Positions 1 through 35,500 of a stretch of 35,500 nucleotides of DNA are shown in pieces. The DNA is from Candidatus Atribacteria bacterium ADurb.Bin276. Its GTDB lineage: Bacteria; Atribacterota; Atribacteria; Atribacterales; Atribacteraceae. Within the stretch, counting starts at the first letter, position 1, and each line of letters opens with the position of its first letter. Location of the stretch: NCBI GenBank assembly GCA_002069605.1, contig MWBQ01000118.1:1-35500 (forward strand), written 5' to 3'. The notes beneath the pieces are model-generated. The model was given only the letters and a program-made list of their open reading frames with translations. It was not told the DNA's origin and made no database searches. A program made the position numbers and the translations under genes.

Positions 1-240
1 CCGGAATGAGATTCTGGTTGGTTGCTCAATATGAGTTACCTATAAAAATTATTCCGGTATTTTTAGGATAGACCTTAATGCCAAGTTGTGGCACCAGATG
101 AAGGTGAAAACCCAAGATTCGACCTGCCATGGCAGGTCGCTACATTAATTAAAGAGTGGGCACAATGAAAATTGTGCCCACTACAATTTTTTAATCTTTT
201 GTAGGGGCTTGATTTATCATGCCCGTGGATTTTCAGGATA
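1..240 (-). repeat. Composite dispersed repeat, copy 1 (modules A and B, reverse orientation)
   Basis: This non-coding block is related to the blocks near 21930-22048 and 26075-26410, in reverse complement. Positions 1-115 (module A) match the reverse complement of about 21940-22048, sharing for example the stretches around TTGGTTGCTC, ATTCCGGTATTTT and AGGATAGACCTT. Positions 106-215 (module B) match the reverse complement of about 26075-26180. Module B contains an 18-bp perfect palindrome (121-138, GACCTGCCATGGCAGGTC) and a 12-bp hairpin (155-182). The right edge carries ATTTTCAGG (229-237), a motif that recurs at module edges elsewhere in the window. No transposase is present, so this is a non-autonomous or purely structural repeat. 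The left edge may continue outside the window. Confidence 0.75.
155..192 (+). terminator. Terminator-like hairpin inside repeat copy 1
   Basis: A perfect 12-bp stem (AGTGGGCACAAT at 155-166, partner at 171-182) closes on a GAAA tetraloop. A T-rich stretch (ACAATTTTTTAATC) follows on the plus strand. This is the shape of an intrinsic terminator for a plus-strand gene left of the window. It lies within a dispersed repeat, so it may only be part of the repeat's own structure. In the copy near 26110-26135 the matching hairpin is degenerate. Confidence 0.4.
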
Positions 241-537
241 GATGCAATTCATGTGATATGGTTGTACGTCCTTGTGGTAGAAAAGTGGTTTTATAAAAGC
301 TGATTTTGATAGAATATCAGTATAAATTTTCAATTATAATATTGTAATATACTTAATGTAGAGAAATGAAAATCCAAAAACCGATATTTGATAAAGCTAA
401 TTGATTTCTAAACAGAAAAGGTTGTATATACAATTCATTCCAAATTTTTTTCTTAGTTTTTATAATTCTCAATAGAAAAAAGAATATAAAGGTATTAAAA
501 AAACGTTAAAGTGAACGGCTGTTTGGGAAGGAATGAG
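241..537 (+). other. Intergenic, AT-rich upstream region of the lipoprotein gene
   Basis: No gene is seen here. The stretch is very AT-rich and has several TATA-like hexamers but no clear -35/-10 pair. A perfect 12-bp palindrome, TTGTATATACAA, lies at 422-433, about 105 bp upstream of the lipoprotein start, and could be an operator. GGGAAGG at 525-531 is the ribosome binding site of the next gene. Confidence 0.5.
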
Positions 538-1161
538 ATGAAGAAACGATTAATAAAATATCTCCCTTGGCTCACTCTCTTTTTTCTTTCTTTCATTATT
601 ACTTCCTGTATACCAAGCTTATTCCAGTTTGAAAATCCTCCAACCTACATCGCTCCAAACCTTCCTCCAATAGATATCCATGCCGATTCATTGGTTAAAA
701 AATATGGTTGGGATGAAAATTTAGTAACCCGTTGGCCAAACGGAATTGTTGAAGTTTTTGACATGACTGGGTATCCTCATCTTCAAGAGGTTCTCAACAA
801 ATGGAATGAGGTGATTGGAGGACCAACTTCTTTTTACCTCAGTCTCAATCCTTTAAGTCCAATTATTATTACCGTTGATTATAGTCTCAATTTATTTCAA
901 AATTGTGGATACACCGAAGTCTACATTGGAAATAATTCTATGATATACGGTGCGACAATTTTCATTTTTCCTGACGAAAACTTATGTCCTGTCTATGCTA
1001 CCCTGCTTCATGAATTTGGTCATGTAGTTGGTTTCGGAGGACATACTAGCGATGGATGTGTTATGGATCCAATAAATCTCGGGAACACTCATTTAAGTGA
1101 GTCAGTTCATGCTATGGTTCATCGGTTATATCAACTTCCTATCGGAAGTTATTTACCTTAA
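538..1161 (+). CDS. Putative lipoprotein with metzincin-like zinc protease motif
   Basis: This is a 207-residue secreted protein. It begins with a basic, hydrophobic signal segment ending in an ITSC lipobox (Cys24), so it is probably lipid-anchored on the periplasmic side. Near the C-terminus is HEFGHVVGFGGH (residues 158-169) followed by CVMDP with Met176. This resembles the metzincin zinc motif HExxHxxGxxH plus the downstream Met-turn, except that the third histidine is one residue late (HExxHxxGxxxH). I infer a matrixin-like or archaemetzincin-like metalloprotease; the substrate is unknown. The ATG at 538 is preferred over an in-frame GTG at 511, because GGGAAGG lies five to seven bases upstream and the signal peptide starts there. 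The SDR gene follows 46 bp downstream. The fold class is moderately supported, activity is unproven. Confidence 0.7.
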   Translation: MKKRLIKYLPWLTLFFLSFIITSCIPSLFQFENPPTYIAPNLPPIDIHADSLVKKYGWDENLVTRWPNGIVEVFDMTGYPHLQEVLNKWNEVIGGPTSFYLSLNPLSPIIITVDYSLNLFQNCGYTEVYIGNNSMIYGATIFIFPDENLCPVYATLLHEFGHVVGFGGHTSDGCVMDPINLGNTHLSESVHAMVHRLYQLPIGSYLP

Positions 1162-1207
1162 TTTTATTTAATCATTTAAAGAATTTTTATAAAAAAGGAT
1201 AATTTAA

Positions 1208-1969
1208 ATGGATTTTAAAAATAAAACAGTGGTAGTAACCGGTGGAGCTCAAGGGATTGGAAAAGTAATCTCTAAAGTTTTTCTTACCAAAGGAGCTTGG
1301 GTCTCGTCTTGGGACACAGATCAAGAAGCCCTAATGGAATGCAAAAATGAATGGCAAAGTTTTTTGTCTTTTTTCCCCTACCAATGTGATGTATCCAATC
1401 CCGAAAACATAAAAAATACTGTGAGTCTTTTAAGGCAACAATGTCAATCTATTGATATATTAATTAATAATGCTGGAATTTTGAACAATAAACCGATCGA
1501 GGAGCTTAAACCTGAAGAATGGGATCGGGTATTAAACGTTAATTTAAAAAGTATATATTTGATGGTCCATTTCTGCCTTCCTTATTTTTTACCAGGTTCA
1601 GTTATCATTAACATGGCTTCAACTCGAGCTTTTATGTCTGAGCCAAACACCGAAGCCTATTCTGCTTCAAAAGGAGGGGTGATCGCTCTTACTCATGCCT
1701 TGGCAATCTCACTTGCTCCTAAAAAAGTTCGGGTAAATTCCATAAGTCCCGGGTGGATTGAAACCAGGGATTGGAAAAAAGAAAGCCGGAGAGAAAACCC
1801 AAATTTGAGCATTATTGACCATCAACAACATCCAGCCGGGCGAGTCGGTATTCCAGAGGATATTGCTCATGCCTGTTTATTCCTTTCTTCCTCAGAAGCC
1901 AGTTTCATTACTGGGGCTAATCTTATTGTAGATGGTGGCATGACTGTAAAAATGATTTATGCGGATTAA
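1208..1969 (+). CDS. SDR-family NAD(P)-dependent oxidoreductase
   Basis: This 253-residue protein is a classical short-chain dehydrogenase/reductase of normal length. The dinucleotide-binding glycine motif TGGAQGIG is at residues 11-18 and NNAG at 87-90. The catalytic Ser138, Tyr151 and Lys155 (YSASK) are all present, as is the family's PG motif after RVNSIS. An aspartate at position 36, at the end of strand beta-2, suggests a preference for NAD(H) over NADP(H). The C-terminal ITGANLIVDGGMT stretch is typical of the glucose-dehydrogenase/3-oxoacyl-ACP-reductase-like branch. It is the first gene of a probable three-gene run with a cyclase-family protein and a G6PDH-like enzyme, so a sugar or sugar acid is the likely substrate. 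That last point is inference from context. Confidence 0.88.
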   Translation: MDFKNKTVVVTGGAQGIGKVISKVFLTKGAWVSSWDTDQEALMECKNEWQSFLSFFPYQCDVSNPENIKNTVSLLRQQCQSIDILINNAGILNNKPIEELKPEEWDRVLNVNLKSIYLMVHFCLPYFLPGSVIINMASTRAFMSEPNTEAYSASKGGVIALTHALAISLAPKKVRVNSISPGWIETRDWKKESRRENPNLSIIDHQQHPAGRVGIPEDIAHACLFLSSSEASFITGANLIVDGGMTVKMIYAD

Positions 1970-2031
1970 GTCTCACTATGACTAATTAGAAAATACAAGT
2001 TTTATCAGTTTAAAAAAGGAGGAACCATTTT

Positions 2032-2661
2032 GTGGACATGATCGATATTTCGATGGTGATATCACCAGAAATGCCTACCTACAAAGGGATAACAGAGAGA
2101 AAACCAAATATCGAAGTAACCAATACTATCGATCAAGGGTCTAATGAATCGCGTTTATCCATTTTGCACCATACCGGTACTCATGTTGATGCACCCTTTC
2201 ATATGCTTTCTCAAGGAAAAACTATCGATCTTTATCCTTTACAACACTTTGAAGGAAAGGCTATCGTATTAGAACTTTCAAATTTGGAAAAAATCGAAGC
2301 TGAACACCTTCTCCCCTATGAAACCAAAATATCAACTGTAGACTTTCTATTGTTAAAAACGGACAATTCTCTTCAGCAACTTCATCCAAAAAAATTTGTT
2401 TTCCTAGGTGAATCAGGAGCAGGTTTTCTTTCTAAAAAATTTTTAAAAGGTGTTGGTATCGATTCTCTCGGCATTGAAAGAGACCAGCCTCAACACCCTA
2501 CCCACCGTTTATTATTAGAAAATGATATTCTCATCTTTGAAGGATTAGTATTATCCCATGTGAATCCTGGTTTCTATTGGTTTTCTGGATATCCTTTAAA
2601 AATAAAAGCCGCGGATGGTTCGCCTATCCGAGCTTTCTTAAGGACTATCTCGAATGAATAA
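2032..2661 (+). CDS. Cyclase family protein (kynurenine formamidase-like metal-dependent hydrolase)
   Basis: This 209-residue protein belongs to the cyclase/KynB-like family. The metal-binding signature HTGTHVDAPFH is at residues 47-57, with His47, His51, Asp53 and His57 as expected ligands. Family members hydrolyse amides, lactones or related bonds and usually bind Zn or Mn. The start is a GTG at 2032, chosen because a strong GGAGG lies at 2018-2022 with nine-base spacing. The 3' end overlaps the next gene by eight bases, which implies translational coupling. Between a dehydrogenase and a G6PDH-like enzyme, a role in opening a lactone made by one of them is plausible but unproven. A kynurenine role is unlikely, since no tryptophan-degradation gene is near. 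Confidence 0.82.
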   Translation: MDMIDISMVISPEMPTYKGITERKPNIEVTNTIDQGSNESRLSILHHTGTHVDAPFHMLSQGKTIDLYPLQHFEGKAIVLELSNLEKIEAEHLLPYETKISTVDFLLLKTDNSLQQLHPKKFVFLGESGAGFLSKKFLKGVGIDSLGIERDQPQHPTHRLLLENDILIFEGLVLSHVNPGFYWFSGYPLKIKAADGSPIRAFLRTISNE

Positions 2662-4048
2662 CGAAAAGTTATTCATTTTCTTTGGTGCAACTGGTAATCT
2701 TTTTACTGAAAAAATTTTCCCAGCTTTTTATCATCTCATCCGTCGTGGAAAAATTGATAACTTTCATATACTGGCAATTGGCCGTCGGTTTGCAGATGAA
2801 AAATCCTACCAATCTTTTCTTTACCAATCTCTTTCAAATAAAATTCCTGAGCTCGATTCTTCAGTTTTGGATCATCTTTTTCAAAAAACCGATTATTATC
2901 AAGGGGATATCGATGATCCTCAGTCCCTCTTATCTTTTTTGGCTGAATATCATCTTAAAAACTACCAAGAAATTCTTTTCTATTTGTCAACACTTCCCTC
3001 AATTTATGCCCGAGTTCTTCTATTGATTAAAAGAATAAATGAGTATATACCATCAAAAATAATCAAAAAAATTATTATTGAAAAACCTTTTGGTTATGAT
3101 AAAAAGAGCTTTATTCATTTAAACCAGCTTTTTAATAAGTTAGTACCAGAGAGAAATATTTATTATGTGGACCATTACTTGGGAAAAGATACCGTTCAAA
3201 ATATTATTATTTTAAAAGCCGAGAATTGGTTTATTGAAAACCTGTTATCAGCGGGATATGTTAAAGAAATTCATATTGTTGTTAGTGAAAAGGAAGGGGT
3301 TGGTTCCCGTGGTAATTTTTATGAAGAAACCGGAGCGATTCGAGATATATTCCAAAATCACCTCCTACAACTTCTTTCATTGATTGCTATGGACATTCCA
3401 CCTCTCTGTCAAGAAGATAAAATTGAATGCTCTTCCTTTTTGAATTCAATGCAACAGAAAAAGATAGAAGTAATTCAAAATATAAAACTTCCTGATGCCA
3501 AACAGGTTTTTCTTGGACAATACCAAAGCTATTCTCTAGATGCCTCTAATCCTTTTAGTAAAACCGAAACTTTCATTCGACTTCCTCTATATATTTCGAG
3601 TAAACGTTGGTCGGGTGTTCCTTTTTGGATCATAACTGGGAAAAAGTTGGCTCAAAAAATCTCCTATATCGAGATTATCTTTCATTCAACAACCACAAAC
3701 GAAAACCGGCTAATCATTGAAATTCAACCTGAGGAAAAAATTGATCTAGTTATTCAAGCAAAAATTCCCGGCATGGGTTTATCTTCCTCTTCCGTCCGTC
3801 TCAATTTTAATTCTTTAGGAACCTTTGGAATCAATAGCCCCGAAGCTTATGAAAATATCATCATTGATTGTTTTCGAGGCGATAAAACCCTTTTCCCAGA
3901 CTCCCAATTTATTCTCCACTCTTGGGAAATCGTTGATCAATTGAGGGAGCTAATTAATAAAGAACAGATTAAAGTGGAAAAATATGCCGACACCTTTTAT
4001 CATGCCGAAGACTTTATAAATTCAAAAAATAACGCAGAAAACTATTGA
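2654..4048 (+). CDS. zwf: Glucose-6-phosphate 1-dehydrogenase family protein (divergent)
   Basis: This 464-residue protein shows the landmarks of glucose-6-phosphate dehydrogenase: an N-terminal nucleotide loop GATGNLF (11-17), EKPFG (143-147), the substrate motif DHYLGK (173-178) and QNHLLQLL with His236. Asp173, His174 and His236 line up with the catalytic Asp177, His178 and His240 of the Leuconostoc mesenteroides enzyme. It would oxidise glucose 6-phosphate, or a related sugar phosphate, to the lactone in the cytoplasm. It departs from typical enzymes by Asn instead of Asp in the GxxGD loop and by being somewhat short (usual length about 480-500). It overlaps the cyclase gene by eight bases upstream. 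Its last seven bases overlap the convergent LptC-like gene. True glucose-6-phosphate specificity is not certain. Confidence 0.85.
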   Translation: MNNEKLFIFFGATGNLFTEKIFPAFYHLIRRGKIDNFHILAIGRRFADEKSYQSFLYQSLSNKIPELDSSVLDHLFQKTDYYQGDIDDPQSLLSFLAEYHLKNYQEILFYLSTLPSIYARVLLLIKRINEYIPSKIIKKIIIEKPFGYDKKSFIHLNQLFNKLVPERNIYYVDHYLGKDTVQNIIILKAENWFIENLLSAGYVKEIHIVVSEKEGVGSRGNFYEETGAIRDIFQNHLLQLLSLIAMDIPPLCQEDKIECSSFLNSMQQKKIEVIQNIKLPDAKQVFLGQYQSYSLDASNPFSKTETFIRLPLYISSKRWSGVPFWIITGKKLAQKISYIEIIFHSTTTNENRLIIEIQPEEKIDLVIQAKIPGMGLSSSSVRLNFNSLGTFGINSPEAYENIIIDCFRGDKTLFPDSQFILHSWEIVDQLRELINKEQIKVEKYADTFYHAEDFINSKNNAENY

Positions 4049-4632
4049 TTGACGGTTTTTTCTCCTATAACAAATTTGCCCTTTTGAACTTTTTCAAAAA
4101 CTGGATTTTCGAAATCAAGATCGCTAATAAAATTCTGACACTCAATGTAATTATCATCGAAGAAAATCTTCGAGAGAGCAAACCCCTCAATAGTCTTATT
4201 ATTATCACGATAGACTAAACCAATCGATTCAATTCGGTTCCCATTTGTCGAAAGAACTTCAACAGTATCAACTAGCTGAAAGTCTTTATTATCGAGGTTG
4301 ATATAGCCTTTATTGCCTTTTAGAGTTGTCTTGACTTCCCCATTTTCGTCAAATACGACTAATTCTACCCCATTCGGGCAACTTGCACGCGATGACTGTT
4401 TGTTCAGCCTCATCTCTTTCGCTTCAAGTGCCCAAGCCAAGACTCCTTTTTCCCAACCTCTCACAACACCACCAGTTATAATAACCGGGGGATCTTCAGG
4501 TACTTCAACATTTTCTTCGGTCTTTTCTGAAGTCTCTTCATCTTCCGGTGGCGTTTGAGATTGAACTAAATTAAAAACAATAAAAAAGGCAACGGTTAAT
4601 ATTAATGCAATAACAACCAGTTTTATCCACAT
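4042..4632 (-). CDS. LptC-like LPS-export / DUF1239 family protein
   Basis: This 196-residue protein has an N-terminal membrane anchor (about residues 4-24), then an acidic, low-complexity linker rich in Glu and Pro, then a beta-rich domain. The domain contains repeating elements of the LptC/OstA type: GWEKGVLAWALEAKEM, a KGNKGYINLDNK turn and VEVLSTNGNRIES. LptC links the inner-membrane LptB2FG transporter to the periplasmic LptA bridge that carries lipopolysaccharide. No other lpt gene is in view. The 3' end overlaps the convergent G6PDH-like gene by seven bases. The 200-bp gap upstream (4633-4832) has no gene that I can support. The family call rests on pattern similarity, so it is moderate. 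Confidence 0.65.
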   Translation of the reverse strand: MWIKLVVIALILTVAFFIVFNLVQSQTPPEDEETSEKTEENVEVPEDPPVIITGGVVRGWEKGVLAWALEAKEMRLNKQSSRASCPNGVELVVFDENGEVKTTLKGNKGYINLDNKDFQLVDTVEVLSTNGNRIESIGLVYRDNNKTIEGFALSKIFFDDNYIECQNFISDLDFENPVFEKVQKGKFVIGEKTVNQ

Positions 4633-4832
4633 ATTTTATCGAGAGAATGCGAAAATACCGTTTTCTCTTTCAATCCTTTCAGTCTTATAATCTGATAAAA
4701 TCCAAGGAGTTTCCTGTTGTATTAATTCCTAAACTTTCCCAACAAAGAAAGAAAAACAGTAAAAATTTAAACTCCTCGCCCCAAGTTACAGAAAAATGGA
4801 GCGAGGGGGCAAGTTTAACAAGATACCATAGG

Positions 4833-6548
4833 TCATTTTTCCAACTCATACGGCCAACAAGCTAAACCACCATCCATTACCTTAACGTTGCCAAAGCCAT
4901 TCGATTTCAATATCAGTAAAGCTTCATAACCTCTTAAGCTCACTGCACAAAAGGTAATTATCTCTTTTTCCCGTGGCAATTCATCTAATTTTTGTTTAAG
5001 ATTGCCCAAAGGTATTAGAGTGCTCCCCGGAATCCTAACTTGTTGATATTCCTTAGGGGTTCTTACATCTAAAAGGATAAAATCTTCATTCCTTTTCCTT
5101 TTCTTTTCCACTTCTAAAGCTGATATTCCTATCATAGATCTATTCAGTTTGTTCCGTATAACATTGGCTGCAACGCAGACATTATCAATTGCTGAAGCAT
5201 AAGGAGGAGCATAGGGTATATCAAGCATCGATAAGTCTTCAATGGTTCCTCCATAGTAGAGAGCTGTTGCAACAGTATTCGCGCTTTTCATAATATCCCC
5301 AGCTCCAACAAACTGGCCTCCCAATAGTTTTCCATTCCGTTTATCGACAATAATTTTGGTAATTACTCGTTTTGCACCAGGATAGTAATGAGCTTTATCG
5401 GGAGCAGGTACTAAGGCATACTCGGCATCAAAACCCAAATCCTTAGCTTGTTTTATTCCTAAGCCAGTTCGTGAAACCGTGTAATCGAATAGTTTAAAAA
5501 CAACTGAATTTAAACCACCTCGAAATACTTCTTGACCACCAGCAATATTAATGGCCACTGCTCGACCCTGTTTATTGGCAAGAGAACCCATGGGCATATA
5601 AGCACTCTTCAAGCAAACTAAATTTTCAATCTCAACGCAATCTCCTGCAGCATAAATAAATGGATCGCTGGTTCTCATAAATAAATCAACTTTAATACCA
5701 CCAGTCTCTCCAATTTCCAAACCTGATTTTTTTGCTAAATCGGAATTGGGACGAAATCCAGTTGCAATAATAACGGCATCAGTATCGTATACATCCTTGT
5801 CGGTAACTACCTTTTTAACTATCCCACCTTCTCCTTCCAGTCGGAGTATTTTCTCTTCAACACGTACATTGACCCCTTTTTCCTGGCAATAACGACGCAC
5901 TAAAATTCCTAAATCATCATCAAGAATGGGGAGAATTTCTGGTAGCATTTCTATGACTGTAACCGATAACCCACTTTTCACCAGGCTCTCAGTCATTTCC
6001 ATTCCAATCAAGCCACCACCAATGATAACCGCTTTCTTTGCCATTTTTTCTTTAATAATCCATCGAATCGCCTCGGCATCTTCAATGCCATGGAGAGTAT
6101 ACACGTGGGACAAATCCATACATCCCAATTCCATGCCAGGGTGCTCAATATCTACTGCTTTTATTGGTGGAATCATTACTTTTGCTCCAGTAGCAAATAC
6201 CAAGTAATCATAAGGTAAGGTTTTTATCTGGTTGGTATCGAGGTTTTTTACCTCTACTTCTTTTTTTAACCGGTCAACCTTAATTGCTTCAGTTCGATTG
6301 TACACTTTCACATTTTTGGTTTTTTCAAAAAACTCAGGATCACGCAATACTCCTACTGGGGTTTCCATTAATTCTCGCTGTTCTTTTATGTCCTCGCAAA
6401 TATAATAAGGTAAGCCGCAGCCTGCATAGGATAAAAATTGACCTTTTTCAATGATAGTTATTTCCACCTCATGGTCTAACCTTCTAAGCTTAGCAGCTAT
6501 TTTTGGACCAGCAGCAACTCCACCAATAATTACAACTCTTTTTGCCAT
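4833..6548 (-). CDS. CoA-disulfide reductase / NADH-dependent persulfide reductase with C-terminal rhodanese domain
   Basis: This 571-residue protein is a fused FAD- and NAD-dependent disulfide reductase plus rhodanese. The FAD loop GGVAAGP is at residues 9-15. The single redox cysteine Cys44 in SYAGCGLPYY is the hallmark of CoA-disulfide reductases. A second GxGxxG-like loop (VIIGGGLIGME) binds NAD(P)H, and ATGFRPN and YAAGDC close the FAD domain. From about residue 460 a rhodanese domain follows, with its loop cysteine at Cys534 (FCAVSLRG). Such fusions reduce CoA disulfide or CoA persulfide and support polysulfide or redox metabolism in anaerobes. The ribosome site AGGGGTGAT sits just upstream of the ATG. 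The small membrane protein gene lies 44 bp upstream on the same strand and is probably co-transcribed. Confidence 0.92.
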   Translation of the reverse strand: MAKRVVIIGGVAAGPKIAAKLRRLDHEVEITIIEKGQFLSYAGCGLPYYICEDIKEQRELMETPVGVLRDPEFFEKTKNVKVYNRTEAIKVDRLKKEVEVKNLDTNQIKTLPYDYLVFATGAKVMIPPIKAVDIEHPGMELGCMDLSHVYTLHGIEDAEAIRWIIKEKMAKKAVIIGGGLIGMEMTESLVKSGLSVTVIEMLPEILPILDDDLGILVRRYCQEKGVNVRVEEKILRLEGEGGIVKKVVTDKDVYDTDAVIIATGFRPNSDLAKKSGLEIGETGGIKVDLFMRTSDPFIYAAGDCVEIENLVCLKSAYMPMGSLANKQGRAVAINIAGGQEVFRGGLNSVVFKLFDYTVSRTGLGIKQAKDLGFDAEYALVPAPDKAHYYPGAKRVITKIIVDKRNGKLLGGQFVGAGDIMKSANTVATALYYGGTIEDLSMLDIPYAPPYASAIDNVCVAANVIRNKLNRSMIGISALEVEKKRKRNEDFILLDVRTPKEYQQVRIPGSTLIPLGNLKQKLDELPREKEIITFCAVSLRGYEALLILKSNGFGNVKVMDGGLACWPYELEK

Positions 6549-6592
6549 TTTTTATCACCCCTATTTTATAAAGCTTACAACAGCTTCCATTA

Positions 6593-6865
6593 TTAAGGTG
6601 CTTTCATATCCATTACATTGTTATATATGGCACCCAAACAATAAAGAGCTGCTCCACCAATAATGATTACTAATCCACCAATAGCTCCACTAATATTTCC
6701 AGCTATTGCCCAACTCGTCCCAGGCATCATTGTAGATGATTCATTGGGTAGGTTGGGCACAGTGAGAAAACTTAAAAACCTGCTCATTCCAAACAACGTA
6801 AAAACAATAACAATAATTCCAAAAACTAAGGTTATAATTCCAATTATTTTTAAAAATGTACCCAT
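6593..6865 (-). CDS. Small hypothetical membrane protein
   Basis: This 90-residue protein is unrecognised. It has two hydrophobic segments, about residues 4-25 and 52-80, joined by a short loop containing SRFLSFLTVPNLPNES. The second segment is glycine-rich (GNISGAIGGLVIIIGGAAL), which favours tight helix packing. The start is well supported by GAGGAGGGG shortly before the ATG. A TATAAT box on the minus strand (6910-6915) is a possible -10 element, though no good -35 is visible. Located 44 bp upstream of the CoA-disulfide-reductase fusion, it may form an operon with it; a membrane partner role is conjecture. Confidence 0.7.
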   Translation of the reverse strand: MGTFLKIIGIITLVFGIIVIVFTLFGMSRFLSFLTVPNLPNESSTMMPGTSWAIAGNISGAIGGLVIIIGGAALYCLGAIYNNVMDMKAP

Positions 6866-7307
6866 AATAACCCCTCCTCAATACACTTTTTTTTATTGTA
6901 TCAAAATGTATTATATCCGTAACTAAAGGTTTTCATTAATTCTAGTATTTTTTTGAACGATGTTTTATTTCGCTTTAATAAATCCAGCTTTAAAATTGAA
7001 TCACGTTATAATACAAAGAAACTAAAAAGGAGCTTTCAAGGAGTTATGAATAAATACTTTTTTACTGATCAAAATTAGACACTTATATTAAATATTAAAA
7101 GGATTTTCCAAATCATTCTCCAATTTCTTCAATATGATAATCAAGACTTAGATACTCTCCTATCAAAGGTTTAAAACCATCAGTCCGACTAAAAAATTTG
7201 AAAGAATCATTTAAAATTTCATTCTTATTACAGAATGGCAATGACCTTTAAAAATCAATCCCTTTTTAATAATAAATTTTCTTGCCAAGGGTAAATTGTC
7301 GTATTAT

Positions 7308-7336
7308 TTGACTTTCAATTCTTTCTATACTATAAA
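7308..7336 (+). promoter_or_regulatory. Predicted housekeeping-sigma promoter of transport operon A
   Basis: TTGACT (7308-7313) and TATAAA (7331-7336) are separated by exactly 17 bp, and each matches the consensus at five of six positions. Transcription would begin near 7343 and give a leader of about 250 nt before the binding-protein start at 7596. The surrounding DNA is AT-rich, so chance hexamers are common and this remains a prediction. Confidence 0.5.
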
Positions 7337-7510
7337 TTATTCAAGGATTAAATAAAGTGATTCATTGTCTATTGCTAGTTAGGATTTAAATGTGACTGCT
7401 TTGTTTCATAAATCTTCTTTTTTTTCTATAACCTTTTTTTTATAAATAAAAAATGAGTTGATTTTTTAACAATTGAATTCAAGCTTCAAAAAGAATTGCT
7501 CAAGAAACTG

Positions 7511-7520
7511 AGGAGGTGAT
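7511..7520 (+). promoter_or_regulatory. Orphan Shine-Dalgarno sequence in leader of operon A
   Basis: AGGAGGTGAT is complementary over ten bases to the 3' end of bacterial 16S rRNA, yet no ATG, GTG or TTG follows at a usable distance. The real ribosome site and start of the binding-protein gene lie 75 nt further on. In Bacillus cry3A, a start-less SD of this kind (STAB-SD) binds ribosomes and protects the mRNA 5' end. A similar role is inferred here. A matching element lies at 19125-19133 in operon B. Confidence 0.45.
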
Positions 7521-7595
7521 AAAGTACAAAAAACCAAGTTCCCTAAATATCAAACTTTAGAACTTTGTAAAGGAAGTTTTTAAGGAGGGAGAAAC

Positions 7596-8642
7596 ATGAA
7601 AAAAAATAGAATAATATTGTTATTCATTACTCTGATTTTTGTTCTATCTTTTGCTTTCGGAGTATTTGCTAAGGAAGGTGGACCCCCTTACACGGTTGGT
7701 TTGAGTAATGGACCGTTCACCCATAGCTGGCGAGTACAGATGATAGAAAGTATTCAACAAGAATTCGAGCTTTACAAAGAACAAGGATTGGCTGACAAGC
7801 TGATTATTCAAAACGCCGGTCCCGATGTTAATACCCAGATTGCCCAAATTCGTAATCTTATTGCCTCCGATGTTGACCTGTTACTCATAAATCCCAATTC
7901 TTCAACAGCATTAAACCCGGTCATGGAAGAAGCTCAAGAAGCAGGGATCACAGTTGTTGTTTATGACATGCCTATTGATAACGAAAAGGTTCTTGATGTT
8001 TTTATGAATCAAGATTGGTGGATGGCCCCTCTTACTGAATGGTTTTGTGAAAAGCTTGGTGGAAAAGGGAATATAGTATACATCAGTGGAATTGCCGATC
8101 AACCTGGAAATATCGAAAGAGACGTTTCCGCCGAAAAAGTACTGGCCAAATACCCTGATATTAAACTTTTGGCGAAAGCTAATGGTAACTGGGACCAGGC
8201 TGCTGCACAACAGGTTATGAGTGATCTCCTGGCATCTTTCCCCCAAATAGACGGTGTCCTTACCCAAGATGGAATGACTTTAGGAATTATTCGAGCTTTC
8301 GAAGCTGCCGGCAGAGAGATTCCAGTGGTCACTGGTGAAACTCAAATAGCTTTCATTAAAAAATGGAAAGAGATGAAAGACGCTGTTGATTTTGATACCG
8401 TTGGAATCGTTAATCCCCCCGGTTATGTAAATAATGCCCTGGGTATAGGCTTGAGGCTTTTACAAGGGAAAAAGCTGAAAGACGAAGTCTTAGTCAATGG
8501 TCACATCATTTACACGAAACCAAATCTAATTGTCGATAATAATAATATTGATGAGATTTATGATCAATATAAGGACTGGGCGGATTCCTATTACGTGAAT
8601 TCCTGGTATAGTCAAGAAGAACTTGATACTCTCTTTGAGTAA
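7596..8642 (+). CDS. Sugar ABC transporter substrate-binding protein (operon A)
   Basis: This 348-residue protein is a type-1 periplasmic binding protein of the ribose/galactose class. It begins with a signal peptide of about 25 residues (MKKNR start, hydrophobic core, cleavage after GVFA). The pattern GLSNGPFTHSWRVQM, the INPNSS loop and the DGMTLGIIRAFEAAG hinge region fit solute-binding proteins of RbsB type. The ligand is not readable from the sequence; the relatively long C-terminal extension (to WYSQEELDTLFE) sets it apart from RbsB. An AAGGAGGGAG ribosome site precedes the ATG. The gene is followed by a 15-bp hairpin and then by its ATPase, permeases and an isomerase. The hairpin layout suggests higher expression than for the downstream genes. 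Confidence 0.9.
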   Translation: MKKNRIILLFITLIFVLSFAFGVFAKEGGPPYTVGLSNGPFTHSWRVQMIESIQQEFELYKEQGLADKLIIQNAGPDVNTQIAQIRNLIASDVDLLLINPNSSTALNPVMEEAQEAGITVVVYDMPIDNEKVLDVFMNQDWWMAPLTEWFCEKLGGKGNIVYISGIADQPGNIERDVSAEKVLAKYPDIKLLAKANGNWDQAAAQQVMSDLLASFPQIDGVLTQDGMTLGIIRAFEAAGREIPVVTGETQIAFIKKWKEMKDAVDFDTVGIVNPPGYVNNALGIGLRLLQGKKLKDEVLVNGHIIYTKPNLIVDNNNIDEIYDQYKDWADSYYVNSWYSQEELDTLFE

Positions 8643-8654
8643 CAATACATATAA

Positions 8655-8696
8655 ATTTACGTTCAGGGCCAGCAAAACCCAGCCCTGAACGTAAAT
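8655..8696 (+). promoter_or_regulatory. Long perfect hairpin between binding-protein and ATPase genes (operon A)
   Basis: ATTTACGTTCAGGGC (8655-8669) pairs perfectly over 15 bp with 8682-8696 around a 12-nt loop. No U-run follows (ACTGGATC), so it is not a standard intrinsic terminator. It lies 12 nt after the stop codon of the binding-protein gene and 14 nt before the ATPase start. By analogy with the malE-malF intergenic structures, it probably blocks 3' exonucleases or partly attenuates transcription, raising binding-protein output relative to the membrane components. Confidence 0.7.
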
Positions 8697-8710
8697 ACTG
8701 GATCTAACCA

Positions 8711-10219
8711 ATGTCTTTCATTCTTGAAGCGAGAAACCTAAAAAAAAGTTTTGATGGAGTAGTAGCTCTTTCTGACGCTAATTTTACCCTCAACCAAGGG
8801 GAAATTTGTGGCCTAGTCGGAGCGAATGGTTCCGGTAAAACTACCTTTGCACGAATAATCAGTGGTCTCATACATCCTGATTCAGGTCAGCTCTACCTTT
8901 ATGGATCTCAAATTAGCTTAAAATCACACCTTGAAGCCGAAAGACTTGAGATCTCGATGGTCCATCAGAACCTCAGCCTCATACCGGAAATGACGGTTTG
9001 GGAAAATATCAATTTAGGAAGAGAGTTCACCACCCCCTTAGGAATTCTCAAAAAAGAAGCAGCTCTTAATAGAGCCAAAGAAGCTCTTCAAGAACTTCAG
9101 GTAAATATTTCTTTTTATGACAAAGTATCCCAATTGGCACCTTCAGACAAACAACTCTTAGAAATCGTTAAAGCTCTATCTCGTCATCCAAAAATTCTAA
9201 TTCTTGACGAACCAACTGCTTCGCTGGGGTTTAGACAGGTTGATATATTATTTGAAAAACTAAATCAATTAAAAAACAACGGGGTATCGGTAATCTTTAT
9301 CTCCCATCGGATTTGGGAAATAACCAAAATCTGCGATCGTTTAGTTGCTTTCCGCAATGGGAAAACCGTTGGTGAAGTTGACTTTCATCAACAGCCAAGA
9401 GACGAAAGGTTGATCATTCCCCTTATTACCGGAAAAAAAGAAAATGAAAAAAGCATCCACGAAAAACGATCTTATCGAAGCTTTGATACTCATCAATTAG
9501 TTCTTGAAGTGGATAATCTTTCAAAAAAAGAAAAACTCCATAATGTTACTTTTAAAATTCGAGAGGGAGAAATCGTCGGATTAGGTGGTTTGAATGGCCA
9601 AGGTCAAGAAGAAATTCTTCTCATCCTATCTGGTTATCTGAAAAAAACCTCTGGGAAAATCAAAATGAATAATCAAGAAGTATTTTTAAAAAACTCTGGA
9701 CAAGCAATCAAGCGTGGAATTTTTTTAGTGCCAGGCGATCGTCAAAAGGAAGGGCTCTTTCTCAATCACAATGTTTTCACAAACCTTATATACCCTCAGG
9801 TCGCACTAAAAAAGCAAAAGTTTCTTCTCCCCTTAAAAGAGCTGCATCAAGCAGTCACCACAACCATCCAAACTATATCACTAATACCTCCCGATCCAAG
9901 AAAATTAGTCTCTCATCTCAGCGGTGGCAACCAACAAAAAGTAGTAATTGGCAAATGGTTATCCCTTTCTCCAAAAATATTACTGCTTAATGACCCTACC
10001 AAGGGTGTTGACGTAGAAACCAGAAGAAATCTTTATAAAATAATTGCTGATTTATCAAATCAAGGTGTTTCAGTTTTACTTTATGCAAGCGACAATGAAG
10101 AACTGATTGCGAATTGTGATCGAGTTTTAATAGTTTTTGAGGGGCAAATTGTTGAAGAAATTTGTGGTGAAGGAATTTGCGAGGAAAATTTGATTGCCTG
10201 TTCGCTGCGAGTACAGTAA
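8711..10219 (+). CDS. Sugar ABC transporter ATP-binding protein, RbsA/MglA type (operon A)
   Basis: This 502-residue protein has two tandem nucleotide-binding domains, as usual for RbsA/MglA/XylG ATPases. Domain 1 has Walker A GANGSGKTT (37-45), a diverged signature LAPSDKQ (142-148), Walker B with Asp166-Glu167 and an H-loop ISHR. Domain 2 has a lysine-less Walker A (GLNGQGQE, 294-300), an intact signature LSGGNQQK (403-410) and a degenerate Walker B in which the DE pair is Asn427-Asp428. Only domain 1 should therefore hydrolyse ATP; its site would be completed by the intact signature of the other half. A lysine-less second Walker A is common in this family; the missing Walker B aspartate is a further loss. 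It energises the two permeases downstream. Confidence 0.93.
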   Translation: MSFILEARNLKKSFDGVVALSDANFTLNQGEICGLVGANGSGKTTFARIISGLIHPDSGQLYLYGSQISLKSHLEAERLEISMVHQNLSLIPEMTVWENINLGREFTTPLGILKKEAALNRAKEALQELQVNISFYDKVSQLAPSDKQLLEIVKALSRHPKILILDEPTASLGFRQVDILFEKLNQLKNNGVSVIFISHRIWEITKICDRLVAFRNGKTVGEVDFHQQPRDERLIIPLITGKKENEKSIHEKRSYRSFDTHQLVLEVDNLSKKEKLHNVTFKIREGEIVGLGGLNGQGQEEILLILSGYLKKTSGKIKMNNQEVFLKNSGQAIKRGIFLVPGDRQKEGLFLNHNVFTNLIYPQVALKKQKFLLPLKELHQAVTTTIQTISLIPPDPRKLVSHLSGGNQQKVVIGKWLSLSPKILLLNDPTKGVDVETRRNLYKIIADLSNQGVSVLLYASDNEELIANCDRVLIVFEGQIVEEICGEGICEENLIACSLRVQ

Positions 10220-10252
10220 TTCCTTAAAAAAAAGAAATTTATTGGAGAAAAT

Positions 10253-11224
10253 TTGGTAAAAATGAAAAATCGACTAAACTGGAAAAGTATATACCAAAAT
10301 CCTTCTTTCCCAAGTTTTCTTATTTTAATTGCTATAATTTTCCTTAATGCTTTTCTTCAGCACAACTTCTTTACCTATAGAGCTTTTAAATCAAATTTAC
10401 TCACCTTTACTCCCCTTATTTTAACCAGTATTGCTCAAGGTTTAGTCATTTTGGTGGGTTGTGTAGATCTTTCTTTAGGAGCCACTATATCTCTAATAAC
10501 TGTGCTCATGGCTTCTCTTATGGGTGATTCATTATTGAGTATGGTTATCGTGGTGTTTATCGGATCAGGATTAGCGCTTTTAATGAGCTTTATCAATGGT
10601 TTCATCATCAGTTATTTCGGCCCTCCTCCTCTGTTAACCACCTATGCTACCTCAGTGCTTTGGTTCGGAATTGCTCTCTTTTTTATGCCAACGCCTGGAG
10701 GCTATATACCAAGTCATTTTAGTAAAATGTATCGAAGTGATCTCTTCCCAGGTTTTCCAGTTGTTCTTCTTTTTCTTATCGGAGCCTTTTGCTTCCTCTT
10801 TTTCATGAGTAAAACCAGATTTTTTAAACATATTTATGCTGTGGGAGGGAACGAAGAAGCTGCCTATGCCAATGGTGTAAACGTGTTCCTCACTAAAATT
10901 AAGGTTTTTTTATTGAGTGGCATCTTTATCGCTTTAGCAGCTATTTGTGTGGTGGCTCAAACGGCTACTGGGGATGCTCGTAGTGGTCTCAGTTTTAGCC
11001 TAAACTCGGTTGCTGCTTCCATTATTGGAGGTCTCTCATTCTCTGGTGGAAGGGGGAGCATTATTGGACCGATTATGGGAGGGTTAATTCTTGGACTTCT
11101 CATAAATGTTCTTTATTTTGCCAATATAACCTCTTTTTATCAGGAATTTATGAAAGGTATTATAATTATTTTCTCCCTTGCGGTTGGAGCTATTCCAAAA
11201 TTCCTGAAAGCCCGTTCACTTTAA
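10253..11224 (+). CDS. Sugar ABC transporter permease 1 (operon A)
   Basis: This 323-residue inner-membrane permease is of the RbsC/BPD-transp-2 family. It has about eight to ten hydrophobic segments and the family's VGCVDLSLGATISL stretch near residue 75. Late in the protein are the conserved YAVGGNEEAAYANGV cytoplasmic loop, which contacts the ATPase, and SVAASIIGGLSFSGGRG. The reading frame opens with TTG at 10253 (GGAG at 10244-10247, five-base spacing), and an ATG at 10262 is an alternative. It differs clearly from the next permease, so the channel is probably a heterodimer. It lies 33 bp after the ATPase and 18 bp before permease 2. Confidence 0.9.
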   Translation: MVKMKNRLNWKSIYQNPSFPSFLILIAIIFLNAFLQHNFFTYRAFKSNLLTFTPLILTSIAQGLVILVGCVDLSLGATISLITVLMASLMGDSLLSMVIVVFIGSGLALLMSFINGFIISYFGPPPLLTTYATSVLWFGIALFFMPTPGGYIPSHFSKMYRSDLFPGFPVVLLFLIGAFCFLFFMSKTRFFKHIYAVGGNEEAAYANGVNVFLTKIKVFLLSGIFIALAAICVVAQTATGDARSGLSFSLNSVAASIIGGLSFSGGRGSIIGPIMGGLILGLLINVLYFANITSFYQEFMKGIIIIFSLAVGAIPKFLKARSL

Positions 11225-11242
11225 AACGAGGACAGATAAACA

Positions 11243-12229
11243 ATGAACAATAACAATTCTCCAGTTTTGATTTCAGATAAAATAACACCGAAGGAATTTT
11301 TGTTTTCTAAATTAGCTATATCCTTTTATGCAATCATTCTTTTGTTTGTTTTAGGAGAAGTTATTCTTCCCGGTTTTATTAGTTTTTCTCATGTGATGTC
11401 CGTTTTTAGGCTTTCGGTTTTTCTGGGTATTGTCGCCTTAGGACAAACCTTAGTTGTCTTATCAGGAAATGAAGGCATCGATTTATCGGTTGGCTCAATC
11501 CTCTCTATTGGTGTTGTTTTATCAGCTTTTTTTCTCAACGGACAAAATATTAATATTCCGAAAGCTCTCCTTTTTACACCTACGGTCGGGTTAGCGTTTG
11601 GATTGATTAGCGGACTGGCTATCTCATATATTGATATTCCTCCTATTATTATGACTTTAGCCATGGCTAGTGTTGTAGAAGGTACTTCACTTATCATAAC
11701 TAAAGGATTTCCAACAGGGAATGCTCCGCCTTTATTAGAAACTATTGGAAACGGGAAAATTTTTAATATACCCTATCTCATCTTATTATGGATATTATTA
11801 ATAATCATTGCTTCTTTCATTCTTAAAAAAACTAAATGGGGAAACCTTCTTTATGGGGTTGGGTCCAACAGCTTAACGGCAGAACTGAGTGGAGTTAGGG
11901 TCAAGCGATTCCGAGTATTTGTATACGGAATTTGTGGTGCTATAGCTGCTTTAGCTGGTCTTTTTTTACTGAGCTATACTGGAACCCCTTACCTTAATCT
12001 CGGTGCGACCTACACCATGCCCTCCATAGCCTCTCTGGCTATCGGAGGAATATCTCTTGCCGGAGGGAATGGAAATTACATGGGTGCGGTAACTGGTTGT
12101 ATCATACTCACTACCCTCAACAGTATTTTAGTTGCCCTCCGAACCACTGAAGCTGTTCGACAGATCACTTTAGGCTTACTCCTCTTGATATTAGTAATTG
12201 TCTATACTGGACGAAGAAAAAAATGGTAA
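11243..12229 (+). CDS. Sugar ABC transporter permease 2 (operon A)
   Basis: This 328-residue permease belongs to the same RbsC-like family. Landmarks are SGNEGIDLSVGSILSIG (about 74-90), the YGVGSNSLTAELSGVRV coupling loop and MPSIASLAIGGISLAGGNG. The two permeases of operon A have different residues at matching positions (for example NGV versus SGV in the coupling loop), so they are paralogous partners rather than duplicates. Operons of this subtype with two permeases pair with sugar or sugar-alcohol binding proteins, but the substrate cannot be named. It is followed after 37 bp by the isomerase/epimerase gene. Confidence 0.9.
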   Translation: MNNNNSPVLISDKITPKEFLFSKLAISFYAIILLFVLGEVILPGFISFSHVMSVFRLSVFLGIVALGQTLVVLSGNEGIDLSVGSILSIGVVLSAFFLNGQNINIPKALLFTPTVGLAFGLISGLAISYIDIPPIIMTLAMASVVEGTSLIITKGFPTGNAPPLLETIGNGKIFNIPYLILLWILLIIIASFILKKTKWGNLLYGVGSNSLTAELSGVRVKRFRVFVYGICGAIAALAGLFLLSYTGTPYLNLGATYTMPSIASLAIGGISLAGGNGNYMGAVTGCIILTTLNSILVALRTTEAVRQITLGLLLLILVIVYTGRRKKW

Positions 12230-12266
12230 AAATAAAGAATTAGTTGGTCAAAGGAGATGAATCTTA

Positions 12267-13229
12267 ATGAAAATTGGTATTTTTACCAATTTATTTCAAG
12301 ATAAACCTCTTGAAGATGTTGCTCAGTATATTTCTTCTTTAGGGTACCAAATGGTTGAACTACCTGCCTGGGAAGGAAATACTCATCTTGATATTGAAAA
12401 AGTGTTAAAAGGAGATCGTTCAGTTAAGAAAATACTCAAAAAAAATAATCTTGATATTTCCGCTTTAAATTGCGGAATGCCAGGCCAATTAGTTTTAGGA
12501 CCACATGACGAGTCCACCGACGAATTTGCTCCATTGCCTGATACGAAAGAAAAAATAAAATATGCTATTTTAATGATGAAAAAAGCCGCACAGGCTGCTT
12601 CTGAATTAGAGGTTCCTGTTATTTGTGGGTTTGTAGGTTCCCATGTCTGGGACAAATGGTATATTTTCCCCCCTAAGAATGAAGAGTTATATGAAAAAGG
12701 ATGGGAAGTATTTGCAGATCGTTGGGGAGATATTTTAGATACCTTTAAAAAATATGGAGTGAAATTTGCCCTTGAAGTTCATCCCAATGAGATTGCCTAT
12801 AATATTGAAACCGCTCAGCGGGCAATTCAAGCTTTGGATAATAGAGACAACTTTGGTTTTAACTTTGATCCGAGTCATTTGATATGGCAACTTATTGATC
12901 CAGTTGTTTTTATTAAAACCTTTAAAGAAAGGATTTTTCATGCTCATGCTAAAGATTCAGAAATACAAGAAGACGAGGTCCGACGCTCAGGAGTTATCCC
13001 TACTGGTTCTTGGATGAGACCGGATCGTGGTTTTCGCTTTCGTGTTCCCGGTTGGGGTGACGTAAAGTGGAAAAAGGTTATGAGTGCTTTGTTAAGTGTT
13101 GGGTATAATTATGTTCTCTCTTTTGAACATGAAGATCCAGTGATGTCAAGGGAAGATGGTTGTGAAAAGGCCATTGAATTTCTTAAACCATTAATCATAA
13201 AAGCACCGCTTCTTAAGGTATGGTGGTAA
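12267..13229 (+). CDS. Sugar phosphate isomerase/epimerase (xylose isomerase-like TIM barrel)
   Basis: This 320-residue protein belongs to the AP-endonuclease-2/xylose-isomerase-like TIM-barrel family. Likely divalent-metal ligands are spread through the barrel as expected: Glu in FALEVHPNE, Asp and His in FNFDPSHLIWQ, His in FHAHAKDSE and Glu in SFEHEDPVMS. Family members isomerise or epimerise sugars, inosose or keto-sugars, or cleave 3-keto-glycosides. AAGGAGATG precedes the ATG. As the last gene of operon A, it most likely processes the imported solute. It converges with the PfkB kinase gene of operon B; only 33 bp separate the two stop codons. Confidence 0.87.
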   Translation: MKIGIFTNLFQDKPLEDVAQYISSLGYQMVELPAWEGNTHLDIEKVLKGDRSVKKILKKNNLDISALNCGMPGQLVLGPHDESTDEFAPLPDTKEKIKYAILMMKKAAQAASELEVPVICGFVGSHVWDKWYIFPPKNEELYEKGWEVFADRWGDILDTFKKYGVKFALEVHPNEIAYNIETAQRAIQALDNRDNFGFNFDPSHLIWQLIDPVVFIKTFKERIFHAHAKDSEIQEDEVRRSGVIPTGSWMRPDRGFRFRVPGWGDVKWKKVMSALLSVGYNYVLSFEHEDPVMSREDGCEKAIEFLKPLIIKAPLLKVWW

Positions 13230-13262
13230 TTTTTCAAAAAGATTTTTAATCTCTCAATTGAG

Positions 13263-14180
13263 TTATTTTTTTGAATTTTTATATTTTTCTATAAATTCCT
13301 GAACTTGTGCCAAATTGGGAATTCCCGTACGCCCTCCTAATTTAGTACACTTTAGGGCAGCAACAGCATTAGCAAAACGAGCCGTGTAAAGAATATCCCA
13401 ATCTTTCAAAAGGCCAAATACAAAGGCACCATGAAAAACATCACCACAACCGGTTGTATCGACTACGTTAACCTGGTAACCTGGAACATGAAAGGTTTCT
13501 TTTCCGACTTTTCCCATACAGCCCTTTTCTCCCTGGGTTAAAATAACCGCCTTTGGACCTAAAGCGGCAACTTTTTCTAAAGCTATATTTGGATTGGTAG
13601 GATGAAAATTTTTAGCAAAGGTTTCTGAACCGATTAAAACATCAGTTAAAGTCACTAACTTTTCTCTTTGCTCATCCCAGTTATCAATATCCAGGACAAT
13701 TCTTCTTCCTTCAGTATGTTCGCGAAAGTATCGGGCGGCATCATAAGCGGTTTCCGGTTCATGAGCATCTAAATGAAGTATTTCCCCTTGACAAAGAAAA
13801 TCGGGATCGATTTCATCAAGCTTTAAAGGAGTTAGATTTTTATACCAAAAAATAGTTCTTTTCCCGCTTTTTTGATCAATGATACAAAAGGCAGTCAGGC
13901 TCATTTTTCCCTTTTCCTTAACGAGTTGGCTAATATCTACTCCTTCCTGAAGAAATTCCTTAGAGAGAAATTCTCCTGACTCATCATCACCCACTTTCCC
14001 AACGAAAGAGACTTTTGCGCCCAAACGAGCTAAGGTCACCAGAGCAGTAGCCACCTCTCCACCACCCTGACGAAGAAAATCTTTTAGGCGGATCCGTTGA
14101 TCAAGCTGAGGGTAGGATTCAACAATTCCTAAGTTATCAAGAGCGACATGCCCAACTCCTACTACATCAAATTGCAGCAT
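13263..14180 (-). CDS. PfkB-family carbohydrate kinase (operon B)
   Basis: This 305-residue protein is a ribokinase/PfkB-family kinase. The N-terminal VVGVGHVALDN and the GGGEVATALVTLARLGA substrate-binding region fit the family. The C-terminal signature DTTGCGDVFHGAF holds the catalytic base Asp247 and the anion hole. It would phosphorylate a sugar or sugar-like alcohol with ATP in the cytoplasm. The DTTGCGDVFHGAF form is seen in several sugar kinases of transporter operons, but the substrate cannot be fixed from it. As the last gene of operon B, 74 bp after a URO-D-like gene, it probably acts on the solute imported by that transporter. Confidence 0.88.
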   Translation of the reverse strand: MLQFDVVGVGHVALDNLGIVESYPQLDQRIRLKDFLRQGGGEVATALVTLARLGAKVSFVGKVGDDESGEFLSKEFLQEGVDISQLVKEKGKMSLTAFCIIDQKSGKRTIFWYKNLTPLKLDEIDPDFLCQGEILHLDAHEPETAYDAARYFREHTEGRRIVLDIDNWDEQREKLVTLTDVLIGSETFAKNFHPTNPNIALEKVAALGPKAVILTQGEKGCMGKVGKETFHVPGYQVNVVDTTGCGDVFHGAFVFGLLKDWDILYTARFANAVAALKCTKLGGRTGIPNLAQVQEFIEKYKNSKK

Positions 14181-14254
14181 TTTTACTCTCCTTCAATTAA
14201 ACAATGCAATTTCTTCTTCTGAACATATTTTTCCTTAGAATTGATAACTAAACT

Positions 14255-15397
14255 TTATTTTAAATGATTGTGTTTTTGAATAGATTGTTCAATCCGCTTC
14301 CCAATACCGGGATCCCGGCGAGTATCTATATATTGACCTTCTTGGAGAGATAGAGCCGGAGCAATATATGAAATCACTATGAGCCCTTGCGAGTCCATTT
14401 TTTGAAATAATTGTTGATAATAATGATCAATTCGATTATCCTCGAGATTAAAATCTCCGACCATATAAACCAGCTTTTTCTCGGCAAGCGCGTGACGAAG
14501 GCGAGCGGCTTCATCAAGATGGTCTAAGTTGAGGTTATGAATAGCTTTCAACCCACGGGTTGATAGAAAGTTTTCAATATGTTGGTTTGCACTACCACAA
14601 AAGTGAATAACCCCTCCCCCAAAAGCTTCAAGAACCTGACTATTATAAGGAACCACAAATTCCCGATAAAGATCTTTTCCAAAAATAACCGAATCGTCAT
14701 CTGAAATCCAAACCCCCCCGATGCCTCCAGGGATTTTTACACCTAATACATAGGCATCATCATCCCGGCTTTGACCAGCAATCTCTTTTTGAACACGAAT
14801 CCATTCAATCAGAGAGTCAGTAACCAGTTGCATTAAATCATGAATCATCTCGGGATGATCATGCATCCAATAAATCATTTTATCGTATCCGATAATCTGC
14901 AAAGCGGTTGTCAATGGTCCCTGGCAATCGGTAACCCCTACTGGAAAATCAGTGTTTTCTCGCATGTATCGGATTGTGTTAAGAGCCCGAGGCATGAGCC
15001 CATCTTTCAAAGGATTCGGCTTTTTTAAATCTCGAACTTGCTGAATGTCTTGAATAGTTGGCAAATCAACAGCTGGATCCATTTTGTCCAGGAATTTAAC
15101 ATCTATACCAAATCCTGAAGCAAGAACGCCGGTTCCAAACCAAGGCATTAAAAAAGGAATATAAACATCTTGATATTCCCGCATATGGATTTCGATTTTT
15201 TGAGCTTGGTAATTGGTCATAATTGAAGGATCTTCGCTACAATATCCTTCAGGAATTTCCTCCTGTAAAGCGCCAAATAACCAATAGTTTACGTCGTAAA
15301 TAATATAAGGTGACTCCTGGTTTTTAAATTGAAACGCTTCTCTGATGCGTTTTTCTGAACGAAAATTTCTCTCTCGATATCTTTCTGAGGTATTCAT
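14255..15397 (-). CDS. Uroporphyrinogen decarboxylase (URO-D) superfamily protein 1
   Basis: This 380-residue protein is of the URO-D/MtaA-like superfamily, a TIM barrel. It has DCQGPLTTALQIIG (about 157-170) and an HFCGS motif (His265, Cys267), the zinc-site pattern of methylcobamide:coenzyme-M methyltransferase-like members. It is not HemE: the typical N-terminal heme-pathway residues are absent and the gene sits inside a sugar transport operon. Members with this H-x-C motif can move methyl groups through corrinoid proteins, but many are uncharacterised. It lies between the permease (41 bp upstream) and the PfkB kinase (74 bp downstream), and a second family member lies at 19240-20505. Its real reaction is unknown. 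Confidence 0.8.
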   Translation of the reverse strand: MNTSERYRERNFRSEKRIREAFQFKNQESPYIIYDVNYWLFGALQEEIPEGYCSEDPSIMTNYQAQKIEIHMREYQDVYIPFLMPWFGTGVLASGFGIDVKFLDKMDPAVDLPTIQDIQQVRDLKKPNPLKDGLMPRALNTIRYMRENTDFPVGVTDCQGPLTTALQIIGYDKMIYWMHDHPEMIHDLMQLVTDSLIEWIRVQKEIAGQSRDDDAYVLGVKIPGGIGGVWISDDDSVIFGKDLYREFVVPYNSQVLEAFGGGVIHFCGSANQHIENFLSTRGLKAIHNLNLDHLDEAARLRHALAEKKLVYMVGDFNLEDNRIDHYYQQLFQKMDSQGLIVISYIAPALSLQEGQYIDTRRDPGIGKRIEQSIQKHNHLK

Positions 15398-15438
15398 TCA
15401 TATTCTCCTTGAATTAAGCTATTTTTCTATAAGGTTTT

Positions 15439-16419
15439 TTATAAAAGGCCTTTTTTCTTTTTGCTTAAAGTATCAATCATCACTGCAACTAAAAGAGTTG
15501 TTCCGATAACAAAAGTGTTCCAGTAAACATCTACCCCTAAAAGAGTCAGAGAATTCTGAATCAAAGCCATTAAAAGGGTTCCTAAAAAAGCACCGGCAAC
15601 GGTACCCTCTCCACCCTGTAAACTGGCACCACCAATAATAACTGCCGAAATAACCCTGAGCTCCAAACCGGTACCCGCCGATACCGACGCCGCCCCCAAA
15701 CGAGCGGTCATAATGATACCAGCAAACGCTGCTAATCCACCGGCAAGGGCATAATTAAATACTTTCATTTTACTAACATTAATTCCCGATAACAAAGCCG
15801 CTCTTTCATTACCACCAATATAATAATTTTGTCGAAAAAATTGGGATTTTCGCAGTAAAAAATCTCCTATAATAACCAAAATAATGGCGATTAGAATTGG
15901 ATACTGAACATTAAAAAACTTACCTTGACCTAACATTTTAAAAGAATCAGGTAGACCGGTAATATTTTTCCCTTTGGTTATCACCAACAAAAGACCTCGA
16001 ACTAAATTAAGCATTCCTAAAGTCGTAATGAATGGATTAATCCCAATTTTTGATATAATCAAGCCATTACCCATACCAATTAAAACTCCTAAGCCTATCC
16101 CTACCAAAATTGCTAAAATAACTGGTATTCCCCTGGCCATCAGCATTGCTGCCATTGCCCCGGTAAAACCAACGGTTGAACCTACAGACATATCGAAACC
16201 GCCTGAAACCATTAAAACTGTCATTCCAATAGCAATGATACTTTCGATCGATAGGCTTAAAAGAGTAGCCAGGATATTTCCTGAAGTAAAGAATATAGGT
16301 GACAATATAGTCATAAGGATTACAGCACCAATAATAATAAATAAAATCATGAATTCATGAATTTCAGTTAAGCTTCGCCATAGGTTTCGATGGTTTTTGG
16401 TTTGCTCTAGTTGACTCAT
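15439..16419 (-). CDS. Sugar ABC transporter permease (operon B)
   Basis: This 326-residue RbsC-like permease is the only one in operon B, so the channel is likely a homodimer, unlike in operon A. Visible landmarks are VSGGFDMSVGSTVGF (about 69-83), IGGNERAALLSGINVSKMK as the ATPase-coupling loop and VISAVIIGGASLQGGEG. The N-terminal stretch of about 25 residues before the first helix is polar and cytoplasmic. An AAGGAGAAATCG ribosome site precedes the ATG. The ATPase gene ends 24 bp upstream. Confidence 0.92.
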   Translation of the reverse strand: MSQLEQTKNHRNLWRSLTEIHEFMILFIIIGAVILMTILSPIFFTSGNILATLLSLSIESIIAIGMTVLMVSGGFDMSVGSTVGFTGAMAAMLMARGIPVILAILVGIGLGVLIGMGNGLIISKIGINPFITTLGMLNLVRGLLLVITKGKNITGLPDSFKMLGQGKFFNVQYPILIAIILVIIGDFLLRKSQFFRQNYYIGGNERAALLSGINVSKMKVFNYALAGGLAAFAGIIMTARLGAASVSAGTGLELRVISAVIIGGASLQGGEGTVAGAFLGTLLMALIQNSLTLLGVDVYWNTFVIGTTLLVAVMIDTLSKKKKGLL

Positions 16420-16443
16420 TCGATTTCTCCTTTATGGGTTTTC

Positions 16444-17958
16444 TCAAGTTAGCATGTTCACTTTTCCTACACCTGTAGCACAAGTAATGACTCTTTCTTC
16501 GGTTGCTTCATTTTGATTAAATTCTCCAACAATACGTCCACCCCTCATTACCAGAATGCGATCACTTACACCTAAAACTTCTGGTAAATCAGATGATATC
16601 ATAACAATTCCAACACCTGATAAGGTTAAGTCTCGCATAATTTTATAGATTTCTCTTCGGGCTCCTACATCGACTCCTCGGGTCGGTTCATCAACAATTA
16701 AGACTTTCGGATTAATTCCTACCCACATAGATAACAATACTTTCTGCTGATTACCACCTGATAGGTTTCTAACTTTTTGAAAAATTGTTGGAGTAATAAT
16801 TTTAAATTGTTTTCGTGATTGTTCAGCAAAAGAAGTTATTTTACTTTCATCAAGAATATTCATACCCTTTATAAAACGCTTCATATCTGGTGCTATCAAG
16901 TCTTCACGATAACTCATTTTTAAAAAAAGCCCTTGTTGTTTTCTATCCTCTGTCAAATAGGCAATTCCTTCTTGAATGGCATCACCGGGAGAATGTATTG
17001 ACAAAACCTTCCCATTAAGTCTTATACTTCCCTCAGAAAATGGCTCTAAGCCAAATATTGCTCTGGCTAACTCTGTCCTTCCTGCTCCAACTAACCCAGC
17101 TATTCCTAATATTTCTCCTCTTTTCAAAGAAAAAGATATTTCAGTGAAGACCCCATCTTGAGAGAGATTTTCAACCTGAAAATATTCCTTACCGACTTTT
17201 GAATTCCGATCTCCATACATATTTTGAATTTCTCGACCTACCATGAGCTTTACAACCTGTTCTTCATTTACTTCAGAAATGTTCCGAGTATCAATATATT
17301 TTCCATCTCTAAAAATAGTTACCCGATCAGCGATTTCAAATATTTCTTGAAGGTGATGAGAAATATAAACAAAAGATACTCCTTTTTCTTTTAAAAACTG
17401 AATATTCTTAAAAAGAAGTTTGGTTTCTACCTGGGTTAGTGAAGAAGTTGGCTCATCCAGTATGAGTACTTTTGGGTTACAGGAAATTGCTTTAAGAATT
17501 TCAACGACTTGCTGCTCAGCAACCGACAATTCTTTTACTGGAGTACGAGGATCAATCACCAAATCAAAATATTTTAATATTTCTAATGTTTTTTGATATA
17601 AAAGACTCCAATCAACCAGTTTCATACGCTTAAGAGGCTGACGATTGGCAAAAATATTTTCAGCGATTGAAAGGTTTTGTACTAAACTCAATTCCTGATA
17701 AACAACGCTTATCCCCTCCTGAGATGCATGGTAAGGATTTTGTAATTTAACTTTCTTACCCTCGACGAATACATCTCCACTATCAGGTCTATACACTCCT
17801 CCTAAGATGTGCATTAAAGTGCTTTTCCCAGCTCCATTTTCACCCACCAGAGCATGGACTTCACCCTTCTGTAATTGAAATTGAACTCCATCAAGAGCTC
17901 GAACTCCAGGAAAGTTTTTTACGATATCTTGCGCTTCTAAAATTATTGATTTATCCAT
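16444..17958 (-). CDS. Sugar ABC transporter ATP-binding protein, RbsA type (operon B)
   Basis: This 504-residue protein is a tandem-domain sugar ATPase. Domain 1 has Walker A GENGAGKST, signature LSVAEQQ and Walker B ILDEPTSS. Domain 2 has a lysine-less Walker A (GLVGAGRTE), signature LSGGNQQK and an intact Walker B VDEPTRGVDV, unlike the degenerate one in operon A. A longer frame begins at a TTG at 17970, but that codon overlaps the GGAGG ribosome site, so the ATG at 17958 is the true start. The gene lies downstream of the 16-bp hairpin at 18029-18070 and 24 bp upstream of the permease. Confidence 0.93.
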   Translation of the reverse strand: MDKSIILEAQDIVKNFPGVRALDGVQFQLQKGEVHALVGENGAGKSTLMHILGGVYRPDSGDVFVEGKKVKLQNPYHASQEGISVVYQELSLVQNLSIAENIFANRQPLKRMKLVDWSLLYQKTLEILKYFDLVIDPRTPVKELSVAEQQVVEILKAISCNPKVLILDEPTSSLTQVETKLLFKNIQFLKEKGVSFVYISHHLQEIFEIADRVTIFRDGKYIDTRNISEVNEEQVVKLMVGREIQNMYGDRNSKVGKEYFQVENLSQDGVFTEISFSLKRGEILGIAGLVGAGRTELARAIFGLEPFSEGSIRLNGKVLSIHSPGDAIQEGIAYLTEDRKQQGLFLKMSYREDLIAPDMKRFIKGMNILDESKITSFAEQSRKQFKIITPTIFQKVRNLSGGNQQKVLLSMWVGINPKVLIVDEPTRGVDVGARREIYKIMRDLTLSGVGIVMISSDLPEVLGVSDRILVMRGGRIVGEFNQNEATEERVITCATGVGKVNMLT

Positions 17959-18028
17959 GAATTCCTCCAATAACGATGAGTATCACTAATATTTCTACAC
18001 TCCCCCTCAATTGAATAAATAACCAATT

Positions 18029-18070
18029 ATCACAAGGGAGCGTGATAATGGATACACGCTCCCTTGTGAT
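18029..18070 (-). promoter_or_regulatory. Long perfect hairpin between binding-protein and ATPase genes (operon B)
   Basis: ATCACAAGGGAGCGTG (18029-18044) pairs perfectly over 16 bp with 18055-18070 around a 10-nt loop. On the minus strand the sequence after the stem is TTGGTTATTTATTC, without a proper U-run. It sits 22 bp after the binding-protein stop codon and about 70 bp before the ATPase start. Position and shape match the 8655-8696 hairpin of operon A, but the sequences are unrelated, which argues for function rather than a shared repeat. Its likely role is mRNA 3'-end protection or partial attenuation. Confidence 0.7.
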
Positions 18071-18092
18071 TACTAATTTATCTTTGGTTATA

Positions 18093-19064
18093 TTAATCTC
18101 TCATAAAATATTCATAATTCGTTTCATCTACAATAACAACACCAGTATCTATGACAGCTGGCGTCCCTGAGATTTTAGCTTTTGCATTATCGCTGGAAAT
18201 TGGAATGTCGTAATTATAAAGGTTAAATAGAATTTGAGTACCATAAAATGGCATTAAAGCAGTCTGCTGAGCAACCGATGCAGAGATTATCCCGTCTTTA
18301 ATGTATTCTAAAACATCGTTTCCTCTATCCATAGAAACAATCTTAACCTGACCCGCTTTCCCAGCTTCGTTAACCGCGGTAGCAGCCCCAGCCCCACCAG
18401 CAGCTTCAACACAACCAATACCAGCTAAGTCTGGGTACTTTTGAAGAAGAGCTGCAGCAGCTTGAGCAGCAACCGTTGGGTCCGACTGAGTATCAGCAAT
18501 CTGTACTATCTCAATATCAGGATATTGAGCTAAAGCATCTTTATATCCAACAATTCGCTCTTCAAGGTTCGATTGACCCGGTCTGGTCATAATTGCAACT
18601 TTCCCTTTTTCGCCCACGAGAGAAGCTAGCTTTTTGCCTCCTTCAAAACCTGCTTGATAATTGCCCGTTCCAACAAAGGCAATTCTTTTTGAACCTGGCA
18701 AATCGGCATCAAGTGTAACAACCGGGATACCAGCATCAATAGCTTTATCAACAATTGCGTCGAGCGAAGGCTCAAAACCAACCACCAATATCCCCTGGGG
18801 TTTTTTGGCAATGGATTGTTCAAATGCGGTGATCATGGCTGCCATATCAAAATCAGCCGGTCCAACATACTCGGTTTTAACTCCCAAATATTTTCCAGCT
18901 AATTCCATTCCCAATTTATGATCATAAAAATAATCCAAGCTTCCTAGTGCTGAAACTTCAATATAAAGTTGTTCAGAAATTGGTAATTTTTCTTCAGCAA
19001 ACGCTGGAATCATAAAACTGAAAATACCTACTAATATCATGATAAAAAGCATCATCTTTTTCAT
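18093..19064 (-). CDS. Sugar ABC transporter substrate-binding protein, RbsB-like (operon B)
   Basis: This 323-residue periplasmic binding protein of the ribose class has a signal peptide (MKKMMLFIMILVG core, cleavage after MIPAFA). Features of the fold include FEQSIAKKPQGILVVGFEPS, VVTLDADLPGS, AFVGTGNYQAGFEGGKKLA and SMDRGNDVLEYIKDG, close to RbsB-type proteins. An in-frame GTG four codons upstream overlaps the GAGGTGG ribosome site, so the ATG at 19064 is chosen. It is the first gene of operon B, with a promoter candidate at 19143-19171, an orphan SD at 19125-19133 and a hairpin after the stop. The ligand is not identifiable from sequence alone. Confidence 0.92.
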   Translation of the reverse strand: MKKMMLFIMILVGIFSFMIPAFAEEKLPISEQLYIEVSALGSLDYFYDHKLGMELAGKYLGVKTEYVGPADFDMAAMITAFEQSIAKKPQGILVVGFEPSLDAIVDKAIDAGIPVVTLDADLPGSKRIAFVGTGNYQAGFEGGKKLASLVGEKGKVAIMTRPGQSNLEERIVGYKDALAQYPDIEIVQIADTQSDPTVAAQAAAALLQKYPDLAGIGCVEAAGGAGAATAVNEAGKAGQVKIVSMDRGNDVLEYIKDGIISASVAQQTALMPFYGTQILFNLYNYDIPISSDNAKAKISGTPAVIDTGVVIVDETNYEYFMRD

Positions 19065-19124
19065 GTTCTTTTCCACCTCGTTTTATTTTTTTTTAAAAAC
19101 TGAACATCTTAAATTATTCGGATT

Positions 19125-19133
19125 CCACCTCCC
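19125..19133 (-). promoter_or_regulatory. Orphan Shine-Dalgarno sequence in leader of operon B
   Basis: On the minus strand this reads GGGAGGTGG, a seven-base perfect SD core (GGAGGTG) with no start codon at a usable distance; the next ATG, 18 nt on, opens a four-codon frame. It falls just downstream of the predicted transcription start (about 19136) and 60 nt before the real start codon. The position parallels 7511-7520 in operon A. An mRNA-stabilising ribosome-binding role (STAB-SD type) is inferred. Confidence 0.4.
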
Positions 19134-19142
19134 AACTCTATT

Positions 19143-19171
19143 TTTATCATGATAATAAATAATTATATCAA
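19143..19171 (-). promoter_or_regulatory. Predicted promoter of transport operon B, overlapped by a palindrome
   Basis: On the minus strand, TTGATA (19166-19171) and GATAAA (19143-19148) are 17 bp apart. A perfect 12-bp palindrome, TTATCATGATAA (19144-19155), covers the -10 element, the usual place for a repressor operator. Transcription would start near 19136, leaving a leader of about 70 nt. The DNA is AT-rich, so the promoter call is moderate. No regulator gene adjoins it. Confidence 0.45.
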
Positions 19172-19239
19172 TTTATTAATTAACTATTTAAATTATAAGA
19201 TGAGAATATTTCTTATTGAATTTTAATACCATTTAATTT

Positions 19240-20505
19240 TTAACGGTTTTCTTGAAGGGTCTCAAAAAAAGCGAGTAAATTTTCTACTGGAATTTTTGCT
19301 TGAATATTATGGACATTAGCAAAAACAAACCCTCCATTAGGTTTGAAGGTATTTATCAAATATCTGACTTCTTGACGAACATCCTCAGGAGAACCAAAAG
19401 GAAGAGTTGATTGAGGATTCACTCCTCCTCCCCAAAATGTAAAGTCTGAACCAAAATGTTCTTTAAGTTCTTTCGGGTCCATTTTGGCTGCAGAAACTTG
19501 CACTGGATTAAGAATATCAAAACCGGCTTCTTTTAAATCAGGAAGAAGATCAAATACTGAGCCACAGGTATGGATAAATACTTTCCATTGAGTATTTTGG
19601 TGTATCCATTCATTCATTGCTTTGTGATAAGGTTTAAAGAGTTCTCGATAAAGAGCTGGTGAAATAAATGGACAATTCTGGGATCCAAAATCAGTCCCCG
19701 AAAGGACGATAACCTGAATTCTCTCACCAACAGCTTCATACATTAATTTAAGATTCTTTAAACCAATTTCAGTCATCTGAGAAAATACCTCTTTTAAAAA
19801 ATCCTTACGAGTCATGAGGGAAACATACCATTCTTCAACGTCTCTAATTCCTTGAGGATTTTTCATGCCTGGTCCAGGGACCAAAGCAATATCACCTAAG
19901 TTAGTTCCTGGCACTCCACCAAAAACCACCGCACGGTCAGTTTCTTCGTAAAGTCTTTTTGCCTCTTTTTCATAGCAAGCCAGGTCTTCATCGCCCATAA
20001 TCGAATATTCTTCAACTTGGTCTTCTACTTTTAGCTTCGATTCATCAACAATTGGCTTTTGCCGTATAATAGAATCATGATAAAACCCGTCTTTTGGCAT
20101 TCTCATAGAAGCCGGAACCGAACGATCGCCTTCAGGATATTGAAGGATGTCACCATTCGATTCCGGCATAATATTAAACTTTTCCGGAACCAAAACCGGT
20201 GTCCCATCAAAAAAAGTCCATGGTTTCCAGTTTTCATTTTTAAAACCAAAGAAATTTTTTATAGATGGCAATGGAACCGTATCAATTCCCAATACATCCC
20301 GGAGATCATCGTCTACTTCCCCTAGCATTTGAAAGGGATCATAGACTTTCACTGGTTCATTATCCTTAATTAATCCCAAGGATACTTTGAGCTTATGAAG
20401 ACTACTTACATGAATACCACTGATGAGCGTTGATCCCAAATCCAAAGGAACTTTGTCTGGAGTTTGGTGATTGATTGCGGCTAAAACTCTCTCTCGAGAA
20501 GTCAT
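19240..20505 (-). CDS. Uroporphyrinogen decarboxylase (URO-D) superfamily protein 2
   Basis: This 421-residue protein opens with MTSRERVLAAINHQTPDKVP, the typical start of URO-D-like methyltransferase-related proteins. It carries the HTCGS motif (His312, Cys314) expected for zinc binding. A glycine-rich strand FWGGGVNPQSTLPFG and a final ANVHNIQAKIPVEN loop fit the barrel's C-terminal half. It is longer than the copy at 14255-15397 and clearly diverged from it. AAGGAGGATAATTAAT precedes the ATG. The acyl-ACP-reductase-like gene lies 44 bp upstream; operon B's own promoter region lies downstream. As with its paralogue, the substrate is unknown, and a heme-pathway role is unlikely. Confidence 0.82.
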   Translation of the reverse strand: MTSRERVLAAINHQTPDKVPLDLGSTLISGIHVSSLHKLKVSLGLIKDNEPVKVYDPFQMLGEVDDDLRDVLGIDTVPLPSIKNFFGFKNENWKPWTFFDGTPVLVPEKFNIMPESNGDILQYPEGDRSVPASMRMPKDGFYHDSIIRQKPIVDESKLKVEDQVEEYSIMGDEDLACYEKEAKRLYEETDRAVVFGGVPGTNLGDIALVPGPGMKNPQGIRDVEEWYVSLMTRKDFLKEVFSQMTEIGLKNLKLMYEAVGERIQVIVLSGTDFGSQNCPFISPALYRELFKPYHKAMNEWIHQNTQWKVFIHTCGSVFDLLPDLKEAGFDILNPVQVSAAKMDPKELKEHFGSDFTFWGGGVNPQSTLPFGSPEDVRQEVRYLINTFKPNGGFVFANVHNIQAKIPVENLLAFFETLQENR

Positions 20506-20549
20506 ATTAATTATCCTCCTTATTAATTTTTCTGAAACCCATTCATGAA

Positions 20550-21614
20550 TTAAATAGCTTTTTTAATCATCTCGATTTCTTCATCGGTTAATTCTTTATC
20601 AAAGCTACGAATTCCTGATACCTTAAAACCATGTTTTAAGGCAAGATTACTTATTTCTTTCACATGTTCAACTTGGACTTCTTTACCAAGAGTATAATCT
20701 TCAAATCGACCTTCCAAAGTTAGGATCATCGTTTCTGACATACAAGCATAAGCCTTGCCCGGTGGATATCCAAAATTCATTCCAAAATCAGGCTTGCCAG
20801 GCACATCGACAATACCACCTTCAATAACTAAAATATCCTTTCGGGACTGCATAATCTCTTTAGCTACGTTTCTGGGCCTTGACACATCACAAACAACAGC
20901 TCCTCGTTCGATCCAATGACTTTGAATTATGGTTTCTATGGCCGAGGTGACGGTTAAAATAATCCGACACCCTTTAATTCCTTGTTCAATATTTGTAAAT
21001 CCTTTTACTGGATAAGGTGAAAACTGCTCAACTTCCCGTTGTACATTCTTCACCTTTTCCTGATCGCGCCCTACAATCCTAACTTTCTTTTTTTCTTGCG
21101 CTAAAATGAGGGCACAAGCTCTTCCAATTGAGCCAGTAGCACCAACTATTGCATACTCTTCACTATTAAAGTCTAATGTCATCTTTTGGGCTGCAATCAT
21201 AGTAGCTTCCAGAGCCGTTGCCACGGTATAACTATTACCGGTGGTAACGGCAATAGTTAAGCCTTTTTTGGGAGTAATTCCTCCATCACCAGCTACTGAT
21301 GTAAAAGCACCTAAACCAATAATCTTAGCTCCGAGCTTTTCCGCCAATAAACCACATTTTTGAATTTGCTTCGAAACAAAAGTAAATGGGTATTCAATGA
21401 GAACCCTTGAAGTCATAGGAAGGCCCACAAACCACCCTTTGATTTCTTTCCCAGTCGCCTGTGAGCGAACTCCGGTAACATGGGATAAAACAAACGGCGA
21501 TATGTGAGAGGCGAGGTATTCAACCGACCGGTTAGGCAAAACACGGAGTATTTTTTTATGATCTTTGATGTCTTGAGCATCCATTGCATGGATTATAAAG
21601 GCAAAGCTATCCAC
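20550..21614 (-). CDS. Acyl-ACP reductase-like protein (shikimate-dehydrogenase-like Rossmann fold)
   Basis: This 354-residue protein resembles cyanobacterial long-chain acyl-ACP reductase (AAR). Shared stretches are GAFTSV, TTGNSYT, the NADPH loop VGATGSIG (157-164), EGGIVDVPG and AYACMSETM. Cys291 in the last lines up with the catalytic Cys294 of Synechococcus AAR, which carries the acyl thioester. AAR reduces acyl-ACP to fatty aldehyde with NADPH. The GTG at 21614 is chosen as start because AAGGTGA lies just upstream and the protein then begins VDSFAFIIHAMD, as I recall homologues doing; a TTG at 21653 gives a longer frame. Substrate and product are not proven. Neighbours are a URO-D-like gene downstream and, across a repeat-filled gap, an SRPBCC protein and an aminotransferase. 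Confidence 0.72.
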   Translation of the reverse strand: MDSFAFIIHAMDAQDIKDHKKILRVLPNRSVEYLASHISPFVLSHVTGVRSQATGKEIKGWFVGLPMTSRVLIEYPFTFVSKQIQKCGLLAEKLGAKIIGLGAFTSVAGDGGITPKKGLTIAVTTGNSYTVATALEATMIAAQKMTLDFNSEEYAIVGATGSIGRACALILAQEKKKVRIVGRDQEKVKNVQREVEQFSPYPVKGFTNIEQGIKGCRIILTVTSAIETIIQSHWIERGAVVCDVSRPRNVAKEIMQSRKDILVIEGGIVDVPGKPDFGMNFGYPPGKAYACMSETMILTLEGRFEDYTLGKEVQVEHVKEISNLALKHGFKVSGIRSFDKELTDEEIEMIKKAI

Positions 21615-21820
21615 GAAATTCACCTTCAATCTTTCAATACAGTGATAAGCCAAAAACCTAAAAAAGTGAACGAAAAAAATAAAATGCTAATATCTTCTTG
21701 CTGATTCACTTTTAGAACCTGTAAAATATATTTCATTAAAACCTTTTTTTTCTTCTTCTAATTCCCTTTGCCTTAATTTCCTTGTAACCTGTCCTGAAAA
21801 TATAACAATGTTTAAAAAAT
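21615..21820. other. Intergenic stretch upstream of the acyl-ACP-reductase-like gene
   Basis: No gene is seen. AAAAGTGAA (about 21662-21670) and TTCACTTTT (about 21705-21713) form a 9-bp inverted repeat about 35 bp apart upstream of the gene start, a possible regulatory site or stem. The motif CCTGAAAAT at 21793-21801 marks the left edge of the dispersed repeat that follows. Confidence 0.45.
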
Positions 21821-21926
21821 CCGTCATCCTGTGCGGTGCTTTCCCGCGTGAGGATCTCATCTTTTAATTATTTAAAAAAGAATACTAAATGAGATTGCTA
21901 CGTCGCTTTACTTCTCGCAATGACGG
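21821..21926 (+). repeat. MITE-like palindromic element, copy at 21.8 kb
   Basis: This 106-bp element starts with CCGTCATCCTG and ends with CGCAATGACGG, so its ends are inverted (CCGTCAT at each end). The interior has GTGAGGATCTCATC and AAATGAGATTGC, which can pair through ATCTCAT and ATGAGAT. A short variable hairpin lies between CCTGT and GTGAGG. A second copy is at 26228-26342. Elements with a GTCATCCTGAG...CAATGACGG frame are scattered through many bacterial genomes. There is no coding capacity. Confidence 0.75.
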
Positions 21927-22191
21927 ATTTAGGTAACTATTTTCATCCTCATCTGGTGCTGCCAGGCAGCATGAAGGTCTATCCTGAAAATACCGGAATG
22001 TTTTTTAAGGTAATTCTTTTAGAGCAACCAATCAGGATCTCATTCTGGGCTTTCACCCTCATCCTCTCCTTCTCCCGTCAAGGGTGAAGGAACTATAAAT
22101 TCTTTTATTCTTTCCTTCACTTTCACTCAATATAATGAATTAGTTTAAGATTATATTCTATTTACCTTACCTTTTCCTCACCAAACCGGAT
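21927..22191 (+). repeat. Dispersed repeat module A, copy 2, and adjoining non-coding DNA
   Basis: Positions 21940-22048 match the reverse complement of positions 1-115. They include TTTTCATCCTCATCTGG, a 7-bp hairpin TGCTGCC/GGCAGCA (21957-21971), GGTCTATCCTGAAAATACCGG and CTCATTCTGG. In copy 1 the hairpin is TGCCA/TGGCA with a different loop, so pairing is kept while sequence changes. Beyond 22049 a pyrimidine-rich stretch ends in TCAAGGGTGAAGG, then AT-rich DNA runs to the SRPBCC stop codon. No gene is supported. Confidence 0.65.
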
Positions 22192-22632
22192 TCAGGCTTG
22201 ATCGATCATTTGTTTTAAGGCTTTTAGCATTGCTTGAGCATTCTCTAACATCTTCTTTTTAAGAAAAGTATTGATCAAAGCCCCCACCAGTGGAAGCCCT
22301 AAGTCATATTCAATCTCAAGCTCTACTTTTGTCTCCTTATCGGATAATGGGATAAACTTCCACATTCCTTGGTAAACCTTAAAATCTCCTTCTAATATAA
22401 AGAATCGACATTCTTTATTGGCTTCATCCCATATATCTCGCTCAGTCCACTTTACTTCTCTTCCTTGAAAGCTGCCTTTCCAAAAACTATCAACTTCGTT
22501 CATATTTTTTTTAAGAATTCTTACTTCTTGAAGATCTGGAAGAAATTTAGCTAATTGCTCGATATTCTGAGCCTCGAGAAAAACATTTTCGACTGATTGT
22601 TGAATGGTAATAACATCATTTACTTTTCCCAT
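22192..22632 (-). CDS. SRPBCC / polyketide cyclase-like (Coq10/RatA-type) protein
   Basis: This 146-residue protein has the helix-grip (START/SRPBCC) pattern: an N-terminal strand INTO a helix with VENVFLEAQNIEQLAKFLPDL, central strands with WTERDIWDEANKECRFFILEGDF, and a C-terminal amphipathic helix (FLKKKMLENAQAMLKALKQM). Such proteins hold hydrophobic ligands such as lipids or quinones in a deep pocket. The start lies five bases after the aminotransferase stop codon, with its GGAGAA ribosome site inside that gene's end, so the pair is translationally coupled. A ligand-carrier or cyclase role next to the aminotransferase and the AAR-like enzyme is inferred. No catalytic residues can be assigned. 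Confidence 0.75.
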   Translation of the reverse strand: MGKVNDVITIQQSVENVFLEAQNIEQLAKFLPDLQEVRILKKNMNEVDSFWKGSFQGREVKWTERDIWDEANKECRFFILEGDFKVYQGMWKFIPLSDKETKVELEIEYDLGLPLVGALINTFLKKKMLENAQAMLKALKQMIDQA

Positions 22633-22637
22633 GGTCT

Positions 22638-23900
22638 TTATTCTCCCTCTATCTCATTTAACAATACTCGCACTGAGACCAAGGATTCGTTTAATCTGGA
22701 TAAAACTGTCTCTAACTCTTCATAAGATATAGTCAGTGGTGGCTCAATACGAATCACAGTTGGGTTATTAAGAGTATAGGCTACTAAAACACGACGCTGA
22801 GCCATCTCCATGGCTATCAAAGACGCAATATCGGAATCTCCAAATTGGATACCAATCAACAAACCAATTCCTCTTATTTCCTGAATCATTCCCTCTGACT
22901 CAGCTTGAATCTCACCAAGCCGTTGCAAGACTTTCTCACCTTTAATCCTGGTTAATTCGGGTATATTTTCATCTTGAAGGATTTTTAAGGTTTCTATACC
23001 AGCAACACAGCTAAGGGGATTCCCCCCTAATGTTGAAGAATGAATAAAGGGATTCTCTTCAAATACTTTCCAAATCTCGGCAGTACTGATGAATGCTCCA
23101 ATGGGGAGCACGCCACCTCCCAAGCCCTTAGCAAGAGTCATTATGTCTGGCACAACATCAAAATGCTCACAAGCAAACATCTTTCCAGTCCGACCCAATC
23201 CGGTTTGGATTTCATCCAAAATAAGCAAGGCTCCTTGTTTTTCACAAATCGATTTAACTTGCTTTAAATAATCGGGAGAGGGAATAATGATACCTCCTTC
23301 TCCTTGTACTGGCTCTAAAATAACCGCGGCGGTTTCTTTGTCTACCAATTGTTTCAAGGCATCGATATCATTAAATGGAACGTGATATACTTCTGGTAGA
23401 CAAGGCAAAAAAGGCTTTTTATAAACTTCGCGCCCCGATAGACTTAATGAACCCATAGTTTTGCCGTGAAAGCTATTCTCGGCAGAAATTAGTTTTTCAC
23501 GGCCGGTATAAAAACGAGCCAGCTTTAAAGCACCCTCCACAGCTTCTGTTCCACTGTTACCAAAAAAAGAATATTGAAGATTGCCTGGTGTTATGCGGGC
23601 TAACATTTCAGCTAAATCGGCTTGATGTTTATTAAACAAGGTACGAGTAGAAAGAGGAAGTCGTTCTAATTGTTCCTTTACGGCCTGAACAACTCGGGGG
23701 TGGTTTCTTCCAACATTGAAAACTCCAAATCCACCTAAACAATCAATATATTCATTGCCAAATACATCCCATACCTTTGAACCGGCACTGGTCCACTCTA
23801 CAGTATCAAGGTGGGCAAACTTATAATATCGAGCTAAACCAGGATTAATATATTTAGCATATTTCTCAATCGTTTCTTCCACAATCTTTTTTTCGTCCAC
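22638..23900 (-). CDS. Class III PLP-dependent aminotransferase (putrescine aminotransferase-like)
   Basis: This 420-residue fold-type I aminotransferase resembles E. coli PatA/YgjG along much of its length: [16 protein letters not shown] (114-129), [44 protein letters not shown] and [15 protein letters not shown]. The Schiff-base lysine is Lys258 in TLAKGLGGG and the cofactor-binding aspartate is Asp229. It would exchange an amino group between an omega-amine and a keto acid, or run in reverse and aminate an aldehyde. The start is a GTG with GGAGGG eight bases upstream. It is coupled to the SRPBCC gene. Putrescine use is only one possibility; no polyamine genes adjoin it, and an aldehyde from the nearby reductase is an alternative substrate. 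Confidence 0.88.
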
Positions 23901-23958
23901 TACTATTACCCTCCGGGTATTTTTTTTAAATTACTCAACATTTTTTAAATGAAATTAT

Positions 23959-24864
23959 CTATAAATAAAGCAGCCGTGGCTGAATTTTTAAGGTATTCAT
24001 TAGTTGTAAATATTCCTCAGGTAAGATCTTATCAGGATGTTTCTCGAGTATTGAAACAAAAATTGCTTGAAGAACATTCGCACCAAAAGAACGTCCATTC
24101 ATCTCAGGAGTAGTTGTAACAAGTATTTTTACTCCAAATTTTCGAAGAGTTTCGATATCATTATTTGTGACCGTGTTGGTAATAATAATCTTCCCTTTCA
24201 TATCGTCCGGCATAAATCGATTGATATATAAAAAGTCTCCAGCTACGATATCGGCTCTTTTAAATAGATGAAGAGATCGAGTAACTCGTGTTTCTTGACT
24301 TTTTCCGGTTGGATATAGAACTTTCAAAGGAAGACGCCTAAGCACCGGCATCATTATAATGGATAGAAAGCGAAGGGTAGAAAGCCGAGTTAGGGGAATG
24401 GGTATTCCTAACGCAAATGGCATATCTCCTATCAAAAGCCGACAACCCTGCTGAGAAAGTCCCTCTGCTAAACCATAACGATCCATCCCACTCATAAAAA
24501 GTGCGGTTTTCCCTTGTAAATCTAATTTTTCCTTTTCGACTAAAATCTGTGGAACCTTTCTTTCCCAAGTTTCTTTGAGTTCTCCACCATCAACAATTGG
24601 TGTTTTTTCCAAAACTGAAACCATTTTAGCAATATCAACCACTTGATATTTATATCGGCCAGCACGGAGGTAAAGGTCAGCACCCCCCAAACCAAAGGCA
24701 TCAACTTTACCATCCAATTCTCTTAAAACTTGCATAAACTTTTTTTTATCACCATCAACGCCTATTCTTTTAATATTAATTCTAAAATCCATTAATTCGA
24801 TTTCGGCTTGGTGATTGCGAAGTGAAGACCCTAAACTAACACTTACGATTGTTTTACTTTTCAC
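23959..24864 (-). CDS. Uncharacterised protein resembling 'quinate 5-dehydrogenase'-annotated family
   Basis: This protein of about 302 residues begins KSKTIVSVSLGSSLRNHQ, with GKVDAFGLGGADLYL near residue 55 and KTPIVDGGELK near 90. A Rossmann-like second half contains GKTALFMSGMDRYGLAEGLSQQG, IIITNTVTNNDIETL and ILVTTTPEMNGRSFGANVLQAI. I recall similar proteins labelled quinate 5-dehydrogenase in anaerobic Firmicutes, but I see no firm catalytic motif, so the label should be treated as a name only. Several GTG codons could start it (24873, 24867, 24864). The last has GGTGAT upstream and fits the conserved beginning. Its 5' end overlaps the bactofilin gene, implying coupling. Function is unknown. 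Confidence 0.6.
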   Translation of the reverse strand: MKSKTIVSVSLGSSLRNHQAEIELMDFRINIKRIGVDGDKKKFMQVLRELDGKVDAFGLGGADLYLRAGRYKYQVVDIAKMVSVLEKTPIVDGGELKETWERKVPQILVEKEKLDLQGKTALFMSGMDRYGLAEGLSQQGCRLLIGDMPFALGIPIPLTRLSTLRFLSIIMMPVLRRLPLKVLYPTGKSQETRVTRSLHLFKRADIVAGDFLYINRFMPDDMKGKIIITNTVTNNDIETLRKFGVKILVTTTPEMNGRSFGANVLQAIFVSILEKHPDKILPEEYLQLMNTLKIQPRLLYL

Positions 24865-25213
24865 CACTATCACCAGTTTGGGGGAATGTCAATCCACCCT
24901 CAAACGTTGTTCCAGGTTCTATAGCAATTCCATTTGACATAATTATTCCCGTTATTCGGCATGAACTACGACAAATAACCTTTTCCGTTCGAGTAAAACC
25001 TGCTAAGGTTCCCCAAATTTCTAAGTTTTTTGCCTGGATAAAAGCTTTTGACTGTCCATGTCGGGTAATAATGACATTCATCGAATCAATAGATCCACGA
25101 AACTCGCCCTGAATCATGACCGTTCCCTCACCTTGATAATGACCATCCAGACGAGTTTGATCACCCAATATTGCAATATCTTTTACATTTTCATGACTTT
25201 TGATTAAGTTCAT
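24854..25213 (-). CDS. Bactofilin-family cytoskeletal protein
   Basis: This 119-residue protein matches the bactofilin (DUF583) fold. A single right-handed beta-helix is indicated by short repeats such as ILGDQTRLDGHYQGEGTVMI, GEFRGSIDSMNVIIT, KNLEIWGTLAGFT and CRITGIIMSNGIAI. Bactofilins polymerise without nucleotide into filaments that organise the cell envelope. The terminal tails are short and polar. The start overlaps the end of the pantothenate kinase gene by 23 bp and the end overlaps the quinate-dehydrogenase-like gene, so three genes share one compact transcript. A link between its role and its neighbours is not evident. Confidence 0.82.
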   Translation of the reverse strand: MNLIKSHENVKDIAILGDQTRLDGHYQGEGTVMIQGEFRGSIDSMNVIITRHGQSKAFIQAKNLEIWGTLAGFTRTEKVICRSSCRITGIIMSNGIAIEPGTTFEGGLTFPQTGDSGEK

Positions 25214-25970
25214 TAATAATTCTCAAACCTTCAAGGGTAAGTGTTGGATTAAAAAAATCAATAAAATCACAATAACTATGTAGAAATGTTCCCCATCCTC
25301 CAGTAGCAACAACTTGTGCTTTTGGAGCAAATTCTTTTTTCATATTCATAACAATTTCTCTACATAACCCGATGTACCCATAAAAAATGCCTGAATGCAT
25401 TGCCTCAACCGTATTACGCCCAATACATTTATCTGGGATCTCAACATCAATTCGAGGTAAACGGGCAGTTTTTTCATAGAGAGCTTCTTGTGAAATTCCA
25501 ATTCCTGGAGCAATTGATCCCCCCAAATATTCTCGGCTGGCATTAATAGCACAAAAAGTGGTTGCTGTTCCAAAATCGATAATCACTAAATCACCACCAT
25601 AGAGATGTGCAGCTGCTACAGCATTAACAATTCGATCGGCACCAGTTTCTTTTGGCTCCGCTCTTATTGATAAACCAGTACGAACTCCTGGTCCAATTAC
25701 CATTAATATATTTATCCATTTCTTTTCAAATAGTTCTCGAAGGGTATTGAGGACGGGAGGGACCACACAGGAAATTGCCACTTGATTTATATTTTTTTTC
25801 TCAATGCCTTGATCAGTTATGAGTTCCTTTAGAATATATCCCCATTCATCACTGGTTCGACGTGATGAAGTCGAAACTCTCCAGTCAGCAAGAAGTTTTT
25901 CATAATGAAAAACTCCAAAAGTGGTATGGGTATTTCCAACGTCTATGGTTAAAAGCATATTTTTATTCAA
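25191..25970 (-). CDS. coaX: Type III pantothenate kinase
   Basis: This 259-residue protein is a CoaX-type pantothenate kinase, which phosphorylates pantothenate in the first step of coenzyme A synthesis. The ATP-binding phosphate-1 motif LTIDVGNTHTTFGV is at the N-terminus. GPGVRTGL, the ADRIVNAVAA segment, DFGTATTFCAI and GGSIAPGIGIS are all family hallmarks in the right order. The frame opens with a TTG at 25970, with AAGGTGG four bases upstream. An ATG at 25958 would give the commoner MLLTIDVGNT start but is 16 bases from that site. It heads the overlapping coaX, bactofilin and quinate-dehydrogenase-like genes. Confidence 0.94.
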   Translation of the reverse strand: MNKNMLLTIDVGNTHTTFGVFHYEKLLADWRVSTSSRRTSDEWGYILKELITDQGIEKKNINQVAISCVVPPVLNTLRELFEKKWINILMVIGPGVRTGLSIRAEPKETGADRIVNAVAAAHLYGGDLVIIDFGTATTFCAINASREYLGGSIAPGIGISQEALYEKTARLPRIDVEIPDKCIGRNTVEAMHSGIFYGYIGLCREIVMNMKKEFAPKAQVVATGGWGTFLHSYCDFIDFFNPTLTLEGLRIINELNQKS

Positions 25971-26227
25971 TTCACCACCTTGATATGATTGATAGCATTA
26001 TAATCCAATAATGTCTTCTCTAAAATACCATTTATAAGTCATCTAAGCTATCCCGTAAATCCCTTTGTGACTTTGATGTATCAAGCCTCTACAAAAAATT
26101 AAAAAACTTAGGGATTGCAATTTATTGCACTCGATTAATGGTAGCGACAGACCGTGGCAGGTCGAATCCTGGGTTTTCATCACCCCCACCCTCTACCCTG
26201 AAAATACAAAAAAAGATTAAAAACTAA
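25971..26227 (+). repeat. Dispersed repeat module B, copy 2, in the gap upstream of coaX
   Basis: Positions 26075-26180 match the reverse complement of about 106-215. Shared pieces include TCAAGCC.CTACAAAA.ATTAAAAA, GGTCGAAT.CTGGGTTTTCA and GTAGCGAC. The perfect palindrome of copy 1 is degenerate here (GACAGACCGTGGCAGGTC), and so is the second hairpin. CCTGAAAAT at 26197-26205 marks the junction to the next element. Positions 25971-26074 are AT-rich, with no gene and no clear coaX promoter. Confidence 0.65.
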
Positions 26228-26342
26228 CGTCATCCTGAGGCTTTGTATTCAGAAGCCGTGAGGATCTCATCCTTTAATTATTTTAAAAAAAATTTGCTAA
26301 ATGAGATTGCCACGTCGCACAAAACGCTCCTCGCAATGACGG
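26228..26342 (+). repeat. MITE-like palindromic element, copy at 26.2 kb
   Basis: This 115-bp copy of the element at 21821-21926 runs from CGTCATCCTGAGG to CGCAATGACGG, with the same GTGAGGATCTCATC and AAATGAGATTGC interior. The hairpin between CCTGA and GTGAGG is GGCTT/AAGCC with a 9-nt loop, whereas the other copy has GCGG/CCGC. Pairing is therefore preserved although sequence and length differ. An open frame across this copy (26243-26530) is not a gene. Confidence 0.75.
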
Positions 26343-26410
26343 TTTTAGATAGCTTTTTCATCCCCATCTGGCACAATCGAAGTGGTTTGGAAGTCTATCC
26401 TGTTTTGGTA
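26343..26410 (+). repeat. Dispersed repeat module A, partial copy 3
   Basis: TTTTCATCCCCATCTGGCAC and GGAAGTCTATCCTG correspond to the start of module A at 21940-21990 and to the reverse complement of about 55-115. The copy breaks off near 26403-26410. It follows directly on the MITE-like element, the same order as at 21821-22048. It ends about 25 bp from the stop codon of the ECF transporter gene. Confidence 0.55.
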
Positions 26411-26435
26411 TTGAGACAAAAACTAAGTAAGTTTT

Positions 26436-26948
26436 TCATTTTGAAGGAAACTGGCGCTGTAATATTTTTACCAAAGGGAGAACAATTATTGCTGAAAAAA
26501 TTAATTCTAATGTTCCATTTAAAGCAATAATTGGAGCTATCTGCTGTAGGGTAAAATTCCCAAACAAAACAGCTAAACCTAAGACTCCTATTGTGTTAAC
26601 AAAGGTAGCTCCCAAGCTTGACGCAATAATACCAATATTTCCTTTTTTCAAACCAGCCCAAATATAATAAGCAACCACACCGATTAATATTCGAGGAACA
26701 AAACAGGCAACGAGATTAACCCCCATGGCGAAGAATAAATTCATTGTAGAAAAAGCAAGGATAAGACCAACCAAAGCACCAACTAATGGACCACCGATTA
26801 TTCCACCAACTATTGCCGGTATATGCATTGTCGTTGCAGATCCTGAGAGATTCGGTACCGGTATTAACCCAATAGGAGTTACGCTGAGAATGATAGAAAT
26901 TGCCCCCAACACACCGGCTAATACTATCTTTTTCGTTTGAAGTTTCAT
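26436..26948 (-). CDS. ECF transporter S component, possibly for pantothenate
   Basis: This 170-residue integral membrane protein has about five to six hydrophobic helices and the layout of energy-coupling-factor S components: a basic N-terminus MKLQTKKIVLAGVLGAISIIL, TMHIPAIVGGIIGGPLVGALVGLILA, and FVPRILIGVVAYYI. S components bind a vitamin and are powered by a shared ATPase/T-protein module, which is not in this window. The adjacent gene on the same strand is the pantothenate kinase coaX (465 bp downstream, across repeats), which makes pantothenate a reasonable but unproven substrate. GGAGGG precedes the ATG. A 160-nt leader with hairpins lies upstream. Confidence 0.8.
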   Translation of the reverse strand: MKLQTKKIVLAGVLGAISIILSVTPIGLIPVPNLSGSATTMHIPAIVGGIIGGPLVGALVGLILAFSTMNLFFAMGVNLVACFVPRILIGVVAYYIWAGLKKGNIGIIASSLGATFVNTIGVLGLAVLFGNFTLQQIAPIIALNGTLELIFSAIIVLPLVKILQRQFPSK

Positions 26949-27110
26949 GATTATCCCTCCGTTCTAGTTCTCTTCTGAGATACCAGACGGATAAAGTTTT
27001 CTTTATCCATCTCTCGCCGCCATTTTGGTCGACGGGTTAAACAAAATTCATTCCTATTTTCGAATAAGCTAATACATCCTTCATTCAGTATAGGCTTCAA
27101 CTCTATCAAT
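26949..27110 (-). promoter_or_regulatory. Structured leader upstream of ECF transporter gene (candidate riboswitch or attenuator)
   Basis: As minus-strand RNA, two adjacent hairpins precede the ribosome site. The first is a 12-bp stem (one G-U pair) with an AAAA loop at 26985-27012. The second has arms CTGGTATCTC and GAGAACTAG at 26964-26986. They share two bases, so they could compete. A more G+C-rich stretch just upstream (about 27012-27038) can form a further stem (CCA/TGG core). I could not match this to a known riboswitch class such as TPP, THF or preQ1. Regulation by the transported vitamin is inferred. Confidence 0.45.
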
Positions 27111-28034
27111 TTATTTTATTATATCATTTCGGGAAGGTAAATCAGGTAATCCTTCAGCGAATAAAATTGAATGGATAACTGCTTCGGTAACACTTTCATA
27201 TATACCTTGAAGAATACTCAGATAGTTGGGACGCCGATCACCCATTGAAACCATAAAAATGGTATCCCCATCAAAAAGAGTTGCATAGGGTCGAATACAA
27301 GTTGATAAAGCGGAATGAACAACATGAGAAAGCATTAAAAGGTCTTCTCTTGAAAAATAATAGTCCAGAACAACCAAAGCCAAGGTAGTATTATAATAAG
27401 ATGTAAAACCAGTATCATTTTGAATATTTTTCAAAAAGCCTTCAATTTCTCCGCTTTTGTTTCTTCTGCCAGCTAATAATTGTCCATTTCTAGGATCATA
27501 AATGTCACCCAATGCGTTGGTAACAATAAAAGTATGGATACTATCTCGATGGTGAGGGGATTTTCCCCATCCAAAACCACTCTTCATAGCAAATCGAATT
27601 CCTGAGCTTTTTCCTACCGAAGCTCCAGTCCCAGCACCTACCGTTCCTTCTTTGGGTTTTTCTGTTGCATCCTCACAAGCAGCATAAACCCATTCTGAAT
27701 GAGGAACAGCATTTTTTCCAACCTCTAAATCATAGATAACTGCACCAGCAACAATTGGAATATTGGCGGCTTTGGTTTTATATCCAACTCCTTTTTGGTG
27801 TAAATATTCAACCGCCCCTGACATACTATCAATTCCAAAAGAGCTACCTCCCGAAAATACTAAGGCATCAATATTTTCAACTAATTGCCCGGGAGAAAGA
27901 GCATTTAATTCTCTACTTCCAGGCGCACCCCCACGAACTGAGGCTATAGCACGATTTTTTCTTTCAAAAAGAAATACTGTACTTCCGGTATAAACACTCA
28001 AATCTGTATAATGCCCAATTTTCAGCCCTTTCAT
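27111..28034 (-). CDS. P1 family peptidase (DmpA / L-aminopeptidase-D-esterase-like)
   Basis: This 307-residue protein belongs to the self-processing P1/DmpA family of N-terminal-nucleophile-like hydrolases. Family landmarks are IGHYTDLSVYTGSTV, the RGGAPGSRE motif, FSGGSSFGIDSMSGAVEYL, EGTVGAGTGASVGK and YYNTTLALVVLDYYFS. Autocleavage usually occurs just before the nucleophile in the NTTL region. Most members release N-terminal residues or hydrolyse beta-peptides or amides; the specificity here is unknown. AAAGG lies upstream of the ATG. It stands alone: the upstream gap of 197 bp is AT-rich with no clear promoter, and the ECF gene is 162 bp downstream. Confidence 0.88.
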   Translation of the reverse strand: MKGLKIGHYTDLSVYTGSTVFLFERKNRAIASVRGGAPGSRELNALSPGQLVENIDALVFSGGSSFGIDSMSGAVEYLHQKGVGYKTKAANIPIVAGAVIYDLEVGKNAVPHSEWVYAACEDATEKPKEGTVGAGTGASVGKSSGIRFAMKSGFGWGKSPHHRDSIHTFIVTNALGDIYDPRNGQLLAGRRNKSGEIEGFLKNIQNDTGFTSYYNTTLALVVLDYYFSREDLLMLSHVVHSALSTCIRPYATLFDGDTIFMVSMGDRRPNYLSILQGIYESVTEAVIHSILFAEGLPDLPSRNDIIK

Positions 28035-28231
28035 GAATTAACCTTTAAATCCTTTCTCATCGATTTATTAATGAATTGTATCGTTATATAATAAAAGAAA
28101 ATAGTGTTTGAATGATAATAACTTTATTTTTAATAATAACCTATATATCCAAACTATTTACTTTTTTATTTTTTATGAGAAAAAACGAGTGAAATGAGGA
28201 TGGACAAAACGTCAATATTTAAAAGACATTT

Positions 28232-28858
28232 CTATGACAAGCGGCAACCACAATATGGGCAGAGTTTAAAATCAGGAGATACTTTTTTCCCGCATTTCGG
28301 GCATGCACCAATCTTTTCTTCTTCTTCATCTGGTATATAATTTTCTAAAGCAGCTTTTATAGCTTGATGCCATTGTGAAAGGTCAATCATACTATCAAAA
28401 AATAATTCTTTTTCTCTTCCCCATTCATCTATATAATTAACTGAAAGATATTCTGGTCTCCGATTGACTCGTCTTACATTCATATTGGGATGTAGTATGC
28501 CTTGAGAGATGAGCTCTTTCTCGGGAATTGTTTTAGTTTGGCCAATCCGGGAGAGTGGAATTCGAAATATGACTTTTTCGAAGGGGAAAGCAAATCCAAA
28601 AATATTTGCACCTTTTTCAAAATTCTCAAACCATAAACTTTTAGACATTAAAAAAAGGAGGCCTTCCGTCGTATTCTCAAAACGGGCATGACCTCCTAAA
28701 TAACGAGCAAAAGATGAAAGGATTCTTTTTTCCGAATATTCACTTTCTTTTTCTTGCCAAAAATCAGAGACTGAGACCGTCTTTTTTCTCTTTAAACCCC
28801 AGACAATCGCCCCAACTATTAAAACTGCAAAAATCAGAATATACGAAAAGCCGCCCAT
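28232..28858 (-). CDS. Membrane-anchored protein with C-terminal zinc ribbon
   Basis: This 208-residue protein has one N-terminal membrane helix (about residues 4-22, FSYILIFAVLIVGAIVWGL). A mixed alpha/beta middle, including a PH-like stretch with GLLFLMSKSLWFENF and LSVNYIDEWGREKELFFDS, leads to an acidic linker and a double-CxxC zinc ribbon (CPKCGKKVSPDFKLCPYCGC) at the end. A longer frame extends back to 28939 inside the FmdB-like gene. The ATG at 28858 is preferred because it comes one base after that gene's stop codon and has AGGATAAC upstream. No function can be assigned; the ribbon suggests a binding or assembly role at the inner membrane. Confidence 0.72.
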   Translation of the reverse strand: MGGFSYILIFAVLIVGAIVWGLKRKKTVSVSDFWQEKESEYSEKRILSSFARYLGGHARFENTTEGLLFLMSKSLWFENFEKGANIFGFAFPFEKVIFRIPLSRIGQTKTIPEKELISQGILHPNMNVRRVNRRPEYLSVNYIDEWGREKELFFDSMIDLSQWHQAIKAALENYIPDEEEEKIGACPKCGKKVSPDFKLCPYCGCRLS

Positions 28859-28859
28859 G

Positions 28860-29153
28860 TTATCCTGTTGTTTTCGAAGTTTTTGTTTTTGAGCTTGATG
28901 TGCTTCCACATGTCGAACAATTCCCAGTGCTACAGCCACTTGAACAGCTCGAATGAGCAGTTGAAGAATGAGAAGAACGGTAATCGGTACAATAAAAACC
29001 GCTCCCCTTAAATGATAAGCCTACGCCTTTGCTTACCAGCTTTCTAACTCTCCCTTTACAGATAGGGCATTGAGTTATTGGTTTATCAGAAAATGATTGC
29101 AATTCTTCAAACACATTTCTGCACTCGGTACACTGATATTCATAAATTGGCAT
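28860..29153 (-). CDS. FmdB-family zinc-ribbon protein with Ser/Cys-rich tail
   Basis: This 97-residue protein starts MPIYEYQCTECRNVFEELQ, followed by CPIC and VRKLVSKGVGLSFKGSGFYCTDYR, the complete FmdB-type regulatory zinc-ribbon core. The ATG at 29153 is chosen over an earlier in-frame start at 29177, because GGGAGG lies between them and all family members begin MPIYEY. The final 35 residues are a low-complexity tail rich in Ser, Thr and Cys (four Cys in SSCSSGCSTGNCSTCG), unusual in amount of cysteine and possibly metal-binding. The biochemical role of the family is not settled. It is coupled to the zinc-ribbon membrane gene and follows the groL terminator. Confidence 0.88.
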   Translation of the reverse strand: MPIYEYQCTECRNVFEELQSFSDKPITQCPICKGRVRKLVSKGVGLSFKGSGFYCTDYRSSHSSTAHSSCSSGCSTGNCSTCGSTSSSKTKTSKTTG

Positions 29154-29184
29154 TTTTGCTACCTCCCAACCTATCAACTGCCTG

Positions 29185-29219
29185 AAAAATTAGCCCGGAG
29201 AAATCATCCCTCCGGGCTA
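29185..29219 (-). terminator. Intrinsic terminator of groSL operon
   Basis: TAGCCCGGAG (29191-29200) and its complement at 29210-29219 form a 10-bp GC-rich stem with a 9-nt loop. On the minus strand it is followed by ATTTTTC. It lies 26 bp after the groL stop codon, the classic place for an intrinsic terminator. The FmdB-like gene that follows therefore probably needs its own promoter; a TATAAT on the minus strand near 29222-29229 is a candidate -10. Confidence 0.8.
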
Positions 29220-29244
29220 CAATATTATAGCATTTTTTTACTTT

Positions 29245-31181
<1,937 letters not shown>

Positions 31182-31228
31182 TCGACATTCACCCCTTTCG
31201 GAAGTATTTATTTAATTTATCGTATTTT

Positions 31229-31256
31229 ATTTTAACCGTTTTTTTTGAAATTGCAA
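31229..31256 (-). promoter_or_regulatory. Predicted promoter of groSL
   Basis: On the minus strand, TTGCAA (31251-31256) and TAAAAT (31229-31234) are separated by 16 bp. Transcription would start near 31222 and leave a leader of about 40 nt to the GTG of groS. The -35 matches the consensus at four or more positions. No heat-shock operator is visible between promoter and start. Confidence 0.45.
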
Positions 31257-31650
31257 GAGGGTTAAAGTCAATCAATATCAACATTATGTCATTTTGACAA
31301 ATATAAACCTTGAAAATCGTTTATTCTTGCAACCTTTCCCTTGATTCTATGTCATAATAACAGAATTGGCTAAATGATAGAGAAAAATATTTTTTGTTTT
31401 ATTCATATACGTTGATGAGACAAAAGCTTTTTTATGAGGAATTTATCCAAAGTTATGAACTCAGCAAAAAAAGAGAGAGGCATTCCTACTAATTCTCCTC
31501 AATGAGAGAATTAGGTTGATTTTATTACTTAATACATCCTTTCAATTACCCTTTCTTGGTAAACGAACACACAATGATAGGGAGTCATTTAACCATTTTT
31601 CCTTATAATTGAGTAGATTAATATAATATGAGTATCTTTTAAATATACAT
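31257..31650. other. Intergenic region between groS and the NtrC-like gene
   Basis: About 390 bp of AT-rich DNA hold no supportable gene. A hairpin with arms CTAATTCTC (31489-31497) and GAGAATTAG (31506-31514) and an 8-nt loop lies here; GTTGATTTTATT follows on the plus strand and no U-run on the minus strand. It is a weak terminator candidate for the minus-strand regulator gene upstream of it, or simply a structural stem. A minus-strand frame at 31542-31724 overlaps the regulator's end and is not a gene. Confidence 0.45.
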
Positions 31651-32970
31651 CTATTGCTTATCGAGATTATACTGCTCAATTTTACGATAAAGGGTACGAA
31701 GCCCGATTCCAAGAATTTGGGCACTCTTGCTCTTGTTAAAACGATTTGCTTTCAGTGTTTCCCAAATTAATATTTTTTCTGCTTGTTCCAAGGACATACC
31801 AACTTCTATTTGAAGAGAGCGACCAGTCGCGACACCACTTTTAATATGAACAGGGATGTCTTCAGGAAGAATCATCTCGCTTACACTTAAAATAACCATA
31901 CCTTCCAAGGTGTTTTTTAATTCAGTAATATTACCTGGCCAATGATATTCTAATAGTAAATTCAAAGCTTCTTTGCTAATTTTAATGGTTTTCTTATTGA
32001 TTCCCTCTTCAATTTCCTTTAAAAAAACATCAATTAGAAAAGGAATATCCTCCTTTCTTTCTCGTAGAGAGGGTACTTCAATTTTTACGGCATTGAGAAA
32101 ATAAAAGAGATCGTTGCGAAACATTCCCCGGGTTACTTCTTCTTCGAGAGGAACTTCGGTTGAAGTAATAATATGCAAATCTTTATCGCTTCGACTAAAA
32201 CGATTTTCCTCAAGAAAATCAATGAATTCATTCTGAAGAGGATAGGGTAAAAGGTGGATATCCTCAAAATAAATCGTTCCAGATGGTAACTGGTCAAGAG
32301 TATTCATTTTTGATGAAACATCACTATCACGATAAAATATTTTTCCTTTAAGGGCGCCAGGCGGTAAATTACTACAGAGTATTTTGTAAAAACCCTTTTC
32401 ATCAGAGTAAGCATATTTGTGAATGGCTCTCGCTATCATTTCTTTCCCAGTGCCTGATTCTCCCATAAGTAAAATCGGTCGTTTTATTTGTGAAACCTGG
32501 AGTATTAAAGAAAAAACTTTTTGCATTTTTTCTGATACCCCAGTAATTCCAGCAAAAGAATATCGATAGTCAATGCGGCGTTTTAAGTCTTTGTTTTCTT
32601 CCAGAAGGGCAATTCTCTCCTCAGCTCTTTTGATTGAGGAAAGAACTCTTGAGGGAGTTAGGGGTTGTGATAAGTATTCATAAATCCCCTTGGTAAGCAA
32701 ACCGCGGATTCGATAAGCATTCTCATTTTCACCGAAGGCAATGATAACTATATTAGATAAGCGTTGTCTGGCAACCGACAGCAATTCAAAACCATTTTCT
32801 TGAATAATTTTTTCTGCAATAATCATAATTTCAATTGATTCTCTCTCTAAACAGTTGATTGCTACGCTTCGATCTTTTACTGCAATGACATAATACCCTT
32901 CATCACGCAGTAAATTGGACAGTTTTTCTCGGATTAGAACATCTTCTTCAACAATTAAAATCTTACGCAT
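31651..32970 (-). CDS. NtrC-like AAA+ regulator with degenerate receiver and no GAFTGA motif
   Basis: This 439-residue protein has the three-part NtrC architecture: receiver-like domain (1-120), AAA+ domain (about 138-370) and Fis-type helix-turn-helix (about 393-435, SAQILGIGLRTLYRKIEQY). The receiver keeps the acidic pair (Glu8-Glu9-Asp10), but the phospho-accepting Asp is Ala52 and the conserved Lys is Gln102 (YLSQPL), so phosphorylation is unlikely. The AAA+ domain has Walker A GESGTGKE (170-177), a Walker B with ED instead of DE (Glu236-Asp237) and an arginine near 285. The sigma-54 contact loop GAFTGA is replaced by an unrelated stretch at about 213-222. It may act without sigma-54, like TyrR-type proteins. 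No sensor kinase is nearby. AAGGAAAAACC precedes the ATG. Confidence 0.88.
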   Translation of the reverse strand: MRKILIVEEDVLIREKLSNLLRDEGYYVIAVKDRSVAINCLERESIEIMIIAEKIIQENGFELLSVARQRLSNIVIIAFGENENAYRIRGLLTKGIYEYLSQPLTPSRVLSSIKRAEERIALLEENKDLKRRIDYRYSFAGITGVSEKMQKVFSLILQVSQIKRPILLMGESGTGKEMIARAIHKYAYSDEKGFYKILCSNLPPGALKGKIFYRDSDVSSKMNTLDQLPSGTIYFEDIHLLPYPLQNEFIDFLEENRFSRSDKDLHIITSTEVPLEEEVTRGMFRNDLFYFLNAVKIEVPSLRERKEDIPFLIDVFLKEIEEGINKKTIKISKEALNLLLEYHWPGNITELKNTLEGMVILSVSEMILPEDIPVHIKSGVATGRSLQIEVGMSLEQAEKILIWETLKANRFNKSKSAQILGIGLRTLYRKIEQYNLDKQ

Positions 32971-33119
32971 GGTTTTTCCTTGGTCGTGCGTTCCCTTTGT
33001 CCTTATTCATTTTTTTGTATCTCTAAGAAAAGGTTCTTTCTTTTAGAAAGATTCCCTTCCCAACTTTAACCATCTTATCCTTATCCATAATCCTTTTTCA
33101 TTTCAGAAAACCAACCCTT

Positions 33120-34124
33120 TTATAATTTCACAATGATACCTTTTTCCATTGATTCTCGAGCTGCATTTGCTACTCGAACGGCAGTAATGCCATGGTCTGC
33201 GGTTGCTTTTTCGATGGGTCGATGGTTTTCAATGCAATCAAAGAAATATTTCAATTCAAGATAATAAGCATCATCATCTTGAGCGTTAATTTTTTCCTCT
33301 TTTTCCCCATCTCGATAGACAACCACTGGATTCGCTTCTCCTCTTTGCTCAATATTCACCCCTGAACGGAATTCCCACTCAACAACACCTTCCGTCCCTA
33401 AAATCCGATATCCCATTGTAAAAGGGAATGTTCCCTTCATCATCCAGCCGCCTTCTATATTGGCAATCATTCCCTCAGCATATCGAACACTGGTTTGGGC
33501 ATGATCCCAGGAACCATTAACTGACTGGACTCCGCGTGAGAATACTTCAATCGGCTTTCCTCCAATCCAGTTAACAAAATCCAAATCATGAATATGAAGG
33601 TCTAACGCTGCCCCGCCACTTAAATTTTGCTGAAGAATCCAACTTATTACCGACCAAGTGGGTGAAACACCTAATCGATAGGCATCGATGGAGAGTATTT
33701 TTCCGATTTTTCCCTGAGAAACTAATTCTTTAGCTTTCCTATATTCTCCCCAAAACCGGAGAGCATGACCTATCATCAGTTCGACACCGTTCAGCTGACA
33801 GGCATTTTTCATCGCCACGGCATCTTCGACATTTAAAGCCATCGGCTTTTCACAGAAGATATGTTTCCCGGCTCGAGCAGCTTGTAAAACATAATCCCGA
33901 TGTAAAAAGGTTGGTAAACAAACATCAACAATATCGATTTCTTTCTCTTCAAGTAGACGAGGAAATGAAGAAAAGTGAGGAATTGTATATTTTTCTTGAA
34001 AACTCCGGACTTTTTCGGGTACTACTTCAAAAAAGGCAACTACATTAGCCCCCGGGATTCTTTTCCAACCCTCCATATGAACCCCAGCAATAAAACCAGA
34101 ACCCAACAATGCAATATTTTTCAT
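33120..34124 (-). CDS. Gfo/Idh/MocA-family oxidoreductase
   Basis: This 334-residue NAD(P)-dependent dehydrogenase has the nucleotide loop GSGFIAG (8-14), the conserved CEKPMALN with Lys93, and GGAALDLHIHDLDFVNWIGG with the Asp/His pair of the active site. These enzymes oxidise sugars, inositols or amino sugars, often at C2 or C3. Its ATG overlaps the stop of the PIG-L gene by four bases (ATGA), so the two are translationally coupled. With the deacetylase and the xylose-isomerase-like protein it forms a three-gene operon that would process a sugar derivative. The exact substrate is unknown. The regulator at 31651-32970 follows 149 bp downstream. Confidence 0.92.
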   Translation of the reverse strand: MKNIALLGSGFIAGVHMEGWKRIPGANVVAFFEVVPEKVRSFQEKYTIPHFSSFPRLLEEKEIDIVDVCLPTFLHRDYVLQAARAGKHIFCEKPMALNVEDAVAMKNACQLNGVELMIGHALRFWGEYRKAKELVSQGKIGKILSIDAYRLGVSPTWSVISWILQQNLSGGAALDLHIHDLDFVNWIGGKPIEVFSRGVQSVNGSWDHAQTSVRYAEGMIANIEGGWMMKGTFPFTMGYRILGTEGVVEWEFRSGVNIEQRGEANPVVVYRDGEKEEKINAQDDDAYYLELKYFFDCIENHRPIEKATADHGITAVRVANAARESMEKGIIVKL

Positions 34125-34999
34125 TGAGATTGACCTCCAGAATTATCAATCTTTTCTATTTGATGAATATATTTTTTATACTCACATCGAGGTCGCGGTT
34201 CAAAAGAAAGAAAAACTTCAGCAACCTGATTTTTTGAAATTATTCTTTCTTCTCGTGCTTTTAATAGTCCTGATATGATTTTTGCCTGGGTTTGATATTC
34301 CTCCATGGCTTTCAGGATATTCTTTTCCGCTTCTATAGGAGCCTTCAATGCACGATTGGCTCGAATTTCGGTGTCAACTCCCTCAACCATTGCATCTTCA
34401 GGAGAAAAATCGCTCCAAACAGCATATTGTAGGATCGAACGAATGGGTTCAGTTTGACCCCAATCTACCATTACTGGATCGCCAATTTGAGGAGTATCAA
34501 AAGCTCCGACCATATATGTAGCTGTATGATCAAGGTGTTCTCGATATCCATTGGGGACTAAAACACGAGTAATTTTTAACTTACGGAGCAGAGGCATAAT
34601 TTTCCTAAATGTACCTTCCTCGCCTCCAGGAAGTTTATGCCCTATAAAGGGGAAAACGCTATAATCATCATATTCAAGACGGTGTATTTTTTCTTCCTTA
34701 ATCCCCAAAACATTATAAGCTCGAGCTGTTTCCCTTGATCGAAGCGCAGTAATAATATATTTTTGTTCTATAACACTATAACCACCAGAACCATTGCAAA
34801 ATATTATAATATGAACGTCGCCTCCAAACAGGGGAATGCCCTGAATAAGCGATCCTGGCCCAAGAATTCCATCATCATCGTGTGGTGAAAACACTACAAC
34901 CCGTTCATCATGCGGTTTCCAACCAGGGAAAATAATATTAATATCATTACCCTTTTGACCCGACCGGAGATTATAGAAAATGAAGTCTTCTTTACGCAT
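34121..34999 (-). CDS. PIG-L (LmbE-like) family deacetylase
   Basis: This 292-residue protein belongs to the zinc-dependent PIG-L/LmbE family, which removes acetyl groups from N-acetylglucosamine-type sugars. The metal motif, usually AHPDDE, is PHDDDG here (His40, Asp42 as likely base, Asp43), so the final Glu is Gly. YREHLDHTATY provides the other histidines. AGGAGG lies nine bases before the ATG. It lies between the isomerase-like gene (12 bp upstream) and the coupled Gfo/Idh/MocA gene. A role in deacylating an amino sugar or conjugate before oxidation is inferred from this order. Confidence 0.85.
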   Translation of the reverse strand: MRKEDFIFYNLRSGQKGNDINIIFPGWKPHDERVVVFSPHDDDGILGPGSLIQGIPLFGGDVHIIIFCNGSGGYSVIEQKYIITALRSRETARAYNVLGIKEEKIHRLEYDDYSVFPFIGHKLPGGEEGTFRKIMPLLRKLKITRVLVPNGYREHLDHTATYMVGAFDTPQIGDPVMVDWGQTEPIRSILQYAVWSDFSPEDAMVEGVDTEIRANRALKAPIEAEKNILKAMEEYQTQAKIISGLLKAREERIISKNQVAEVFLSFEPRPRCEYKKYIHQIEKIDNSGGQSQ

Positions 35000-35011
35000 A
35001 GCGTTTGCCTC

Positions 35012-35500
35012 CTATACTATAACTTTTTGAAGATAATCATAGGATTTTTTAACGCATTCATCAACATAAGTAACTGGATGTTCAAATGAGCCGCTGTATT
35101 CAATTTCTACGCTCATTGGTACATCAACTTGTTTCTCCTTAAGGATGCTGAAAATCTTTTTAAAATTAACCATTCCCTCGCCTAACGTTGGAAAGTTCCA
35201 TACTTTATAGCCACCTATCTTATCCTTTAGATGGATATGAATAATCCAGGGAAGACAATGAACAATATCTTCCTCTGGCAAACTATCACCATAAAAAATG
35301 CAATTCCCAGTATCATAATTGATTCCTATGGCTGGATGATTAATTGTTTCCATGATTTTCTTAGCTGCTTCTCCATTTTTAAGAACATCACCGTGGATCT
35401 CAAGCCCCACTTTAATTCCTTTATTGAGTGCATAATTTCCTAAAGCCGGAATATGTTGGTAAAATAACGACAAGTCACTTTCTTTTTCTACCGTCCCAGT
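35012..35500 (-). CDS. Sugar phosphate isomerase/epimerase (xylose isomerase-like), 5' end outside window
   Basis: The frame is open to the right edge with no stop or start, so this is the C-terminal 162 residues of a longer TIM-barrel protein. Metal ligands of the family are visible: Glu and His in VGLEIHGD, Asp in GINYDTGN, His in IIHIHLKDK and Glu in SVEIEYSG. Family members isomerise, epimerise or cleave oxidised sugars. It is upstream of and 12 bp from the PIG-L deacetylase gene. The other family member at 12267-13229 is only distantly similar. Confidence 0.85.
   Translation of the reverse strand, partial: TGTVEKESDLSLFYQHIPALGNYALNKGIKVGLEIHGDVLKNGEAAKKIMETINHPAIGINYDTGNCIFYGDSLPEEDIVHCLPWIIHIHLKDKIGGYKVWNFPTLGEGMVNFKKIFSILKEKQVDVPMSVEIEYSGSFEHPVTYVDECVKKSYDYLQKVIV

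Follow-up and report, generated by a model that had tools for sequence, protein, structure and literature searches.

A conserved four-gene set of Atribacterota that probably serves fatty-amine synthesis for membrane lipids

Gene arrangement at the locus

The window analysed here is the whole stretch of 35,500 nucleotides at positions 1-35,500 (forward strand) of contig MWBQ01000118.1 from Candidatus Atribacteria bacterium ADurb.Bin276 (GCA_002069605.1). Its open reading frames include four genes that follow one another on the minus strand in the order P4, P3, P2, P1, at the place given for them in the original prediction. P4 (23959..24873) encodes a 304-aa protein of a family without characterisation, P3 (22638..23900) a 420-aa class III aminotransferase resembling PatA and the C-terminal part of PigE, P2 (22192..22632) a 146-aa SRPBCC protein of the START/COQ10-type helix-grip fold and putative lipid carrier, and P1 (20550..21653) an AAR-like predicted acyl-thioester reductase of 367 aa as listed. 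Judging from the alignment of homologues, the true start of P1 is probably a GTG near 21614. Stop-codon recoding in the P1 of one genus, which carries an in-frame TAG, was considered and rejected, because this TAG lies upstream of the true start, the profile match there being free of stops. The gap between P2 and P1 is 540 bp long and contains a dispersed repeat, compared with about 10-250 bp in relatives.

Upstream of P4 on the same strand lie a bactofilin gene (24854..25213; Bactofilin, 1.2e-16) and the type III pantothenate kinase gene coaX (25191..25970; Pan_kinase, 9.1e-69). The bactofilin gene, between coaX and P4, is conserved in Atribacterales. CoaX is a conserved upstream neighbour that adjoins P4 or P1 in other lineages too, and is a member of the conserved order, which does not necessarily imply membership in the pathway. 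The URO-D/MtaA-like gene downstream (19240-20505) was excluded from the set, since its position beside P1 is confined to the genus, one further genus having it elsewhere on the contig that carries P1.

Properties of the four proteins

P1 matched the AAR family TIGR04058 (E 2.8e-26; 92.6 bits, short of the curated cut-off of 449.7) and the N-terminal half of PigE (NF053554, E 8.7e-54), and its relatives among PDB entries were the PigE-type 4ppm and the AAR structures 6jzq and 6jzu. The AlphaFold model (pLDDT 83.8) has the AAR fold: in a Foldseek search AAR 6jzy ranked first, with TM scores of 0.73-0.79 across AAR entries. Cys304 of P1 aligned with Cys294 of AAR, the NAD(P)-binding loop reads GATGSIG (residues 171-177), and in alignments of 95, 13 and 28 homologues this cysteine and the GATGxIG loop were invariant or nearly so. 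The proposal of an AAR-like protein that keeps the Cys294 equivalent and the NADPH loop was therefore borne out. Fold, cysteine and GxxGxxG loop place P1 in the acyl-ACP/thioester reductase superfamily (AAR, PigE-N, TamH-C), whose activity is the one predicted for it. A role in a heme route (GluTR/GSAM-like) was rejected, the hemA score being only 39 bits. As had been noted, no decarbonylase accompanies the reductase: the ADO profile PF11266 had no match in the host genome, and a Synechococcus control was positive.

P3 is indeed the PatA-like aminotransferase that had been proposed. It matched Aminotran_3 (PF00202, 2.9e-109), its closest solved relative was PatA 4uox (2.4e-127; PigE 4ppm, 6.8e-88), and the PLP lysine K258 is conserved. 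Its score against the PatA equivalog was 523 bits, under the cut-off of 612. P3 shares 49% of its residues with E. coli PatA and 44-55% with its orthologues outside the phylum; since PatA is as close as these orthologues, the substrate could be a polyamine. This identity speaks for P3 being an ordinary PatA-type polyamine aminotransferase, with P1 acting on a non-lipid acyl thioester and no common pathway. We consider this improbable in view of the conserved gene order and the pairwise linkages in several lineages, the fusion of an aminotransferase domain to a P1-type domain, and the position of the lipid-binding-type protein P2 between P3 and P1.

The assignment of P2 as an SRPBCC helix-grip protein held as well: P2 matched Polyketide_cyc (PF03364, E 1.2e-17) with 64.8 bits, above the gathering score of 23.4, as a START-type SRPBCC protein. 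Its only close solved relative was TTHA0849 (2d4r, 8.9e-23), the Thermus relative of P2, and in other lineages P2 adjoins P3 or P1.

P4 had no match in Pfam, NCBIfam or PDB, where a profile search returned only chance matches. It had been described as quinate-dehydrogenase-like, a reading that we abandoned: neither P4 nor any of its 34 homologues, among which 32 residues are invariant, matched a dehydrogenase family in Pfam or NCBIfam, and the Shikimate_DH Pfam match falls on P1. Some Bacillota proteins annotated as 'quinate 5-dehydrogenase' presumably resemble P4. By eye, P4 contains a Rossmann-like stretch lacking a recognisable dinucleotide motif. Homology of P4 to P1 was not detected with hhalign, P4 was not found in viral contigs and plasmids, and AlphaFold modelling from four sequences gave a pLDDT of 37.6, too low for use.

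Conservation and co-occurrence of the genes

The order P4-P3-P2-P1 is retained in 14 Atribacterales genomes, which shows that the set is not accidental. In one Atribacterales genome (G009), P4 lies beside a single 879-aa TamH-like fusion of aminotransferase and reductase in place of P3-P2-P1. This fusion clusters in the tree with fusions from other lineages (99/99), indicating that an equivalent enzyme has displaced the three separate genes. In another Atribacterota lineage P4 stands next to an alpha-oxoamine synthase, and P1 and P3 are absent.

Among 336 genomes outside Atribacterota, a sample whose counts include related genomes, P1 was present in 30/30 genomes with P4 and in 10/306 others (both, P4 only, P1 only, neither: 30/0/10/296). 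The corresponding counts for P4 and P3 were 22/8/3/303. P4-P1 fusions, with P4 as the N-terminal part, occurred in eight genomes outside Atribacterota, and P3 and P2 were neighbours in 9/30 loci there. In seven genomes an aminotransferase is fused to a P1-type reductase. G326 has P3-P2-P1-P4 in one locus. Anaerolineae have P1 with neither P4 nor P3 nearby. Rare co-occurrence of the four families would have spoken against the original prediction; the outcome was the opposite, as linkages or fusions of P4-P1, P3-P2, P2-P1, P4-P3 and P3-P1 were seen repeatedly in several lineages.

These data also bear on another possible fate of the aldehyde formed by P1, namely ether lipids, plasmalogens or fatty alcohols; P4 would then be an aldehyde (or ketone) reductase, and P3 a separate aminotransferase. 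The strict tie and fusion of P4 to P1, the lack of P3 in some genomes with P1 and P4, the Rossmann-like stretch of P4 and the oxoamine synthase neighbour, which would form a ketone for a reductase to act on, are consistent with such a route. However, the presence of P3 is strongly associated with that of P1 as well as P4, the fusions of aminotransferases to P1-type reductases run counter to a separate P3, and P4 lacks both a dinucleotide motif and a dehydrogenase-family match, so that we regard this route as rather unlikely.

In the phylum containing Thermus, an assignment that rests on a near-identical ba3 oxidase, P4 and P1 were each present in 61/61 genomes, and the P1 protein also includes a fused PlsY domain (PF02660, 3.8e-29). 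A relative of P3 (48%) was found in the Thermus genomes tested; three genomes of the phylum (G566, G590 and G585) had ArgD-like aminotransferases only. Near-universality in whole phyla, the housekeeping genes alongside (CoaX, GreA, LysS) and the PlsY fusion in Thermus all argue against a specialised metabolite with a tambjamine- or prodigiosin-like tail in place of a membrane lipid. PigE and TamH do both come from clusters for such compounds; biosynthetic cluster genes were not found near the set discussed here, and we consider such a product highly improbable.

Proposed pathway and comparison with known systems

The best reading of the locus is the conversion of an acyl thioester via an aldehyde to a long-chain amine, because P1 resembles one half of PigE and P3 the other, and because both PigE and TamH have been characterised as enzymes that reduce thioesters and transaminate the product, with fatty amines as the outcome for TamH. 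Cys304 of P1 would accept the acyl group of acyl-ACP (or acyl-CoA), and reduction of this group by P1 with NAD(P)H would yield a long-chain aldehyde, which the PLP enzyme P3 would convert to a long-chain primary amine with L-glutamate or another amino acid as donor. P2 may hold the hydrophobic aldehyde or amine, between the enzymes or at the membrane. P4 might act on the amine or aid its assembly into a polar lipid, e.g. the N-glyceroyl-alkylamine unit of Thermus-type phosphoglycolipids.

The fold, catalytic residues, linkage and co-occurrence were computed, and the two chemical steps are read from PigE and TamH. By this analogy, the predicted sequence of aldehyde and then amine is well supported by the AAR fold, the correspondence to the PigE halves and the linkages, a fatty amine is quite likely the product, and the genes probably constitute a branch of lipid synthesis that supplies such amines to membrane lipids. 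The original prediction had named an alkylamine, amino-lipid or ether-lipid precursor; the alkylamine stands, and it is favoured over an ether lipid because the reductase is accompanied by the aminotransferase, in some cases as a fusion. The chemistry is already known from natural products, and we infer the lipid role and the role of P4. A glyceroyl-alkylamine-type membrane lipid is a plausible end product, with not quite an even chance, and a part of P4 in amide or headgroup assembly seems unlikely, though conceivable. More speculatively, P4 might represent a new enzyme family for making the amide or headgroup, N-glyceroyl or similar, on long-chain amines, and P1-P3-P2-P4 an unrecognised alkylamine-lipid core across several phyla, including Atribacterota and that of Thermus.

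Knowledge of phosphoglycolipids with an N-glyceroyl alkylamine in Deinococcus dates from 1985, and in Thermus and Meiothermus they are the main phospholipids. In one cultured member of Atribacterota there seems to be an unusual internal membrane. The lipid report in the Atribacter paper is limited to fatty acid methyl esters. For Thermus, N-glyceroyl alkylamine is described as the main phospholipid (PMC3398001, PMC3035268). Moorella thermoacetica is listed with such lipids (PMC13274423), and the same source cites a 2025 paper (Bale et al.) for their occurrence in Bacillota. In the N-glyceroyl alkylamine literature that we found, no genes for the lipid amine are named. The set provides four conserved candidates, one from a wholly uncharacterised family, and the question is open to knockout in Thermus thermophilus. 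If the proposal is true, alkylamine lipids could be predicted from genomes, including those of uncultured lineages such as Atribacterota.

The proposed route resembles these phosphoglycolipids in the need for a long-chain amine, and Thermus has P1, P3, P4 and a P2 relative. The difference is that they are known as lipids (Thermus, Meiothermus, Deinococcus, some Bacillota), whereas the Atribacterota set is known as genes. Cyanobacterial AAR (6jzq, 6jzy) shares the fold, catalytic cysteine and NADPH loop with P1, but is only 22-23% identical to it, has ADO as partner and leads to alkanes. The putrescine aminotransferase PatA (4uox) shares 49% identity, the PLP lysine and the fold family with P3, but acts in polyamine catabolism, whereas P3 has as its neighbours a reductase of the fatty-acyl type and a protein of the lipid-binding type.

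The set had been thought to be without a described counterpart, which did not hold, as PigE and TamH unite reductase and aminotransferase in one protein. PigE of the prodigiosin MAP pathway in Serratia has an N-terminal AAR-like thioester reductase similar to P1 and a C-terminal class III aminotransferase similar to P3. In lysate it reduces the thioester and then aminates the aldehyde; with purified PigE, thioester reduction was not seen (PMC8341465). It differs in being one fused protein from a secondary-metabolite cluster acting on a 3-acetyloctanoyl thioester, whereas here the genes are separate and accompanied by P2 and P4, and P1 and P3 (183 and 409 bits) missed the cut-off of the PigE equivalog NF053554 (850 bits). 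TamH of tambjamine YP1 synthesis in Pseudoalteromonas combines aminotransferase and reductase and converts acyl-ACP via a fatty aldehyde to a fatty amine (C12-acyl-ACP to C12 amine; PMC9594044), as proposed here for P1 and P3. Its domain order is opposite to that of PigE, it belongs to secondary metabolism, and no P4 has been described alongside it.

The gene set in the window and in Atribacterales

The set lies on the minus strand of the window, a contig from an Atribacterota genome, where CoaX (25191-25970) comes first and is followed by a bactofilin (24854-25213), P4 (23959-24873), the aminotransferase P3 (22638-23900), the SRPBCC protein P2 (22192-22632) and, after a 540-bp gap, P1 (20550-21653). 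Both halves of PigE are related to proteins of the set, the N-terminal half to P1, which has acyl-ACP reductase as another relative, and the C-terminal half to P3, which has PatA as another. Searches of Pfam, NCBIfam and the PDB gave no match for P4. Counting the window, P4-P3-P2-P1 is contiguous in 14 of 25 Atribacterales genomes, and six further genomes keep P3-P2-P1 with P4 elsewhere or past the contig end; in most, CoaX and bactofilin stand upstream. In the Atribacterales genome G009, a single 879-aa aminotransferase-then-reductase protein directly after P4 replaces the three genes P3-P2-P1. Since this fusion groups in the reductase tree with fusions from two genomes outside the phylum (99/99) and not with its neighbours, we conclude that an equivalent fused enzyme displaced the split set while P4 was retained. 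An aldehyde dehydrogenase (PF00171) gene comes after the fusion (L101:3-1394).

Between P2 and P1 (21847-21942) lies a roughly 100-base dispersed repeat containing GTCATTGCGAG, with a second copy near the ECF-transporter gene (26257-26358). Positions 13263-20505 encode an ABC sugar-type transporter with a URO-D/MtaA-type protein on either side, then a PfkB kinase; the URO-D protein at 19240-20505 adjoins P1 conservedly only inside the genus. The Cpn60/TCP-1 family protein at 29245-30870 scored only 266 bits and may be a divergent chaperonin.

Linkage, fusion and co-occurrence outside Atribacterota

Co-occurrence of P4 with P1 and P3 was counted in a sample of 336 genomes of other phyla. P1 was present in 30/30 P4-bearing genomes versus 10/306 without P4 (Fisher p 1.4e-34), and P3 orthologues in 22/30 versus 3/306 (p 7e-25), these p values being indicative only because some genomes share a family (the 30 represent 19 families). 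The phylum of genome G053 is represented by 151 genomes, of which 143 carry P4 and 142 carry P1; among the 30 best loci for P1 there, 24 also have P4 next to it. P4-P1 fusions were found in eight genomes from six families, and the seven of them included in the tree all group in a single clade; aminotransferase-reductase fusions were found in six genomes besides G009. In 9/30 loci (six families) P3 is next to P2 with the order unchanged, P2 adjoins P1 in two genomes (G315 and G289), P4 adjoins P3 in G498, and one locus of G326 carries all four as P3-P2, then P1-P4. The conserved linkage, the fusions and the co-occurrence are established, and the gene set of the original prediction stands more strongly than sequence alone could tell.

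A tandem pair of P4 genes directly precedes P1 in G379 (L251:8060-9857). In Anaerolineae (loci L036-L080), P1 (45-49%) lies within another conserved set, comprising a hexapeptide-repeat protein, P1, a response regulator with GGDEF, a large sensor-like protein and often an alpha/beta hydrolase.

Predicted chemistry of P1, P3 and P4

For P1, both the fold and the catalytic residues are established. Its AlphaFold model, built with Anaerolineae homologues as input (pLDDT 83.8), best matched acyl-ACP reductase (TM 0.73-0.79 across AAR entries, including 6jzy with stearyl and NADPH bound). The proposed equivalent of AAR Cys294 is indeed kept: P1 Cys304 aligns with it and with PigE Cys296, and is invariant. 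No aldehyde-deformylating oxygenase (ADO) was found in the host genome, and therefore the aldehyde should be routed elsewhere. PigE lysate carried a thioester to the aminated product, which purified PigE alone did not (PMC8341465), and TamH with its partner TamA converted a C12 acid via acyl-ACP to the C12 amine (PMC9594044). By analogy with these characterised relatives, we infer that the set would form an aldehyde, then an amine.

P4 should be dispensable for the reduction and the transamination themselves, since the sampled genomes whose P1 match resembles cyanobacterial AAR lack it and the PigE and TamH systems are described without it. In a second Atribacterota lineage (L212-L231), P4 occurs without P1 and P3; an alpha-oxoamine synthase, below every equivalog cut-off, follows it in 17/20 loci and an unknown HTH-like gene precedes it in 20/20. 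In the resulting order HTH-P4-AOS-GreA-LysS, the synthase occupies the place of P1 in the P4-P1-GreA-LysS order of other genomes. Each of these two partners would turn an acyl thioester into a long-chain molecule that either is an amine or can easily be made into one. The simplest role for P4 beside both would be to act on this molecule, for example in amide or headgroup attachment; the main alternative is that P4 is a carbonyl reductase.

Possible link to Thermus lipids and comparison with known systems

Genome G218 is identified as a Thermus by a ba3 oxidase subunit II almost identical to 1EHK, which is from T. thermophilus. All of the 61 genomes from this phylum carry both P4 and P1, and P1 there is the C-terminal portion of a longer protein whose N-terminal portion belongs to the glycerol-3-phosphate acyltransferase family PlsY (Pfam; two proteins checked). 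PlsY normally contains a GSGNxGATN-like stretch; by eye, this seems to be missing from the Thermus-type fusions (L291:7365-9026 and L293:6895-8571), so that acyltransferase activity of their PlsY part appears doubtful. P3 is present in Thermus (48%), as is TTHA0849, apart from which P2 has no close relative of solved structure.

Thermus and Meiothermus have as their main phospholipid a phosphoglycolipid that contains an N-glyceroyl alkylamine (PMC3398001, PMC3035268). A 2026 paper lists N-glyceroyl alkylamines for Moorella thermoacetica, and a 2025 paper on lipids of this type in Bacillota is cited there (PMC13274423). The distribution of the families suggests a membrane lipid of the N-glyceroyl alkylamine type as the product. 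The literature searched named no genes for the alkylamine of these lipids, for which the set provides candidates.

It had been proposed that no such system was described. For the chemistry this does not hold, as the reading of P1 and P3 has it in common with PigE and TamH; for the split set it seems to. Compared with these enzymes, the genes are split, P2 and P4 are added, and the setting is seemingly primary metabolism, a combination that looks new around chemistry that is itself known.
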